A stretch of 64,000 nucleotides of DNA from Rhodococcus sp. OK519 (GTDB lineage: Bacteria > Actinomycetota > Actinomycetes > Mycobacteriales > Mycobacteriaceae), in the NCBI RefSeq assembly GCF_003051005.1, contig NZ_QAOW01000001.1:930001-994000 (forward strand), given 5' to 3'. Below the pieces are notes generated by a model. It did no database searches, was not told the origin of the DNA, and saw only the letters and a list, made by a program, of their open reading frames with translations. This document shows positions 1-64,000 of this stretch, piece after piece; the first letter of the stretch is position 1; each line of letters opens with the position of its first letter. Both the position numbers and the translations under genes were made by a program.

Positions 1-347
1 GTATCGAGATGCTCGAGGAATCCACCAGCCACCTGTCCAACGTGCGGGTCGCGTCGTGGCACGGTCTGCTGGTGGATTACGCCAAGTCCCAAGGAATCTC
101 GGCGATCGTCAAGGGCCTGCGCGGTGCCAACGACTTCGATTACGAGCTGCAGATGGCGCAGATGAACCAGAAGCTCTCGGGCGTCGACACCCTCTTCATC
201 CCCACCAACCCCACCTACAGCTTCCTGTCCAGCTCGCTGGTCAAGGAGGTCGCGACGTTCGGTGGTGACGTGGCGGACATGGTCCCAGAGAAGGTGCACG
301 CCCGCTTGACAGCCCGAATCGCCGAACGCGCCGCCGAGGGCGCCTGA
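1..347 (+). CDS. coaD: Phosphopantetheine adenylyltransferase, 3' part only
   Basis: Only the last 114 or so codons are in the window; the frame is open from base 3 and stops at 345-347. CoaD transfers AMP from ATP to 4'-phosphopantetheine, the penultimate step of coenzyme A synthesis in the cytoplasm. The visible part has the family's late features: the GLRGANDFDYE segment, the FIPTNPTYSFLSSS segment and the SSLVKEVA motif near the C-terminus. The length of this half fits a normal enzyme of about 160 residues. The N-terminal HxGH nucleotidyltransferase motif lies outside the window. The next gene starts 126 bp downstream in the same direction. Confidence 0.95.
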   Translation, partial: IEMLEESTSHLSNVRVASWHGLLVDYAKSQGISAIVKGLRGANDFDYELQMAQMNQKLSGVDTLFIPTNPTYSFLSSSLVKEVATFGGDVADMVPEKVHARLTARIAERAAEGA

Positions 348-473
348 GCGGTTCGATCCGTCCATACTTTCGACGCTGTGCCGACACACCGAACGGCTCG
401 GCGTCCCCGCGGCGTCGACTGGGGCAGACTGGTCACCGGCACCAGCGATGACATCTGACGATTGGGGTTGTGC

Positions 474-1229
474 GTGTACCGGGTATTCGAGGCACTCGAC
501 GAGCTTGTCGCGATCGTCGAGGAGGCGCGTGGAGTTCCGATGACGGCGGGGTGCGTCGTGCCGCGTGGCGACGTCCTCGAACTGCTCGACGATGTGCGGG
601 ACGCAATTCCGGGTGAGCTGGACGATGCCCAGGACGTGCTCGACCACCGTGACAAGTTGGTCGGGGACGCGCGCCAGAATGCAGAGCAGATGGTGACCAC
701 CGCGAACGCGCAAGCGCACGAGGCGGTCACCGACGCTCGCGAGGATGCGGACCGGATCCTCTCCGACGCCAAGGCGCAGGCGGATCGCATGGTCGCCGAG
801 GCGCGCTCGCATGCCGAGCAGTTGGTCCACGATGCGCGGGCGGAAGCCGACGCGACGGTGGCCGACGGGCAGCGTGAATACGACTCGCTGACCGGTCGTG
901 CGCGGTCGGAGTCGGATCGCATGATCGAGACGGGCAAGGCGTCCTACGAGCGGTCCGTCGCGGACGGTATCGCCGAACAGGAGCGTCTCGTGTCGCAGGC
1001 CGAGGTGGTCCAGGCCGCGAACGCGGAGTCCGCGCGCGTGATCGATTCCGCCCACGCCGAGTCCGATCGCCTGCGTTCGGAGTGCGACCTGTACGTCGAC
1101 ACCAAGCTCGCCGAGTTCGAGGACTTCTTGAACGGCACCATCCGGTCCGTCGGGCGTGGTCGCCAGCAGTTGCGGACCGGTACCGGTGTGCCGGACTACG
1201 ACGCCGGCTACGGCGATCGCCGGCGCTGA
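474..1229 (+). CDS. sepIVA: SepIVA-like DivIVA-domain coiled-coil protein
   Basis: Predicted 251-residue cytoplasmic coiled-coil protein. I chose the GTG at 474 because it gives the N-terminus MYRVFEALDELVAIVEEARG, which matches what I recall of M. tuberculosis Rv2927c (SepIVA); an in-frame TTG at 462 adds four residues. Residues 1-55 are a conserved head with a VPRGDVLELLDDVRDAIPGE segment. Residues 60-215 are a long Ala/Glu/Arg-rich heptad region (for example the DAKAQADRMVAEARSHAEQL stretch) expected to form a coiled coil. The C-terminal segment, about residues 205-235, has the LAEFEDFLNGT motif. SepIVA takes part in septation and polar cell-wall growth in mycobacteria; that role is carried over from the family. 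Confidence 0.85.
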   Translation: MYRVFEALDELVAIVEEARGVPMTAGCVVPRGDVLELLDDVRDAIPGELDDAQDVLDHRDKLVGDARQNAEQMVTTANAQAHEAVTDAREDADRILSDAKAQADRMVAEARSHAEQLVHDARAEADATVADGQREYDSLTGRARSESDRMIETGKASYERSVADGIAEQERLVSQAEVVQAANAESARVIDSAHAESDRLRSECDLYVDTKLAEFEDFLNGTIRSVGRGRQQLRTGTGVPDYDAGYGDRRR

Positions 1230-1357
1230 CATCGTCGGGGTGGTCCCGGTCATACACGGATTCCGCTGCTGATTTTCTTCTGATTTCCTTCCGGGGTACG
1301 TGATCGCGTACCGTGGAGTGGTTGCCCGTTCCAAATGTTTTCCGAAAGAGACTTCCG

Positions 1358-1975
1358 TTGTCATCCCGTCATCACCGTTCATCTCGCCCCACTCGGGACG
1401 AGGGCTTCGTGCTGGACACACTCTCGCTGGGTCGTCGTCCGGGTTCGATGCGTACGGTGTCGCGGGTGGTGCCGGCTCCCTCGCGGATCGGTCTCGACCT
1501 CGTCGCGATCGAAAAGGGCACGGACGTGGAACTCGATCTGCGGCTCGAATCGGTATCCGAGGGGGTGCTCGTCACCGGGACCGCCGACGCGGACACGGTG
1601 GGCGAGTGCTCGCGGTGCCTCGAGCCGTTTACCGACTCTGTCGCTCTCCATCTGACGGAGCTGTTCGCATACCCGGACAGCACCACTGAGGAGACCACAG
1701 AGGAGGATGAGGTTTACCGGGTCGTGGACGACGAGATCGACCTCGAGCCGGTGATCGTCGATGCCGTCGGACTGGAGCTTCCGCTCCAGCCGTTGTGCAG
1801 CGACGATTGTGAGGGCCTGTGCCCCGATTGTGGCGTTCGCCTGGCGATTGCGGAATCCGGGCACAGTCATGAAATAATGGATCCTCGCTGGGCTGGGCTC
1901 GCAGCCAAATTCGGTGCAGGATCCGACGCCAGCAATGCAACTGCTGATGCCAGCAAGATCAACGAGGAGAAGTAG
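1358..1975 (+). CDS. DUF177 (YceD-like) protein
   Basis: Protein of 205 residues of the DUF177/YceD family, whose gene almost always precedes rpmF. The TTG start at 1358 is favoured because a GAAAGAG ribosome-binding site lies at 1343-1349 with suitable spacing and the N-terminus then has the family length; the frame stays open upstream to 1313. Visible features are the LGRRPGSM segment, a CSRC pair in the first half, the acidic [13 protein letters not shown] stretch, and a [13 protein letters not shown] cluster that looks like a zinc ribbon. The family is linked to 23S rRNA or ribosome metabolism, but no precise reaction is established. It stops 2 bp before rpmF and is surely cotranscribed with it. 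M. tuberculosis has the same order (Rv2926c). Confidence 0.85.
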
Positions 1976-1977
1976 AC

Positions 1978-2160
1978 GTGGCTGTTCCCAAGCGCAGAAT
2001 GTCGCGGTCCAACACTAGGTCGCGACGGAGCCAGTGGAAGACCACTGCGCCCACCCTCATCACCTGCCCCAACCGTGCGTGCGGCGAGAAGACGCTGCCC
2101 CACGTGGCTTGCCCGTCGTGCGGCACCTACAAGGGCCGTCAGGTTACCGCCGCGGTCTAG
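1978..2160 (+). CDS. rpmF: 50S ribosomal protein L32
   Basis: Sixty-residue basic protein starting at GTG 1978, with the L32 N-terminus [20 protein letters not shown]. Two cysteine pairs (CPNRAC and CPSC) suggest the zinc-ribbon form of L32. It is a structural protein of the large ribosomal subunit near the peptidyl-transferase region. It lies between the DUF177 gene (2 bp upstream) and rnc (16 bp downstream), the common actinobacterial order. Confidence 0.97.
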
Positions 2161-2176
2161 TCTGCTCAGTCGCGCT

Positions 2177-2944
2177 GTGACCAGCAAGAAAAGCAATACA
2201 GCACACGCCGGCGGCGAGGAAGATCACGGATCGCTCCTCGCCGCCCTCGGCGTTCCTCTCGAAGACGATCTCCTGACTCTGGCGTTGACCCATCGCTCGT
2301 ACGCGTACGAGCACGGCGGGTTGCCGACCAACGAGCGACTCGAGTTCCTCGGTGACTCGGTCCTGGGACTGACCATCACCGAGCGCCTCTACCTGTCCCA
2401 CCCTGAGAAGTCCGAGGGTGAGCTTGCCAAGATCCGCGCCAGCATCGTCAACATGCATGCGCTGGCCGAGGTAGCGCGAGGACTGGGGCCCGATGGACTC
2501 GGGGCGTACCTATACCTCGGCAAGGGCGAGGAGATGACGGGTGGACGCAACAAGCCGAGCATCCTTGCCGATGGCATGGAGTCACTGCTCGGTGCGATCC
2601 ATCTCGAACACGGCATCGACACCGCCCGGCGGGTGGTGCTCGACCTGTTCGCCGATCTGCTCGCTCGGGCCCCCAAGCTCGGCGCCGGCCTGGACTGGAA
2701 GACCAGTCTCCAGGAACTGACGGCCGAACGAGGTGTCGGAGTTCCCTCGTACGAGATCACCGCGACCGGTCCCGACCACGACAAAGAGTTCACCGCGACC
2801 GTCGTCGTCGGAGGCGATGCTCTCGGTGTCGGTGTCGGGCGCTCCAAGAAGGAAGCGGAGCAGAAGGCCGCGAGCACTGCGTGGAGCGCGCTGTCCGAGT
2901 CGGCGCAGTCGGCCGAGGCCGACGAAGCCGTCCTCGAGCCGTAA
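2177..2944 (+). CDS. rnc: Ribonuclease III
   Basis: Double-stranded-RNA endonuclease that matures rRNA precursors and cuts structured mRNAs; 255 residues from GTG 2177. The frame is open further upstream, but that extension overlaps rpmF and has no family similarity. Residues 52-63 carry the signature [12 protein letters not shown] with catalytic Glu56 and Asp60. The second metal-binding pair is Asp132 and Glu135 in [10 protein letters not shown]. The C-terminal region, about residues 175-245, is a double-stranded-RNA-binding domain ending in the [11 protein letters not shown] motif. It is followed after 24 bp by mutM, as in M. tuberculosis (Rv2925c-Rv2924c). Confidence 0.96.
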
Positions 2945-2968
2945 CGCCACTCGGGTCGAGGACGTAGC

Positions 2969-3835
2969 GTGCCGGAACTTCCCGAAGTCGAGGTCGTCCG
3001 ACGTGGTCTCGAGGACCACGTCGTCGGACACACCATCGGTGACGTCGAGGTCCTGCATCCACGTGCGACCCGTCGACACCTGCCGGGTTCGATCGACCTC
3101 GCGGCACGACTCGACGGTCAGACCGTCGTGTCGGCCGAGAGGCGCGGCAAGTACCTGTGGCTCGTCCTCGAACCGAGTTCTGCCGCGATCGTCGTGCACC
3201 TGGGGATGAGCGGCCAGATGTTGGTCCAGGATCCGTCGGTGCCCGACGAGAAGCACCTGCGGATCCGGGCCCGCCTCGAGTCCGGGATCGATCTGCGCTT
3301 CGTCGATCAGCGGACCTTCGGTGGGTGGGCGCTGGCCGATCTGGTGACCGTCGACGGCACTGTCGTGCCGGGCTCGGTGGCGCACATCGCCCGTGACCCC
3401 CTCGATCCGCTCTTCGATCCGGACGTTGTGGTGAGGACGTTGCGGGGCAAGCAGACCGAGATCAAGCGGGCCCTGCTCGACCAGACGATCGTGTCCGGGG
3501 TGGGCAACATCTACGCCGACGAGGCATTGTGGCGAGCCGAGATCCACGGCAACCGTCCCACCGACAAGCTGAGCGGGCCGAGGCTGCGGCGACTGCTCGG
3601 TGCGGCCCGGGACGTCATGACCGAGGCACTCGACCAGGGCGGCACCTCCTTCGACGCGTTGTACGTCAACGTCAACGGCCAGTCCGGCTACTTCGATCGG
3701 TCCCTCAACGCCTACGGGCAGGAGGATCTGCCGTGCCGGCGATGCGGCGCACCCATCCGTCGCGAGAAGTTCATGAACCGCTCGTCGTACAGCTGTCCCC
3801 GATGCCAACCGCGCCCGCGACTCGCGCACGGATGA
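2969..3835 (+). CDS. mutM: Formamidopyrimidine-DNA glycosylase
   Basis: Base-excision repair enzyme of 288 residues that removes 8-oxoguanine and ring-opened purines and nicks the strand by beta/delta elimination. The N-terminus [15 protein letters not shown] gives the catalytic Pro (residue 2, first after Met removal) and Glu3. The C-terminal zinc finger has four cysteines (CRRCG near residue 253 and CPRC near residue 279) with the [13 protein letters not shown] helix. It is the last gene of the leftward housekeeping run. Its end overlaps the convergent MocR gene by 65 bp, so the two 3' ends share sequence. Confidence 0.96.
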
Positions 3836-5243
3836 CACCGGCGATCACCTTCGCCGCCTCGTCCGCCCGGGATTCGGGCAACCGCGCGTAGCCGCACAGG
3901 AGCCCACGTGGTCCGTCCGCGGCCACCCGATACCCGGCCAGGCCGCAGACCGTGACACCGCGCTGTTGGACCTCGTCGGCCACTGCGTCGTCGTCGGTTC
4001 CGTCGGGAAGTCGCAGTGCCACATGCAGTCCCGCCTCGACCCCCAGCGGTTCGACGTCGGGCAGGTACGTCCGCAGCGCGTCGACGAAGGCCTGCCTGCG
4101 CGCGGCGTATGTCCGTGAGGTCCGGGCGAGATGTCTTGTGAGCGAACCGGATTCGGTGAACTCCGCGAACGCGTCCGCAGTGACGGCGCAGGCGGTCTCG
4201 CCGGTGATCGCCAGGGCGTCGTGAACCCGCGGCAGCAGATCCACGGGCGGAACCAGCCACGCGAGTCGTAGCGACGGCGAGACGATCTTCGACGCCGTTC
4301 CCACGTAGGCGACGTGGTTGCGCCCGCCCTCGATCGCCCGCAGAGCCGGCAACGATGCGACGCCGTAGCGGAATTCGCCGTCGTAGTCGTCCTCGACGAT
4401 CAGCCGGCCGGTGGCCGCGGCATCGGCCACGAGGGCGGCCCGCCGAGCCGCCGACATCCGTGAACCCATCGGGTACTGGTGTGCCGGAGTGCAGTACACC
4501 GCGGCGTCGTCCGCCTGCAGATTCGCGGGATCGAGTCCGTCGAGGTCGACTGCGACGGGCCGTGCACGGACACCCGCGAATTCGAATGCCCTGCGCGCCT
4601 TCGTGTAGCCCGGATCCTCGAAGGCGATCCGACGTCCGGGCAGGTCCGCCGCGATCGCGAGAGTCCGCAGCGCCGCGAGTGCGCCGGGCACGACGACGAT
4701 CTCGTCGGCGTCCGCCACGATTCCGCGGGTGCGGCGCAGATGCACCGACAGCGCCTCCCGCAGCCGGAAGTGCCCACCGGGGCCGGGCGCCGTGTTCGGG
4801 ACGGGGCCGGTGGTTGCCGAGCGCCACGCGGATCGCCAGTCCCGCGGCGAGATCAGCGCGGTGTCCGGGAACCCGGGGGTGAGGTCGAGTACGTCGGGAG
4901 GGGGCGTGGCGTGGACAGATGTCGACGTCTCGGCCACCGGGGCGACATGTGGTGTCACGCCGGCCTGCGCGGCGGCATCGGCACCGGTCGCGACTCGGGT
5001 GCCCGATCCTGCTCGCGAGTCGACAAAACCGGCGGCGGTCAGTTCGTCGTACGCGTCGACGACGGCGGCACGCGACACCCCGAGTTCGAGTGCGAGGATC
5101 CGACTGGCGGGCAGGAGATCTCCGGGCCGGAGGGCGCCCGCGCGCAATGCGACGATCACGGCCCCCGCGATTCGCTGCCGGAGCGGCTCTGCCGTGGCCG
5201 GGAGCGTGAGGTGCAGGTTCGACGCGCGTGAGGTCCGGGCCAT
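3771..5243 (-). CDS. MocR-type regulator (GntR helix-turn-helix fused to aminotransferase fold)
   Basis: PLP-binding transcription regulator of 490 residues. The start [10 protein letters not shown] at 5243 was chosen because the frame continues upstream without family similarity. Residues 15-85 are a GntR winged helix with the [20 protein letters not shown] recognition segment. Residues 120-485 form a class I aminotransferase fold with DDYDGEFRY at 285-293 and the PLP-binding lysine Lys319 in [15 protein letters not shown]. Such proteins (PdxR, GabR, TauR) sense PLP or amino-acid adducts; the ligand here is unknown. It is transcribed away from a PPOX flavin-binding gene 78 bp away, a common arrangement that makes that gene a likely target. 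Confidence 0.9.
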
Positions 5244-5252
5244 GCCGTCAGA

Positions 5253-5303
5253 ATACTGGTCTGGGAAAGTTGACGAATTTGGACCTGGTGAGTCAACCGG
5301 TAT
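5253..5303. promoter_or_regulatory. Divergent promoter region of MocR and PPOX genes
   Basis: The 78-bp gap between the two divergent genes contains ATACTGGT at 5253-5260 and its near-complement ACCGGTAT at 5296-5303, plus an exact GTTGAC (5269-5274) / GTCAAC (5292-5297) inverted pair. These could be MocR operator half-sites. The arms are not symmetrically nested, so the assignment is weak. Confidence 0.35.
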
Positions 5304-5321
5304 CGGTCGAGGCTGGGAACC

Positions 5322-5975
5322 ATGACCGAAACGAGCGGCCTGCTCCGCATCCGACGCCTGCCCGAACGCTCCAGCGATTCCCGATCCGAACTCGACTCGA
5401 TTCTCGACGCCTGCCCCTTCGGAACGCTCGCCACCGTCGTCGACGGGCAGCCCTGGGCGGTGCCCATGCTCTATGCCCGTCTCGGAGACCGGATCCTGCT
5501 GCACGGCTCGACCGGGGCCGGTGCGCTGCGGCAGGTCGCGGCGGGCGCACCCGCGTCCCTGTGCGTGACGCTCCTCGACGGAATCGTCGTGGCCGACAAC
5601 CTCTTCAACTCCTCGGCGAACTACCGCTCCGCGGTCGTCCGCGGCAACCTCGCGACACTCGAACGCGACGAGGCCGAGTGCGCGCTCGTCGAACTGTCGG
5701 ATGCGCTCATCCCGGGCCGCAGCGCCGAGGTGCGCCCGTCGACGCGCAAGGAACTCGCGGCGACGCTGACGATCGCGCTGCCGATCGAGGCCGGGAACTG
5801 GACGGTGAAGACCCGCTGCGCGCCTCCGAGCGCGGGTGACTCCGATCCCGGGGTGTGGGCCGGAGTGGTCCCGATACGAATTGTTGCGGGCGAACCTGTC
5901 CCGGCGCCGTGGGTGGGCGCGGACGTGCCGGTGCCGGCGTCGGTGAAGGCGCTCCGTCGCGAAGCCTTCCGGTGA
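5322..5975 (+). CDS. Pyridoxamine 5'-phosphate oxidase-family flavin-binding protein
   Basis: Protein of 217 residues with a split-barrel fold of the PPOX/NimA-like type (COG3467-like). Visible features are the N-terminal CPFGTLATVVDGQPWAVPM strand pair, LLHGSTGAGALRQV, and an NYRSAVVRGNLATL segment typical of FMN- or heme-binding members. It is shorter and different in sequence from true PdxH, so real pyridoxine oxidase activity should not be assumed. It is divergent from the MocR gene and probably controlled by it. The stop at 5973-5975 is followed by a direct repeat and a strong hairpin, so it appears to be monocistronic. Confidence 0.8.
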   Translation: MTETSGLLRIRRLPERSSDSRSELDSILDACPFGTLATVVDGQPWAVPMLYARLGDRILLHGSTGAGALRQVAAGAPASLCVTLLDGIVVADNLFNSSANYRSAVVRGNLATLERDEAECALVELSDALIPGRSAEVRPSTRKELAATLTIALPIEAGNWTVKTRCAPPSAGDSDPGVWAGVVPIRIVAGEPVPAPWVGADVPVPASVKALRREAFR

Positions 5976-5976
5976 C

Positions 5977-6008
5977 GCGCCGAGAGTGACGTCGCGCCGA
6001 GAGTGACG
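5977..6008. repeat. 15-bp direct repeat (two copies)
   Basis: GCGCCGAGAGTGACG occurs at 5977-5991 and again at 5994-6008, 17 bp apart, directly after the PPOX stop codon. I see no function; it may be a slippage duplication. Confidence 0.6.
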
Positions 6009-6018
6009 GTGCACCCGG

Positions 6019-6060
6019 ATTGACCCCACGCGGACCCGATCGCGTCCGCGTGGGGTCAAT
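6019..6060 (+). terminator. 16-bp hairpin, probable terminator after the PPOX gene
   Basis: Perfect 16-bp inverted repeat (arms 6019-6034 and 6045-6060, left arm ATTGACCCCACGCGGA) with a 10-nt loop. There is no T-run after it, which is common for actinobacterial terminators. It separates the PPOX gene from the kdp promoter. Confidence 0.7.
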
Positions 6061-6086
6061 TCGTGTGCGGCGGGCCCTGACCGACC

Positions 6087-6147
6087 CGTAAAGATCGCGT
6101 AAACGCGCTCAGATTCGGGCGTCAGCAGAGTGTCAGGACGACGTCAG
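6087..6147 (+). promoter_or_regulatory. kdp promoter with 11-bp-phased repeats, candidate KdpE sites
   Basis: Two CGTAAA copies start at 6087 and 6098, and three GTCAG copies start at 6121, 6132 and 6143. All neighbouring copies within each set are exactly 11 bp apart. OmpR/PhoB-family response regulators such as KdpE bind direct repeats with this spacing. The array lies 82 to 142 bp upstream of the first small ORF of the kdp operon, so it is a good candidate KdpE operator. Confidence 0.55.
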
Positions 6148-6228
6148 TGAGCTTGAAACGGGTGCAGGCTCCGCAGTGAGCGTCGAGATACGGCGCTGCC
6201 GTTCTCGAGGAAGTCGAAGAGGAACACC

Positions 6229-6321
6229 ATGGCTGATATGGCCTACGTCGGGTTGATCATCGGTGTGTTCACCGCCTGCGCGCTGGTGCTGCGCGGCCTG
6301 CAGGCGAGGGGCGCGCGGTGA
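6229..6321 (+). CDS. Small single-span membrane ORF upstream of kdpF
   Basis: Thirty-residue ORF starting MADMAYVGLIIGVF with an AGAGGAA ribosome-binding site at 6218-6224. Residues 5-22 are hydrophobic and the C-terminus is basic (RGLQARGAR), so one transmembrane helix with the C-terminus inside is likely. Its stop overlaps the kdpF start (GTGA), so the two are translationally coupled. I recall similar short ORFs before kdpF in other actinobacteria. A role as an extra Kdp accessory peptide is inference. Confidence 0.65.
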   Translation: MADMAYVGLIIGVFTACALVLRGLQARGAR

Positions 6322-6416
6322 CGCTCGCCGGGACCGTCAGTGTCGCCGTCGTCGTCATCGCCGCGGCACTCGTGGTCTACCTACTCGTCGCGCTCCTGAA
6401 CCCCGAGCGGTTCTAG
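6318..6416 (+). CDS. kdpF: KdpF small subunit of the potassium-transporting ATPase
   Basis: Thirty-two-residue peptide from GTG 6318 with one transmembrane helix (VAVVVIAAALVVYLLVALL) and the typical KdpF ending LLNPERF. KdpF stabilises the KdpABC complex in the membrane. The start overlaps the preceding small ORF by 4 bp, and kdpA begins 34 bp later with a GAAAGG site. Confidence 0.88.
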   Translation: MTLAGTVSVAVVVIAAALVVYLLVALLNPERF

Positions 6417-6450
6417 GTTCTCCGGCAGGTCTTCGAAAGGTCATAGCCCA

Positions 6451-8151
6451 ATGAATCCCGCTCTCGCAGCGGGACTGCAGATAGCACTGGTCGTTGCCGT
6501 GCTAGCGATTCTGTATGTCCCCGTCGGTGACTACATGGCGAAGGTCTACACCACCGACACAGATCTCCGGTCCGGAGATCTGCGCATCGAATCTCTCCTC
6601 TACCGGCTCTGCCGGATCAATCCTCGCACCGAGCAGACTTGGTACGGCTACGCCGGCAGCCTGCTCGGCTTCTCGGCAGCGAGTGTGCTGCTGCTGTACT
6701 TCCTGCAGCGCGTCCAGGGCGTGCTGCCCCTCGGCCACGGACTCGACGGCGTCAGCCCTGCCGTCGCTTTCAACACTGCGGCCTCGTTCGTCGCCAATAC
6801 CAACTGGCAGTCGTACGTCCCCGAGACGACGATGAGTCACCTCACCCAGACCTTGGGCCTCGCGGTGCAGAACTTCGTGTCCGCCGCGGTCGGCATGGCG
6901 GTCGCCGCCGCGCTGATCCGCGGATTCGTGCGGGTCTCGCGGGGCGGTGAGATCGGCAACTTCTGGGTCGACCTCACCCGCGGAAGCCTGCGCATCCTGC
7001 TGCCGCTCTCCTTCGTGCTCGCACTGATCCTGCTGAGCCAGGGCGTGATCCAGTCGTTCCGGACCGGATTCTCGTCCACCGGTCTGGACGGGACAACCGT
7101 CACCAACGCGCTCGCTCCGGTCGCCTCGCAGGAGGCGATCAAGGAACTGGGCACCAACGGCGGCGGCATCCTCGCAGCCAACTCGGCGCACCCGTTCGAG
7201 AACCCCACTCCGCTCAGCAACATCGTCGAGATTCTCGCGATCCTGCTGATCCCGGTGAGCCTGACCCGGACGTTCGGCACCATGGTCGGCGATCGCCGGC
7301 AGGGCCTGACGCTCCTCGCGGTCATGTCGACGCTGTTCTTCGGACTGCTCGCGGTGACGCTCGCCGCCGAGTCCGGCGCGCGCGGCGTCGCTGCCAACGC
7401 GGCCGGATCCATGATGGAAGGCAAGGAAGTTCGTTTCGGAATCCCCGGATCGGCTCTCTTCGCGGTCGCGACGACCGGCACCAGCACCGGCGCCGTGAAC
7501 TCGGCGCACGACAGCATGTCGCCGCTCGGTGGCGGCGCGGTGCTGCTCAACATGCTGCTCGGCGAGATCGCGCCCGGCGGTGTCGGGACCGGCCTGTACG
7601 GCATCCTGGTCCTCGCCCTGATCGCCGTCTTCGTGGGCGGTCTGCTCGTCGGGCGCACCCCCGAGTACCTCGGCAAGAAGCTGGGGCAGCGGGAGATCAC
7701 GCTCGCCGCACTCTCGGTCCTCGTGATGCCCGCCCTCGTGCTGATCGGCACCGGAATCACTGTCATCCTCGGCTCTACCGTCGGCTACCTCGGTAACAGC
7801 GGCGACTCAGGGACCCCCGGCTCTATCCACGGCTTCACCGAGGTGCTGTACGCGTACGCGTCGGCGTCGAACAACAACGGCAGTGCGTTCGGCGGGCTGA
7901 CGGTCACGAGCGACTGGTTCCAGTCGTCGCTCGGCGTGTGCATGCTCCTCGGCCGCTTCCTGCCCATTCTGTTCGTCCTCGCGCTCGCCGGATCGCTGTC
8001 CGCGCAGCGCAGAACGCCCGCCGGCGCCGGAACCCTGCCCACGTCCGGACCCATGTTCACCGGACTGCTCACCGGCACGGTCGTGCTGGTCGCTGCCCTC
8101 ACCTTCTTCCCGGCCCTCGCTCTCGGGCCCATCTCGGAGGCGCTGCAATGA
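6451..8151 (+). CDS. kdpA: Potassium-transporting ATPase subunit A (channel-like subunit)
   Basis: Polytopic membrane protein of 566 residues that binds and conducts K+ in the KdpFABC pump, a high-affinity system used when K+ is scarce. It belongs to the SKT superfamily; filter-loop segments include [52 protein letters not shown] and [14 protein letters not shown], one for each of the four repeats. About ten hydrophobic spans are visible. The length equals typical KdpA. Its stop overlaps the kdpB start (ATGA at 8148-8151). Confidence 0.98.
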
Positions 8152-10274
8152 GTCTTCAGACCGACACGACGGTCCCCGCGACCGACGTCCGAACCGATCC
8201 GCTCGGCGAAGAGGCCGCGCACGGCCACTCGCCGGTACAGGCGGGCATCTTCAGCCCCCGACAACTGATCACCGCGCTACCCGGCGCTGTGCGCAAACTC
8301 GATCCGCGCCATCAGGCCCGGAACCCGGTCATGTTCGTCGTCCTCGTCGGATCCGTCGTGACCACGGTGATGGCAATCGCGCAGCCGACGCTGTTCTCGT
8401 GGGCCATCGCCGCGTGGCTGTGGTTCACCGTGATCTTCGCGAACCTCGCGGAGTCGGTGGCCGAGGGTCGTGGCAAGGCGCAGGCGGCGAGCCTGCGAAA
8501 GGTGAAGCAGGACACGATTGCCCGACGGATCACGACGTCCGGGGCGATCGAGGACGTCTCGGCCAGCGCCCTCGTGATCGGCGACACGGTGGTCGTCGAG
8601 GCCGGCGAGGTGATCCCCGGCGACGGCGACGTCGTCGAGGGGATCGCGACCGTCGACGAGTCGGCCATCACCGGCGAATCCGCGCCGGTCGTGCGGGAAT
8701 CCGGCGGAGACCGGTGTGCGGTGACCGGAGGCACCACGGTGCTCTCCGACCGGATCGTCGTGCGGATCACGTGTGCTCCGGGTCACTCGTTCGTGGACCG
8801 GATGATCGCGCTCGTCGAGGGAGCGTCGCGCAAGAAGACGCCCAACGAGATCGCGCTGAACATCCTGCTCGCGGCGCTCACCGTCATCTTCCTGCTCGCG
8901 GTTCTCGCAGTCGGTCCGATGGGCGAGTACGCGGGCGAGGCGCAGGACCCGATCAAGCTGATCGCCTTGCTGGTGTGCCTCATCCCGACGACGATCGGCG
9001 CGCTGCTCTCCGCGATCGGCATCGCCGGCATGGACCGCCTGGTGCAGCGCAACGTGCTCGCGATGTCGGGCCGCGCCGTCGAGGCCGCGGGCGACATCGA
9101 CACGCTCCTCATGGACAAGACCGGAACCATCACGTTCGGTAACCGCCGGGCCACCGCGCTCTACCCGGCGCCGGGTTGTACGATCCTCGAACTCGCTTCG
9201 GCCGCAAGGCTGTCGAGTCTGGCCGACGGCACGCCCGAGGGGCGCAGCATCGTCGAGCTGTGTGCCGAGCAGTTCGGCCTGGACGCCGAGGCGTCCGAGA
9301 GCGAGCGGGGTGCCGAGTTCGTCGAGTTCACGGCGCAGACTCGGATGAGCGGACTGGACGTCGCCACCGACACCGGTCGGCAGCAGATCCGCAAGGGCGC
9401 GGGAGATGCCGTGCTGGCGTGGGTGTCCGGGTACGGGACGACGATCGACCCCGAGGTCACGGCCTCGGTCGAGAAGGTCGCCCTGGCCGGCGGTACGCCG
9501 CTGGTGGTGGCCGTCGCCGAGCGCGGTACGGCGACGGTGCTCGGGGTCATCGCGCTCACCGACGTCGTCAAGCCGGGGATCGCCGAGCGATTCGCGGAAC
9601 TGCGCGCCATGGGGATCCGCACCGTCATGGTGACGGGTGACAACCCGCTCACCGCGCGGGCGATCGCGGAGGAGGCCGGCGTCGACGACTTCATGTCCGA
9701 GGCCACCCCGGAGGACAAGCTCGAGCGCATCCGTCAGGAGCAGGAAGGCGGTCGGCTGGTCGCGATGACCGGCGACGGCACCAATGATGCCCCCGCCCTC
9801 GCGCAGGCCGACGTCGGCGTCGCGATGAACACCGGGACGTCGGCGGCCAAGGAGGCCGGCAACATGGTGGATCTGGACTCGGATCCCACCAAGCTGATCG
9901 AGGTCGTCGAGATCGGTAAGCAGTTGCTGATCACCCGCGGCGCTCTCACGACGTTCTCGCTGGCCAACGACCTGGCAAAGTACTTCGCGATCCTGCCGGC
10001 ACTGTTCAGCAGCATCTACCCGCAGTTGGCGGTGCTCAACATCATGCATCTCGCGAGCCCGCAGTCGGCGATCCTGTCGGCAGTGATCTTCAACGCCCTC
10101 GTCATCGTCGGGCTGATCCCTTTGGCGCTCAGGGGTGTTCGATACCGTCCGGCGTCGGCGTCGAAGCTGCTGGGCCGCAACCTGCTGATCTACGGCGTCG
10201 GAGGTGTGGTCACACCGTTCATCGGGATCTGGCTCATCGACCTCGTCGTCCGCCTCGTTCCTGGAATCGGGTGA
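8148..10274 (+). CDS. kdpB: Potassium-transporting P-type ATPase subunit B
   Basis: Catalytic subunit of 708 residues that hydrolyses ATP to drive K+ uptake. The ATG at 8148 overlaps the kdpA stop. Visible P-type ATPase motifs are ITGES (actuator loop), MDKTGTIT with phosphorylated Asp323, and [12 protein letters not shown] in the phosphorylation domain. The intramembrane segment [15 protein letters not shown] is typical of KdpB. The N-terminal 30 residues are a variable cytoplasmic extension. kdpC follows 7 bp later. Confidence 0.98.
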
Positions 10275-10281
10275 AAGTCCA

Positions 10282-10932
10282 ATGAGATTCGCTATCGGTT
10301 TTCTCAAGCAGGTGTGGGCCGGGCTCCTGGTGCTGCTCGCGCTCACCGCAGTCCTCGGTGTCCTGTACCCGGCCGCGGTGTGGGGTGTGGGGCGGATCAG
10401 TTCGGGTGCGGCGGAGGGATCTCCGGTCACCGACGCCGCGGGGTGCGTCGTGGGCAGCCGCTGGGTCGGCGTGGATCCGCAGGTTGCGGCGGGCGAGCCG
10501 GATCCGTTCTTCCACAACCGGGTTGTCGGTTCCGTCGCCGACGAGGATCCGTTCGCGACCGGCGACCCGGCGGCGGCCCTGCCGAGCAATCAGGGGCCCA
10601 GCAGCGAAGTCCTGGCCGGCTTCATCGAGGCACGTCGGGTCGCAATTGCCGAACGGGAGGGTGTGGCCCCGGACGCCGTGCCGGTCGACGCGGTCACCGG
10701 ATCGGGCTCCGGTATCGATCCCCACATTTCGCCCGTTTATGCGGAACTGCAGGTTCCGCGCGTCGCGAAGGTGAACGGGTTGAGCGAGGAACGTGTGCGG
10801 GACCTTGTCGCGCAGAACACCGAAGGGCGTCAGCTCGGCATCCTCGGTGCGGAGCGGGTCAATGTGCTCGAGCTCAACCTCGCGCTCGGTCTCACCGCGC
10901 CTGGATGCAATGCAGCGTCGTCGGGTGAATGA
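10282..10932 (+). CDS. kdpC: Potassium-transporting ATPase subunit C
   Basis: Protein of 216 residues with one N-terminal transmembrane helix (residues 9-32) and a soluble domain. Family motifs seen are the NQGPSSEVL segment, VTGSGSGIDPHISP and the C-terminal VNVLELNLAL. KdpC associates with KdpA and KdpB and is needed for high-affinity transport. The ATG at 10282 has a GTGAAAG site just upstream and lies 7 bp after kdpB. The kdpD start lies within or just after its end. Confidence 0.96.
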   Translation: MRFAIGFLKQVWAGLLVLLALTAVLGVLYPAAVWGVGRISSGAAEGSPVTDAAGCVVGSRWVGVDPQVAAGEPDPFFHNRVVGSVADEDPFATGDPAAALPSNQGPSSEVLAGFIEARRVAIAEREGVAPDAVPVDAVTGSGSGIDPHISPVYAELQVPRVAKVNGLSEERVRDLVAQNTEGRQLGILGAERVNVLELNLALGLTAPGCNAASSGE

Positions 10933-10939
10933 TGGCGGT

Positions 10940-13483
10940 GTGAGTAGTCCCGAGCAGCACCGCGCGCGCCGCCGCGGCGAGTTGCGGATCTATCTCGGTG
11001 CTGCGCCGGGCGTCGGCAAAACGTACGCGATGCTCGGCGAGGCGCACCGGCGTCTGGAACGTGGTGGTGATGTGGTCGCGGCCGTGGTGGAAACCCACGG
11101 CCGCGCCCGCACCGCGGAGCAGTTGTCCGGGCTCGAGATCATCGAGCCGAAGATGATCGAGTATCGCGGTACCTCGATGCCCGAACTCGACGTCGAAGCG
11201 GTGCTGGCCCGGCGTCCTGCGGTGGTGCTGGTGGACGAGCTTGCACACACCAACACCCCGGGCAGCCGCAACGAGAAGCGCTGGCAGGACATCTACGAAC
11301 TGCTCGACGCGGGAATCGATGTGCTCTCGACCCTCAACGTGCAGCATCTCGAGAGCCTCAACGACGTCGTCCAGCAGATCACCGGCGTCGTGCAGCAGGA
11401 GACCGTGCCGGATGCGGTCGTCCGCGCCGCCACCCAGGTGGAACTCGTCGACATCACGCCGGAGGCCCTGCGCCGCAGGCTCTCTCACGGCAACGTGTAC
11501 TCCGCCGACAAGGTCGATGCGGCGCTCCGCAACTACTTCCGTCGGGGCAACCTCACGGCCCTGCGGGAACTGGCGCTGCTGTGGGTGGCAGACCAGGTGG
11601 ATGCCGCACTCGCGAAGTACCGCGCGGAGAACAAGATCACCGACACGTGGGAAGCCCGTGAACGGGTGGTCGTCGCCGTCACCGGTGGGCCGGAATCCGA
11701 CACCCTGGTGCGCCGTGCGAGCCGCATCGCCGGCAAGGCCAGCGCGGAACTGATGGTGGTACACGTGGTTCGGGGCGACGGGATCGAGGGAGTGTCGGCG
11801 GGCGAGATGGGCAAGGTGCGCAAGCTGGCGACCAGTTTCGGCGCGAGCCTGCACAGTGTCGTCGGTGACGACGTCCCGATGACACTGCTCGAGTTCGCCC
11901 GCGAGGTCAACGCCACCCAGTTGGTGATCGGCACGTCCCGGCGTTCACGGTGGGCCCGCATCGTCGACGAGGGGATCGGGGCGGCGATCGTCCAGCAGTC
12001 CGGGAAGATCGACGTGCACATGGTCACGCACGACGAGGCCGCGACCCGGCACCGGATCTCGTTCCTCGGTCGCGGCGAACGGCGTGCGGTGTCGTGGCTG
12101 GCCGCCGTCATCGTGCCGTCGCTGGCCGCCGTCCTGATGGGGCTGATCGATCGATTCGCGGGGGTCGGCGGCCAGAACGCGCTGTTCTTCGTCGTCGTGC
12201 TGCTCGTGGCTCTGTTGGGCGGCGTCGGCCCCGCGATCGTCTCGGCCCTCATCTCGGGCCTGCTGCTCAACTACTTCTTCACCGCCCCGCTCTACAGCTT
12301 CACCATCGCTCAGCCCGACAACTTCATCACCACCATCGTCCTGCTGGTGGTGGCGGTCGCCGTGGCGATCCTGGTCGACGCGGCAGCCAAACGAAGCAGG
12401 GAGGCACGGCGGGCGTCGCAGGAGGCCGAACTGCTCGCGCTGTTCGCCGGATCCGTGCTGCGCGGCGCCGACCTGCCGGCATTGCTCGAGAAGGTGCGTG
12501 AGACGTACTCGCAGACCGGGGTCAGTGTCGTCCGGCGAGGTGAGGGTGTCGTCAGTTCGGCGGGAACATCTGCGCCGAGCACGATCGACGAGGCCGGCAC
12601 AGTATGCGAGGTCAGCGACGGCGAGTACGCACTGCTCCTCGCCGGCGAAGAACTCGGCGCCCGCGACCGCAAGGTGCTGTACGCGGTCGCGAACCAAGCG
12701 GTAGGCCTGATCCGGCAGCGGCAACTTGCGGAAGAGGCCAGCAAGGCACAAGCGCTCGAGGAGGCCGACCTGCTGCGCCGGTCGTTGCTCTCGGCCGTCA
12801 GCCACGACCTGCGCACCCCGCTCGCGGCCGTGAAGGCCGCGGTGTCGAGCCTGCGCAGCGACGACGTCGAGTTCTCGCCCGAGGACACCGCGGAACTGCT
12901 CGCCACCGTGGAGGAATCGACGGATCAGCTCACGGCACTCGTCGGAAATCTGCTCGACTCGTCGCGGCTCGCCGCGGGCGTCGTGAAGCCGACACTGCGT
13001 CGGATCTATCTCGAGGAAGTGGTGCACCGGGCCCTGGTCGGCGCGGGGTACGGCGGCCCCGGCTCGGCCCGGCGGGTGCGCGACCAGGTCAAGGTGGAGG
13101 TGGGCGACGCCGTGGTGATGGCGGACGCCGGTCTACTCGAGCGCGTGATCGCCAATCTTGTCGACAACGCGCTGCGCTACGCGCCCGACGAACCCGTCCG
13201 CATCGGCGCGGCCCGGTCGGGGGACCAGATGACGATCACCGTTGCCGACACCGGTCCCGGATTGGCCCGCGGCAGCCACGAGCAGGTCTTCGACGCCTTC
13301 CAGCGCCTCGGCGATCGGGACAACACCGTCGGCGTGGGCCTCGGGCTGTCCGTGGTCAAGGGGTTCGTCGAGGCGATGGGCGGCACGGTGGGGGTCGCGG
13401 ACACTCCCGGCGGTGGGCTGACGATGATCGTCGAACTCGAGGCGGCACATTCGGGTGCCGAAGACGCGAAGGGAGCCCGATGA
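10940..13483 (+). CDS. kdpD: Sensor histidine kinase KdpD
   Basis: Membrane sensor of about 847 residues that reports K+ limitation and phosphorylates KdpE. The start is uncertain between GTG 10940 (chosen; no overlap), GTG 10925 and ATG 10910, the last two overlapping kdpC. Order of parts: KdpD N-terminal domain with a Walker A-like GAAPGVGKTYAM near residue 20; a universal-stress-like domain at about 230-350; four transmembrane helices (DUF4118) at about 380-490; a GAF-like segment; a HisKA domain with phosphorylated His622 in SAVSHDLRTPL; and a C-terminal ATPase domain with NLVDNALRYAP and GVGLGLSVVKGF. Its stop overlaps kdpE by 4 bp. Confidence 0.95.
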   Translation: MSSPEQHRARRRGELRIYLGAAPGVGKTYAMLGEAHRRLERGGDVVAAVVETHGRARTAEQLSGLEIIEPKMIEYRGTSMPELDVEAVLARRPAVVLVDELAHTNTPGSRNEKRWQDIYELLDAGIDVLSTLNVQHLESLNDVVQQITGVVQQETVPDAVVRAATQVELVDITPEALRRRLSHGNVYSADKVDAALRNYFRRGNLTALRELALLWVADQVDAALAKYRAENKITDTWEARERVVVAVTGGPESDTLVRRASRIAGKASAELMVVHVVRGDGIEGVSAGEMGKVRKLATSFGASLHSVVGDDVPMTLLEFAREVNATQLVIGTSRRSRWARIVDEGIGAAIVQQSGKIDVHMVTHDEAATRHRISFLGRGERRAVSWLAAVIVPSLAAVLMGLIDRFAGVGGQNALFFVVVLLVALLGGVGPAIVSALISGLLLNYFFTAPLYSFTIAQPDNFITTIVLLVVAVAVAILVDAAAKRSREARRASQEAELLALFAGSVLRGADLPALLEKVRETYSQTGVSVVRRGEGVVSSAGTSAPSTIDEAGTVCEVSDGEYALLLAGEELGARDRKVLYAVANQAVGLIRQRQLAEEASKAQALEEADLLRRSLLSAVSHDLRTPLAAVKAAVSSLRSDDVEFSPEDTAELLATVEESTDQLTALVGNLLDSSRLAAGVVKPTLRRIYLEEVVHRALVGAGYGGPGSARRVRDQVKVEVGDAVVMADAGLLERVIANLVDNALRYAPDEPVRIGAARSGDQMTITVADTGPGLARGSHEQVFDAFQRLGDRDNTVGVGLGLSVVKGFVEAMGGTVGVADTPGGGLTMIVELEAAHSGAEDAKGAR

Positions 13484-14160
13484 CGCGGGTGCTGGTGGTG
13501 GACGACGAACCGCAGATCCTGCGGGCACTGCGGATCAATCTGAGCGTCCGCGGTTACGAGGTGACGACGGCGTCGACCGGCGCTGCGGCGCTGCGGGCGG
13601 CGGCCGAGAAGCACCCCGAGGTGGTGGTGCTCGACCTGGGCCTGCCCGACATGGACGGCATCGAGGTACTGGCCGGATTACGTGGATGGTGCACGGCGCC
13701 GGTGATCGTGCTGTCGGCGCGCACGGATTCATCGGACAAGGTCGAGGCACTCGACGCGGGTGCGGACGACTACGTCACCAAGCCGTTCGGGATGGACGAG
13801 TTCCTCGCCCGCCTGCGAGCCGCGGTCCGGCGTGGTGCGGCGGCCGCGGACACCGGTGAACCGGTCGTCGTGACCGACTCGTTCACTGTTGATCTCGCGG
13901 CCAAGAAAGTCACCCGAGACGGGAGCGAAATACACTTGACGCCCACCGAGTGGGGGATGCTCGAGATGCTCGTTCGCAACAAGGGCAAACTCGTCGGGCA
14001 GAAGGAACTGCTCCGCGAAGTGTGGGGTCCGGCGTACGCCACCGAGACGCACTACCTGCGTGTTTACCTCGCACAGTTGCGGCGCAAGCTCGAGGTGGAT
14101 CCGTCGAAGCCGCGGCACCTGCTGACCGAGACCGGGATGGGATATCGATTCCAGGTGTAG
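13480..14160 (+). CDS. kdpE: Response regulator KdpE
   Basis: OmpR/PhoB-family regulator of 226 residues. Residues 1-115 are the receiver, with phosphorylated Asp52 in VVVLDLGLPDMDG and Lys in VTKPFGMDEF. Residues 130-225 are the winged-helix domain, with LTPTEWGMLEMLVRNKGKLV and the HYLRVYLAQLRRKLE recognition helix region. It receives phosphate from KdpD and should activate the kdp promoter, where repeats at the spacing this family uses lie at 6087-6147. The ATG at 13480 overlaps the kdpD stop. Confidence 0.96.
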   Translation: MTRVLVVDDEPQILRALRINLSVRGYEVTTASTGAAALRAAAEKHPEVVVLDLGLPDMDGIEVLAGLRGWCTAPVIVLSARTDSSDKVEALDAGADDYVTKPFGMDEFLARLRAAVRRGAAAADTGEPVVVTDSFTVDLAAKKVTRDGSEIHLTPTEWGMLEMLVRNKGKLVGQKELLREVWGPAYATETHYLRVYLAQLRRKLEVDPSKPRHLLTETGMGYRFQV

Positions 14161-14218
14161 CAACTAACGGTCGGTTCGGGACTGGCGGACTGGACGATCG
14201 TCCCGCATAGTCGCTGGT

Positions 14219-15661
14219 GTGGACGCCATCGTGGATCTGGTCACCGACATCAACGACGCGTACTGGTACGCAGTGATCGCCCTCTTGGTCGGACTGGGCC
14301 TGTACTTCACGGTGCGGTCCCGGTTCGTCCAGATCCGCCTGCTGCCGGACATGCTCCGGTCGGTCACCGAACCGGCCGAGACGCTGCCCGACGGGCAGAA
14401 GGGGATCTCGGCGTTCCGTGCCTTCTCCATCTCGGCGGCGTCGCGGGTGGGCACCGGCAACATCGCCGGAGTCGCCATCGCGATCAGCGTCGGCGGCCCC
14501 GGCACGGTGTTCTGGATGTGGGTGATGGCGCTCATCGGCGCAGCCACCGCGTTCGTCGAGTCGACGCTCGCTCAGGTGTACAAGATCCGCGACAAGGACG
14601 GCGGGTTCCGCGGCGGTCCCGCCTACTACATGCTGCACGGACTCCGGCGCCGCTGGATGGGTGTGATTTTCGCCGTCATCATCACGGTCACCTACGGCTT
14701 CGTCTTCAATGCGGTGCAGACGAACTCGATCGTCGACGCCGTGTCGACCTCGGTCGGCGAGGAGTCCCGCGGACTGAGTGTCGTCGTCGGACTGGTCGTC
14801 GCGAGCCTCACCGCTGCCGTGATCTTCGGTGGCGTGCGCCGCATCTCGGCCGTGTCGCAGGTGATCGTCCCGGTGGTCGCCGGCGCCTACCTGGTCCTCG
14901 CGCTCGTTGTGGTGGCCTTGAACATCACACAGGTCCCCGACATGTTCCGCCTCATCGTGGAGAACGCATTCGGTATCCGTGAGATGGTCAGCGGTGGCTT
15001 CGCGGCAGCCTTCATGCAGGGCATTCGGCGCGGATTGTTCTCGAATGAGGCCGGTATGGGCTCGGCGCCGAACGCCGGCGCGACCGCTGCCGTGTCGCAT
15101 CCGGTCAAGCAGGGCCTGGTGCAGAGCCTGGGCGTCTACTTCGACACCCTGCTGGTCTGCACCGCAACGGCATTCATCATTCTTTTGTCGAACCCCGATT
15201 ACGGGACGAAGGCGGGTGCGTCGCTCACCCAGACCGCTCTCAGTGCGCAACTCGGTGGTTGGACTGTCCACTTCCTGACGTTCGCTATCTTCTTCCTCGC
15301 GTTCACCTCGGTGATCGGCAACTACTACTACGGCGAATCGAACATCGAGTTCATGACGAGCAGTCGTCGTGTGCTGCACGGATTCAGGGCGCTGGTGGTG
15401 GTGTGTGTGTTCGCCGGTGCCGTCGGATCGCTGCCCCTGATCTGGGCGTTGGCGGATCTTGTGATGGGTGTGATGGCCACCGTGAACCTGGCTGCCCTGC
15501 TCCCGCTGTCGGGTGTCGCCTTCCTGCTGTTCAACCACTACCGCCGCCAGCGGGCCGAAGGCAAGGACCCGACCTTCCACCGCGACGAGATCCCCGAGAT
15601 CTCGGGGATCCAGGTGTGGGACGAGGCGCGGGAGGATGGCAGGATCTCCACTCATGGCTGA
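14219..15661 (+). CDS. Sodium:amino acid (alanine/glycine) symporter, AGCS family
   Basis: Integral membrane protein of 480 residues with about ten hydrophobic spans. The family signature region SAASRVGTGNIAGVAIAISV is at about residues 73-92, and GLFSNEAGMGSAPNAGATA near residue 275 is also diagnostic. AGCS proteins take up alanine or glycine with Na+; the exact substrate here is not evident. The GTG at 14219 follows kdpE by 58 bp with no terminator seen, so some readthrough from the kdp operon is possible. Its last 8 bp overlap the osmC-like gene. Confidence 0.9.
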   Translation: MDAIVDLVTDINDAYWYAVIALLVGLGLYFTVRSRFVQIRLLPDMLRSVTEPAETLPDGQKGISAFRAFSISAASRVGTGNIAGVAIAISVGGPGTVFWMWVMALIGAATAFVESTLAQVYKIRDKDGGFRGGPAYYMLHGLRRRWMGVIFAVIITVTYGFVFNAVQTNSIVDAVSTSVGEESRGLSVVVGLVVASLTAAVIFGGVRRISAVSQVIVPVVAGAYLVLALVVVALNITQVPDMFRLIVENAFGIREMVSGGFAAAFMQGIRRGLFSNEAGMGSAPNAGATAAVSHPVKQGLVQSLGVYFDTLLVCTATAFIILLSNPDYGTKAGASLTQTALSAQLGGWTVHFLTFAIFFLAFTSVIGNYYYGESNIEFMTSSRRVLHGFRALVVVCVFAGAVGSLPLIWALADLVMGVMATVNLAALLPLSGVAFLLFNHYRRQRAEGKDPTFHRDEIPEISGIQVWDEAREDGRISTHG

Positions 15662-16088
15662 ACAGACTCCCGCCCCCGCGTCCACCGAACTCTGGGTGGA
15701 GCGCACCGGCACCCGCCTGTACACCGGCCGCAGCTCGCGCGGCGCCGAAGTCCTGATCGGATCGGAGTCGGTGGAGGGCGCTTTCACCCCTGGGGAGCTG
15801 CTCAAGATCGCGCTGGCCGCGTGCTCGGGCATGAGCTCGGACTTTCCGCTGTCGCGTCGTCTCGGTGACGACTACGACGCCACGATCCGGGTCTCGGGTG
15901 CGGCCGACCGCGAGAACGAGGTGTACCCGCAGCTCGACGAGGTCCTCGAACTCGACCTCAGTGAGCTCGACGCCGAGGCGCGCCAACGCCTGGTCGCCCT
16001 CGTCGAGCGCTCGATCGACAAGGTGTGCACCGTCGGCCGCACGCTCAAGGCCGGCGCGAAGGTGACGCTGACGATTACGGGGGAGTAG
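15654..16088 (+). CDS. OsmC-family protein
   Basis: Protein of 144 residues of the OsmC/Ohr superfamily. The segment FTPGELLKIALAACSGMSSD holds the first conserved cysteine, and the second is in SIDKVCTVGRTL; together they form the peroxide-reactive pair of this superfamily. It probably reduces organic hydroperoxides, but the sequence alone does not separate OsmC from Ohr or YhfA types. From memory, M. tuberculosis Rv2923c, in this position between fpg and acyP, is an OsmC-like protein, so this gene marks where the conserved block resumes. The start overlaps the symporter gene by 8 bp. Confidence 0.88.
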   Translation: MAEQTPAPASTELWVERTGTRLYTGRSSRGAEVLIGSESVEGAFTPGELLKIALAACSGMSSDFPLSRRLGDDYDATIRVSGAADRENEVYPQLDEVLELDLSELDAEARQRLVALVERSIDKVCTVGRTLKAGAKVTLTITGE

Positions 16089-16842
16089 ACCACCACCCCG
16101 CGCCTCTACGCCGCGCGGGGCCCTGCCCGATTGTGCGCGGGGATGGGTTTCCGCGCACGGGTCCAAACGAGCCTGGCGGTGTGAACCACGGTGGTGATCT
16201 TCGCCGATGGCTACTTGCCAGTGGGAGTGGTGGAGTAGTCGGTGGTGGTAGCGGCAGAGCAGTACCAGGTCGTCGAGGTCGGTGGGTCCGCCGTCGGCCC
16301 AATGTGTCACGTGGTGGCCTTCGCAGTGGGCGGGTGGTCTTCCGCAGCTGGGGAGGGCGCAGCCGTGGTCGCAGGCGAGTCGGCGTGCGGTGGCGATGCT
16401 CAGTGGCCCCATCCACGGCACGTGAGCGATGTCTTTGTCGCCGAACAGATCCGGTGGCGCAGTCGAGCAACACCTTCCGGCAGGGCCCTACGGCTTCGGG
16501 AGGCATCCCGTTCGGCGGCTTCTCGCAGAACCTCGCGATCAGCGCCGCATGGTCGCCAGAGACACGACCACGCTCGTACTCGGCGGCAATCTCGGGTTGC
16601 CGACCGAGTGCGCGTCCGAGGGCGAGAATCCGTGCGGCGGCAGGCACTTCCAGCAGAGTGTTCGATGCGAGCCACAGTTTCACGCTGCGGAACCCGAGGG
16701 TGTCGAACGAGACGGGCGGTTGGTCGATTTCGGCGACGGCGGCCACCCGCAGCGTTTCGAGGCGCTCGATTTCGCGGGAGAGGTCGAGGGTCGTCTGCAG
16801 CAGTTCCCGCTCGGGCAGGCGCCGCAGATCGCGGGCGTGCAC
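16075..16842 (-). pseudogene. Decayed 13E12/DUF222-HNH endonuclease gene
   Basis: Remains of a DUF222-HNH endonuclease (the 13E12 repeat family, abundant in Mycobacteriales). The N-terminal DUF222 part is read from 16842 to about 16450 (starts MHARDLRRLPERELLQ). The HNH part lies in another frame from about 16421 to 16200, with CDHGCALPSCGRPPAHCEGH and LVLLCRYHHRLLHHSHW intact. The family's proline-rich tail (PWFTPPGSFGP) returns to the first frame near 16195. So there are at least two frame changes, and a middle part of perhaps 150 residues is missing compared with the usual 400-500. Its end overlaps the convergent osmC-like gene. Confidence 0.75.
16096..16120. terminator. GC-rich hairpin after the OsmC-family gene
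   Basis: An 8-bp inverted repeat (CCCCGCGC at 16096-16103, GCGCGGGG at 16113-16120) with a 9-nt loop, placed 7 bp after the osmC-like stop codon. It is a probable terminator without a T-tract. Confidence 0.45.
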
Positions 16843-16902
16843 CGATAGTGTTGCGCTTGGTTCGATGATTCCCCCGGATTCATGACTCCCCTCTGATTGG
16901 AA

Positions 16903-18177
16903 CTAGTGTTCGAGTCGATGGAGAACGTCGGCGGCCCCTGCAAGCCGTGGCCAATCGAGTGTTGCCCTCCGGTCGCGATACGCGTCTCCCATTAATTCGA
17001 GAAGGTGCTCTCGGGCGACTTGGGTCCGAACACCGCAGGCGACGTCGGTGATCTGAACACTGTCCAACGCAACCTCGGACTGTCCGATAACTGCGATCAG
17101 GTGATCTCTGGTTCTGCGGGCGTTCCGAATGCGTGCTCCCAGTGACCCGCCGTGGTCGACTCTGCTGCGAAGTCCCTGCCGGCGTGCTTCATTGGCGAAC
17201 GTGCGCGCCGCGGCATCCTGGTCTGCGGTGACCGGCAGGACAGTGACCTGGACCGGGGCCAACCAGAACGGCAAACGCCCCGTGTGGTGTTCGAGGAGCG
17301 CTGCAGTCACGCGCTCCATGGACCCGACAGCGCCTCGATGAATCATGACTGGTCGACATTCAGCGCCGTCGGAGTCGACGTAGGTGAGGTCGAATCGCTC
17401 GGGTTGATTGAAGTCGAGCTGTACGGTGGCGATGGTTTCCTCGTGACCGTGTCCGTCCCGAACTTGCAAATCGAACTTGGGGCCGTAGAACGCGGCCTCG
17501 CCCGGGGCCTCGAGCAGTTTCAGTCCATGCTCGTCGAGAACGGACCGCCCTGCCACACGAAGTTGCTCCTGGGCATGCTCCCACTGTGCCTCGGTTCCGA
17601 GCCACGCAGCGGAACTGTCTCGTATCGACAGCCGAACGTAGTCGACGGGCAGTCCCAGAATCTCCTGAGCACGCAGCGCAGCCCGCAACCCCAGCTCGGC
17701 TTCGTGCAGGACCTGGTCCGGGCGGCAGAAGACGTGAGTGTCGTCGAGGTTGATCTGCCGGACGCGACTCAATCCGGACAGAACCCCGGAACGTTCGGCC
17801 CGGAACATGGAGGCGAGCTCGTTGAATCGAAGTGGCAGCTCGCGATACGAGCGTTTGGTGGAGGCGTAGATCAAGGCGTGATGAGGGCAGTTCGCCGGCC
17901 GAAGCATGATGTCGTCATCGCCAATTCGCATGGCGGGGAACATGTCTTGGCTGAACTTGCTCAGATGTCCGGACCGCTCGTACAGCGCTCGTTTTCCGAG
18001 AACCGGCGAGAACACGCCTTGGCATCCATCGTCCGATGCCAGTTCCTTCGCCAGCTTTTGCAGCTCCTCCCGGACGATGGCACCGGCTGGTAGCCACATC
18101 GGAAGGCCGGATCCGGCAAGGGGATCGGTGGCGAAAATTGCCATGTCGTGGTTGAGATCTCGGTGGTCGGTGACCAT
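16903..18177 (-). CDS. Threonyl-tRNA synthetase paralogue lacking TGS and editing domains
   Basis: Class II aminoacyl-tRNA synthetase of 424 residues. The ATG at 18177 is chosen because AGGAG lies 8 bp upstream on this strand; an in-frame codon 42 bp earlier falls inside the leader terminator tail. It has the ThrRS catalytic core and an anticodon-binding domain (about residues 310-400). The usual N-terminal 200 or more residues (TGS and Ser-editing domains) are absent. The three zinc ligands are kept: Cys97 (RPANCPHH), His148 (NLDDTHVFC) and His280 (PVMIHRGAVGS). Motif 2 (FRAERSGVLSGL) and motif 3 (GSMERVTAALLEHHTGRLP) are present. It probably charges tRNA-Thr, or is a specialised or resistance form; a full-length ThrRS is expected elsewhere. 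A Thr-leader attenuator precedes it. Confidence 0.85.
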   Translation of the reverse strand: MVTDHRDLNHDMAIFATDPLAGSGLPMWLPAGAIVREELQKLAKELASDDGCQGVFSPVLGKRALYERSGHLSKFSQDMFPAMRIGDDDIMLRPANCPHHALIYASTKRSYRELPLRFNELASMFRAERSGVLSGLSRVRQINLDDTHVFCRPDQVLHEAELGLRAALRAQEILGLPVDYVRLSIRDSSAAWLGTEAQWEHAQEQLRVAGRSVLDEHGLKLLEAPGEAAFYGPKFDLQVRDGHGHEETIATVQLDFNQPERFDLTYVDSDGAECRPVMIHRGAVGSMERVTAALLEHHTGRLPFWLAPVQVTVLPVTADQDAAARTFANEARRQGLRSRVDHGGSLGARIRNARRTRDHLIAVIGQSEVALDSVQITDVACGVRTQVAREHLLELMGDAYRDRRATLDWPRLAGAADVLHRLEH

Positions 18178-18182
18178 GGTGT

Positions 18183-18210
18183 CTGCTCCTGTTGTTTCGT
18201 GTGGGAGCAG
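18183..18210 (-). promoter_or_regulatory. Hairpin that can mask the ribosome-binding site of the ThrRS paralogue
   Basis: On the transcript, CUGCUCC (18210-18204) can pair with GGAGCAG (18189-18183), which contains the AGGAG ribosome-binding site of the gene starting at 18177. The same CUGCUCC can instead pair with an identical GGAGCAG in the upstream terminator (18243-18237). Both pairings are 7 bp, so they are mutually exclusive. Confidence 0.5.
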
Positions 18211-18217
18211 TCGGGAC

Positions 18218-18249
18218 AAGAAGAAAGCCCCGGAATCTGCTCCGGGGCT
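18218..18249 (-). terminator. Intrinsic terminator (attenuator) in the ThrRS-paralogue leader
   Basis: Nine-bp GC-rich stem (transcript AGCCCCGGA, loop GCAGAU, UCCGGGGCU; plus-strand arms 18226-18234 and 18241-18249) followed by UUCUUCUU. It lies between the Thr-rich leader peptide stop (18268) and the synthetase start (18177), the position of a classical attenuator. Confidence 0.8.
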
Positions 18250-18267
18250 CGAGATGTCTGAGGGCTG

Positions 18268-18330
18268 TCAGTTCATCGTGAGGGCGCCGGCGGTGTCCGG
18301 CGTCGTCGTGGAATGTAGGAATCCCTGCAT
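18268..18330 (-). CDS. Threonine-rich leader peptide of the attenuator
   Basis: Twenty-codon ORF, ATG at 18330 and TGA at 18270-18268, encoding MQGFLHSTTTPDTAGALTMN. Five of 20 codons are Thr, three of them consecutive ACG codons (residues 8-10). It ends 18 nt before the terminator stem. No ribosome-binding site precedes it, but a TACACT element 8 nt upstream of the ATG suggests a leaderless transcript. The likely job is to sense charged tRNA-Thr by ribosome stalling. This is inference from layout; the ORF is too short to test by similarity. Confidence 0.65.
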   Translation of the reverse strand: MQGFLHSTTTPDTAGALTMN

Positions 18331-18338
18331 GGTGTCGG

Positions 18339-18344
18339 AGTGTA
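18339..18344 (-). promoter_or_regulatory. Candidate -10 element of a leaderless transcript
   Basis: TACACT on the minus strand, 8 nt before the leader-peptide ATG at 18330. This spacing would put the transcription start at the A of the ATG. I see no convincing -35 element. It lies in the 89-bp gap shared with the divergent SMP-30-like gene. Confidence 0.4.
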
Positions 18345-18419
18345 CAAGCCATGCGCGCACAGCGCCCCGAACTTCTGCAACAATCGCGTACCCGGAGGGC
18401 AAGGACACAGGGGGAGATT

Positions 18420-19358
18420 GTGCGTAGTCGGCGAACTGGGCGAATCGGAATTCTCGCGTTGGCATCGGCGGCGGTTGCCGCGATTGTCACGGCGGCGCCG
18501 GCGACAGCTGAGATGTCGAGCGCCCCGAACCGGTGCCCGCAGTGGGGTGTTCAGACGATCGCGTCGGGTTACGGAATGCTCGAGAACCTCGCGTTCGACG
18601 GCCGCGGAGCCATGCTGCTGTCGGATTCGTCGTTCGTGACGCCTGGTGCTGTCCGAACGCTGGACGCGGCGGGCGGGCGCGGCACCCTGGTCGACGGGGT
18701 GAACGGCCCGGGCGGGCTGGTAGTCGACGGTGACAACGTCTACGTCACGACCGGCAATACCGCGGTATCGGGTCTGTTCGGGATCGCGGACGGCACGGTC
18801 GACGTCGTGGACCTGCAGACCCGCCAGCGCCGCACCATTTCCGGAGGGCTCGTGATGCCGAACGGACTGGCGCGTCTCGGGAACGGAGACCTGCTCACCA
18901 CCCGAAATCTCGGGGCGCCCGGTCTCACCCGAATCCCGGCGGACCGGCCCGGGCAGCCCGAGACGGTCCGCACCGACCTGGGTACCGTCGACGGTGTCGC
19001 GGTCGCGGGTGACCGCGTCTACCTGACCACGTCGTTCGATCCGGTCAGTGAGTTGAAGGTCCTCGACGCGCGCGATCTCCGTGGGCCGGTCCGCACCATC
19101 TCGCTGCCGGGCGTAGGGCCACTGAACGTCGCCGACGACCTCACCGTCGGACCCGACGGCGCCGTCTATCTGGCGTACAACGTCGCGGGCAGGGTGCTGC
19201 GGGTCAACCCCGAGTCGGGGGAGAGTTGCGAAGTCGCGTCGGGGCTGGCGCTCGCGTCGGCGGTGAAGTTCGGCGCGGGCCCGGGCTGGGATCCCCGCGC
19301 GTTGTATGCGACGGGCTTCGACGGCACCGTTCGGAGGCTGACACCACCCGTCGGATAA
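18420..19358 (+). CDS. Exported SMP-30/gluconolactonase-like beta-propeller protein
   Basis: Protein of 312 residues from GTG 18420, preceded closely by a GGGGGAGA site. The N-terminus is a signal peptide: basic MRSRRTGR, a hydrophobic core to about residue 26, and a probable cleavage after ATA. The rest has repeated Leu-Ala-x-Asp-Gly and Gly-Asn-Gly-Asp segments, such as GMLENLAFDGRGAMLLSDSS, PNGLARLGNGDLL and ADDLTVGPDGAVYLAYN, consistent with an SMP-30/NHL-like propeller. The substrate is unknown; lactonase activity should not be assumed. Its stop overlaps the acyP start (TAATG), so the two may be coupled. Confidence 0.7.
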   Translation: MRSRRTGRIGILALASAAVAAIVTAAPATAEMSSAPNRCPQWGVQTIASGYGMLENLAFDGRGAMLLSDSSFVTPGAVRTLDAAGGRGTLVDGVNGPGGLVVDGDNVYVTTGNTAVSGLFGIADGTVDVVDLQTRQRRTISGGLVMPNGLARLGNGDLLTTRNLGAPGLTRIPADRPGQPETVRTDLGTVDGVAVAGDRVYLTTSFDPVSELKVLDARDLRGPVRTISLPGVGPLNVADDLTVGPDGAVYLAYNVAGRVLRVNPESGESCEVASGLALASAVKFGAGPGWDPRALYATGFDGTVRRLTPPVG

Positions 19359-19648
19359 TGGCAGCCATGCACCCCGACATCGAACGCCTCACCGCCTGGG
19401 TCCACGGATACGTCCAGGGCGTCGGCTTCCGGTGGTGGACGCGTGCGCGGGCCCTCGAACTGGGGCTGGTCGGGCATGCCACCAACCACGCCGACGGTCG
19501 GGTTCTCGTGATCGCGGAGGGGGCGCGGACGGAACTCGAGCGGTTGCTGGAGTTGCTGCGGTCGGGGGGAACGCCCGGAAACGTGACGCTCGTCGTCGAG
19601 CACTTCGATGCGGCGCGCGGAGGCCTTTCCGGGTTCGTCGAGCGCTGA
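19358..19648 (+). CDS. acyP: Acylphosphatase
   Basis: Small enzyme of 96 residues that hydrolyses acyl phosphates. The loop [17 protein letters not shown] carries the catalytic Arg, and NHADGRVLV carries the catalytic Asn. Starts at ATG 19358 (overlapping the previous stop) or ATG 19367 are both plausible; the second gives 93 residues. It lies 22 bp before smc, the same order as M. tuberculosis Rv2922A-Rv2922c, and is likely cotranscribed with smc. Confidence 0.93.
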
Positions 19649-19670
19649 TCCGCAGGTAGAGTCCACCGTC

Positions 19671-22600
19671 ATGCACCTGAAGAGTCTGACGTTGAAGGGC
19701 TTCAAGTCCTTTGCGTCCGCCACGACTCTGCGGTTCGAGCCCGGCATCACGTGCGTCGTGGGGCCCAACGGCTCGGGCAAGTCCAACGTCGTCGATGCCC
19801 TCACCTGGGTGATGGGCGAGCAGGGGGCCAAGGCCCTGCGCGGCGGCAAGATGCAGGACGTCATCTTCGCCGGCACCGCCGGACGTGCTCCGCTCGGCCG
19901 TGCCGAGGTGACACTCACGATCGACAACTCCGACGGCGCCCTGCCGATCGAGTACTCCGAGGTGTCGATCACCCGGCGCATGTTCCGTGACGGCGCCGGC
20001 GAGTACGAGATCAACGGCAACTCGTGTCGCCTGATGGACGTGCAGGAGCTGCTCAGCGACTCGGGCATCGGCCGCGAGATGCACGTCATCGTCGGTCAGG
20101 GACGCCTGTCTGCGATCCTCGAGTCTCGCCCGGAGGACCGTCGCGCGTTCATCGAAGAGGCCGCGGGCGTCCTCAAGCATCGCAAGCGCAAGGAAAAAGC
20201 CGTCCGCAAGCTCGATGCGATGCAGGCCAACCTCGCGCGGCTGAACGACCTCACCGCCGAACTGCGCCGACAGCTCAAGCCGCTCGGTCGACAGGCCGAG
20301 GTCGCCCGACGTGCTCAGACCGTTCAGGCCGACCTGCGGGACGCGCGCCTTCGGTTGGCTGCGGACGATCTCGTCACCCGCCGCGCCGAACTCGCGAACC
20401 AGACGCACGATGAAAAGATCGTCCGCGAGCAGCAGGAGGCGGTGCACGCCGCGCTCGACGAGGCGACCGCCGAACTCGGCGGGCACGAGCAGGCGCTCGC
20501 ACGCCTGACGCCGCAGGCCGAGGCCGCGGGACAGACGTGGTTCCAGCTGTCCGCGCTGGCCGAACGCGTGAGTGCGACGATCCGGATCGCGCAGGAACGC
20601 GCACGTCACCTCGACAGCGAGCCCGAGGTGGGGCGGGGGCAGGATCCGGACGAGATGGAGGCCCGCGCCGAGCGGATCGCGGTGGAGGAGGCCGAACTGG
20701 TCGCTGCCGTCGAACTCGCGCGCGCGACGCTCGACGCGGCACGCGAACAACTCGCGGAGCGCGAGGAGGCCGCGGCGGACGCCGAGCGCGCCCATGTCGC
20801 GGCGGTGCAGGCGATCGCGGATCGCCGTGAAGGCCTGGCGCGGCTGTCCGGTCAGGTGGACACGCTGCGCACGCGCGCCGAGTCGGTGGACGCCGAGGTG
20901 TCCCGGCTCGATGTCGCGATCGCCGAGGCACGCGAGCGGGGGGACGCCGCACAGGGCGAGTTCGACACGGTCGAGTCCACGGTCGACGACCTCGACGCCG
21001 GGGAACTCGGCCTCGACGGCCACTACGAGCGCGCGGTCGCGGCGCTCGACCTGATCGCCGGACGGGTCACCGAACTGCGGGCCGCGGAACGCGACGCCGG
21101 CCAGGAAGTGGCGTCGCTGAAGGCCCGCATCGACGCGCTGTCGATGGGACTCGAACGCCGAGACGGTGGAGCGTGGCTGCTCGAACACCACTCCGACCGC
21201 GGGCTCACCGGCCCCGTCGCCGAACTGATCCGTGTGGATCCCGGATACGAGACCGCAGTTGCCGCGGTGATGGGTCCGGCGGCCGACGCGATCGCCGCGG
21301 AATCTGCTGAGGCCGCATCCGCCGCGGTGCACGCGCTGCGCGCAGCGGACGGTGGCCGAGCTGCGGTCCTCTTCGCGGCAGAACGCGCGGATGTCGCGCC
21401 GCGCGCGGACCTACCGGTCCGGGCGACGTGGATCGCCGACGCCGTGCATTGCCCCGATTCCGTGCGCGTGGCCGTCGACGCCCTGCTCGATGGTGTTGCC
21501 GTCGTCGAATCGCTCGATGCTGCAACGGAACTCGTGAGAATCCTGCCCTCGGTGCGTGCAGTGACACGGGACGGCGATCTGGTCGGGGCGGGCTGGATCA
21601 CCGGCGGATCCGACCGCCTCCCGAGCACGCTCGAGGTGCAGGCCGCGATCGACGCATCGACGGCAGGTTTGGAGTCGGCCGAGCGCCGCTCCCAGGAACT
21701 GGCCGCTGCCCTCGCCGGTGCTGTTGCCGAGCAGTCGGACCGCGCGGAGGTCGCCGAGCAGGCGCTGGCCGCGCTGCACGAGTCCGACGCCACCATGTCC
21801 GCGGTCTACGAGCAGTTGGGACGACTGGGCCAGGTGGTTCGGGCCGCGCATGCCGAGTCCGAGCGACTCCTTGCGCAGCGCGTCAAGGCGGAGAACGGCC
21901 GGGAGGAGACCCTCACGTCGCTCGCCGAACTCGAGGAGCGGTTGCGTCGCGCCGAGGACGAACAGTCCGGTGCCGCAGGGGCATCCGACATGGACGGTGG
22001 CGCACCAACCGAGTTCGAGCGGGAGGTTGCCGCCGCCGCCCTGACGGAGGTCCGCGCGGTGGAGGTCGAGGCCCGCCTCGCGGTACGCACCGCCGAGGAA
22101 CGCGCCGAATCGGTTCGCGGAAAGGCGGACTCGCTACGTCGTGCGGCTCAGGCGGAGCGCGACGCCAGGGCCCGGGCCGAACGCGCGCGCCACGCCCGCC
22201 GAACGGCCGCCGAGGTCGCGGCCGCCGTGGCCGAGTCCGGACAGCGGGTGGCCGGTCACCTCGGCCGGATCGTGGAAGCGGCCGCGGCCCACCGCGACGA
22301 GCTGACGAGTCTGCGCGCCGCGCACACCGAAGAGGTCGAGGGCGTCAAGGAGCGTGTCCGGCAACTCACCGCGCAGAAGGCGGCATTGACGGACGCCGTC
22401 CACCGAGACGAGGTAGCGCGAGCACAGGCGGCGCTGCGGATCGAACAGCTCGAGGCGACCATCCTCGAGCAGTACGCCGTCAACCTCGATGATCTGATTG
22501 CCGAGTACGGCCCCGACGTCCAACTGCCCCCGTCCGAGTTGGAGATCACGGAGTACGAGCAGGCGCGTGAGCGTGGCGAGCAGGTCACCCGCCCCGCGCC

Positions 22601-23279
22601 GGTGCCGTACGACCGCGGCACCCAGGAGCGCCGGGCGAAGCGGGCCGAGAAGGACCTCGCGACGCTCGGCAAGGTCAATCCGCTCGCGCTCGAGGAGTTC
22701 GCGGCGCTGGAGGAGCGGTACAACTTCCTGTCCACCCAGCTCGAGGACGTCAGGAACGCGCGCAAGGACCTGCTCGGGGTGGTCGCCGACGTCGACGCGC
22801 GCATCCTGCAGATGTTCACCGAGGCCTACGCCGACGTCGAGCGCGAGTTCGTCGACGTGTTCGCGAAGCTCTTCCCAGGCGGCGAGGGCCGCCTGGTGCT
22901 GACCGACCCGTCGGACATGCTCACCACCGGGATCGAAGTGGAGGCCCGCCCGCCCGGAAAGAAGGTCAAGCGGCTGTCGCTGCTGTCCGGCGGCGAGAAG
23001 TCGCTCACCGCGGTCGCGATGCTCGTCGCGATCTTCCGGGCCCGGCCGTCACCGTTCTACGTGATGGACGAGGTGGAGGCCGCGCTCGACGACACCAACC
23101 TGCGACGACTGATCGGTCTGTTCGAGCAACTGCGGGAGAAGTCGCAGCTGATCGTGATCACCCATCAGAAGCCGACGATGGAAGTCGCCGACGCGCTCTA
23201 CGGCGTCAGCATGCGCGGCGACGGCATCACCACCGTCATCTCGCAGCGACTGCGCGGTCAGGACCTGGTCGCCGGGTGA
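19671..23279 (+). CDS. smc: Chromosome segregation protein SMC
   Basis: Condensin ATPase of 1202 residues that organises and helps segregate the chromosome with ScpA and ScpB. The N-terminus [14 protein letters not shown] and Walker A GPNGSGKS (residues 31-38) form the head; the C-terminal head has the signature [13 protein letters not shown] and Walker [14 protein letters not shown]. In between are two Ala/Glu/Arg-rich coiled coils flanking a hinge at about residues 505-660, with [18 protein letters not shown] at its start. The ATG at 19671 gives the exact family N-terminus. It is followed by a glutathione peroxidase gene not present at this place in M. tuberculosis, as far as I recall. Confidence 0.97.
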
Positions 23280-23353
23280 GCCCGTCACCGTCACCGTCAC
23301 CCACGTGCGTGCACCCCGCACGACTCCACCCGAACTACATGGGAGAACCATCG

Positions 23354-23887
23354 ATGAATGCCCACAACTTCCCCGTCCAGACGGCAGACGGCGCCACCGA
23401 GGACCTGAGCGCTCACAAAGGCAAGCTCCTCCTGATCGTCAATGTGGCGAGTAAGTGCGGACTCACGCCGCAGTACGAAGGACTGGAAGCGCTGCATCAG
23501 GCAAACAAGGACCGCGGCCTGCAGATCGTCGGCTTCCCGTGCAACCAGTTCGGTGACCAGGAACCCGGCGACAACGCCGAGATCCAGCAGTTCTGCAGCG
23601 TCAACTACAACGTCACCTTCCCGGTGTACGCCAAGCTCGAGGTCAACGGCGAAGGCGCTCACCCGCTGTTCCAGTACCTGCGCGCGGAGGCCCCGGGCGA
23701 CTTCGGCCCCGATCACGGCTTCCTCTTCGAGCACGTCAGCAAGACCAGCCCGGAGGCGATCGGCACCGACGCGGTGAAGTGGAACTTCACCAAGTTCCTC
23801 GTGAACCGTGACGGAGAGGTCATCCGCCGCTTCGAGCCGACCGTCACCCCCGAGCAGATCGCCGAGGAGATCGCAGAACTGCTCTAG
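23354..23887 (+). CDS. Glutathione peroxidase-family thiol peroxidase
   Basis: Protein of 177 residues. The peroxidatic Cys35 is in NVASKCGLTPQY, followed by the family motif GFPCNQFGDQEPG and WNFTKFLVNRDGEV (catalytic Gln and Trp region). It uses Cys rather than selenocysteine. Actinobacteria of this group lack glutathione, so thioredoxin or mycothiol partners are more likely; that is inference. ATG 23354 is chosen over ATG 23339 because the protein then begins MNAHNFPVQTADG, as in the family. It lies 74 bp after smc. Confidence 0.92.
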   Translation: MNAHNFPVQTADGATEDLSAHKGKLLLIVNVASKCGLTPQYEGLEALHQANKDRGLQIVGFPCNQFGDQEPGDNAEIQQFCSVNYNVTFPVYAKLEVNGEGAHPLFQYLRAEAPGDFGPDHGFLFEHVSKTSPEAIGTDAVKWNFTKFLVNRDGEVIRRFEPTVTPEQIAEEIAELL

Positions 23888-23956
23888 GAGCGCGGCGATG
23901 CGGGGCTGTGTCGCCCGGAGACCTCACAGCCCCGCACAGCCTGACAGGATGTCGGT

Positions 23957-25372
23957 GTGACTACCGGAGCCTGGATAGCAATAGCGGCCGTACTGGCCGT
24001 CCTCATCGTGGCGCTCGTCGTCGGCCTCATCATTGCGCGTCGTCGTCGTGTCAGCCTCACCGCGCCCGAGACGCCCGAGCTGACCGAGCAGCCGAAGGAC
24101 CGGTCGGGCGGTTATCAGGCCGGTGGCGGATTCAACTTCAGCCAGGGCTCGACGGCGACCGCGCCGCCCAAGGTGCCGCCGGCCGCGCCCAAGACGCCGA
24201 CGCCTCCGCCCGTCCCCCCGGTCGCACCGCCGGTGCCCCCGGTCGCACCGCCGGTGCCCCCGGTCGCTCCCGCGCCCAAGCCGGAACCGAAGCCCGAGCC
24301 GACCGTCACGCCAGCACCCGAGCCGGTCGTCGAGCCCGAGCCGGTCGTCGAGCCCGAGCCGGTCGTCGAGCCCGAGCCCGTCGTCGAGCCCGAGCCGGTT
24401 GTCGAGCCCGAACCCGTCGTCGAAACGCCGGCGCCGGCGATCGAGGAGATCGCACCCACCGACGGTCGTCTGGACCGCCTGCGCGGTCGCCTGTCCCGCT
24501 CACAGAACGCGGTCGGCAAGAGCCTGCTCGGCCTGCTCGGCGGCGGCGATCTCGACGAGGATTCGTGGGAGGAGGTCGAGGACACGCTGCTGATCGCCGA
24601 CCTCGGCACCGCCACCACGATGAAGATCGTCGAGCGGTTGCGCGAGCAGATGGCCGCCCGAGGAGTGCGCAGCGAGGCAGACGCCCGGGCGCTGCTGCGC
24701 GAGGTGCTCATCGACGAGCTGCGTCCCGAGATGGACCGCTCCATCCGCGCGCTGCCGCACGGTGACCATCCGGCGGTCCTGCTCGTCGTCGGCGTCAACG
24801 GCACCGGCAAGACCACGACCACCGGCAAACTCGCACGCGTCCTCGTCGCCGACGGCCGTCGCGTCCTGCTCGGTGCGGCCGACACGTTCCGTGCCGCCGC
24901 GGCAGACCAGTTGCAGACGTGGGCCGAGCGCGTCGGCGCCGAGGTGGTCCGCGGACCCGAGGGCGGCGATCCGGCTGCGATCGCGTTCGATTCGGTCGCC
25001 AAGGGCATCGAGGACGGCGTCGACGTGGTCGTCATCGACACCGCCGGCCGCCTGCACACCAAGACCGGTCTCATGGACGAGCTCGGCAAGGTCAAGCGGG
25101 TCGTCGAGAAGAAGGCCGCCGTCGACGACGTCCTGCTGGTTCTCGACGCGACCGTCGGGCAGAACGGACTCACGCAGGCCCGTGTGTTCGCGGAGGTCGT
25201 CGACATCACCGGCGTCGTGCTCACCAAGCTCGACGGCACGGCCAAGGGCGGCATCGTCTTCCAGGTCCAGCACGAACTCGGCGTTCCCGTGAAGCTCGTC
25301 GGCCTCGGCGAGGGCGCCGACGATCTCGCGCCGTTCGAGCCGGAAGCATTCGTCGACGCGCTCCTCGGATAG
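23957..25372 (+). CDS. ftsY: Signal recognition particle receptor FtsY
   Basis: SRP-receptor GTPase of 471 residues that delivers ribosome-nascent chain complexes to the translocon. Residues 4-27 form a transmembrane helix with the RRRRV stop-transfer sequence. Residues 75-155 are low-complexity: a Pro/Val/Ala repeat, then six EPVVEP-type units encoded by 18-bp repeats at 24320-24427. The NG domain follows, with Walker A VNGTGKTTTTGKLA, DTFRAAAADQL, DTAGRL and TKLDGTAKGG. It pairs with Ffh at 30028. A 10-bp terminator hairpin follows. Confidence 0.97.
   Translation: MTTGAWIAIAAVLAVLIVALVVGLIIARRRRVSLTAPETPELTEQPKDRSGGYQAGGGFNFSQGSTATAPPKVPPAAPKTPTPPPVPPVAPPVPPVAPPVPPVAPAPKPEPKPEPTVTPAPEPVVEPEPVVEPEPVVEPEPVVEPEPVVEPEPVVETPAPAIEEIAPTDGRLDRLRGRLSRSQNAVGKSLLGLLGGGDLDEDSWEEVEDTLLIADLGTATTMKIVERLREQMAARGVRSEADARALLREVLIDELRPEMDRSIRALPHGDHPAVLLVVGVNGTGKTTTTGKLARVLVADGRRVLLGAADTFRAAAADQLQTWAERVGAEVVRGPEGGDPAAIAFDSVAKGIEDGVDVVVIDTAGRLHTKTGLMDELGKVKRVVEKKAAVDDVLLVLDATVGQNGLTQARVFAEVVDITGVVLTKLDGTAKGGIVFQVQHELGVPVKLVGLGEGADDLAPFEPEAFVDALLG
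24320..24427 (+). repeat. ftsY: Six 18-bp tandem repeats inside ftsY
   Basis: Six in-frame copies of an 18-bp unit of the type GAGCCGGTCGTCGAGCCC, encoding EPVVEP. Copies 4 to 6 have silent third-base changes. A shorter 21-bp repeat encoding PPVAPPV precedes it at about 24215-24265. It encodes the acidic, proline-rich linker between the membrane anchor and the NG domain. Confidence 0.85.
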
Positions 25373-25403
25373 CGGATTTCACCGACTCCTCGGGAGTCGC
25401 AGC

Positions 25404-25433
25404 GGGCCCCGGTAGCTGTGTCCACCGGGGCCC
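25404..25433 (+). terminator. Terminator after ftsY
   Basis: Perfect 10-bp inverted repeat (GGGCCCCGGT at 25404-25413, ACCGGGGCCC at 25424-25433) with a 10-nt loop, followed by GTTTC. It lies 31 bp after the ftsY stop. Confidence 0.75.
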
Positions 25434-25511
25434 GTTTCGCGTCTCCGGACTGCCGACAATCGGGATGGTTCGGGCGTCCGGGAGTGCGAAAAGCAATGAA
25501 AAGTCCCTGAT

Positions 25512-25559
25512 GAAACCTCTTTGCAACATAGTCTGGCCATGCGTTCACCTTGGCGAAAC
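25512..25559 (+). promoter_or_regulatory. Candidate GlnR boxes upstream of amtB
   Basis: GAAAC-N6-GCAAC at 25512-25527 and TTCAC-N6-GAAAC at 25544-25559 resemble the actinobacterial GlnR motif, alternating GTnAC and GAAAC half-sites spaced by 6 bp. They lie 83-130 bp before the amtB start. GlnR activation of amtB-glnK-glnD under nitrogen limitation is established in Streptomyces and mycobacteria. Confidence 0.5.
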
Positions 25560-25586
25560 AGGGGAGAGCCCTGGAGGAAACACCGC

Positions 25587-25628
25587 GTGACCACTCTTCT
25601 CCATGACGACGTGCTGTCCGGCGCGTGA
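25587..25628 (+). CDS. Thirteen-codon upstream ORF before amtB
   Basis: GTG at 25587 with GGAGG at 25573-25577; the ORF encodes MTTLLHDDVLSGA and stops 13 bp before the amtB start. It may be a translated leader peptide or chance. Confidence 0.3.
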   Translation: MTTLLHDDVLSGA

Positions 25629-25641
25629 GAAGGAGGTTCTA

Positions 25642-26946
25642 GTGAGTCCCGAGGAAGTGTTGGCGAGCTCCGGCAACGCCGCATGGATGCTCATGGCCGC
25701 GTCGCTGGTGTTGCTGATGACACCCGGCGTCGCGTTCTTCTACGGCGGCATGTCGAGGTCCAAGTCGGTCCTGAACATGATGATGATGTCGTTCGGCGCG
25801 ATGGCCGTGATCGGTGTCGTCTACGTGCTGTGGGGCTGGTCGATGTCCTACGGCACCCAGGACATCGGAGGCGTGTTCGCCAACCCCTTCGAGTTCTTCG
25901 GCCTGAAGGACAGCATCACCGACGCGGACGGCAACTTCATCGCCGGTGCGTGGGGTTACCCGAACGTCATCGACATCGCGTTCCAGGTGACGTTCGCGAT
26001 CATCACCACCGCGCTGATCAGCGGTGCGCTGGCAGAGCGCGTCAAGTTCAGCACGTGGATGGCCTTCTCGGCGATCTGGGTGACCGTCGTGTACTTCCCG
26101 CTGGCGCACATGGTGTGGGGTGGCGGCCTGCTGTCGGGTTCGGAGAACGGCATCGCGGCCAAGATCTTCGGCACCACCGATGACGGTGAGGGCGGGCTGG
26201 TGGCCGCGGTCGCTCCGATCGACTTCGCCGGCGGCACGGTCGTTCACATCAATGCCGGTATCGCCGCGTTCGTCCTCGCTGTGATCGTCGGCAAGCGAGC
26301 AGGCTTCGGCAAGACCGCGTACCGCCCGCACAATCTGCCGCTGGTGATGCTCGGCGCCGCGCTGCTGTGGTTCGGCTGGTTCGGCTTCAACGCGGGTTCG
26401 GCGTTCGCTGCCGACGGCGCAGCCGGTCTCGCCTGGGTGAACACCACGTCGGCCACGGCGGCCGCGATCCTCGGCTGGCTCGCCACCGAGCGCATCCGCG
26501 ATGGCAAGGCCACCAGCCTCGGCGCCGCGTCGGGTGCCGTCGCCGGCCTGGTCGCGATCACTCCCGCTGCCGGCGCGCTCAGCCCCGTCGGATCGCTCGT
26601 GCTCGGTGCGATCGCCGGCGTCCTGTCGGCCCTCGCTGTGGGTCTGAAGTACAAGTTCGGCTACGACGACTCCCTCGACGTCGTCGGCGTCCACCTGGTG
26701 TCGGGCCTGTGGGGCACGGTCGCGATCGGTTTCTTCGCCACCGAGACCGGACTGTTCTACGGCGGTGACTACAAGCAGCTGGTCGTCCAGATCGTGATCG
26801 CGGTAGCGGCTCTCGTGTTCACCGCGGTCCTCACCGCGATCATCGCCTTCGCACTCAAGCCCCTCGGATGGCGTGTCTCGAAGGAGACGGAAGCGCGCGG
26901 CATCGACGAGGGTGAACACGCCGAGACTGCGTACGACCTCGCCTGA
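25642..26946 (+). CDS. amtB: Ammonium transporter AmtB
   Basis: Trimeric ammonium channel subunit of 434 residues. The GTG start at 25642 has a strong AGGAGG 5 bp upstream (25631-25636), which excludes the in-frame ATG at 25603. About eleven transmembrane spans are visible, starting with MLMAASLVLLMTPGVAFFYG. The twin conducting histidines are in VVHINAGIAAFV and VGVHLVSGLWGT. It is followed by glnK 57 bp later; GlnK blocks the channel when nitrogen is plentiful. Confidence 0.97.
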   Translation: MSPEEVLASSGNAAWMLMAASLVLLMTPGVAFFYGGMSRSKSVLNMMMMSFGAMAVIGVVYVLWGWSMSYGTQDIGGVFANPFEFFGLKDSITDADGNFIAGAWGYPNVIDIAFQVTFAIITTALISGALAERVKFSTWMAFSAIWVTVVYFPLAHMVWGGGLLSGSENGIAAKIFGTTDDGEGGLVAAVAPIDFAGGTVVHINAGIAAFVLAVIVGKRAGFGKTAYRPHNLPLVMLGAALLWFGWFGFNAGSAFAADGAAGLAWVNTTSATAAAILGWLATERIRDGKATSLGAASGAVAGLVAITPAAGALSPVGSLVLGAIAGVLSALAVGLKYKFGYDDSLDVVGVHLVSGLWGTVAIGFFATETGLFYGGDYKQLVVQIVIAVAALVFTAVLTAIIAFALKPLGWRVSKETEARGIDEGEHAETAYDLA

Positions 26947-26961
26947 CGCGATACTTGATGA

Positions 26962-29869
<2,908 letters not shown>

Positions 29870-29882
29870 GCGGTCGACGGCC

Positions 29883-29927
29883 GGCGGTTGCTGCGGCGTC
29901 CACTCGGGCGTCGCCGCAGCAACCGCC
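29883..29927 (+). terminator. Hairpin terminator after glnD
   Basis: Perfect 16-bp inverted repeat (GGCGGTTGCTGCGGCG at 29883-29898 and its complement at 29912-29927), 13-nt loop, no T-run. It begins 14 bp after the glnD stop. Confidence 0.75.
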
Positions 29928-30027
29928 CGGGGTTGCCGCACGGATGTAGCCGCTCGAGCGGTTACCCTGGTTTCGAGAATATTCACGGCCCGCGGCCAGA
30001 CCAGCACAGAGCTCAGGAGCGCATTCG

Positions 30028-31602
30028 GTGTTCGAATCCCTTTCCGACCGGTTGACCGGAGCCCTCAAGGATCTGCGTGGCAAGGGTCGACTCTCCGGAG
30101 CCGACATCGACGCCACGTGCCGCGAGATCCGTCTCGCGCTCCTCGAGGCGGACGTCGCGCTGCCCGTCGTCCGGTCCTTCATTGCGAGGATCAAGGAGCG
30201 CGCGAAGGGCGTCGAGGTCTCGGGCGCGCTCAACCCGGCGCAGCAGGTCGTCAAGATCGTCAACGAGGAGCTCGTCGGCATCCTCGGTGGTGAGACGCGT
30301 CGTCTGCAGTTCGCGAAGACGCCGCCGACCGTGATCATGCTGGCCGGTTTGCAGGGTTCCGGTAAGACCACCCTCGCCGGCAAGCTCGCCAAGTGGCTCA
30401 AGGATCAGGGCCATACCCCGCTGCTCGTGGCGTGTGACCTCCAGCGTCCGGGCGCCGTGAGCCAGCTCAAGATTGTCGGCGAGCGTGCCGGTGCCGCCGT
30501 GTTCGCGCCGCACCCCGGCACGTCCATCGGTGGCGGCGACAACCCGCTCGGTATCTCGGCGGCCGACCCGGTCGAGGTCGCGCGCGCCGGCGTCGAGGAA
30601 GCCCGCGCCAAGCAGTACGACGTCGTGATCGTGGACACCGCCGGCCGCCTCGGCATCGACGAGGAGCTCATGGAGCAGGCCGCGGGCATCCGCGACGCCG
30701 TGCAGCCCGACGAGACGCTCTTCGTGCTCGACGCCATGATCGGTCAGGACGCGGTGCACACCGCGGAGGCGTTCAAGACGGGTGTCGGCTTCACCGGTGT
30801 CGTGCTCACCAAGCTCGACGGCGACGCCCGCGGTGGTGCCGCGCTGAGCGTCCGTGAGATCACCGGCGAGCCGATCCTCTTCGCGTCGACCGGTGAGAAG
30901 CTCGAGGACTTCGACGTCTTCCACCCCGACCGCATGTCCAGCCGCATCCTCGGCATGGGTGACGTGCTCACGCTCATCGAGCAGGCCGAGCAGGTGTTCG
31001 ACGCCCAGCAGGCCGAGGCCACTGCGGCGAAGATCGGCTCGGGCGAGCTGACCCTCGAGGACTTCCTCGAGCAGATGATGGCTGTGCGCAAGATGGGTCC
31101 GATCGGCAACCTGCTCGGCATGCTGCCGGGTGCCGGTCAGATGAAGGACGCGCTCGCCAACGTCGACGAGAAGCAGCTCGACCGCATTCAGGCGATCATC
31201 CGCGGCATGACGCCGGCCGAGCGTGACAACCCGAAGATCATCAACGGCTCCCGTCGTCTGCGCATCGCGAACGGCTCGGGTGTGAAGGTCTCCGACGTCA
31301 ACCAGCTCGTCGAGCGCTTCTTCGAGGCCCGCAAGATGATGGCCGCGATGGCCGGCCGCATGGGCATGCCGGGTGCGCGCAAGCAGATCAAGGGCAAGAA
31401 GGGGAAGAAGGGCAAGAAGGGCGGCAAGGGTCCGACGCAGCCGAAGATCCGCGGTGGTTTCCCGGGCGGCTTCCCCGCGGGTATGCCGGGTGGCATGCCG
31501 GCCGGCTTCCCGGACATCTCGAGCATGCCGAAGGGTCTCGACCAGCTTCCCCCGGGACTCGAGGGCATCGACCTGTCGCAGCTCAAGCTCCCCAAGAAGT
31601 AG
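30028..31602 (+). CDS. ffh: Signal recognition particle protein Ffh
   Basis: SRP GTPase of 524 residues that binds 4.5S RNA and signal sequences. It starts at GTG 30028. The NG domain has GLQGSGKTTLAGKLA, DTAGRLGIDEEL and TKLDGDARGG. The M domain (about 300-435) has the Met-rich FLEQMMAVRKMGPIGNLLGM segment. The C-terminal tail is unusual for length and composition: a lysine/glycine run (KKGKKGKKGGKG) followed by Gly/Met/Pro repeats, common in actinobacterial Ffh. The upstream gap holds a perfect palindrome CCGCTCGAGCGG at 29950-29961. Confidence 0.97.
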   Translation: MFESLSDRLTGALKDLRGKGRLSGADIDATCREIRLALLEADVALPVVRSFIARIKERAKGVEVSGALNPAQQVVKIVNEELVGILGGETRRLQFAKTPPTVIMLAGLQGSGKTTLAGKLAKWLKDQGHTPLLVACDLQRPGAVSQLKIVGERAGAAVFAPHPGTSIGGGDNPLGISAADPVEVARAGVEEARAKQYDVVIVDTAGRLGIDEELMEQAAGIRDAVQPDETLFVLDAMIGQDAVHTAEAFKTGVGFTGVVLTKLDGDARGGAALSVREITGEPILFASTGEKLEDFDVFHPDRMSSRILGMGDVLTLIEQAEQVFDAQQAEATAAKIGSGELTLEDFLEQMMAVRKMGPIGNLLGMLPGAGQMKDALANVDEKQLDRIQAIIRGMTPAERDNPKIINGSRRLRIANGSGVKVSDVNQLVERFFEARKMMAAMAGRMGMPGARKQIKGKKGKKGKKGGKGPTQPKIRGGFPGGFPAGMPGGMPAGFPDISSMPKGLDQLPPGLEGIDLSQLKLPKK

Positions 31603-31608
31603 GCGGCC

Positions 31609-32718
31609 GTGGCAGCGTCCAATCCTGCCGGGTTCCACGTTCGTGGCACCGGTCTGCCCGACGAGCAGCCGTTCGAGCTGTGGATCCGGGACGGGAAGCT
31701 CTCCGTCGAGCCGGTCCCGGGTGCGCAGACGTTGTGCACCGAGGGCTGGATCCTGCCCGGGCTCGTCGATGCCCACTGCCACATCGGGATTCGTTACGGC
31801 GGCGGCGCCGAAGACTTGGGCGGGGTGCTGGCACAGGCACGGACCGAACGTGATGCCGGCGTCCTGCTGGTGCGGGACGCCGGGTCGCCCGTCGACACCC
31901 GTTCGCTCGACGAGGTCGCTGGCCTGCCGCGGATCATTCGCGCCGGACGGCACATCGCTGCGCCCAAGCGCTACATCCGTGGGCTGCCGGTCGACCTCGA
32001 GGACGAGTCGCAGCTGCCCGACGAGGTGGTGCGGCAGGCGCGTGCCGGTGACGGCTGGGTGAAGCTGGTGGGGGACTGGATCGACCGCGAGGTCGGGGAC
32101 CTGGCGCCGCTGTGGAGCGACGGCATCCTCGTCGACGCGATCGAGGCCGCGCACCGCGAGGGCGCCCGCGTCACCGCACACGTCTTCGGCGAGGACGCGC
32201 TACCCGGACTCATCGAGGCGGGCATCGACTGCATCGAGCACGGCACCGGCCTCACCGACACAACGATCGCGATGATGGCCGAACGCGGCACCGCGCTGGT
32301 GCCGACGCTGATCAATATCGACAACTTCCCCGAAATTGCCGATGGCGCCACCAAATTCCCGGTGTACGCCGCACACATGCGCGACCTGTATTCGCGCGTG
32401 AACGACACCATCGGTGCCGCCCGCGACGCCGGTATCCCGATCTACGCGGGCACCGACGCCGGCGGACACGTCCGGCACGGCCGGATCGCCGACGAGGTCG
32501 CCTCGCTCGGCAAGGTCGGCATGACCCCCACCGAGGCCCTCGGCGCCGCGTGCTGGAACGCCCAGACCTGGCTCGGCGGTGGCGGACTCGAGCCCGGCGC
32601 TCCAGCGGATCTCATTGTCTACGAGCAGGATCCGCGAACGGGTCCCGAGGTGCTGTCGCAGCCGTCGCTCGTCGTGGTCGGCGGCGAGGTCGTGACGGCG
32701 CGGGGTTCGTTCGCCTGA
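31609..32718 (+). CDS. Amidohydrolase-family metal-dependent hydrolase
   Basis: Protein of 369 residues starting at GTG 31609, only 6 bp after ffh and so probably cotranscribed. It is an amidohydrolase-superfamily TIM barrel: metal ligands His56 and His58 in VDAHCHIGIR, later His in TAHVFGED and IEHGTG, and the final Asp in YAGTDAGG. The N-terminal strands and the C-terminal GLEPGAPADLIVYEQDP form the beta-sandwich typical of imidazolonepropionase- or dihydroorotase-like members. The substrate is not known. M. tuberculosis has a homologue next to ffh (Rv2915c). Confidence 0.85.
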   Translation: MAASNPAGFHVRGTGLPDEQPFELWIRDGKLSVEPVPGAQTLCTEGWILPGLVDAHCHIGIRYGGGAEDLGGVLAQARTERDAGVLLVRDAGSPVDTRSLDEVAGLPRIIRAGRHIAAPKRYIRGLPVDLEDESQLPDEVVRQARAGDGWVKLVGDWIDREVGDLAPLWSDGILVDAIEAAHREGARVTAHVFGEDALPGLIEAGIDCIEHGTGLTDTTIAMMAERGTALVPTLINIDNFPEIADGATKFPVYAAHMRDLYSRVNDTIGAARDAGIPIYAGTDAGGHVRHGRIADEVASLGKVGMTPTEALGAACWNAQTWLGGGGLEPGAPADLIVYEQDPRTGPEVLSQPSLVVVGGEVVTARGSFA

Positions 32719-32742
32719 GTCTGCGGTGCCCTCAGCGCCGCT

Positions 32743-32805
32743 GTCGCACACCTTTTGTCGGCGTCGCACACCTTTTCCCTACTGAAAAGGTGTGCGACGC
32801 CGACA
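32743..32805. repeat. Long inverted repeat with an extra direct copy; probable terminator
   Basis: A perfect 21-bp inverted repeat (32756-32776 and 32785-32805, loop 8 nt) starts 37 bp after the amidohydrolase stop. Its core GTCGCACACCTTTT occurs a third time as a direct copy at 32743-32756. The ends of the arms at the loop are T4/A4. It can serve as a terminator on the plus strand, but the third copy suggests a protein-binding site or a small repeat family. Confidence 0.65.
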
Positions 32806-32842
32806 GAAACTGTGTGATGATCCGGACGACGGGAGGTGATCC

Positions 32843-34069
32843 GTGACATCTCGTCAGAACAATGGTGAAGGCGTCAGCGTGCAGGTCGGCGACGTCGTCG
32901 CTTTTCGGCTGCGCGCGCACAATCTGACGGACAGGCGACCTGTCGACGAGCTCCTCGACGTGGTGGGTGCCTGTGGTGTGCAGAACAGCCCGCCGGGGTC
33001 GGCGCTGCTCGCGTTGCACGCCCGCGTCGAGGGCGTGACGCGGGAACTCGTCGACCACCTGGTCGCGGTGGACCGCAGCCTGCTGCAGTCGTGGTCCGTG
33101 CGCGGTGCACCGTTGTACTTCCCGACCGTTGATGCGCCGGTGTTCACGACAGGCGTCCTGCCGGCGACCGAGAAGGCGCGGATGCATCTGATCGTCGGCG
33201 TGGAGCAGGCACTGGCGAAACTCGGGTTGGGGTTGGACGAAACGGTCGACCTCATCGCAGAGGAGATCGGGGCCGTACTCCCCGGGCGGCAACTGGCGAT
33301 CGACGAACTCGGCAGAGAACTGGCCGAGCGCATCGGGCTCACCATGCCGATCGCCCGACGCGAGATCTGGTCGGCGCCGGGTCCCTACGGCGCACGCGTG
33401 CCACTGGGGGAGGCCGTCGTCCATTTCTGTCTCCGGATACTGACGCTGCGCGGAATGGTCTGTCTCGCACCGCGCAGCGGGAACAGGGCGCCGTTCGTCC
33501 TGCTCGACGAATGGCTGGGCGGGCCGTTGCCGCACCTCGAGCCCGCCACCGCCCGCGCCGAACTGCTGCGCCGCTACCTGCACTGCTACGGCCCGTCCAC
33601 GCGCAAGGACTTCGCAGCCTGGGTGGGTGTCCGCACCGGTGACGTCGGACCGTGGTGGGCCACGATCGAGGACGAACTCGTGGCTGTCGATGTCGAGGGC
33701 AGCCCGGCGTGGATCCTGGCCGGCGATCTGGCAGACCTGCAGTCGCCGCCCCCAACCTGCGGGGTGCGGCTACTGCCACCGTATGACCCGTACCTGCAGA
33801 TGCGTGACCGGGAAACGATCGTCGACAGGAAGCGTCATCGTGCGGTGTGGAAGACGGTCGGCGATCCCGGCGCGGTGCTGGCCGACGGCGAGATCGTCGG
33901 GACTTGGCGCCCTCGCAAGAGCGGTCGTCGACTGACGTTGACGGTCGAGACGTTCGGGACGCTGAGCGCCGCGGTCCGCACACAGTTACATGGGGAGGCC
34001 GAAGGCGTGGCCGCGTTGCGCGGGGCGTCGGCGGTGCAGGTCGAGTTCGAGGGCTTGTCGAACCGCTAG
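32843..34069 (+). CDS. Winged-helix DNA-binding domain protein (HTH_42 / YcaQ-like)
   Basis: Protein of 408 residues starting at GTG 32843 after GGGAGG at 32831-32836. It resembles the winged-helix family DUF1006/HTH_42, whose bacterial members include AlkX and YcaQ DNA glycosylases. Seen: the N-terminal FRLRAHNLTDRRP, GAPLYFPTVDAPVF, RYLHCYGPSTRKDFAAWVGV (wing/helix region) and LLPPYDPYLQMRDRETIVD near the C-terminus. A role in repair of crosslinked or alkylated DNA is possible but not shown. Its end overlaps the convergent gene by 4 bp. Confidence 0.8.
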   Translation: MTSRQNNGEGVSVQVGDVVAFRLRAHNLTDRRPVDELLDVVGACGVQNSPPGSALLALHARVEGVTRELVDHLVAVDRSLLQSWSVRGAPLYFPTVDAPVFTTGVLPATEKARMHLIVGVEQALAKLGLGLDETVDLIAEEIGAVLPGRQLAIDELGRELAERIGLTMPIARREIWSAPGPYGARVPLGEAVVHFCLRILTLRGMVCLAPRSGNRAPFVLLDEWLGGPLPHLEPATARAELLRRYLHCYGPSTRKDFAAWVGVRTGDVGPWWATIEDELVAVDVEGSPAWILAGDLADLQSPPPTCGVRLLPPYDPYLQMRDRETIVDRKRHRAVWKTVGDPGAVLADGEIVGTWRPRKSGRRLTLTVETFGTLSAAVRTQLHGEAEGVAALRGASAVQVEFEGLSNR

Positions 34070-35049
34070 CCGAGTTGCTGCATCAGCGAGAGCAGGTTCG
34101 CCACACCCCAGTGCTCGACGATCCTGCCGTCACGCACCCGCATCACATCGACGGTGTCGAACGACACCGCACGCCCGGTGGGGGCGACGCCCATGAACGC
34201 TCCGCGGTGCGTGCCGAGGTAGGTCTTGTACGTGGTCACCAGGTCGCGGTCGGACGACTGCCAGTGGATGTCGGCCCGGAAGTCCGGGAAGGCCGAGCGC
34301 AGGGACTGGTAAAGGAGTCTGGTGCCGTCCTTGTCGGGGGTCAGTCCGGGCTGCGGTGTGTGGTCCACGTAGTCGTCGGCGAACAGTTCGTCGAACACCG
34401 CGAAGTTGCCGCCGCCCTGGACCTCGTCGGTGTTCCGGCGAACGACGGCCTTGACGGCGCCGCCGTCGGGGGTGGGTGACGAATTGCTCAGGGAGCCAAC
34501 CGAATCGATAGCATGGCGTCCGCTCGACGCCGATGCCAGACGGGCGATGCTCTCGGCGACCAGTGGGGTCTCGCGGCGAACGTGATCGCTGCACGCCGCA
34601 TGGCACGACGCGGCCGCATCCTCGAAGGTGATCGCGTGCTCGTCGAGGAACGCGAAGTAGTCCCCGGTGGGAACCACGGAGATCCGGTCGGAGATGGTGC
34701 AGCGGCCGTCGTCGGTGGGTTGGGCCCGCAACTCCCAGATCACCTCGACGGTCGTCCTGCCCTCGTCAGCCAGAGCCTCCGACGTCGACACCATCCGGCA
34801 GTGATGTGGCTCGACGACCTCACCGACGAAGTGATGGATCATGAGGGCGTCACCGAACATCTCGACTGCGATGGGCCGTGGCGACCCGTCCTCGCCGGTC
34901 CCGACACCGATCGTGACGTGGTCGGAAGGGCAGCATCGACGGAACTCCGCTTCGGGGAGCGAGAACAACCACTCACCGATGTCCACCCTGTCGGCGGGCA
35001 CGTCGACGACGTGGATGCGGGTCGAGTCCGAGAGCACGCGTGTGGACAT
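34066..35049 (-). CDS. Two-domain protein: SRPBCC-like domain fused to SnoaL-like domain
   Basis: Protein of 327 residues. Residues 1-165 look like a SRPBCC/polyketide-cyclase-type ligand-binding domain (TRIHVVDVPADRVDIGEWLF, then VIWELRAQPTDDGRCTI). Residues 200-327 are a SnoaL/NTF2-like ester-cyclase domain (FDELFADDYVDHTPQPGL, FPDFRADIHWQSSDRD, MRVRDGRIVEHWGVAN). The two are normally separate proteins. No catalytic role can be assigned. It converges on the winged-helix gene and is divergent from the DUF6412 gene. Confidence 0.65.
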   Translation of the reverse strand: MSTRVLSDSTRIHVVDVPADRVDIGEWLFSLPEAEFRRCCPSDHVTIGVGTGEDGSPRPIAVEMFGDALMIHHFVGEVVEPHHCRMVSTSEALADEGRTTVEVIWELRAQPTDDGRCTISDRISVVPTGDYFAFLDEHAITFEDAAASCHAACSDHVRRETPLVAESIARLASASSGRHAIDSVGSLSNSSPTPDGGAVKAVVRRNTDEVQGGGNFAVFDELFADDYVDHTPQPGLTPDKDGTRLLYQSLRSAFPDFRADIHWQSSDRDLVTTYKTYLGTHRGAFMGVAPTGRAVSFDTVDVMRVRDGRIVEHWGVANLLSLMQQLG

Positions 35050-35242
35050 CGTCGTCCCCCAGTTGCTGCAGATGGTCGTGCGCCGGGATCAGCCGCGACA
35101 ACGAAACGCTAGCGCCGCGAACGGGGACGTCGTCCGTGGTCCGGCGAATGGTTGCAGCTTCGACACCCGGCAGGCGCGCGGCGCTGTGCCCGACACCGGC
35201 CCGCCGTGTTGGAAATGTTCCGTTGCTCGGTACCCTCGACCC

Positions 35243-35563
35243 ATGGCACGGATCTGGTCGAGACTTGCGAGGAAGCTGAACACGGTTCAGCTCACGTGGG
35301 TTGCCGTGCTGGCATTGGTGATCGCGACGACGGCCGCCACCGACGGCGCTGCCGCAGTGGCCAGTGCGGCCGTCACGGTTGCTCTTGTTCTCGTTGTCTC
35401 GGGGCGTTCGCTCTCGGAGCTTCATTCACTGACGGCACCGGCGATCGGGCCACCGCGCGAGGAGCAACACCTGCGTGGGGCATTCCGTCGGCAGAGTGCG
35501 CCGAACACGCCGGGGCGTCCCCGTCGACCCCGAGCACCCGGACAGGTTCTCGCCGCCGCATAG
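35243..35563 (+). CDS. DUF6412-like small membrane protein
   Basis: Protein of 106 residues starting at ATG 35243. Residues 18-58 form two closely spaced hydrophobic helices (WVAVLALVIATTAATDGAAA and VASAAVTVALVLVVSG). The C-terminal half is Pro/Arg-rich and probably cytoplasmic. It resembles DUF6412 proteins, which are found beside yidC-like genes in Rhodococcus and Nocardia. Function is unknown; the position before a YidC homologue suggests a membrane-protein insertion role. Confidence 0.65.
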   Translation: MARIWSRLARKLNTVQLTWVAVLALVIATTAATDGAAAVASAAVTVALVLVVSGRSLSELHSLTAPAIGPPREEQHLRGAFRRQSAPNTPGRPRRPRAPGQVLAAA

Positions 35564-35690
35564 CGACCCCTCGCTGTGCCGCGCAGGTGAACCCTGTCCG
35601 TCTTGCGCCGCAGCTGTCCGAAGGACGCCGGCGCGTCAACCATCCGCGTGATTCGACCCCTCGTGTCGTCGCGCGGCGAAGAGGTGCCCG

Positions 35691-36650
35691 ATGCTCGATT
35701 TCATCTACTATCCCGTCTCTGCGATCTTGTGGTTCTGGCACAAAGTGTTCGGCTCGATGCTCGGTCCGGACAACGGATTCGCTTGGGCCCTCGCCGTGGT
35801 TCTCCTCGTCTTCACCCTGCGTCTTCTCCTGCTCAAACCCGCGATTCGGCAGATTCGCACGAGCCGCCAGATGCGGGACCTGCAACCCCAGATCAAGGCA
35901 TTGCAGAAGGCGCACGCCGGCGATCGTCAACGCATGGCGGTGGAGATGCAGAAGCTGCAGAAGGAGCATGGATTCAACCCGTTGATGGGCTGCTTGCCGG
36001 TGCTTGTGCAGGCGCCGGTGTTCATCGGGCTCTACCACGTTCTGCGATCGTTCAACCGCACCGGAACCGGTCACGGCGGGCTCGGAATGACGGCGCAGGA
36101 CAACGCGAACACCGCGAACTACATCTTCAGTGCTGCCGATGTGCAGTCGTTCCTCAACGCCCGACTGTTCGGTGCTCCGATCTCGACGGCGATCACCTCA
36201 CCGCAGAGCACTCTCGAATCGTTCGCGTCGCATGGCGGAGTTCCGAGCATCGCGGCGATCGCGGCCGTGGCGATTCCCCTGATGGTGATCGCTTCCCTTG
36301 CCACGCACTTCAACGCGCGGGCGTCGTTGGCCAGGCAGAGTCCGGACGCCGCTGCCAACCCGCAGACCGCGATCATGAACAAGCTCATGCTGTGGGTGTT
36401 CCCGGTGGGCGTCCTCGTCGGAGGGCCGTTCCTGATCATCGCGATCCTGTTGTACTGGGTGGGTAACAACATCTGGACCTACGCGCAGCAGCACTTCGTG
36501 TTCGCCCGGCTCGACAGGGAAGACGCCGCCAAGGAACGGGAACTCGCGCAACGCCAGCGCGGAGTCGCACCGGCACCGGGCGCCCGGCCCACCAGCGCTC
36601 CGGCGAAGCCCCGGCGGAAACCGAACAGAACGAAGGCGAATCGTCGCTGA
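35691..36650 (+). CDS. yidC: YidC/Oxa1-family membrane protein insertase homologue
   Basis: Protein of 319 residues starting [20 protein letters not shown], with five hydrophobic spans. Seen are the conserved [21 protein letters not shown] (with the hydrophilic-groove Arg), the cytoplasmic hairpin rich in Gln/Lys, the [20 protein letters not shown] segment, and a basic C-terminal tail. It is not next to rpmH/rnpA, so it is probably a second YidC copy. The upstream DUF6412 gene is 127 bp away. A 68-bp repeat with a terminator hairpin begins 11 bp after the stop. Confidence 0.9.
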
Positions 36651-36661
36651 ACCCACCGACG

Positions 36662-36729
36662 AAACGAGGTCACGAACCCCGTCGGAGTTCGTGACCTCGT
36701 TGGTGCAGTTCGTGGAACTGCGGCTGGTG
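36662..36729. repeat. 68-bp direct repeat, left copy
   Basis: Matches 38649-38716 at 67 of 68 positions in the same orientation. It contains a perfect 15-bp hairpin (36663-36677 / 36687-36701, arm AACGAGGTCACGAAC) and a second short hairpin GCAGTTC-GTG-GAACTGC. It lies between yidC and the TetR gene and can serve as terminator for both. It ends exactly where the right copy enters tRNA-Leu. Confidence 0.9.
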
Positions 36730-36822
36730 TGCGGTTCGCGTTGCCTGGCCTCAGGCGATTTCTCGACCGTCGAGCGTGGGCGCACTTCGCCGAAAGGGGT
36801 TGTGACTCAGTCCTGTTCTCGT

Positions 36823-37410
36823 CTATCGATTGGATCCGCCGAGTACGCCGGTGACAAGCAGTTGCACCAGGCGGTCGGCGTCGTAGGCGGGATCCGCGGC
36901 CGCCCCGATGCACAGGTTTCCGATGCCCTTCATCAGGTTGTATGCGTCGACCGGCGGGACGTGTCCAGCGCCGGTATGCCCGAACGCCGCCTGGAGGAGC
37001 GACCCGCAGACCGGTACGAGGCGATCGACGAAGTAAGCGTGCAGCGCATCGGACCCAGCGCTGTCGCCCTGCAGTGCGCCGGCCAGACCGTGCTTGGTGA
37101 CCAGGAACTCCACGAACAGTGCGACCCACGCCCGCAATGCCGCCTCCGGCGTCGGGCTTTCGTCGAGCAGCCTCGAGCCGGCGTCCGCGCACGCCTCGAC
37201 CTGGTGGCGGTACACCGCCACCACAAGTTCCGGACGCGTCGGGAAATGCCGGTAGATCGTCCCCATCCCGACCCCGGCCCTCGCCGCGATCTCCCGGACC
37301 GGCGCGTCGACGCCGGATGTGACGAACACCGCTGCCGCCGCGTCGAGAAGGGCCTGCTCGTTCCGGCGCGCGTCGGCGCGCTTGGTCCGGCGATCGCTCT
37401 CATCGGTCAC
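36823..37410 (-). CDS. TetR-family transcription regulator
   Basis: Repressor of 195 residues. The GTG at 37410 is favoured because GGAGGA (minus strand, plus 37420-37425) lies 9 bp upstream; a GTG at 37419 abuts that site. The N-terminal helix-turn-helix is VREIAARAGVGMGTIYRHFP, and the C-terminal ligand-binding half is typical in length. It is divergent from an alpha/beta-hydrolase gene, with two palindromes in the gap, so it probably represses itself and the hydrolase. Confidence 0.88.
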   Translation of the reverse strand: MTDESDRRTKRADARRNEQALLDAAAAVFVTSGVDAPVREIAARAGVGMGTIYRHFPTRPELVVAVYRHQVEACADAGSRLLDESPTPEAALRAWVALFVEFLVTKHGLAGALQGDSAGSDALHAYFVDRLVPVCGSLLQAAFGHTGAGHVPPVDAYNLMKGIGNLCIGAAADPAYDADRLVQLLVTGVLGGSNR

Positions 37411-37446
37411 AGAACACACTCCTCCATGTCGTCACGGGTTGCTATC

Positions 37447-37484
37447 CGGAACATTGCTCCGTATTGTTTCGGAACAGCGCTCCG
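37447..37484. promoter_or_regulatory. Tandem palindromic operators between tetR and hydrolase genes
   Basis: CGGAACATTGCTCCG at 37447-37461 and CGGAACAGCGCTCCG at 37470-37484 are two 15-bp quasi-palindromes spaced 23 bp centre to centre. They are good candidate sites for the divergent TetR protein. Confidence 0.6.
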
Positions 37485-37529
37485 ATTTCCATTATTGCAG
37501 GGCCTAGCACCTCGAAAGGACCCCCAGCC

Positions 37530-38489
37530 TTGAACTCTTCCATCCAGACTTCTGCACTCGTGGCCACCCTCGACGAGGTCGTCGGCGTCGGCACTCCCGT
37601 CGTCTCCGTCGCCCCCGTCGAACTGCCCTCCCCGGGCCGCACGCTGCCGCTCGAGGTGCGGGTCTCCGCGCCGACCACCGGTTCGGACCTGCCGATCGTG
37701 CTCTTCTCGCACGGCAACGGGTGGCACCACGACGGCTACGCGCCTCTGGCCGCGTTCTGGGCCTCCCGGGGCTTCGTCGTGGTCCAGCCCACCCACCTGG
37801 ATTCCCGGCGCTACGGGATCGGATTCGACGACCCCCGCTTCCCGGACATTTGGATCGAGCGGATCGCGGACCTGGGTCGCATCCTCGACCAGCTCGCCGC
37901 CATCGAGGCCTCCATCCCCGGCCTGACCGGACGGGTCGACCACACCCGCATCGCCGTCGCCGGGCACTCCTGGGGCGCGCAAACCGCGCAGGCACTCCTC
38001 GGCGCCCGAATCCTGGACAAGGACGGGCAGGTCGGGGAGGGCATGTCCGACAGCCGCGTCGCGGCCGGAATCCTCCTGGCCGCAACCGGCGTCGGCGGTG
38101 AGGACCTACACCCGTTCGCGCAGGCCAACTTCCCGTTCATGTACCCGTCGTTCCGTGAGCTCACCACGCCGACACTCGTCGTCGCAGGCGACCACGACCA
38201 GTCCCACATGTCCAGCCGCGGCCCCGACTGGTTCACGGACGCATACACTTTCAGCCCCGGCGCCACCGACCTCCTCACCCTGCACGACGCCGAGCACGCC
38301 CTCGGCGGGATCCCCGGATACGAGGTCGCCGAGACCACCGACGAGAACCCCGAGCGTGTGGCCGTACTACAGCGGATGAGCACCGCATACCTCCGCACCG
38401 CGCTCCAGCTCGATGCCGACGGCTGGGCCGCTGCCCGGGCGGCTCTGGCGGACAGCACCAGCCCGATCGGTCACGTCGACAGCAAGTAG
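37530..38489 (+). CDS. Alpha/beta-hydrolase (lipase/dienelactone-hydrolase-like)
   Basis: Protein of 319 residues. TTG 37530 is favoured (GAAAGGA about 9 bp upstream); ATG 37464 would place the start inside the second operator. The oxyanion region is PIVLFSHGNGWHHDGYAP, the nucleophile Ser is in RIAVAGHSWGAQTAQ, the acid is likely in LVVAGDHDQSHM, and the catalytic His is in LHDAEHALGG. No signal peptide is seen. The substrate is unknown; regulation by the adjacent TetR suggests an inducible ester. Confidence 0.82.
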   Translation: MNSSIQTSALVATLDEVVGVGTPVVSVAPVELPSPGRTLPLEVRVSAPTTGSDLPIVLFSHGNGWHHDGYAPLAAFWASRGFVVVQPTHLDSRRYGIGFDDPRFPDIWIERIADLGRILDQLAAIEASIPGLTGRVDHTRIAVAGHSWGAQTAQALLGARILDKDGQVGEGMSDSRVAAGILLAATGVGGEDLHPFAQANFPFMYPSFRELTTPTLVVAGDHDQSHMSSRGPDWFTDAYTFSPGATDLLTLHDAEHALGGIPGYEVAETTDENPERVAVLQRMSTAYLRTALQLDADGWAAARAALADSTSPIGHVDSK

Positions 38490-38532
38490 CTCGGACTCAC
38501 TGGACCGCTCGGCGCCGGGTTCTTCGGGTGAC

Positions 38533-38580
38533 CTGGATTGCGATGGTTGAGGAGGGCTGGAAAGGATTCCCAATCCAGGA
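38533..38580 (+). terminator. Weak inverted repeat after the hydrolase gene
   Basis: CCTGGATTG at 38533-38541 pairs with CAATCCAGG at 38572-38580, loop 30 nt. It is the only structure in the 158 bp between the hydrolase stop and the right repeat copy. Terminator function is uncertain. Confidence 0.3.
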
Positions 38581-38648
38581 CCATTTACGAGCTGCGGGCC
38601 GAACCCACCACTACGTCCGGTGGACAGTTCAACCAACCCTGCCAACGA

Positions 38649-38711
38649 AAACGAGGTCACGAACCCGGTCGGAGTTCGTGACCTCGTTGGTGCAGTTCGT
38701 GGAACTGCGGC

Positions 38712-38716
<5 letters not shown>
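38649..38716. repeat. 68-bp direct repeat, right copy, overlapping the tRNA-Leu 3' end
   Basis: Same sequence as 36662-36729 with one mismatch. On the minus strand it is the region directly downstream of tRNA-Leu and includes the encoded CCA and the last bases of the tRNA. Its 15-bp hairpin (38650-38664 / 38674-38688) is the natural terminator of the tRNA transcript. Confidence 0.9.
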
Positions 38717-38796
<80 letters not shown>

Positions 38797-38873
38797 GAGC
38801 GATAGACAGCTTACGCCACCGCCGGCCGATCCGATTCGCCAGGATCTGCCGGCGGTGACGTGTGATTGGTTGT

Positions 38874-39542
38874 CTACGCGGACAACGACTTCGGCGCCCG
38901 CGTGGGCCGCTGTGTGCGTTGGTAGCGCCACGCCGCATTGAGGAGAGCGCCCGGTTGGGTCCCCGATTCGGTGGCGGCTGCTGCCAGCAGTTCGAGTGCC
39001 CGGGTCTCGGTGAGTGTCTCGGCCGATCCCAGTGCGTCGCTGACGAATCGGCAGAGTTGGGTGAGCGCGTCGGGCCCGATCACGGACAACTGAAGGACGA
39101 ACGACTCCCACGTGGTGTCACCGAGGCCGGGCACCGTGAGGATGGCGTCACGGGCGGTTCGTCCGTCGCGGATGCGGCCGCTGTCCCGGATGCCGGTTTC
39201 GACGAGGGCTGCCGCCGCGAGCGCCGCCGCCTCGGCCTTGGTGGTGTAGTTCCCCGGCACCCTCTGGCGATTGTCGAGGATCTCCGACAGGTGGTCGGGC
39301 GCGTCGACGAAAGCGGCCAGGGCCGTCAGATCGTCGAGCGGTGTGTCTCGGTGTGTACGCCAGTTGCCGATCACGCGGCGCACCCCGGTTGTCGGTGTGC
39401 CGTACGTGGCGCGCGCCGAGAAAATCGCGTCCAGTAGCGCCGCCTCCGCCTCCTGTGGCCACCCGGACGGCCAGTGCGATCGGTCGTGGGGCAGGACGGC
39501 GGCGATGTGGTCGACGAGCGTGCGGATCTCCTGTGCGGTCAT
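38874..39542 (-). CDS. Hypothetical protein with a helix-hairpin-helix-like segment
   Basis: Protein of 222 residues, starting at ATG 39542. I do not recognise a named family. Residues 135-165 (AILTVPGLGDTTWESFVLQL and onward) resemble a helix-hairpin-helix motif of the HhH-GPD type, which binds DNA backbone, but no catalytic Lys/Asp pair is evident. The N-terminus is helical and acidic and the C-terminus is basic. There is no signal peptide or membrane span. It lies between tRNA-Leu and the fas promoter region, and one of the two 14-bp palindromes is about 120 bp upstream of its start. Confidence 0.6.
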   Translation of the reverse strand: MTAQEIRTLVDHIAAVLPHDRSHWPSGWPQEAEAALLDAIFSARATYGTPTTGVRRVIGNWRTHRDTPLDDLTALAAFVDAPDHLSEILDNRQRVPGNYTTKAEAAALAAAALVETGIRDSGRIRDGRTARDAILTVPGLGDTTWESFVLQLSVIGPDALTQLCRFVSDALGSAETLTETRALELLAAAATESGTQPGALLNAAWRYQRTQRPTRAPKSLSA

Positions 39543-39648
39543 GAATTCCCCCCTGGATTTCGGTTGACGGTGCGCACGGTAATGCAGGCGTAGGACAGCG
39601 CCGCATCCTCACCGCACGCCGAAGGCCCGCCGTCAAGCAGATCACGAA

Positions 39649-39819
39649 TTGATAACAATCAACGTGAGGGTTCCCTCAGGTTTGTGGACGTCCTCGCATG
39701 GGGTGTGACCCGCGGATACGTCATCTACTGGCGAGTTACCTTTCGGCATTCCTGTGCGCAATGTCACTTGATACTCGCTGGTAGAAAGCGCGCGCCGTGC
39801 AAACGTGAGGCTTTCCTCA
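39649..39819. promoter_or_regulatory. fas upstream region with two copies of a 14-bp palindrome
   Basis: The 432-bp gene-free gap 39543-39974 holds TGAGGGTTCCCTCA at 39665-39678 and TGAGGCTTTCCTCA at 39806-39819, both preceded by AACG and fitting TGAGGNTTNCCTCA. A further palindrome TTGATAACAATCAA is at 39649-39662, just before the first copy. The second copy is 156 bp before the fas start. Mycobacterial fas-acpS is controlled by the TetR-type activator FasR; whether these are FasR sites is unknown. I see nothing else convincing in the gap. Confidence 0.55.
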
Positions 39820-39974
39820 TGATTCTGTGTCAACCTTTACACGCCCGGATTCGCTGATTTTCGCAGTGCGTTCGAGGGGTGCCGGGGTGTCTCGCGATAC
39901 CCGTGACAGCTCTGCCGAGGGCGGCCGACCAAGACCTACCTCCCGTCAGGGAACCAGGAGAGGACACAACTTCA

Positions 39975-42900
39975 GTGACGATTGACGACACTGCAGGAAA
40001 CGGACGAACCTCGAAGGAGCAAAGCCGGTTCGGTGCTGAGCGGACGCCCGCTCGCTCCGCCGCGCAGGGGCCGCTCGTGGACCGGCTCCGCGCCGGCGAA
40101 CCGTATGCGCTCGCGTTCGGTGGCCAGGGTGCCCCGTGGCTGAGTGCGCTCGCCGAGCTCACCCGTGACAGCGGCCTGGAGCCGACTCTCACCGAACTGG
40201 TGAACGAGGCTGCCGCGCTTCTCGAGCCCGTCGCGCAGGACCTCCTCGTCGTCCGCCCGGTCGGATTCGACCCGATCGCGTGGATCCTCGAGCAGGAGCT
40301 CGCGGACGATGAGAGCGCTGTCGGCACGTCCGTTCCGTCGGCTGCCGCCCTCACCTCCGCCGCGGTGTCGCTGCCCGGTGTCTTCCTCACTCAGCTCGCC
40401 GCGCTGCGGGCACTGCAGCAGCAGGGCCTCGATCCCGCCGTGAACGCTCCGGTCGCGACGATCGGCCATTCGCAGGGCCTCATCGCCGCGGCCGCGGTCG
40501 CCGGTGGCGGCGCTGCCGACGGCGCACTGCTCGCAACCGCTCAACTCATCGGTGCCGCTGCGGGTCTGGTCGGCCGTCGCCGCGGCATCATCGCTGCCGC
40601 CGATCGTTCGCCGATGCTCGCCGTCTCCAACGTCGACCCCGAGCGTCTGGGCGCGATCGTCGCCGAGTTGTCTGCCGGTCAGGAGCCCGAGCGCGCCGCC
40701 GTCCTCGCGATCCGCAACGGTCGCCGTCGCGTCGTGCTGTCCGGACCGCCCGCGCAGCTGGCGCGCGTGCAGCAGCGCTGCGAGCAGATCGCCGCCGACG
40801 AGTCCCGCGAGCGTGACGCCAAGACCCGCGGTGGCGCGGTGTTCTCGCCGGTGTTCGAGTCGCTGGCCGTCGAGATCGGTTTCCATCACCCCGCCCTCGC
40901 CGAGGCCGTCGAGGTCATCGGTGGCTGGGCCGCCCGCTGTGGTCTCGACGCCGACCAGGTGCGGACGCTCGCACAGGCCGTCCTCGTCGATCCGGTCGAT
41001 TGGGTCGACGCCGTCGAGGGCACCGTCGAATCCGGTGCCGCCTGGATCCTGGACCTGGGCCCCGGTGACCAACTCACCCGCATGACGTCGACCGGCCTGC
41101 GTGGCCACGGCGTCGGCATCGTCGCGGCCTCCACCCGTGGCGGCCACCGCAACCTGCTCACGCCGGGTGCGACCCCCGAGGTCGCTCGGGCCTGGGCCGA
41201 GTTCGCGCCCAAGGTCGTCGAGCTGCCGGGTGGCCGCGTCGCCGTCGAGACCTCCTTCACCAAGCTCACCGGACGCTCGCCGATCCTGCTCGCGGGCATG
41301 ACGCCCACGACCGTCGATCCCGCAATCGTCGCCGCGGCCGCCAACGCCGGACACTGGGCCGAGCTGGCCGGTGGCGGTCAGGTCACCGAGCAGATCTTCG
41401 CCGACAACGTCGAGGGACTGAAGGGCCTGCTCGAGCCGGGTCGCGCCGTGCAGTTCAACTCGATGTTCCTGGACCCGTACCTGTGGAAGCTGCACGTGGG
41501 CGGCAAGCGCCTGGTGCCGCGCGCCCGCGCTGCGGGTGCCCCGTTCGACGGCGTCGTCGTCACCGCCGGCATCCCGGAGCTCGAGGAAGCCGTCACGATC
41601 ATCGATGAGCTGACCGAGGCCGGTTTCAGCTACGTCGCGTTCAAGCCGGGCACCGTCGCCCAGATCCGCTCCGTGATCCGTATCGCCAACGAGGTGCCGG
41701 ACTTCCCGGTCATCGTCCACATCGAGGGTGGCCGCGCCGGCGGTCACCACTCGTGGGAGGACCTCGACGACCTGCTGCTCGCGACGTACGCCGAGCTGCG
41801 TACTCGCGACAACCTGGTCCTCTGCGTCGGCGGTGGCATCGGCACGCCCGAGCGGGCCGCCGACTACCTGACCGGCCGCTGGGCCACCGAGTACGGTTTC
41901 CCCGCGATGCCGCTCGACGGCATCCTCGTCGGCACCGCCGCGATGGCCACGCTCGAGGCCACCACCTCGGCCGGCGTCAAGCAGATGCTCGTCGACACCC
42001 CCGGCACCCCCGACTGGGTCGGTGCGGGAACCGCGCAGGGCGGCATGGCTTCCGGCCGCAGCCAGCTCGGCGCCGACATCCACGAGATCGACAATGCGGC
42101 ATCGCGCACCGGTCGCCTGCTCGACGAGGTCGCCGGTGACGCCGACGCCGTCGCCGCGCGCCGCGACGAGGTCATCGCCGCGCTCGACGCGACCGCGAAG
42201 CCGTACTTCGGCGACGTCGCCACCATGACCTACCAGCAGTGGCTGCGCCGCTACCTGGAGCTGGCCGTGGGTGTCGACTCCCCGCAGGCGTTCGACTGCG
42301 GCGGCGACCTGCAGGACGCAATCGTCGATGCCACCCAGTCGGTGTGGCTGGACGTGTCGTGGCGGGAACGCTTCGGAGAGATGCTGCAGCGCGCCGAGGC
42401 CCGGCTGCACCGCAACGACCGCGGCCCGATCAAGACGCTGTTCGCGGACACTGCGACGCTCGACCAGCCCTTCGCGGCGCTGTGCGCGCTCGAGGCCGCG
42501 TACCCCGACTACGCCACCACCGTCCTGCACCCGGCCGACATCCCGTTCTTCGTCGCGCTGTGCAAGACCCCCGGCAAGCCGGTCAACTTCGTGCCCGTCG
42601 TCGACGGTGACGTCCGCCGCTGGTGGCGTTCGGATTCCCTGTGGCAGGCGCACGATGCGCGCTACACCGCCGACCAGGTGTGCATCATCCCCGGCACCGT
42701 CGCGGTCGCCGGCATCACCCGCGCCGACGAGCCCGTCGGCGAGCTGCTCGACCGCTTCGAGAAGGCCACGGCCGACGAGCTGGTTGCCGGCGGCGCCACC
42801 CCGGCTCCGGTCGCCGGTCGTCGTCACGGCGGCTTCGGCACCGGACTGCTCGACGCCGTCCTCGCTGCCCCCGACGTCCTGTGGGCCGCGCGCCTGACCC

Positions 42901-45900
42901 AGAACCCGGTCCGTCGCCTCGGCGACGTTTCCGAGTGGACCATCGAGTCCGACACCGTCGCGAGCCACGACAAGACCGGCGCCCGCCTGGTCGTCACCGA
43001 TGCCGATCACGTCGACCTGACGGTGCCGCTCGCACTCGGCAAGGCAGTCGAGATCCGCATCACCGTGCCGGCGACCGTCCGTGACGGCGGTGCGCCCGTC
43101 ATCACCCAGGCCGACGCCGAGGCGTCGATGTCGGCGCTGCTCGGTGTCGCTGCCGGCCAGGAACTTCCGGCCGTCAAGGGCGGTGTCGCGCACATCAACC
43201 TGGCATGGACTCCGGATCTGATCGCCGACCACGCCGGTGTCACCGGTGTCGGCCTGCCGGCATCCGTGAGCACCAGCGGCAAGGCCGTGCCCGACGTCGT
43301 CGTCGGCGCCTGCTGGCCTGCCGTCTTCGCCGCGCTCGGGGCTGCCACCACAGAATCCGGCGTGCACGTCATCGAGGGCATGCTCGACCTGGTCCATCTC
43401 GACCACGCGGTGAACCTCGTCGGCGAACTGCCCTCGGAGACCAGCATTCTCGTGGTCCGTGCCGAGGCAGGCAATGTCGTCGACACCGACATGGGCCGCG
43501 TCGTCGAGGTGCGCGTCGAGGTCGGTGCGATGCTCGGCGAGGGCCTCGAGGCTCCCGCGGTCGCGACGCTCACCGAGCGCTTCGCTATCCGTGGCCGCAC
43601 CGGCAAGGGAGAGCTGGCCGATCCGGCCCGCGCCGGCGGTTCGCTCAGCGCGGACGTCGCGGAGACCCCGCGTCGCCGTCGTCGCGACCTGAAGATGGTC
43701 GCCCCGCGTCACATGGCCGCGTTCGCCCGTGTGTCCGGTGACCACAACCCGATCCACACCTCCGACGCTGCGGCATTGCTTGCCGGACTCGGCAGCCCGA
43801 TCGTCCACGGCATGTGGCTGTCGGCTGCGGCTCAGCAGGCCGTGATCGCGCTCGACCCGGCATCGAAGGTGCCGACGCGTCGCCTGACCGCGTGGACCGC
43901 GCGCTTCCTCGGCATGGTCCGCCCCGGCGCCGAGATCGACGTCCGCGTCGACCGTGTCGCCACCGATCGTGGTGACGAGATCATCGAGGTCGGCTGCCGC
44001 GTCGACGGCGACCTGGTGATGGTCGCGACGGGTCGCACCGCCGCCCCGAAGACCGTGTACGCGTTCCCCGGTCAGGGCATCCAGCGTCCGGGCATGGGCC
44101 TCGACGCCCGCTCGCGCAGCAAGGCTGCCCGTGAGGTCTGGGAGCGTGCCGACAAGCACACCCGTGAGGCCCTCGGCTTCTCGATCCTCGCTGTCGTCCG
44201 CGACAACCCGACCCTGGTCAAGGCTCGGGGCGTCGAGCACCGGCACCCGGACGGCGTTCTGCACCTGACGCAGTTCACCCAGGTCGCGATGGCGACGCTC
44301 GGTGTCGCACAGGTCGCCGAGCTGCGTGAGTCCGGCGCCTTCGTCGAGGGCTCCTACCTGGCCGGTCACTCGGTCGGCGAGTACAACGCACTGACCGCCG
44401 TCGCCGGCGTGCTGCCGCTCGAGGCGCTGCTCGAGGTGGTCTTCCAGCGTGGTTCGGCAATGCACGAGCTGGTGCCGCGTGACGCCGCCGGGCGCAGCGA
44501 CTACCGCATGGCCGCGATCCGTCCGTCTCAGATCGGGGTCGCCGACGACGAGCTGCAGGCATTCGTGGGCGGCGTCGCCGACGCGACCGGAGAATTCCTG
44601 CAGATCGTCAACCTCAACCTCAAGGGTTCGCAGTACGCGATCGCCGGCACGGTCAAGGGCCTCGCGGCGCTCGAGCGTGAGATCGACATCCGCCGTGAGG
44701 CTTTCGGTGGCAAGCGCGCGTTCATCGTGGTGCCGGGCATCGACGTGCCGTTCCACTCGACCGTCCTGCGTGGCGGCGTCGACGACTTCCGCGCCAAGCT
44801 CGACGAGCTGCTGCCGCAGGACATCGATCCGTCGCTGCTGATCGGCCGCTACATCCCGAACCTGGTGCCCAGGCTGTTCAACCTCGGTCGCGACTTCGTC
44901 CAGGAGATCGCGGACCTGGTGCCGTCGGAGCAGCTGCTGCCCGTGCTCGCGGACTTCGACAGCTGGGCCGCGCGTCCGGTCGCCCTGACCCGCGTGATCC
45001 TCGTCGAGCTGCTCGCATGGCAGTTCGCGAGCCCGGTTCGCTGGATCGAGACGCAGGACCTGTTCTTCACGGACGAGGCCGAGGGTGGTCTCGGTGTCGA
45101 GCGGTTCGTCGAGATCGGCCTGGGGGCAACCCCGACCGTCGCGAACCTCGCGTCGCAGACGCTCAAGCTCGACGAGCATGCGAACACCAAGGTCGAGGTG
45201 CTCAACATCGAGCGCGAGGCGTCGATCGTCTACAGCACCGACGTCGATCCGGCGCCGGTGGAGGACGACGAGCCGGAAGCGCCCGCGGCTTCCGCAGCAC
45301 CGGCTGCCGCTGCCGCCGCACCGGTCGCCGCTCCGAGCGCACCGCCCGGTGGCCCGCGTCCGGACGACATCGCGTTCAAGGCCGCCGACGCCACCAAGGT
45401 GCTCATCGCACTGTGGACCAAGCTGCGCCCCGACCAGATCGGCCCCGCCGACACGATCGAGGCACTGTGCGACGGCGTGTCCTCGCGTCGTAACCAGCTG
45501 CTCGTCGACCTCGGTTCCGAGCTGTCGCTCGGTGCCATCGACGGTGCCGCCGACGCCGACATGGGTTCGCTCGCTGTCACGGTCGACCGTCTGGCCCGCA
45601 CCTACAAGCCGTTCGGCCCGGTGCTGAGCGACTCGATCAACGATCACCTGCGCAAGGTTTTCGGCCCGTCGGGCCGCCGGCCCGGCGCGATCGCGGACCG
45701 CGTCAAGAAGGTCTGGGAACTCGGCGACGGCTGGGCCAACCACGTGACCGCCGAGGTCGCGCTCGGCACCCGTGACGGCTCCAGCGTCCGTGGTGGCGCG
45801 ATGGGCGGCCTGCACGAGGGCGCCATCGCCGACGGCGGCGCCGTCGACGCGCTCGTCGACGCCGCCGTCCAGTCCGTCGCGTCCCGCCGCGGCGTTGCGG

Positions 45901-48900
45901 TTTCGATGCCGGCCACCGGTGGGGGAGCAGGCGGAACCGTCGACGCTGCCGCGCTCGGCGAGTTCACCGAGGCCATCACCGGACGCAACGGCGTGCTGGC
46001 CTCGGCTGCGCGCCTGGTGCTCGAGCAGCTCGGGTTCAGCGAGTCGGCTGCTGCCGCGGCCTCCGCGGACGACACCGCCCTGGTCGATCTCGTCTCGGCC
46101 GAGCTCGGCTCCGACTGGCCGCGTCTGGTCGCCCCCGCGTTCGACGCCAAGAAGGCCGTCCTGATCGACGACCGCTGGGCCACCGCCCGCGAGGACCTGG
46201 CACGCGCCTGGACCGGCGAGATCGACCTGACCGTCGAGCGTTTCGACGGTGCAGGTGCTGCCGTGGCGGGCCACGCCCAGTGGTGGCAGCAGCGCGCCTC
46301 CGAGTCCGGCCGCGCAACGCTGGCCGAGCTCTACGGCCGCATTGCCCAGGTCGCCGTCGCGGCCGAGGCGACCGGCCAGTACACGGGCGAGATCGCGGTC
46401 GTCACGGGCGCCAGCAAGGGCTCGATCGCCGCGTCGGTCGCCGGCAAGCTGCTCGGCGGCGGTGCGACGGTCGTCGTGACCACCTCGCGTCTCGACAGTG
46501 CGCGCCTCGGCTTCTACCGCAAGCTCTACAGTGCGAATGCTCGCGCCGGCGCCTCCCTGTGGGTGGTGCCCGCGAACATGGCGTCGTACACCGACGTCGA
46601 CGCGCTGGTCGAGTGGGTGGGTAACGTCCAGACCGAGACTGCCGGTGGCGCAAAGAAGCTGGTCAAGGAGGCGATGACGCCGACGATGCTGTTCCCGTTC
46701 GCCGCACCGCGCGTGGCTGGCGAGCTGTCCGACGCGGGTGCCCGCGCCGAGATGGAGATGCGGGTTCTGCTGTGGTCGGTGGAGCGCCTGATCGGCGGCC
46801 TGTCGCAGATCGGCTACGACCGTGACGTCGACACCCACCTGCACGTCGTGCTGCCCGGCTCCCCGAACCGCGGCCTGTTCGGCGGCGACGGTGCCTACGG
46901 CGAGGCGAAGGCCGCGCTCGACGCGGTCGTCGGACGCTGGTCGGCCGAGCGCACGTGGGCCGAGCGGGTCACGCTCGTGCACGCGCTGATCGGCTGGGTG
47001 CGCGGCACCGGCCTCATGGGCGGCAACGACCCGATGGTCGAGGCCGTCGAGGCCAAGGGCGTTCGGACGTGGTCCACCGAGGAGATGGCCACCGAGCTGC
47101 TCCTCTCCTGCACGGCCGACGCCAAGCGCGCCGCAGCGCAGGCCCCGCGCCTGATGGACCTCACCGGTGGGCTCGCCGAGGTCGATCTGGATCTGCCGGC
47201 GCTCGCGAAGGAAGCGGCCGAGGCCGCCGAGAACGCCGGAAAAGCCGAGGACGAAGCCGCGAAGGATGCGAACTCCATTGCGGCCCTGCCTGCCCCGCCG
47301 CGGATCGTCGACGCTCTGGCTGCGCCGTCCTGGCCCGAGCTGGACGTCGATCCCGCCGACCTGGTCGTCATCGTCGGTGCCGGCGAGCTCGGCCCCTACG
47401 GCTCCTCGCGGACCCGCTTCGAGATGGAGGTCGACGAGCAGCTCTCAGCGGCCGGCGTGCTCGAGCTCGCGTGGAACACCGGGCTGGTGGTGTGGGAGAA
47501 CGATCCCAAGCCGGGCTGGTACGACGCCGAGACCGGCGACCTGGTCCCGGAGGCGGAGATCGCCGAGCGCTACCACGACACCGTCGTCGAGCGCTGCGGC
47601 ATCCGTACCTACGGTGACGAGGGCGCGATGGTCGACAACACCGCGCCGCTGCTGACGTCGGTGTTCATCGACAAGGACCTGTCCTTCGTCGTCGGCTCCG
47701 AGGCGGAGGCCCGCGCGTTCGTCGACTCCGACCCGGAGAACACGACCGCCGCGGTCGACCCGGAGAGCGGCGACTGGACGGTCACCCGCAAGGCAGGCAC
47801 CGAGATCCGCGTGCCGCGCAAGGCGAAGCTGACCCGCACGGTCGGCGGTCAGATCCCGACCGGATTCGACGTCACCAAGTGGGGAATCCCCGCCGACATG
47901 GCCGGCTCCGTGGACCGCGTGGGCCTGTGGAACATCGTCTCCACCGTCGACGCGTTCCTCACCGGCGGCTTCACCCCGTCCGAGCTGCTGCGCTGGGTGC
48001 ACCCGGCGTTCGTCGCCAACACCCAGGGCACCGGCATGGGCGGCATGACGTCGATGCGCTCGCTGTACATCGACACGCTGCTCGGCGAGTCTCGCGCGAA
48101 CGACATCCTGCAGGAAGCTCTGCCGAATGTGATTGCGGCGCACGTCGTCCAGTCATACGTCGGTGGCTACGGTGCGATGGTGCACCCGGTTGCGGCGTGC
48201 GCCACGGCCGCGGTGTCCGTGGAGGAGGGCGTCGACAAGATCAAGCTCGGTAAGGCCAAGCTGGTCGTGGCCGGCGGCTTCGACGACCTGGGTATCGAGG
48301 GCATCATCGGGTTCGGCGACATGTCGGCCACCGCGAAGTCGGACGAGATGGCCGCCAAGGGCATCGACGACCGGCGCTTCTCGCGGGCCAACGATCGTCG
48401 ACGTGGCGGCTTCGTCGAGTCGGCCGGTGGCGGCACCATCCTGCTGGCGCGTGGTGATCTCGCGCTGGAGATGGGCCTTCCGGTCCTCGGCGTGGTTGCG
48501 TGGGCGGGCTCGTTCGCCGACGGCGTCCACACATCGATCCCGGCCCCCGGCATCGGCGCCCTCGGCGCCGGTCGTGGGGGACAGGACTCGCAGCTCGCAC
48601 TGTCGCTCAACGCGCTGGGAATCACCGCCGACGACATCTCGGTGGTCTCCAAGCACGACACCTCGACGGCGGCGAACGACCCGAACGAGGCCGAACTGCA
48701 CGAGCGTCTGGCCGCGGCCCTGGGCCGCAGCGACGGCGCCCCGCTGTTCGTCGTCTCGCAGAAGACGCTCACCGGTCACGCCAAGGGCGGCGCGGCGGCA
48801 TTCCAGCTGATCGGCCTGTGCCAGGTCCTCGGCCAGGGTGTGATCCCGCCGAACCGCAGCCTGGACTGCGTCGACGACAAGATGGCGGAGTTCCCGCACC

Positions 48901-49280
48901 TCGTGTGGCCGCGGACCCCGCTGCGCTTCGGCGACCAATTCGCGCTCAAGGCGGGCCTGCTGACCAGCCTCGGCTTCGGTCACGTGTCGGGCCTGATCGC
49001 GGTGGTCCACCCGCAGGCGTTCGTCGAGTCGATCCCGGCGGAGCAGCGTGCGGCGTACCGGGCGCAGGCGGAGCAGCGCACGATCGACGGTCAGCGTCGT
49101 CTGGCGTCGGCGATGTGCGGCGGCGACAGCCTGTACGAGCGTCCCGCCGATCGCCGCTTCGGCGGAGACTCGGTGTCCGCGAAGGCTGCTCGTCAGCTCG
49201 AGGCGGACATGCTCCTCGCCGAGGATGCGCGTCTGGGCTCCGACGATGTGTACCGCGCCGGAAAGCAGGGGTGCGAGTGA
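39975..49280 (+). CDS. fas: Type I fatty acid synthase, multidomain
   Basis: Giant polypeptide of 3101 residues making C16-C26 acyl-CoA in the cytoplasm for phospholipids and mycolic acids. GTG 39975 follows AGGAGAGGA; the open frame upstream has no homology. Domain order as in the mycobacterial/fungal type: acetyltransferase (Ser166 in GHSQG), FMN-dependent enoyl reductase (ILLAGMTPTTVD, about 430 on), dehydratase (GDHNPIHT, about 1255), malonyl/palmitoyl transferase (Ser1466 in GHSVGEY), an Ala/Pro linker, acyl carrier (GVSSRRNQ, Ser1836 or 1837 carries phosphopantetheine), ketoreductase (VVTGASKGSIA, about 2140), and ketosynthase (Cys2742 in AACATA, His2894 in SKHDTST). It overlaps acpS by 1 bp. 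Confidence 0.98.
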   Translation: MTIDDTAGNGRTSKEQSRFGAERTPARSAAQGPLVDRLRAGEPYALAFGGQGAPWLSALAELTRDSGLEPTLTELVNEAAALLEPVAQDLLVVRPVGFDPIAWILEQELADDESAVGTSVPSAAALTSAAVSLPGVFLTQLAALRALQQQGLDPAVNAPVATIGHSQGLIAAAAVAGGGAADGALLATAQLIGAAAGLVGRRRGIIAAADRSPMLAVSNVDPERLGAIVAELSAGQEPERAAVLAIRNGRRRVVLSGPPAQLARVQQRCEQIAADESRERDAKTRGGAVFSPVFESLAVEIGFHHPALAEAVEVIGGWAARCGLDADQVRTLAQAVLVDPVDWVDAVEGTVESGAAWILDLGPGDQLTRMTSTGLRGHGVGIVAASTRGGHRNLLTPGATPEVARAWAEFAPKVVELPGGRVAVETSFTKLTGRSPILLAGMTPTTVDPAIVAAAANAGHWAELAGGGQVTEQIFADNVEGLKGLLEPGRAVQFNSMFLDPYLWKLHVGGKRLVPRARAAGAPFDGVVVTAGIPELEEAVTIIDELTEAGFSYVAFKPGTVAQIRSVIRIANEVPDFPVIVHIEGGRAGGHHSWEDLDDLLLATYAELRTRDNLVLCVGGGIGTPERAADYLTGRWATEYGFPAMPLDGILVGTAAMATLEATTSAGVKQMLVDTPGTPDWVGAGTAQGGMASGRSQLGADIHEIDNAASRTGRLLDEVAGDADAVAARRDEVIAALDATAKPYFGDVATMTYQQWLRRYLELAVGVDSPQAFDCGGDLQDAIVDATQSVWLDVSWRERFGEMLQRAEARLHRNDRGPIKTLFADTATLDQPFAALCALEAAYPDYATTVLHPADIPFFVALCKTPGKPVNFVPVVDGDVRRWWRSDSLWQAHDARYTADQVCIIPGTVAVAGITRADEPVGELLDRFEKATADELVAGGATPAPVAGRRHGGFGTGLLDAVLAAPDVLWAARLTQNPVRRLGDVSEWTIESDTVASHDKTGARLVVTDADHVDLTVPLALGKAVEIRITVPATVRDGGAPVITQADAEASMSALLGVAAGQELPAVKGGVAHINLAWTPDLIADHAGVTGVGLPASVSTSGKAVPDVVVGACWPAVFAALGAATTESGVHVIEGMLDLVHLDHAVNLVGELPSETSILVVRAEAGNVVDTDMGRVVEVRVEVGAMLGEGLEAPAVATLTERFAIRGRTGKGELADPARAGGSLSADVAETPRRRRRDLKMVAPRHMAAFARVSGDHNPIHTSDAAALLAGLGSPIVHGMWLSAAAQQAVIALDPASKVPTRRLTAWTARFLGMVRPGAEIDVRVDRVATDRGDEIIEVGCRVDGDLVMVATGRTAAPKTVYAFPGQGIQRPGMGLDARSRSKAAREVWERADKHTREALGFSILAVVRDNPTLVKARGVEHRHPDGVLHLTQFTQVAMATLGVAQVAELRESGAFVEGSYLAGHSVGEYNALTAVAGVLPLEALLEVVFQRGSAMHELVPRDAAGRSDYRMAAIRPSQIGVADDELQAFVGGVADATGEFLQIVNLNLKGSQYAIAGTVKGLAALEREIDIRREAFGGKRAFIVVPGIDVPFHSTVLRGGVDDFRAKLDELLPQDIDPSLLIGRYIPNLVPRLFNLGRDFVQEIADLVPSEQLLPVLADFDSWAARPVALTRVILVELLAWQFASPVRWIETQDLFFTDEAEGGLGVERFVEIGLGATPTVANLASQTLKLDEHANTKVEVLNIEREASIVYSTDVDPAPVEDDEPEAPAASAAPAAAAAAPVAAPSAPPGGPRPDDIAFKAADATKVLIALWTKLRPDQIGPADTIEALCDGVSSRRNQLLVDLGSELSLGAIDGAADADMGSLAVTVDRLARTYKPFGPVLSDSINDHLRKVFGPSGRRPGAIADRVKKVWELGDGWANHVTAEVALGTRDGSSVRGGAMGGLHEGAIADGGAVDALVDAAVQSVASRRGVAVSMPATGGGAGGTVDAAALGEFTEAITGRNGVLASAARLVLEQLGFSESAAAAASADDTALVDLVSAELGSDWPRLVAPAFDAKKAVLIDDRWATAREDLARAWTGEIDLTVERFDGAGAAVAGHAQWWQQRASESGRATLAELYGRIAQVAVAAEATGQYTGEIAVVTGASKGSIAASVAGKLLGGGATVVVTTSRLDSARLGFYRKLYSANARAGASLWVVPANMASYTDVDALVEWVGNVQTETAGGAKKLVKEAMTPTMLFPFAAPRVAGELSDAGARAEMEMRVLLWSVERLIGGLSQIGYDRDVDTHLHVVLPGSPNRGLFGGDGAYGEAKAALDAVVGRWSAERTWAERVTLVHALIGWVRGTGLMGGNDPMVEAVEAKGVRTWSTEEMATELLLSCTADAKRAAAQAPRLMDLTGGLAEVDLDLPALAKEAAEAAENAGKAEDEAAKDANSIAALPAPPRIVDALAAPSWPELDVDPADLVVIVGAGELGPYGSSRTRFEMEVDEQLSAAGVLELAWNTGLVVWENDPKPGWYDAETGDLVPEAEIAERYHDTVVERCGIRTYGDEGAMVDNTAPLLTSVFIDKDLSFVVGSEAEARAFVDSDPENTTAAVDPESGDWTVTRKAGTEIRVPRKAKLTRTVGGQIPTGFDVTKWGIPADMAGSVDRVGLWNIVSTVDAFLTGGFTPSELLRWVHPAFVANTQGTGMGGMTSMRSLYIDTLLGESRANDILQEALPNVIAAHVVQSYVGGYGAMVHPVAACATAAVSVEEGVDKIKLGKAKLVVAGGFDDLGIEGIIGFGDMSATAKSDEMAAKGIDDRRFSRANDRRRGGFVESAGGGTILLARGDLALEMGLPVLGVVAWAGSFADGVHTSIPAPGIGALGAGRGGQDSQLALSLNALGITADDISVVSKHDTSTAANDPNEAELHERLAAALGRSDGAPLFVVSQKTLTGHAKGGAAAFQLIGLCQVLGQGVIPPNRSLDCVDDKMAEFPHLVWPRTPLRFGDQFALKAGLLTSLGFGHVSGLIAVVHPQAFVESIPAEQRAAYRAQAEQRTIDGQRRLASAMCGGDSLYERPADRRFGGDSVSAKAARQLEADMLLAEDARLGSDDVYRAGKQGCE

Positions 49281-49690
49281 TGGCAGTTCTCGGAATCGGC
49301 TTCGACGTCGTCACGATCTCGGAGTTCGAAGAGCAGATGAAGCGTCCGGGCACCGCGATGCTGTCGAGCTTCCGCCCGGCCGAGCGTCGGTACTGCGAGT
49401 CCCGTAGTACCGACCCGGCCCGGCACTACGCGGTCCGCTGGGCCGCGAAGGAAGCCGTCATCAAGGCGTGGGCGGCGTCGCGGTTCGCCCGCCCGCCGGC
49501 CGTGGGCGACAACGCCTACGCGCTGGTGGAGGTCGTCAACGACGCCTGGGGACGCCCCACCATCAAGCTGCACGGCGAGGCCGCGGAGTTCCTGCCGAGC
49601 GCGAAGATCCACCTGTCGCTGACCCATGACGGGGACGTCGCGGGCGCGATGGTCGTGATCGAGGAACCGGACCCGGTCCGGACGGTCTGA
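49280..49690 (+). CDS. acpS: Holo-[acyl-carrier-protein] synthase
   Basis: Phosphopantetheinyl transferase of 136 residues that converts apo acyl carrier domains to the holo form, using CoA. Motifs: IGFDVVTISEF (Asp metal ligand), HYAVRWAAKEAVIKAW (Glu and Lys) and the C-terminal HLSLTHDGDVAGAMVV. ATG 49280 overlaps the fas stop; GTG 49277 is one codon earlier. Its position behind fas, its main substrate, is conserved in mycobacteria (Rv2523c). Confidence 0.96.
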   Translation: MAVLGIGFDVVTISEFEEQMKRPGTAMLSSFRPAERRYCESRSTDPARHYAVRWAAKEAVIKAWAASRFARPPAVGDNAYALVEVVNDAWGRPTIKLHGEAAEFLPSAKIHLSLTHDGDVAGAMVVIEEPDPVRTV

Positions 49691-49715
49691 TCCGACACCA
49701 ATCGGACACCGACGA

Positions 49716-49755
49716 AAGACGCCGGCCGACGGAGCAATCCGTCGGCCGGCGTCTT
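49716..49755 (+). terminator. Strong terminator after acpS
   Basis: Perfect 18-bp stem (core GACGCCGGCCGACGGA at 49718-49733, complement to 49753), 4-nt loop, followed by TCGTTGTCTC. It separates fas-acpS from the convergent TetR gene. Confidence 0.85.
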
Positions 49756-49795
49756 CGTTGTCTCCCGGGCACTCGTCACCGAGACCTGATCTGCG

Positions 49796-50494
49796 TCACT
49801 CGGTGGTACGCGCCTCCTTCTCGGCGACAAGCAGATACGCGACCATCAGCCGCTTGAGTTCGGAGACCGCGTCGGCGTGGCTCTGCCCGTCCTGCACGGA
49901 GAAGTTCAGCATCGAATACACGACGTGGACGAGCACCTCGGCCATCATCGTGCGGCGCTCTCGCGGTGTGTGCGGGGTGAGCGGGGCGAGCATGAGCGAG
50001 ATCTGCTCGGCGAGCGCCTTCTCGTGGATGACACCGGTGGCTCGGGTGGACGGCGTCGACTGCATCGCCAGCCACACCTCCCGCCGCGACGGATCCGACG
50101 TCCACAACCCGGCCATGTGGTCGACGAAACTGTTGAGGAACCGCAGCCAGTCCAGGGACGGCACCTCGCCGTTGAACGTCTCGAGTTCCTGCTGCACGCC
50201 GACCAGGTCCTGCCGGTTGAGCTCGCACACGATCACGTACTTGTTGGCGAAGAACTGGTACAGCGTGCCGATCGGGACGTCGGCGCGTGCCGCGACCTCC
50301 TCGCACGTGAACGACTCGAATCCGACGTCGACGAGCAATTCGCGGGACGCGTTGAGCAAGGCGTCGAACTTGCGACGGCTCCGTTCCTGAGTGGGACGTT
50401 TCCGCGGCATCAGTTCCTGGGGGTCGCTCTGGACCTCCAGCGCGGGGTCCACCCGGCGAGGGGGACGGCGGCTGGTAGTGGACTCCACGACCAC
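49796..50494 (-). CDS. TetR-family transcription regulator
   Basis: Protein of 232 residues from GTG 50494; an alternative ATG at 50410 (MPRKRPTQERSRRKF) with CAGGAA just upstream would give 204 residues and looks equally likely. The helix-turn-helix is CEEVAARADVPIGTLYQFFANK. The C-terminal domain is helical with no known ligand. It is 64 bp after the ABC permease gene in the same direction, so it is probably cotranscribed with the transporter; it is convergent with acpS. Confidence 0.85.
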   Translation of the reverse strand: MVVESTTSRRPPRRVDPALEVQSDPQELMPRKRPTQERSRRKFDALLNASRELLVDVGFESFTCEEVAARADVPIGTLYQFFANKYVIVCELNRQDLVGVQQELETFNGEVPSLDWLRFLNSFVDHMAGLWTSDPSRREVWLAMQSTPSTRATGVIHEKALAEQISLMLAPLTPHTPRERRTMMAEVLVHVVYSMLNFSVQDGQSHADAVSELKRLMVAYLLVAEKEARTTE

Positions 50495-50558
50495 AGGTTA
50501 TCGGTCTTTGGGCTCGGATTCGACGATGTTCCCATTCTGGTGTTTCCTCCGGTATCGC

Positions 50559-51344
50559 TTACCTCGCGGTGCGCCGGCGGTACAGCACCGTGGCGGCGGC
50601 GTACCCGACCACGGCGATGACGACGCACCAGGCGACGGCCAGCCACGCGCTGTTCCCGATCGGCGTGTCCATGAGCAGGCCGCGAACCGTCTCGATGATC
50701 GGTGTCACGGGTTGGTTCTCCGCGAACCACCGCAACGATGTCGGCATCGTCTCGGCCGGCACGAAGGCGCTGCTCACGTACGGGAGGAACAGGATCACGA
50801 AGGTGAATCCGTTGGCGGCCTCCGGGTTCTCGGCGAGGAGCCCGAGAGCCGTCGACAGGTAGGACAGCGCGAAGACGAACAGTGCGACGACGCCGATCAC
50901 CCCGAGCCAGCGCATCGGGTCGGCCGTCGGCCGGAACCGCATCAGCAGCGCGACGCCCACGACGATGGCGCCGGTGATCAGATTGCGGACGACGCTCGCG
51001 AGCACGTGGCCGTTGAGGACCGCCGAACGCGCGATCGGGAGCGTCCGAAAGCGGTCGACGATGCCGTCCGTCATGTCCGCGGACACGCTCACGGCAGTCG
51101 TGGCGGACCCGAATGCGGCGCACAGCAGGACGATGCCGGGCACGACGTAGTCGATGTAGGAGCTGCCGGTGTCGATCGCCCCGCCGAAGACGTACACGAA
51201 CAGCAGCATCAGCATCACCGGCAGTGCCACGGCGGTGATCATCGTGTCCGGGCTGCGAGTGATGTGGGTGAGATTGCGCCGCAACATCGCCCAAGAATCC
51301 GCGATCACGGTCGTGGTGTCGCGTGCGGTGGTGAGAGTCGTCAT
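50559..51344 (-). CDS. ABC-2 type transporter permease (DrrB-like)
   Basis: Membrane protein of 261 residues with six hydrophobic spans. It resembles daunorubicin-resistance DrrB-type permeases: PDTMITAVALPVMLMLLFVY, DYVVPGIVLLCAAFG, GIVDRFRTLPIARSAVL (conserved cytoplasmic loop) and a C-terminal pair of spans. It should pair with the ATPase whose stop overlaps its start (ATGA). The exported substrate is unknown; drug or lipid export is the family's usual role. Confidence 0.9.
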   Translation of the reverse strand: MTTLTTARDTTTVIADSWAMLRRNLTHITRSPDTMITAVALPVMLMLLFVYVFGGAIDTGSSYIDYVVPGIVLLCAAFGSATTAVSVSADMTDGIVDRFRTLPIARSAVLNGHVLASVVRNLITGAIVVGVALLMRFRPTADPMRWLGVIGVVALFVFALSYLSTALGLLAENPEAANGFTFVILFLPYVSSAFVPAETMPTSLRWFAENQPVTPIIETVRGLLMDTPIGNSAWLAVAWCVVIAVVGYAAATVLYRRRTAR

Positions 51345-52294
51345 CGGACCGCTTCCTTCCGTCCGGCTCCGGTGAGCGCGAAGAACACGTCGTCGAGATC
51401 GGGGGTGTGCAGCGCAAAGCTCTCGACGGACAGCGTCGGGTCGTCGAGGCGATCGAGCAGTGCTTTGAGAGAGCGAATGCTGCCGTCGGTCGGGATCGTC
51501 AGCATCATCGTGCCGCGGTCGATCCCGGCGTCGGGCAGGGCGGCGCTCGCCCGGGCCAGTTGGGCGGCGTCGTGGAGTCTGAGTTCGACGTGTCCACCGG
51601 GGACGAGGCGCTTCAGCTCCGCCGAAGACCCCTCGGCCACGATCCGTCCGCCGTCGAGCACGGCGATGCGATCGGCGAGCTCGTCGGCCTCGTCGAGGTA
51701 CTGGGTGGTGAGCAGGATCGTCGTTCCTTCGCGGACCAACTCGCGCACCATCTCCCACATGTCCCGGCGACTGCGCGGATCGAGTCCTGTGGTCGGCTCG
51801 TCGAGGAAGAGCACCGTGGGCCGGGCGACCAGGCTCATTGCGAGGTCGAGTCGCCGGCGCATCCCGCCCGAGTAGGTGTCGGCCCGACGATCCGCGGCGT
51901 CGACGAGGTCGAATCGGCGCAGTAGCTCGTCGGCGCGGACCCGCGCGGTGCGGCGACCGAGGTGGTGCAGCACCCCCATCAACACGAGGTTCTCGCGGCC
52001 CGTCAGCAGCTTGTCGACGGACGCGTACTGGCCGGTGACGCTGATGTCCGCGCGGACGGCACGGGCGTCGGACGGCAGGCGGTGGCCGGCGACCTCGATC
52101 TCCCCGGCGTCGAAGGGGAGCAGTGTGGACAGCACGCGCACCGTGGTCGTCTTGCCGGCGCCGTTGGCCCCGAGCAGTGCGAACACCGATCCGGCGGGCA
52201 CGTGCAGATCGACGCCGTCGAGCACGGTTCGCTCGCCGAACGTCTTGCGCAGGCCCGTCACCGCGATGGCGTGTTCGGGTGTTCGTGGATTCAT
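51341..52294 (-). CDS. ABC transporter ATP-binding protein (DrrA-like)
   Basis: ATPase of 317 residues. The start at 52294 (MNPRTPEHAIAVTGLRK) follows GGAGGGAA; a frame extension to 52330 would run into the operator. Walker A is GANGAGKTTTV, Q-loop VTGQYASVD, signature YSGGMRRRLDLA, Walker B VLFLDEPTTGLDP, and H-loop TTQYLDEADELAD. In place of the usual H-loop His there is a Gln, as in many DrrA-type proteins. The C-terminal 80 residues are the DrrA extension. It is divergent from a second TetR gene. Confidence 0.92.
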   Translation of the reverse strand: MNPRTPEHAIAVTGLRKTFGERTVLDGVDLHVPAGSVFALLGANGAGKTTTVRVLSTLLPFDAGEIEVAGHRLPSDARAVRADISVTGQYASVDKLLTGRENLVLMGVLHHLGRRTARVRADELLRRFDLVDAADRRADTYSGGMRRRLDLAMSLVARPTVLFLDEPTTGLDPRSRRDMWEMVRELVREGTTILLTTQYLDEADELADRIAVLDGGRIVAEGSSAELKRLVPGGHVELRLHDAAQLARASAALPDAGIDRGTMMLTIPTDGSIRSLKALLDRLDDPTLSVESFALHTPDLDDVFFALTGAGRKEAVR

Positions 52295-52309
52295 TCGCGT
52301 TCCCTCCCC

Positions 52310-52355
52310 AAAACTGTGTATGACGTACACAACTGTTTAAACCATACGCAGTTTT
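52310..52355. promoter_or_regulatory. Palindromic operator between ABC transporter and tetR genes
   Basis: AAAACTGTGTATG at 52310-52322 and its complement CATACGCAGTTTT at 52343-52355 match at 12 of 13 positions, with 20 bp between them. Nested inside is TGTGTA-N5-TACACA at 52315-52331. The site sits in the 110-bp divergent gap and is a good candidate operator for the TetR protein at 52405. Confidence 0.6.
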
Positions 52356-52404
52356 AGGATGAGCGCAAGAGTTACGGGAGTGGCAGGCAGGAGCGACGAC
52401 GCGG

Positions 52405-53166
52405 ATGGAAACCACAGGGGAGACGGCGCTGCCTCGATTCGTGGAGTTGGCATGGGGATTGGAGGAGGCCGGACGGCGCGGGCCCAAGCGCGGCCTGAGC
52501 ATCGACGAGATCCTCGACGCTGCCATCGAACTCGCCGACGAGGAGGGTGTCGTCGCGTTGTCGATGGCGCGGGTCGCGAAGCGGCTGGGCTTCACCACGA
52601 TGTCGCTGTACCGCTACGTCGAGAGCAAGGACGAACTGCTCGAGTTGATCGCCGACCGAGTCATCGGTGCCCCGCCGGAGATCCCCGCGACCGTGTCCTG
52701 GCGGGATGGATTGGAGATGTGGGCCCGCGCCGAGTACGACGCCCTCATGCGGCACCGCTGGTGGCTGCGTCTGCCGATCAACGGTGCGCCCCTAGGGCCC
52801 AACAACGTCGCGTGGCTCGAGGCCGCCCTCGGGTGCCTCGCCTCGACGGGGCTGCCCGAGGCGCTCAAGGTGCAGGTGGCGCTGAACGTCTCGGTTCACG
52901 TCATCGGCCGGGCGCGATTCACCGTCGATCTCGTCGTGGACGCCGAATCGGACAACTACGCGAGCATTCTCCCGCGGGTGATCGAGCCGACCCGGTTCCC
53001 TGCGCTCACCGCGGCGCTCGACGGCGGTGCGTTCGCAGGGGACGACGTGGATTGGGAGGACGCAGACTTCTGGTTCGCGCTGGGCCTTCTGCTGGACGGT
53101 GTGGAACGTATCGTCGCCGGCTACGCCGCCGGGGTCGCCGCCGAGGACGCGGGCTCGGAATCCTGA
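52405..53166 (+). CDS. TetR-family regulator of the divergent ABC transporter
   Basis: Protein of 253 residues. The helix-turn-helix lies at about 45-75 (MARVAKRLGFTTMSLYRYVE); the C-terminal half looks like the TetR_C tetracycline-repressor-like class (WARAEYDALMRHRWWLRLP). Long N-terminal and acidic C-terminal tails are present. It is divergent from the DrrAB-like genes with a large palindrome between them, so it probably represses them until the substrate binds. The helicase gene starts 1 bp after its stop. Confidence 0.9.
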   Translation: METTGETALPRFVELAWGLEEAGRRGPKRGLSIDEILDAAIELADEEGVVALSMARVAKRLGFTTMSLYRYVESKDELLELIADRVIGAPPEIPATVSWRDGLEMWARAEYDALMRHRWWLRLPINGAPLGPNNVAWLEAALGCLASTGLPEALKVQVALNVSVHVIGRARFTVDLVVDAESDNYASILPRVIEPTRFPALTAALDGGAFAGDDVDWEDADFWFALGLLLDGVERIVAGYAAGVAAEDAGSES

Positions 53167-53167
53167 C

Positions 53168-54874
53168 GTGACCGACCGCACCGCTCGCCGGCGTCCGGCG
53201 AAGAAGACCGCACGCAAGACTGCTCCCGCCCCGGCGCTCCCCGTGCCCGAACCGGGGGAGCGGGTGTGGATGCTCGACGTTCCCCACCGCGTCAGCGCTC
53301 CCGGCGCGGCATGGAACAAGAAGCTGCGCTGCCACGTCTACGTCGGCCACGAGCTTCCGGCAGTGCTGGTGCCGTTCGCCGCCAAGCCCTACAGCTATCA
53401 GCAGTGGATCGAGGACGACTTCAACGGGACGCGGGGCCCCTCGGCGACCTCGGCCCCCAAGACGCCTCGGCCGGAGCAGCTCGTGGCGGCCAGCGCCATC
53501 GCGACGGCCGCACGTCACGGGTTGCGCGCCATGGCGTTGTTCGACGACGTGGGAATGGGCAAGACGATCTCCGCGGTCCTGGGCGCCAGGGAAGTGCTCG
53601 ACCAACGCGCCGGTACGAGTGTGCTGGTGATCGTCGACCGGCCGACGGCGATCACCGTCCCGTCGTGGCGTTCGACGATCGCCGCGGTCGGCGACGGTGG
53701 ATACCGCTGGCTGATCCTCTCGCCCGATCAGCTGAAGAAGCTGATCGCCGCCAACGGCAGACCCAAGTTCTCCTTCGATGTCGTGATCGCGGACGAGGCG
53801 CAGAATTTCCGGCACGATTCGCAACGCACCGACTACATGCGCCGCATCACGAGGATGCTCGCACCACCGGCCAAGGCGCCGTTCCTCATCGCGGTGACCG
53901 CGACGCCGGGTCATCATCCCGGCGAATGGCGATACATGTCATCGTTGTTCGCTCAGATTCATGGTGAAGACCCGTCCGAGTGGGACGATCTCGGAGCGAG
54001 ACTCGCGCGTGCCGGAATTCCACTGGCCCGCAAGTTCGGCACCTGGCAGTGGTCGGCGGAGGCCGTGGAACGGGTCTCGTTGCAGGCCGAGGCCGTGAGT
54101 ACCGTGCGAAATTGGCTCACCGAGCACGAACCACCATTGATGCTCCACCGGAACTCTCCCTGGGGGCCGCCTCCGATCGATGGGCTCGGCGTCGAGCTGA
54201 CGCTCGCCGAGCAGGAGCAGTACGACCTGCAATGGGGCGAGTTCCGGCGCGAAATGGGTCTGGCCCGTACCGGATCCGACACCGCGCGCGGCCTGGCGGC
54301 ATTGCTCCGGTTCCGTCAGAAGGCCGGGATGATCCGTGTCCCGCACACCGTCGACCTCGCTGCGGCATATGCCGTGCGGGGCTATCAAGTGCTCGTGGCC
54401 GCCGAGATGGTCTCCACCGCGGCGGAGCCGATCGCGGACGCGCTCGAGGCCCGCGGCATCGCCGTCGCGCGGATCTTCGGCGGCCGGCCCGACGCCGAGG
54501 AGGAACGACTGCGGTTCCAGCGCGGGCAGGCAGCGGTCTGCGTGTTCACGACGACCACGGCGATCAGTCTGCACGCGAACGAACAACTGTCGGACGGGAC
54601 GCGTGCGACGGCGACGCCGAGGGTCGGGCTTTTCCACCAGCCGCGGTACTCCGGCATCGCCGCACGCCAGACCGTCGGTCGCGCGCACCGGGACTACCAG
54701 GTGTGCCCGTGGTTCCTCCTGTACAGCGAGGGCACCATCGAGGAGCAGGCCGCCGCGACGATGGTGCAGCGCCTACTGGTGACCGCCGCGTCCGTCGACG
54801 GCGACATGAGCACGCTCGGGGCGATCGCCGAACTCTTCGGCGCCGAGTGGCTGCCCTCCGACGCTCTCGGGTAG
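53168..54874 (+). CDS. SNF2-like DEAD/DEAH-box helicase
   Basis: Superfamily 2 ATPase of 568 residues from GTG 53168. The N-terminus is basic and Ala-rich (RRRPAKKTARKTAP). Motif I is FDDVGMGKT, motif II IADEAQNF (DEAQ instead of DEAH), motif III VTATPG, and motif VI QTVGRAHRDYQ. The spacing is that of SNF2-type DNA translocases with a short C-terminal half. No nuclease domain is visible. The start is 1 bp after the TetR gene, so it may be cotranscribed, but a link with the transporter is not obvious. It could act in DNA repair or phage defence. Confidence 0.8.
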   Translation: MTDRTARRRPAKKTARKTAPAPALPVPEPGERVWMLDVPHRVSAPGAAWNKKLRCHVYVGHELPAVLVPFAAKPYSYQQWIEDDFNGTRGPSATSAPKTPRPEQLVAASAIATAARHGLRAMALFDDVGMGKTISAVLGAREVLDQRAGTSVLVIVDRPTAITVPSWRSTIAAVGDGGYRWLILSPDQLKKLIAANGRPKFSFDVVIADEAQNFRHDSQRTDYMRRITRMLAPPAKAPFLIAVTATPGHHPGEWRYMSSLFAQIHGEDPSEWDDLGARLARAGIPLARKFGTWQWSAEAVERVSLQAEAVSTVRNWLTEHEPPLMLHRNSPWGPPPIDGLGVELTLAEQEQYDLQWGEFRREMGLARTGSDTARGLAALLRFRQKAGMIRVPHTVDLAAAYAVRGYQVLVAAEMVSTAAEPIADALEARGIAVARIFGGRPDAEEERLRFQRGQAAVCVFTTTTAISLHANEQLSDGTRATATPRVGLFHQPRYSGIAARQTVGRAHRDYQVCPWFLLYSEGTIEEQAAATMVQRLLVTAASVDGDMSTLGAIAELFGAEWLPSDALG

Positions 54875-54960
54875 TGGAACGCGGGGATCCTCACGAACAC
54901 CCGCCCGGGGCTCGTAGGCTCGGGTGGGATCGGTCGTCTCGAGAGGTGGAGGTTGCTGTG

Positions 54961-56325
54961 GTGGAACAGTCGGACCGGATTCGCGCGCGGGTCCGCCAGC
55001 TCATGCCGACGGCACGGGACGAACTCGCGACGCTCGTGACCTTCCGTTCCATCGCCGACCCCCGCCAGGCGCCGCCGGAGCAGTGCGCGGGCGCGGCGAG
55101 ATGGGTCGCCGACGCCTTTCGCGCGGTCGGCATCGGAACCGTTGAACTGGTCGAGACGTCCGACGGGTCGAAGGCGGTCGTCGGTCACCAGCCGGGGCCG
55201 GAGGGCGCGCCGACGGTTCTGCTCTACAGCCACTACGACATTCAGCCCGCCGGCGACGAGGCACTGTGGCACTCGCCGCCGTTCGAGCTCACCGAGCGGG
55301 ACGGCCGCTGGTACGGCCGGGGCGCCGCCGACTGCAAGGGCAACGTCGTGATGCATCTGCTGGCGCTGCGGGCGCTGGCGTCGGTGGGGGACTCGTTCCC
55401 GGTCGGGATCCGGATCGTCTCCGAGGGCTCGGAGGAGATGGGCACAGGTGGCCTCGAGGACCTCGTGCAGGACCGCCCGGAGCTGTTCTCCGCCGACGTC
55501 GTGGTGATCGCCGACACCGGCAACGTCGCGGTCGGTCAGCCGACAGTGACCACCAGTCTGCGAGGGATCGCGAACGTCGTGGTGCACGTCGAGACCCTCG
55601 AGGGTGAACTGCACTCGGGCATGTACGGGGGATCGGCGCCGGACGCTCTGGCGGCCCTCGTCCAGATGCTCTCCACGTTGCGCGACCACGGCGGCAACAC
55701 GGTGGTCGACGGCCTCGACACCGCGCAGGACTGGGACGGCGCGCAGTATCCGGAGCAGCAGTTCAGGCAGGACGCCGGTGTGCTCGACGGGGTTCGCCTC
55801 ACCGGGTCCGGGACGGTGGCCGACGCGGTGTGGGCACGGCCCGCGCTCACCATCCTCGGCATCGACGCGCCCCCGGTGGTCGGGTCGGCGGCGGCGATCC
55901 AGCCACGGGCGTCGGCGCGGCTCAATCTGCGCGTGCCGCCTGGCATGGACCCGCAGCGCGCCCAGGACGCGCTCGTCGCTCACCTCGAGGGTGCGGCCCC
56001 GTGGGGAGCGCACGTACGGGTCGAGCGGGAGGCCGTCGGAGCGCCGTTCCAGGCGAAGATGTCGGGCCCGGGCTTCGCGGCTCTACAAGCGGCACTCGAG
56101 ACCACGTACGGTCACCCGCTCGCGGTCGCCGGGCAGGGCGGGACCATCCCCCTGTGCAATGTGCTCGGTGAGCAGTTCCCCGACGCCGAGATCGTGCTCA
56201 TGGGCGTCGAGGAACCGCAGGCGCACATCCATGCGCCGAACGAGAGTGTCGATCCGTCCGAGATCGAGAACCTCGCCGTCGCCGAGGCACTGTTCCTGCA
56301 GCGCCTCGGCGATCAGGGGAAGTAG
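54961..56325 (+). CDS. M20-family metallopeptidase (dipeptidase)
   Basis: Enzyme of 454 residues, start GTG 54961 (GTG 54958 also possible) after AGGTGGAGG. Metal ligands: His91 in LLYSHYDIQP, bridging Asp124 in GAADCKGN, Glu158/159 in VSEGSEEMG, a later Asp, and His in HIHAPNESV. The middle dimerisation domain, about residues 200-330, begins around ELHSGMYGG. It probably cleaves dipeptides or N-acyl amino acids. The gene follows acpS in M. tuberculosis (Rv2522c, from memory), with the ABC/TetR/helicase genes inserted here. Confidence 0.9.
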   Translation: MEQSDRIRARVRQLMPTARDELATLVTFRSIADPRQAPPEQCAGAARWVADAFRAVGIGTVELVETSDGSKAVVGHQPGPEGAPTVLLYSHYDIQPAGDEALWHSPPFELTERDGRWYGRGAADCKGNVVMHLLALRALASVGDSFPVGIRIVSEGSEEMGTGGLEDLVQDRPELFSADVVVIADTGNVAVGQPTVTTSLRGIANVVVHVETLEGELHSGMYGGSAPDALAALVQMLSTLRDHGGNTVVDGLDTAQDWDGAQYPEQQFRQDAGVLDGVRLTGSGTVADAVWARPALTILGIDAPPVVGSAAAIQPRASARLNLRVPPGMDPQRAQDALVAHLEGAAPWGAHVRVEREAVGAPFQAKMSGPGFAALQAALETTYGHPLAVAGQGGTIPLCNVLGEQFPDAEIVLMGVEEPQAHIHAPNESVDPSEIENLAVAEALFLQRLGDQGK

Positions 56326-56337
56326 CGGTCGCGACAA

Positions 56338-56808
56338 TCAGACGGACAGGTCGCGCCGCAGCTTTGCCACGTGGCCGGTCGCGCGCACGTTGTACTGGGC
56401 GACCTCGACCTTGCCGTCCTCGTCGACGAGGAACGTCGAGCGGATGACACCCTGGACGACCTTGCCGTACATCTTCTTCTCGCCGAAGGCGCCCCACGCG
56501 GTGAGCGTCGTCTTCTCCGGATCCGACAGCAGCGGGAAGGTCAGGCCCTCGTTGTCCCGGAATTTCGCGAGCTTGGCCGGCTTGTCGGGGGAGATCCCGA
56601 CCACGTCGAGTCTGGCCTCGTTCAGCTCGGTGAGGCTGTCGCGGAAGTCGCATGCCTGCTTGGTGCAGCCCGGCGTGCTCGCGGCGGGGTAGAAGTACAC
56701 GATCACCTTGCGGCCGCGGTAGTCGGACAGCGACACCTCGTTGCCGTCGGCGTCGGGGAGCGTGAAGTCGGGGGCGATGTCTCCGGGGGCAAGCCTGTTG
56801 TCGGTCAC
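56338..56808 (-). CDS. bcp: Thioredoxin-dependent peroxiredoxin Bcp
   Basis: Peroxiredoxin of 156 residues. The start at GTG 56808 (MTDNRLAPGD) gives the family length; an open frame to 56910 adds a non-homologous stretch. Peroxidatic Cys48 is in PAASTPGCTKQACDF and the likely resolving Cys53 is five residues later, as in atypical 2-Cys Bcp. It reduces peroxides with thioredoxin. It is convergent with the M20 gene, 12 bp apart, and matches Rv2521 in position. Confidence 0.95.
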   Translation of the reverse strand: MTDNRLAPGDIAPDFTLPDADGNEVSLSDYRGRKVIVYFYPAASTPGCTKQACDFRDSLTELNEARLDVVGISPDKPAKLAKFRDNEGLTFPLLSDPEKTTLTAWGAFGEKKMYGKVVQGVIRSTFLVDEDGKVEVAQYNVRATGHVAKLRRDLSV

Positions 56809-56952
56809 AGCGAGTGAGGCTACCGAAGGGGCACGTCGGGTGCGCTCTGCGCCGCAGGCGGCCTTCTGCTCTACGGTTGTGTCGAGCTGTGCCGGTAGCG
56901 TGACCCGCACGGCAGCATGACAGTCGGATCATTCGAACCAGTTGGAGGACAC

Positions 56953-57174
56953 GTGCCCAGGGACACCGAGGCCATCGAGCGGGACATCGAGAACGCCCGC
57001 AATCAGCTCGCGCAGACACTCGACGTACTGGCTGTCCGCACCAATCCCAAGCGGCTCGTGGAGACCACCAAGCACAGTGTGCGCGCGAAGCTGAACGAGC
57101 CCGCCGTCAAGGCGGCACTCATCGGAGTCGGCGCCGTCGTCGGGCTCCTGGTGTTGCGCAAGATCTTCCGCTGA
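56953..57174 (+). CDS. DUF3618-family small membrane protein
   Basis: Protein of 73 residues. GTG 56953 follows GGAGG at 56944-56948; an earlier ATG at 56917 adds 12 residues that relatives lack. Residues 1-50 are helical with the family segment RDIENARNQLAQTLDVLA and basic middle part; residues 52-70 form one transmembrane helix (AALIGVGAVVGLLVL) ending in basic RKIFR. DUF3618 function is not known. It equals Rv2520c in gene order. Confidence 0.85.
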   Translation: MPRDTEAIERDIENARNQLAQTLDVLAVRTNPKRLVETTKHSVRAKLNEPAVKAALIGVGAVVGLLVLRKIFR

Positions 57175-57192
57175 TCGATCGGCACCCGAATC

Positions 57193-57249
57193 CGAACGGG
57201 ACATCGGGGCACACTTCCGCTTCGCGGTGTGCACCTGGTGTCCCGTTCG
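57193..57249 (+). terminator. Compound hairpin after the DUF3618 gene
   Basis: Outer arms CGAACGGGACA (57193-57203) and TGTCCCGTTCG (57239-57249) enclose an inner GCACAC/GTGTGC stem (57209-57214, 57227-57232). It lies 19 bp after the stop and is a probable terminator. Confidence 0.6.
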
Positions 57250-57284
57250 ACATTCGTGCCCGCACCAGTCTCGGGACACGAAGA

Positions 57285-57313
57285 AAGACCCCCGCACAAT
57301 GTGCGGGGGTCTT
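57285..57313 (-). terminator. Terminator of the tRNA-Lys pair
   Basis: Perfect 13-bp stem (AAGACCCCCGCAC / GTGCGGGGGTCTT) with a 3-nt loop. On the minus strand it is followed by TTCTTCG, directly downstream of the tRNA-Lys genes. Confidence 0.75.
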
Positions 57314-57318
57314 CTCGG

Positions 57319-57391
57319 TGCGCCCACAGGGACTCGAACCCCGGACCCAGTGATTAAGAGTCACTTGCTCTACCAACTGAGCTATAGGCGC
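57319..57391 (-). tRNA. tRNA-Lys (anticodon CUU), promoter-distal copy
   Basis: A 73-nt tRNA without encoded CCA. Acceptor GCGCCTA/TGGGCGC, discriminator A, and anticodon arm AGTGA-CTCTTAA-TCACT giving CUU. It is identical to the second copy 40 bp away. The terminator follows immediately. Confidence 0.96.
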
Positions 57392-57431
57392 ATGCCCATT
57401 TGCCGGAGAACCGGCTGCTAGTGAACTAGCG

Positions 57432-57504
57432 TGCGCCCACAGGGACTCGAACCCCGGACCCAGTGATTAAGAGTCACTTGCTCTACCAACTGAGCTATAG
57501 GCGC
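57432..57504 (-). tRNA. tRNA-Lys (anticodon CUU), promoter-proximal copy
   Basis: Identical in sequence to the copy at 57319-57391 and in the same orientation; probably cotranscribed from a promoter above 57510. The gap 57505-57778 before the next gene otherwise shows no features I can name. Confidence 0.96.
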
Positions 57505-57778
57505 ATTGCTCTTCGCGAGGTGTCCCTCGCTCGGTGCGATGAGAACATTAGCGGACCGCTTCCGGCGAAAGCAAATCCGTCCCACTGTAACCACTGCGGC
57601 CCAGGTGACGATTGGTATTCGACCGTTACTCGACCCTCCGGCACGTCGCCGAGGAGTGCCTCGCGCGGCTGGCATCATGCAGTGGCGCGGGACGTCGGAT
57701 CGGTTGAGGTTCGGCGCGTGAGCGGGGATGCGCCAGGCGGGCGTGTCGTGGCAGTTGTGGTTGTGAAGTGGGGTTTTC

Positions 57779-59023
57779 ATGAAGATCGGTCGCGGGGTCG
57801 TTCCCAGGCGCGGCGGTGCAGTCGGACGCTCGAGGGTTCCGGTGGTCGTCGCGGCCCTGACCGCAGCACTGGGGATGGTGATGCTCGTCACCGGGTGCAC
57901 CATCGCGACCGGGCCGGCGGGGGCATCGACGTCGTCCGACGCCCCCATCGACTCGAATCCGCTCCTCTCGCTGATCAAGCCGACGGTCACCACGACGGTC
58001 ACCGACGGTTCCCTGGGCTTCTCTCCCGGCGACCCGGTAGCGGTGCGGGTCGCCGACGGACGCCTCGTGGAGGTCGAACTGCGCAACCCGGACGGGCAGA
58101 TCGTCGAGGGGGCGATCGCCCCGGACGGACTGTCCTGGACCAACGGCGATCCGCTCGGCTACAACCGCAAGTACACGCTCCGGGCCGACGCGTACGGACT
58201 CGGCGGCTCGACCTCCACCACGCTCACGTTCACCACGAGCGCGCCGGGCAACCTCACGAAGCCGTATGTGATGCCGGGTGACGGCAGTGTCGTCGGGATC
58301 GGTCAGCCCATCGCGGTCCAGTTCGACGAGAACATCCCGGACCGCAAGGCGGCCGAGGACGCCATCCGGGTCGTCACGGTTCCGCCGGTCGAGGGAGCCT
58401 TCTACTGGCTCAACAACCGCGAGGTCCGCTGGCGCCCGCAGAACTACTGGGCACCGGGCACGCAGGTAACCGTCGACGTCAAGGTCTACGGACGCGATCT
58501 CGGCAAGGGCATGTTCGGTCAGGAAGACGTTCATTCGTCCTTCCGGATCGGGGACGCGGTCGTCATCACCGCGGACGACGACACCAAGCAGGTGACCGTG
58601 AACGTCGCCGGCAAGGACGTCAAGACCATGCCGACGTCGATGGGTAAGAACAGCACCCCCACCGACAACGGCGTCTACATCATCGGGGACCGCTTCGATC
58701 ACCTCGTGATGGATTCGTCCACCTACGGCGTGCCGGTGACCTCGCCGGACGGCTATCGCACGCCCGTCGACTGGGCCACACGCATGTCGTACAGCGGCAT
58801 CTTCTTCCATTCGGCGCCGTGGTCCGTGAACGAACAGGGCAGCACCAACACGAGTCATGGGTGCCTGAACCTGAGCCCGTCGAACGCGAAGTGGATCTAC
58901 GACAACACCAAGCGCGGCGACATCGTGATCGTGGAGAACACCGTCGGCGGAACGCTGTCGGGCACCGACGGCCTGGGCGACTGGAACATCCCGTGGGAGA
59001 CCTGGCGCGCAGGTAACGCGTGA
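57779..59023 (+). CDS. L,D-transpeptidase lipoprotein (LdtMt5/LppS-like)
   Basis: Cell-envelope enzyme of 414 residues that makes 3-3 cross-links in peptidoglycan. The signal peptide is of the lipoprotein type: basic [19 protein letters not shown], a hydrophobic core, and the lipobox VTGC with acylated Cys at about residue 40. Two Ig-like domains (about 60-150 and 160-260) are followed by the YkuD domain with catalytic Cys362 in [17 protein letters not shown] and His in IFFHSAPWS. Its place between bcp/DUF3618 and orn matches Rv2518c (lppS), from memory. Confidence 0.93.
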
Positions 59024-59075
59024 CCGCCAATTATTCTGGGTGTGACGGAATCGTCCGAAGGAACGGGAGTTGAAC

Positions 59076-59306
59076 GTGGAATCGGTGGGAGTCGGGGATC
59101 TCGTTCAGGCTGCGGGGCATGCAGGCCCGTGGACCGTGCTCGAGGTTCGGCACGGTATGGCACTCCTCGAACACGCGGACAGCCACCGACTGTCGAGGCG
59201 GACGACGTCGCTGACCGTGGTGCGCAAGGCGGAGCCGGGTTCTGCTGCGGCGGCCGCATCCGAGTCGGCCGGTGATGACGGAGACTCACCGACGCTGTTC
59301 GACTGA
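59076..59306 (+). CDS. Hypothetical small protein
   Basis: Protein of 76 residues from GTG 59076 with GGGAG 6 bp upstream; TTG 59070 adds two residues. The sequence has GDLVQAAGHAGPWTVLEVRHG followed by LLEHADSHRLSRRTTSLTVV, which looks like a small beta-barrel (KOW- or SH3-like), and an Ala/Asp-rich tail ending PTLFD. No signal peptide. I do not recognise the family. A very strong terminator follows 51 bp after the stop. Confidence 0.6.
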   Translation: MESVGVGDLVQAAGHAGPWTVLEVRHGMALLEHADSHRLSRRTTSLTVVRKAEPGSAAAAASESAGDDGDSPTLFD

Positions 59307-59357
59307 TCGTTCGGTCGTGGACGGAGGGCCTTCCGCATCTGTCCCGCACAGCACAAA

Positions 59358-59399
59358 AGAGGAGCGGCCGACACCCATCGGGGTGTCGGCCGCTCCTCT
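59358..59399. terminator. Bidirectional 19-bp hairpin terminator
   Basis: Perfect 19-bp inverted repeat (arms 59358-59376 and 59381-59399, core GGAGCGGCCGACACCC) with a 4-nt ATCG loop. It lies between two convergent genes and has T-rich flanks (CTCGTTCG on plus, TTTTGTGC on minus), so it may stop both transcripts. Confidence 0.85.
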
Positions 59400-59428
59400 C
59401 GTTCGTCCCGGCTTGTGGCCGGACCGAA

Positions 59429-59545
59429 TCAGAGCAGGCCGAGGAGGGCGCCCAGACCGAGCACCGCGCCGATGCCGCTGAAGAGGCCGGTGGCGATGCC
59501 GATGTAGCCGCGGATTTCGGGCATGGAGGAACCGAGCTGAGGCAT
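59429..59545 (-). CDS. 38-residue hydrophobic peptide gene
   Basis: ATG at 59545 preceded by AGGAG 8 bp upstream, stop TGA at 59431-59429. The product begins MPQLGSSMPEIRGYIGIATG and continues as a Gly/Leu/Ile-rich helix to the end (residues 14-38, ending in LLGLL). It has no basic residues after Arg12. It could be a single-span membrane peptide, a small channel-forming cell-wall peptide, or a toxin-like peptide. The strong ribosome-binding site and dedicated terminator support a real gene. I know no named family. Confidence 0.6.
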   Translation of the reverse strand: MPQLGSSMPEIRGYIGIATGLFSGIGAVLGLGALLGLL

Positions 59546-59724
59546 GTGAAACTCCTTCGTAAAAAGAGGGGCTGCGGACAGTGACGTATGTCATGCCCTG
59601 CATCAAAGATGCTGCGCGTCACAGTAGGGGGAGGATGAACATTCGGTTAATACGAGGTCTCACTGAGTGGGACTTGTGAGTTTTTCCTGGTCAGCGCGCT
59701 TTGCGGCTACTGCCCGGTAGCTAC

Positions 59725-59823
59725 AAAGTGAAATGAGTCACTTTTCTTGTTCTACCTCGCGTTTTGCGCACTTATCGCGCTTCTCGGGCCTCCCGAAGCG
59801 CGACAAGTGCGCAAAACGCGAGG
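59725..59823. repeat. Long hairpin element of unknown function
   Basis: The arms 59755-59783 and 59795-59823 are 29 bp with a single mismatch (left arm begins CCTCGCGTTTTGCGCACTT) and an 11-nt loop. A smaller stem AAAGTGA/TCACTTT (59725-59731, 59738-59744) followed by TCTTGTTCT stands just before it. The stretch 59546-59917 has no gene. The element lies between the divergent promoter of the 38-residue peptide gene and the tRNA-His terminator. Confidence 0.7.
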
Positions 59824-59917
59824 GGTGTCGAGCGCGGGTGGGCGGCCTCGGACAGCTGCCGCCGGGCGACTGGACGGGCGAAGTGTATGGGCTGGGCCCG
59901 GAAACGAGACGGAAACG

Positions 59918-59949
59918 AGAAAAGCCCCGGCGAATGCCGGGGCTTTTCT
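59918..59949 (-). terminator. Terminator of tRNA-His
   Basis: Perfect 14-bp stem (AGAAAAGCCCCGGC / GCCGGGGCTTTTCT) with a 4-nt loop, 3 bp after the tRNA-His 3' end on the minus strand. The T4 and A4 tracts at its base make it work in either direction. Confidence 0.8.
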
Positions 59950-59952
59950 GCG

Positions 59953-60026
59953 GGTGACTGACGGGACTCGAACCCGCGACAGCCAGGATCACAACCTGGT
60001 GCTCTACCAACTGAACTACAGTCACC
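59953..60026 (-). tRNA. tRNA-His (anticodon GUG)
   Basis: A 74-nt tRNA including the G-1 typical of tRNA-His, paired with discriminator C. Anticodon arm CCAGG-TTGTGAT-CCTGG gives GUG. CCA is not encoded. The terminator lies just downstream; orn is upstream in the same direction. Confidence 0.96.
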
Positions 60027-60108
60027 ATCACTGTCGCTTCCGGCGGGGCCGGTTGCTTCAGCGAGATGAATATTAGCCTGTTGATCGAGCAAAGGGCCAA
60101 TCGCCTGG

Positions 60109-60708
60109 TCAGGCGGGTCCAAGTTCCTTCACGACGGCCGCGATCTCGGTGGTCGACGGACCCGGATCGGCCACGAAGGCGGTCCGGCGGTAGAACTGCA
60201 GTTCGCGGATCGATTCCTTGATGTCCGCGAGCGCGCGGTGCGACAGGCCCTTCTCCGGCTGGCCGAAGTAGATCCGGGGGTACCAGCGCCGGCACAGTTC
60301 CTTGATCGAGCTGACGTCGATCATGCGGTAGTGCAGGTGGGCGTCGAGTTCGGGCATGTCGCGGGCGATGAATCCTCGATCGGTCGCGATCGAGTTGCCG
60401 GCGAGGGGCACCGTGCCCGCGACGGGGACGTGCTCCCGGATGTAGGCGAGCACCAGCTGCTCTGCCTCGGCGAGCGTCACCGTCGAGGCGCGCACCTCCT
60501 CGGTGAGGCCCGACTTCTCGTGCATCTGGGTCACGATGTCCGGCATGTCCGCCAGCGCCGCGTCGTCGGCGTGGATCACGATGTCCACGCCTTCGCCCAG
60601 GATGTTGAGGTCGCTGTCGGTCACGAGGGCCGCGATCTCGATGAGCTTGTCCGAACCGAGCCGCAGCCCCGTCATTTCACAATCGATCCATACCAATTTG
60701 TCTTGCAC
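60109..60708 (-). CDS. orn: Oligoribonuclease
   Basis: DEDDh 3'-5' exonuclease of 199 residues that degrades short RNAs, including pGpG. The start at GTG 60708 ([14 protein letters not shown]) matches relatives; GTG 60717 adds three residues. Catalytic residues: Asp9 and Glu11 in WIDCEMTG, Asp in [10 protein letters not shown], and His/Asp in [11 protein letters not shown]. The [19 protein letters not shown] segment is diagnostic. It is divergent from the HerA-like gene, as in M. tuberculosis (Rv2511 with Rv2510c). Confidence 0.96.
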
Positions 60709-60791
60709 GAGAAACACAGTAGTCAGGCGCGGTCGCGATATTGTCCACGGTGGAGAACTTCCCTCACGCAGTGCGCTCGAGGAGGACGGCC

Positions 60792-62411
60792 ATGACGCTT
60801 GATCCGAGTGCCGCCGGTGATGTGCAGTCGCCCGCGGACAAGTCGAGAATCGCGAAGGCTGCCGCAGAGATCGCCTCCGGTTATGCGTCGGATGGCGCGG
60901 CGTTGGAACTGGGGACGGTCGTCGTCGACGGCGTCGTGGATCCCTCGGCGCGCGTGCGCATTCCTCTCGCCACCGTCAATCGTCACGGGCTCATCGCCGG
61001 GGCTACCGGCACGGGCAAGACGAAGACGCTGCAGGGCATCGCCGAACAGCTATCGACCGCGGGTGTCCCCGTCGTCATGGCCGATGTGAAGGGTGATCTG
61101 TCCGGACTGTCCGCGCCGGGAGAGTCGAACGACAAGATCGCGGCGCGCGCGGTGGAGACCGGAGATCCGGATTGGTCACCGGTGGGTTTCCCCGTCCAGT
61201 TCGTCTCACTCGGCACCGACGGCATCGGCGTCCCGGTACGCGCGACGATAACGAGTTTCGGTCCGATCCTGCTCAGCAAGGTGCTCGGGCTCAACGGGAC
61301 GCAGGAGTCGACGCTCGGGCTGATCTTCCATTGGGCCGACACGCGTGGGCTGGCCCTGCTGGATCTGAAGGACCTGCGGGCGGTGATCACGCACCTGACG
61401 TCGGACGAGGGCAAGGCCGACCTGAAGGGCATCGGGGGAGTGTCGGCGGCCACCGCGGGCGTGATCCTGCGCGCGCTGGTGAATCTCGAAGCGGACGGCG
61501 GCGACACGTTCTTCGGTGAGCCCGAGTTCGAGACGGAGGACCTGCTCCGCGTCGCCGACGATGGCCGCGGCGTCGTGACGCTGTTCGAACTCGGCGCTCA
61601 GGCGGCGCGTCCGGTGATGTTCTCGACGTTCCTTATGTGGGTGCTCGCCGATCTGTTCCAGACGCTGCCCGAGGCAGGTGATCTCGACAAGCCCAAACTC
61701 GTGTTCGTCTTCGACGAAGCCCACCTGTTGTTCGCGGATGCGTCGAAGGCCTTCCTGGCGCAGGTGGAGCAGACGGTGAAGCTGATCCGCTCCAAGGGCG
61801 TCGGCGTGTTCTTCTGCACGCAGTTGCCGACGGACGTGCCCAATGCCGTGCTCTCGCAGCTGGGCGCGCGGGTGCAGCACGCGCTGCGCGCGTTCACTCC
61901 CGACGATCAGAAGGCGCTCACCAAGACGGTCCGCACGTATCCGACGACCGAGCACTACGACCTCGAGAAGGCATTGACGTCGCTGGGGACGGGCGAGGCG
62001 GTCGTCACGGTCCTGTCGGAGAAGGGTGCTCCGACACCGGTCGCGTGGACCCGGATGCGGCCGCCGCGGTCCCGCATGGACACGATCGGTGACGCCGGGA
62101 TCCGCCGCGCCGCCGCGTCGAGCACGCTGCAGGCGAAGTACGGCCAGACGATCGACCGGGAGTCGGCCTACGAACTGTTGACCGCCAAGGTGTCGGGCGC
62201 GCCCGACACCGACCCGACGCTGGACGTGCCGCCGCTGCCGGATCTTCCCGACCTGCCGCCGCCTCCGGCCCCCGCTCCGGAAGGGCCGAGCATGGCGGAG
62301 CAGGTACTCGGAAATCCTGCGGTCAAGAGTTTCCTGCGCTCGGCGGCGTCCGCCGCAGGGCGGGAGATCTCACGGAGCATCTTCGGTACCGGGCGCAGGC
62401 GAAAGCGCTGA
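60792..62411 (+). CDS. HerA/DUF853-type ATPase
   Basis: ATPase of 539 residues starting at ATG 60792 after GGAGGA at 60781-60786. Walker A is GATGTGKT (residues 70-77), Walker [12 protein letters not shown], and the downstream [19 protein letters not shown] is the sensor region of the HerA/FtsK superfamily. The C-terminus has a Pro-rich linker ([19 protein letters not shown]) and a basic end (GTGRRRKR). DUF853 proteins are hexameric DNA translocases by analogy; no partner nuclease is adjacent. It matches Rv2510c. Confidence 0.88.
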
Positions 62412-62443
62412 CGCGCCGACCGCGCGCCCGGTACCCGCGGGCG

Positions 62444-63562
62444 TCAGTCGAACAGCACGACGCCGCGGATGTTCTTGCCCTCGTGCATGTCGATGAAGCC
62501 CTGTGCGATGTTGTCGAGCGTGTACGTGGTGGTGACGAGCTTGTCGAGTTCGAGCTTGCCCGCGCGGTACATCTCGACCATCCACGGGATGTCGGCGCTC
62601 GGGGCGGAGGCGCCGAACAGGGATCCCTGGATGCGCTTCTGGTACAGCGTCAGCTCGAGGAGGCTGATGGGCAGCCCGACGTCCTCCATCTTGCCGAGGC
62701 CTGTGACGACGCACGTGCCGGCCTTGCGGATCGACGAGAACGCCTGCGCGACATGCTCGCCCGTCGTGACACCGACCGTGACGATCGCGGCGTCGGCGCC
62801 CTGCCCATTGGTGAAGGACCGCGCGATCTCGGTCGCCTCCTCCATCGTCGCGACCGCGTGGGTGGCCCCGAACTCGAGGGCGGCGTTGCGCTTGAACTCG
62901 ATGGGATCGACGGCGATGATGTGCGATGCTCCCGCATGCGCCGCGCCTTGGACGGCGTTGATGCCGATGCCGCCGATGCCCATGACGATGACGGTGTGGC
63001 CGGGGTACACCTCGGCGGAGTTGACCGCAGCACCCCATCCGGTGCCGACGCCGCAGCCCAGCAGGCACAGCGATTCGAGCGGAAGATCCTTGTCGACCTT
63101 CACTGCGGAATCGATACTGACCGTGGTGTATTCGCTGAAGGTGCCGAGTCCGCAGGTCTGCGCGACCGGCGCCCCGTCGAGCGTCAGGCGGTAGCTGTTC
63201 GGATCGTCGGGGCGCCCGCCGGTCATGATGGCGGCGCCGCGGTCGCAGAGGTTCTGCAGGCCCTTGGCGCACCAGCGGCAACGGCCGCAGCCGGCGAGGA
63301 ACGAGAAGATGACGTGGTCGCCGACCTCCCAGCCGACGGTGTGCGGCCCGACCTCGACGACGATGCCCGCGCCCTCGTGGCCGCCGCAGATCGGATAGCG
63401 GCCCACGCCGTGGTCACCCTTGGCGATGTGGTCGTCCGAATGGCACAGACCCGACGCGACCATCTTGACGGTGAGCTCGTTCTGGCGGGGACCTTCGAGT
63501 TCGAGGTCGACCACCTTGTAGGTGCCGGGCGCTTCGGTGATTACGGCGGCGCGGGTCTTCAC
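62444..63562 (-). CDS. NDMA-dependent-type zinc alcohol dehydrogenase
   Basis: Medium-chain dehydrogenase of 372 residues. Catalytic zinc ligands Cys40 (GLCHSDDH), His62 and Cys at about 172 (GCGVGTGWGA); structural zinc ligands Cys92, Cys95, Cys98 and Cys106. The Rossmann motif is MGIGGIGINAVQ. It belongs to the actinobacterial NDMA-dependent family (nicotinoprotein-like enzymes with tightly bound NAD, or mycothiol-dependent formaldehyde dehydrogenase relatives). The substrate is unknown. A GTGATG-N10-CATCAC palindrome lies just upstream of the start. Confidence 0.9.
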   Translation of the reverse strand: MKTRAAVITEAPGTYKVVDLELEGPRQNELTVKMVASGLCHSDDHIAKGDHGVGRYPICGGHEGAGIVVEVGPHTVGWEVGDHVIFSFLAGCGRCRWCAKGLQNLCDRGAAIMTGGRPDDPNSYRLTLDGAPVAQTCGLGTFSEYTTVSIDSAVKVDKDLPLESLCLLGCGVGTGWGAAVNSAEVYPGHTVIVMGIGGIGINAVQGAAHAGASHIIAVDPIEFKRNAALEFGATHAVATMEEATEIARSFTNGQGADAAIVTVGVTTGEHVAQAFSSIRKAGTCVVTGLGKMEDVGLPISLLELTLYQKRIQGSLFGASAPSADIPWMVEMYRAGKLELDKLVTTTYTLDNIAQGFIDMHEGKNIRGVVLFD

Positions 63563-63583
63563 AGGGGTCCTCCAGGCTGGATG

Positions 63584-63605
63584 GTGATGTTGTGGTGCGC
63601 ATCAC
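63584..63605. promoter_or_regulatory. Palindrome upstream of the alcohol dehydrogenase gene
   Basis: GTGATG at 63584-63589 and CATCAC at 63600-63605, 10 bp apart, starting 22 bp upstream of the dehydrogenase ATG. It is a candidate operator for an unidentified regulator. Confidence 0.4.
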
Positions 63606-63659
63606 TATCTGTCCAGGCGGTCTGTTTCTGTGTGTCCGGTCTCACTCACTGGAACCGGG

Positions 63660-64000
63660 TTATAGTCCTGCCTCGCGTGCCATCAGATCGGCTACGGTCT
63701 CCCTCCTGATCAGCTGGCGCGTGCGCCCGTCTCGCGCCGCCACCACCGGCGGTCTTCCCACTGCGTTGTAGGACGACGAGAGGCTGTGGTGATACGCGCC
63801 CGTGCACGGCACCGCGAGGACGTCGCCGGGATGCAGGTCGGTGGGGAGCAGTACGTCGCGGGCAATGACGTCGCCGGCCTCGCAGTGCCGTCCCACGACG
63901 GTCATCGCGGTGTGGGCGCCGGTGGGGTGCCGGTTCGCGACCGCAATGTCGTAGCGCGCGCCGTACAGCGCGACCCGCGGATTGTCGCTCATGCCGCCGT
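63660..64000 (-). CDS. Diaminopimelate-decarboxylase-like protein, 3' part only
   Basis: The last 113 or so codons of a fold-type III PLP decarboxylase; the frame stays open past the window edge. Seen are DGGMSDNPRVALYGARYD (C-terminal barrel), GRHCEAGDVI with the active-site Cys, and GAYHHSLSSSYNAVGRP. The family converts meso-diaminopimelate to lysine. This may be a second copy (LysA2-like) rather than the main lysA, because it stands alone beside an alcohol dehydrogenase; only the part outside the window can tell. Confidence 0.85.
   Translation of the reverse strand, partial: GGMSDNPRVALYGARYDIAVANRHPTGAHTAMTVVGRHCEAGDVIARDVLLPTDLHPGDVLAVPCTGAYHHSLSSSYNAVGRPPVVAARDGRTRQLIRRETVADLMAREAGL

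Follow-up and report, generated by a model that had tools for sequence, protein, structure and literature searches.

In the thr operon leader of enterobacteria, the ribosome senses Thr codons, and the outcome follows a logic of alternative helices, 1:2, 2:3 and 3:4, which is the logic that we propose below for a locus of Rhodococcus sp. OK519. Unlike that locus, the enterobacterial leader contains Thr and Ile codons, has a Shine-Dalgarno site and precedes a biosynthetic operon. The auxiliary tryptophanyl-tRNA synthetase of Streptomyces is likewise subject to ribosome-mediated attenuation, through which a spare enzyme is induced by a shortage of the cognate charged tRNA. This system responds to tryptophan, and its role in indolmycin resistance has been shown.

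In a 2005 survey of Actinobacteria (Seliverstov et al.; PMC1262725), classical attenuators were described before trpS and leuS in Streptomyces. These attenuators resemble the Rhodococcus locus in comprising a leader peptide, an antiterminator and a terminator before an aminoacyl-tRNA synthetase gene, but they concern other amino acids. For threonine operons, the same survey states that conservation of RNA structure was not seen in the upstream regions. According to the 2021 reannotation of S. lividans TK24, the leader ORF thrL (SLIV_19412), encoding MKRVRPFLETTPGFVPAR, precedes thrS (SLIV_19410) and is leaderless by RNA-seq (PMC8079986). Thus, S. lividans and Rhodococcus share a Thr-codon leader before a threonyl-tRNA synthetase gene on a leaderless transcript, the latter property being only predicted for Rhodococcus. 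As described in the available text (PMC8079986), the S. lividans leader has two Thr codons and one visible hairpin, with no U-rich stretch and no antiterminator given, and the authors call termination 'not clear'. By contrast, the Rhodococcus leader has three consecutive Thr codons and a U-rich tail; for this comparison, the S. lividans locus is known from the paper. A cluster of codons for one amino acid is also found in the short, cysteine-rich upstream ORFs that precede related genes in mycobacteria, described in a study of leaderless transcripts whose authors call the regulatory roles speculative (PMC4633059). Among open-licence papers, we found no printed account of the antiterminator, of the tie to an editing-less synthetase or of the phylum-wide spread of the leader described below.

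The window locus and its relatives

The window, the whole stretch of DNA that was analysed, comprises 64,000 nucleotides of contig NZ_QAOW01000001.1 of Rhodococcus sp. OK519. The locus lies on its minus strand and has the following parts:

18339 to 18344, minus strand: −10 box TACACT, 8 bases 5' of the leader ATG, read in the sequence
18268 to 18330, minus strand: leader ORF encoding MQGFLHSTTTPDTAGALTMN in 20 codons, without a Shine-Dalgarno site; ATG at 18330, stop codon at 18270-18268
18301 to 18309, minus strand: Thr codons 8-10 (ACG ACG ACG), the presumed sensor; a Thr run is present in 60 of 60 loci
18285 to 18302, minus strand: hairpin 1:2, CGCCGG (18302-18297) with CCGGCG (18290-18285), immediately 3' of the Thr codons, from the fold
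18242 to 18290, minus strand: antiterminator 2:3, from a stalled-state fold and pair counts on 33 leaders
18218 to 18250, minus strand: terminator 3:4 (18250-18241 with 18234-18225) and U-rich tail (18224-18218), from the fold and a separate scan
18183 to 18210, minus strand: hairpin 5:6 covering the ribosome-binding site, CUGCUCC (18210-18204) with GGAGCAG (18189-18183), from the fold, a tendency common to the relatives
16903 to 18177, minus strand: thrS2, encoding a second threonyl-tRNA synthetase of 424 residues with catalytic and anticodon-binding domains only

The protein, ThrS2, scored above the NCBIfam thrS cut-off (399.2 versus 383.65 bits), and Pfam detected only a catalytic core and an anticodon-binding domain in its 424 residues. 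A full-length ThrRS is encoded in the same genome by an open frame of 687 codons and is 41% identical to ThrS2. Together, these data indicate that ThrS2 is the second ThrRS of this genome, a short one that lacks the N-terminal editing part. Its ATG occupies 18177-18175 and is preceded by AGGAG. An HNH endonuclease domain protein is encoded downstream of thrS2 (window 15531-16421, minus strand).

An earlier, sequence-only reading of this DNA had described the upstream region as a threonine attenuator, and its parts list proved accurate. The 20-codon ORF at 18330-18268 contains five Thr codons, three of them consecutive at codons 8-10. For the terminator with a U-rich tail placed between the leader ORF and the synthetase gene, sequence, fold and scan agree (18250-18218). 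More specifically, this terminator consists of GAGCCCCGGA-GCAGAU-UCCGGGGCUU followed by the U-rich tail, with a folding energy of −19.4 kcal/mol. As a whole, the 186-base leader folded better than 200 of 200 dinucleotide shuffles (z −4.35). In an Rfam search of the window, only tRNAs reached the thresholds; no family was found at the leader and there was no T-box match.

We inspected 60 distinct ThrS2 loci: a set of 39 comprising the window, L004-L030 and L085-L095, together with eleven whole-genome loci, nine loci from plasmid records and L185. Two further loci were not counted twice, namely L084 (G003), the counterpart of L004, and L147, whose leader is that of L019. ThrS2 was preceded at all 60 loci, which are not independent samples, by a short ORF of 15-21 codons with two to five consecutive Thr codons. 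Among the 39 leaders, the run comprised three Thr codons in 37 and two in L009 and L014. Conservation of Thr codons in orthologous leaders, which the sequence-only reading had suggested as a check, holds for the consecutive run and fails for the later Thr codons. A ThrS2 gene kept without a Thr leader had been named beforehand as the observation that would count against attenuation; none was present among the 60 loci.

A TANNNT box lay 6-8 bases 5' of the leader start codon at 60 of 60 loci, the box having been required in the search that covered the nine plasmid records and part of the whole-genome loci. The start codon was ambiguous in 11 of the 39 leaders, and the one with a TANNNT box was taken. 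Of the S. lividans genes transcribed without a leader, 93.4% have an identified TANNNT box (PMC8079986), and the internal his promoters of C. glutamicum have their −10 box 7 ± 1 bases 5' of the transcription start (PMC3896937). Given the position of the box, transcription is expected at or next to the leader start codon. In the window, the transcript is predicted to be leaderless, starting at or within about 2 bases of the leader ATG, and ThrS2 leaders in general are probably translated from leaderless transcripts.

The leader peptides are similar around TTTP and S/V-G/P-A in most loci, as would be expected if the leader worked as an arrest peptide and not through its Thr codons. However, this similarity follows the RNA pairing (ACG CCG GA .. 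TCC GGC GC), and divergent leaders retain the Thr run only, as in TTTTGAVPEV, TTTTTGLPP, TTTGSHP and TTTATEH. We therefore give the arrest-peptide explanation hardly any weight and retain the Thr codons as the presumed sensor. Loci L148, L150, L153 and L172 have Thr runs of three to five without the TTTP pattern and are natural variants with which the requirements of the sensor can be probed.

To what extent the leader is specific to ThrS2 was assessed with a covariance model, R1, built from 33 leaders and run on 151 related genomes and 396 genomes from across the phylum, under filter settings at which some weak matches are missed. Within the related genomes, 14 of the matches listed scored at least 45 bits; they occurred in 13 ThrS2 genomes and in G009, and each was located by its coordinates just before a ThrS2 gene. 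In the phylum set, 8 of the 23 matches listed reached 45 bits, all 8 preceding ThrS2. The 15 weaker matches included three before ThrS2 and 12 without ThrS2 in the fetched flanks; the latter were mostly a G+C-rich hairpin, none with a ThrS2-type leader. Among the matches listed for the 151 and 396 genomes, none of at least 45 bits stood before any other gene. R1 found the leader in 11 of the 12 ThrS2 genomes of the phylum set, and that of the twelfth, G449, was found by reading. Two matches in one genus, L135 and L137, have ATG ACN ACN ACN close before a G+C-rich hairpin, with no TANNNT box and no synthetase, and are probably chance matches. In the window genome, which has its housekeeping thrS at about 341503 of G000:C5 (L145), the one strong R1 match was that of ThrS2; a second match, on another contig, scored 25 bits.

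A pattern search of 392 genomes taken for Streptomyces found the C-terminal half of the S. lividans thrL peptide once, in G772. This locus, L185, encodes the thrL peptide letter for letter, 7 bases after TACCGT, followed by hairpin 1:2, a terminator-type hairpin and a ThrS2 that is 50% identical to the window protein. As the published thrL peptide here precedes ThrS2, the window element belongs to the S. lividans thrL family.

Alternative pairing of the leader transcript

Immediately after the Thr codons comes GCCGG (segment 1), whose pairing partner, CCGGC (segment 2), follows within a few bases. This helix, 1:2, was found in 39 of 39 leaders. Segment 2 (18290-18280), which lies just after the Thr codons, also pairs with segment 3, the 5' arm of the terminator. 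The statement in the sequence-only reading that there is no upstream antiterminator was therefore wrong: 18290-18284 pairs with 18248-18242, forming a core of CCGGcGC with GCcCCGG. In the window, the 2:3 pairs are CCGG (18290-18287/18245-18242), GC (18285-18284/18248-18247) and UC (18281-18280/18250-18249), and they enclose an inner hairpin (18277-18253) that contains the stop codon. Many relatives have UCCGG-C-GC with GC-C-CCGGA, where the window has CCGG-C-GC with GC-C-CCGG. A G+C-rich hairpin is present between leader and gene in 39 of 39 loci, with poor U-tracts in many relatives.

To model the stalled state, we placed a ribosome so that the last Thr codon occupied its A site, and folded the RNA between the leading edge of this ribosome and a point just past the 5' arm of the terminator. 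The fold ends before segment 4, so competition from 3:4 is excluded. Under this constraint, segment 2 paired with segment 3 in 39 of 39 leaders, with a best-paired base probability of 1.00; the window fold had an energy of −15.3 kcal/mol. At equilibrium, 3:4 wins over 2:3, and the switch between them depends on the order of synthesis. Without gaps, the best 2:3 helix comprises just four pairs in four of the 39 leaders, including the window, whose 2:3 is among the weakest. A ribosome at the stop codon, with a footprint assumed to extend 18 bases 5' and 13 bases 3' of the codon's first base, masks the segment 2 core fully in 30 of 39 leaders and partly in nine, the window among the latter, and overlaps segment 3 by at most 2 bases in all 39; these values are geometric. 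Near-identical leaders are included in all counts on 39 leaders, that is, those of helices, stalled states, ribosome footprints and the fixed 2:3 below, while six of them are excluded from the alignment of 33.

In a MAFFT alignment of the leaders, RNAalifold yielded only 9 pairs because spacing varies between leaders, and pair counts were therefore taken from the named structures. Across the 33 non-redundant leaders, 92.8% of the 2:3 cells were paired, as compared to 30.7-59.5% when the partner was slid by 1-3 columns. The proportion of 2:3 cells that are paired and the 2:3 covariation score both exceeded those of 500 of 500 shuffles. By contrast, the numbers of pairs with changes in both partners and of additional pair types were not above chance, being reached by 335 and 333 of the 500 shuffles, respectively, since the 2:3 core is for the most part invariant. 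Alignment columns 50 and 106 form U-A in 17 leaders, C-G in 10 and U-G in 2, and are unpaired in 4, including the window. In the terminator, column 106 takes part in A-U in 19 leaders, G-C in 10 and G-U in 2, and is unpaired in 2. Since this column pairs in both structures, changes in segments 2, 3 and 4 are coupled. Segment 1 is less closely coupled to them, columns 41 and 50 being unpaired in 13 of the 33 leaders.

Overall, the Thr-run leaders at 60 of 60 loci, an antiterminator with some co-varying pairs and the ribosome geometry support the threonine attenuator first proposed from the sequence. We read the window locus as a trp-type, ribosome-mediated transcription attenuator before ThrS2, with a probability of about 0.9 on the basis of sequence and modelling. 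An attenuator of this kind is classical and has already been reported in Streptomyces.

While the conserved parts, the pairing potential and the geometry are observed, the kinetics and the response to threonine are what we infer from here on. RNA polymerase would start at or next to the leader ATG, and a ribosome would load on the leaderless transcript. With ample charged tRNA-Thr, the ribosome would reach the stop codon and cover segment 2, 3:4 would form and transcription would end before thrS2. When charged tRNA-Thr is short, through threonine starvation or inhibition of the main ThrRS, the ribosome would wait at codons 8-10 and cover segment 1; segment 2 would then pair with segment 3, 3:4 would come too late and thrS2 would be transcribed. 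In the absence of translation, 1:2 would form and the terminator would stand.

What was a remark on thrL in a single species, S. lividans, is extended by these data to a family that was represented at all ThrS2 loci examined and has a defined, testable antiterminator. In the genomes searched, the leader is tied to one gene, the editing-less ThrS2, which predicts that this gene is induced by the loss of charged tRNA-Thr. The element could also serve as a handy Thr-tRNA reporter in Actinobacteria and would be a case of attenuation beginning on a leaderless transcript, as predicted.

The ribosome-binding-site hairpin

Three exact 7-mers had been noted in the window transcript, and all are present: GGAGCAG at 18243-18237, CUGCUCC at 18210-18204 and GGAGCAG at 18189-18183. 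From them, a transcription-translation switch had been proposed in which CUGCUCC pairs either with the terminator arm, which would cause antitermination and expose the ribosome-binding site, or with that site itself, which would block translation. The strength of helix 5:6 in the window (−12.1 kcal/mol, calculated with an artificial loop) is in keeping with this proposal, as are the 7-mers themselves. However, CUGCUCC is transcribed after the terminator, following the U-tract (18224-18218), and so has no part in the termination decision. Once transcription has read through, a forced pairing of CUGCUCC with the terminator arm (3:5) is 7.7 kcal/mol less favourable (−27.6 versus −35.3 kcal/mol). 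With 2:3 fixed, the ribosome-binding site became freer by at least 0.2 in none of the 39 leaders and was less free in four of them, and a proper antiterminator, 2:3, is present upstream. On these grounds of transcription order, energy cost and ribosome-binding-site pairing, the switch through CUGCUCC is not supported and we consider it very improbable. The trio is in part a by-product, because GGAG in the terminator arm and the Shine-Dalgarno sequence are each expected on other grounds. Pairing of segment 5 with the freed 3' arm of the terminator (segment 4), as a means of releasing the ribosome-binding site, was considered and dropped since the site was not freer; 4:5 pairing is predicted in many leaders, with a mean probability of 0.44.

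Hairpin 5:6 might instead be a second layer of control, independent of the attenuator, in which a regulated block of translation is opened by an unseen factor. Consistent with such a layer, the ribosome-binding site pairs upstream with a probability above 0.5 in 33 of 38 loci, as against 1 gene in a small control set, which comprised 25 other genes of the window and L004-L030; L085, with no recognised Shine-Dalgarno site, is absent from these counts. Mean pairing of the site over 32 loci, the six near-identical leaders being excluded, was 0.678, as compared to 0.503 (sd 0.050) after dinucleotide shuffling of the spacers, and 0 of 60 shuffled sets reached the observed value. The hairpin is also retained with a changed Shine-Dalgarno site in L006 (CUUCG/CGAAG) and L021 (CUUCUC/GAGAAG). 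Against this, spacers swapped between species performed nearly as well (0.622, sd 0.039, highest 0.718), making species-specific co-variation weak, and only 10 of 38 loci reached p ≤ 0.1 singly against shuffles. In the window alone, the hairpin is not beyond chance, as 17% of 60 spacer shuffles paired the site at least as well. No signal for opening hairpin 5:6 was found. The results of the swapped spacers and of the single loci indicate that the loci share an anti-Shine-Dalgarno stretch rather than a helix with fine co-variation. We consider an independently regulated layer possible but unlikely; hairpin 5:6 is probably a damper that lowers basal translation, outside the 2:3/3:4 switch of the attenuator.

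Distribution and possible role of ThrS2

The nearest named relative of the window protein is that of Prescottella agglutinans (89%; L004). Among the matches listed, a second, short ThrRS was present in at least 13 of the 151 related genomes, with a patchy distribution. In a fourteenth, G009, the ThrS2 copy is broken by frame shifts; this locus (L141; G009:C1:549300-552000) has the usual thrL leader, and the genome is rated 79% complete; the frame shifts may reflect decay or an assembly error. Across the phylum, ThrS2 was present in at least 12 of 396 genomes among the matches listed, as classed by identity and a short frame. In G102, G163 and G535, the match to a short ThrRS frame starts no more than 143 bases from the end of the contig; we regarded these frames as truncated housekeeping copies and left them out of the counts.

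ThrS2 also occurred on records filed as plasmids, some of them chromosome-sized, from Mycobacterium intracellulare, Kitasatospora, Streptomyces, Embleya and others. Of 105 such records, 20 were listed, and 11 of the 20, at 48.0% identity or more, were taken for ThrS2. Nine of these 11 loci were read; H6, from the same species as H5, and H10, from the same species as H9, were left out. ThrS2 and the attenuator seem to travel together, also on the Streptomyces, Kitasatospora and Embleya records.

We infer that ThrS2 could be a back-up enzyme for threonine famine or for the presence of a ThrRS inhibitor, and is perhaps inhibitor-tolerant. The place that we take to correspond to Leu489 of E. coli ThrRS was located on the alignment by its motif in the E. 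coli sequence. This place is occupied by Gln in 49 of 59 ThrS2 rows, by Leu in 5, Lys in 4 and Met in 1, these rows including the duplicates L019/L147 and L122/L149 but not the window. In the full-length ThrRS rows, it is Leu in 25 of 36 and Gln in 4. According to a study of obafluorin, Leu489 lies within 7 Å of this inhibitor in the E. coli ThrRS pocket, and obafluorin-resistant ThrRS of the ObaO type carries Ser where the E. coli enzyme has Gly463 (PMC11252418). The ObaO-type Ser was absent: the Gly463 place is Gly in the window protein, in 59 of 59 ThrS2 rows and in 36 of 36 full-length ThrRS rows.

An editing-impaired ThrRS, T2, of a model prokaryote is described as mischarging with serine (PMC4787780). 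By analogy, this suggests that ThrS2, which has no editing domain, may mischarge some serine, and such mischarging could be a reason why thrS2 is kept off. More speculatively, and in our estimate rather improbably, ThrS2 would be a travelling inducible spare, with its promoter, leaderless attenuator and sequestered ribosome-binding site moving between chromosomes and plasmids as one module with two layers of control and allowing the host to survive ThrRS inhibitors at the price of error-prone charging.

Plasmid NZ_CP012886.2 of Mycobacterium intracellulare subsp. chimaera (L176) carries a ThrS2 of 58.5% identity with a leader of its own, MLSAQQTTTPDYIRS. Among those plasmid records that come with a gene table, ThrS2 has different annotated neighbours from one record to the next.
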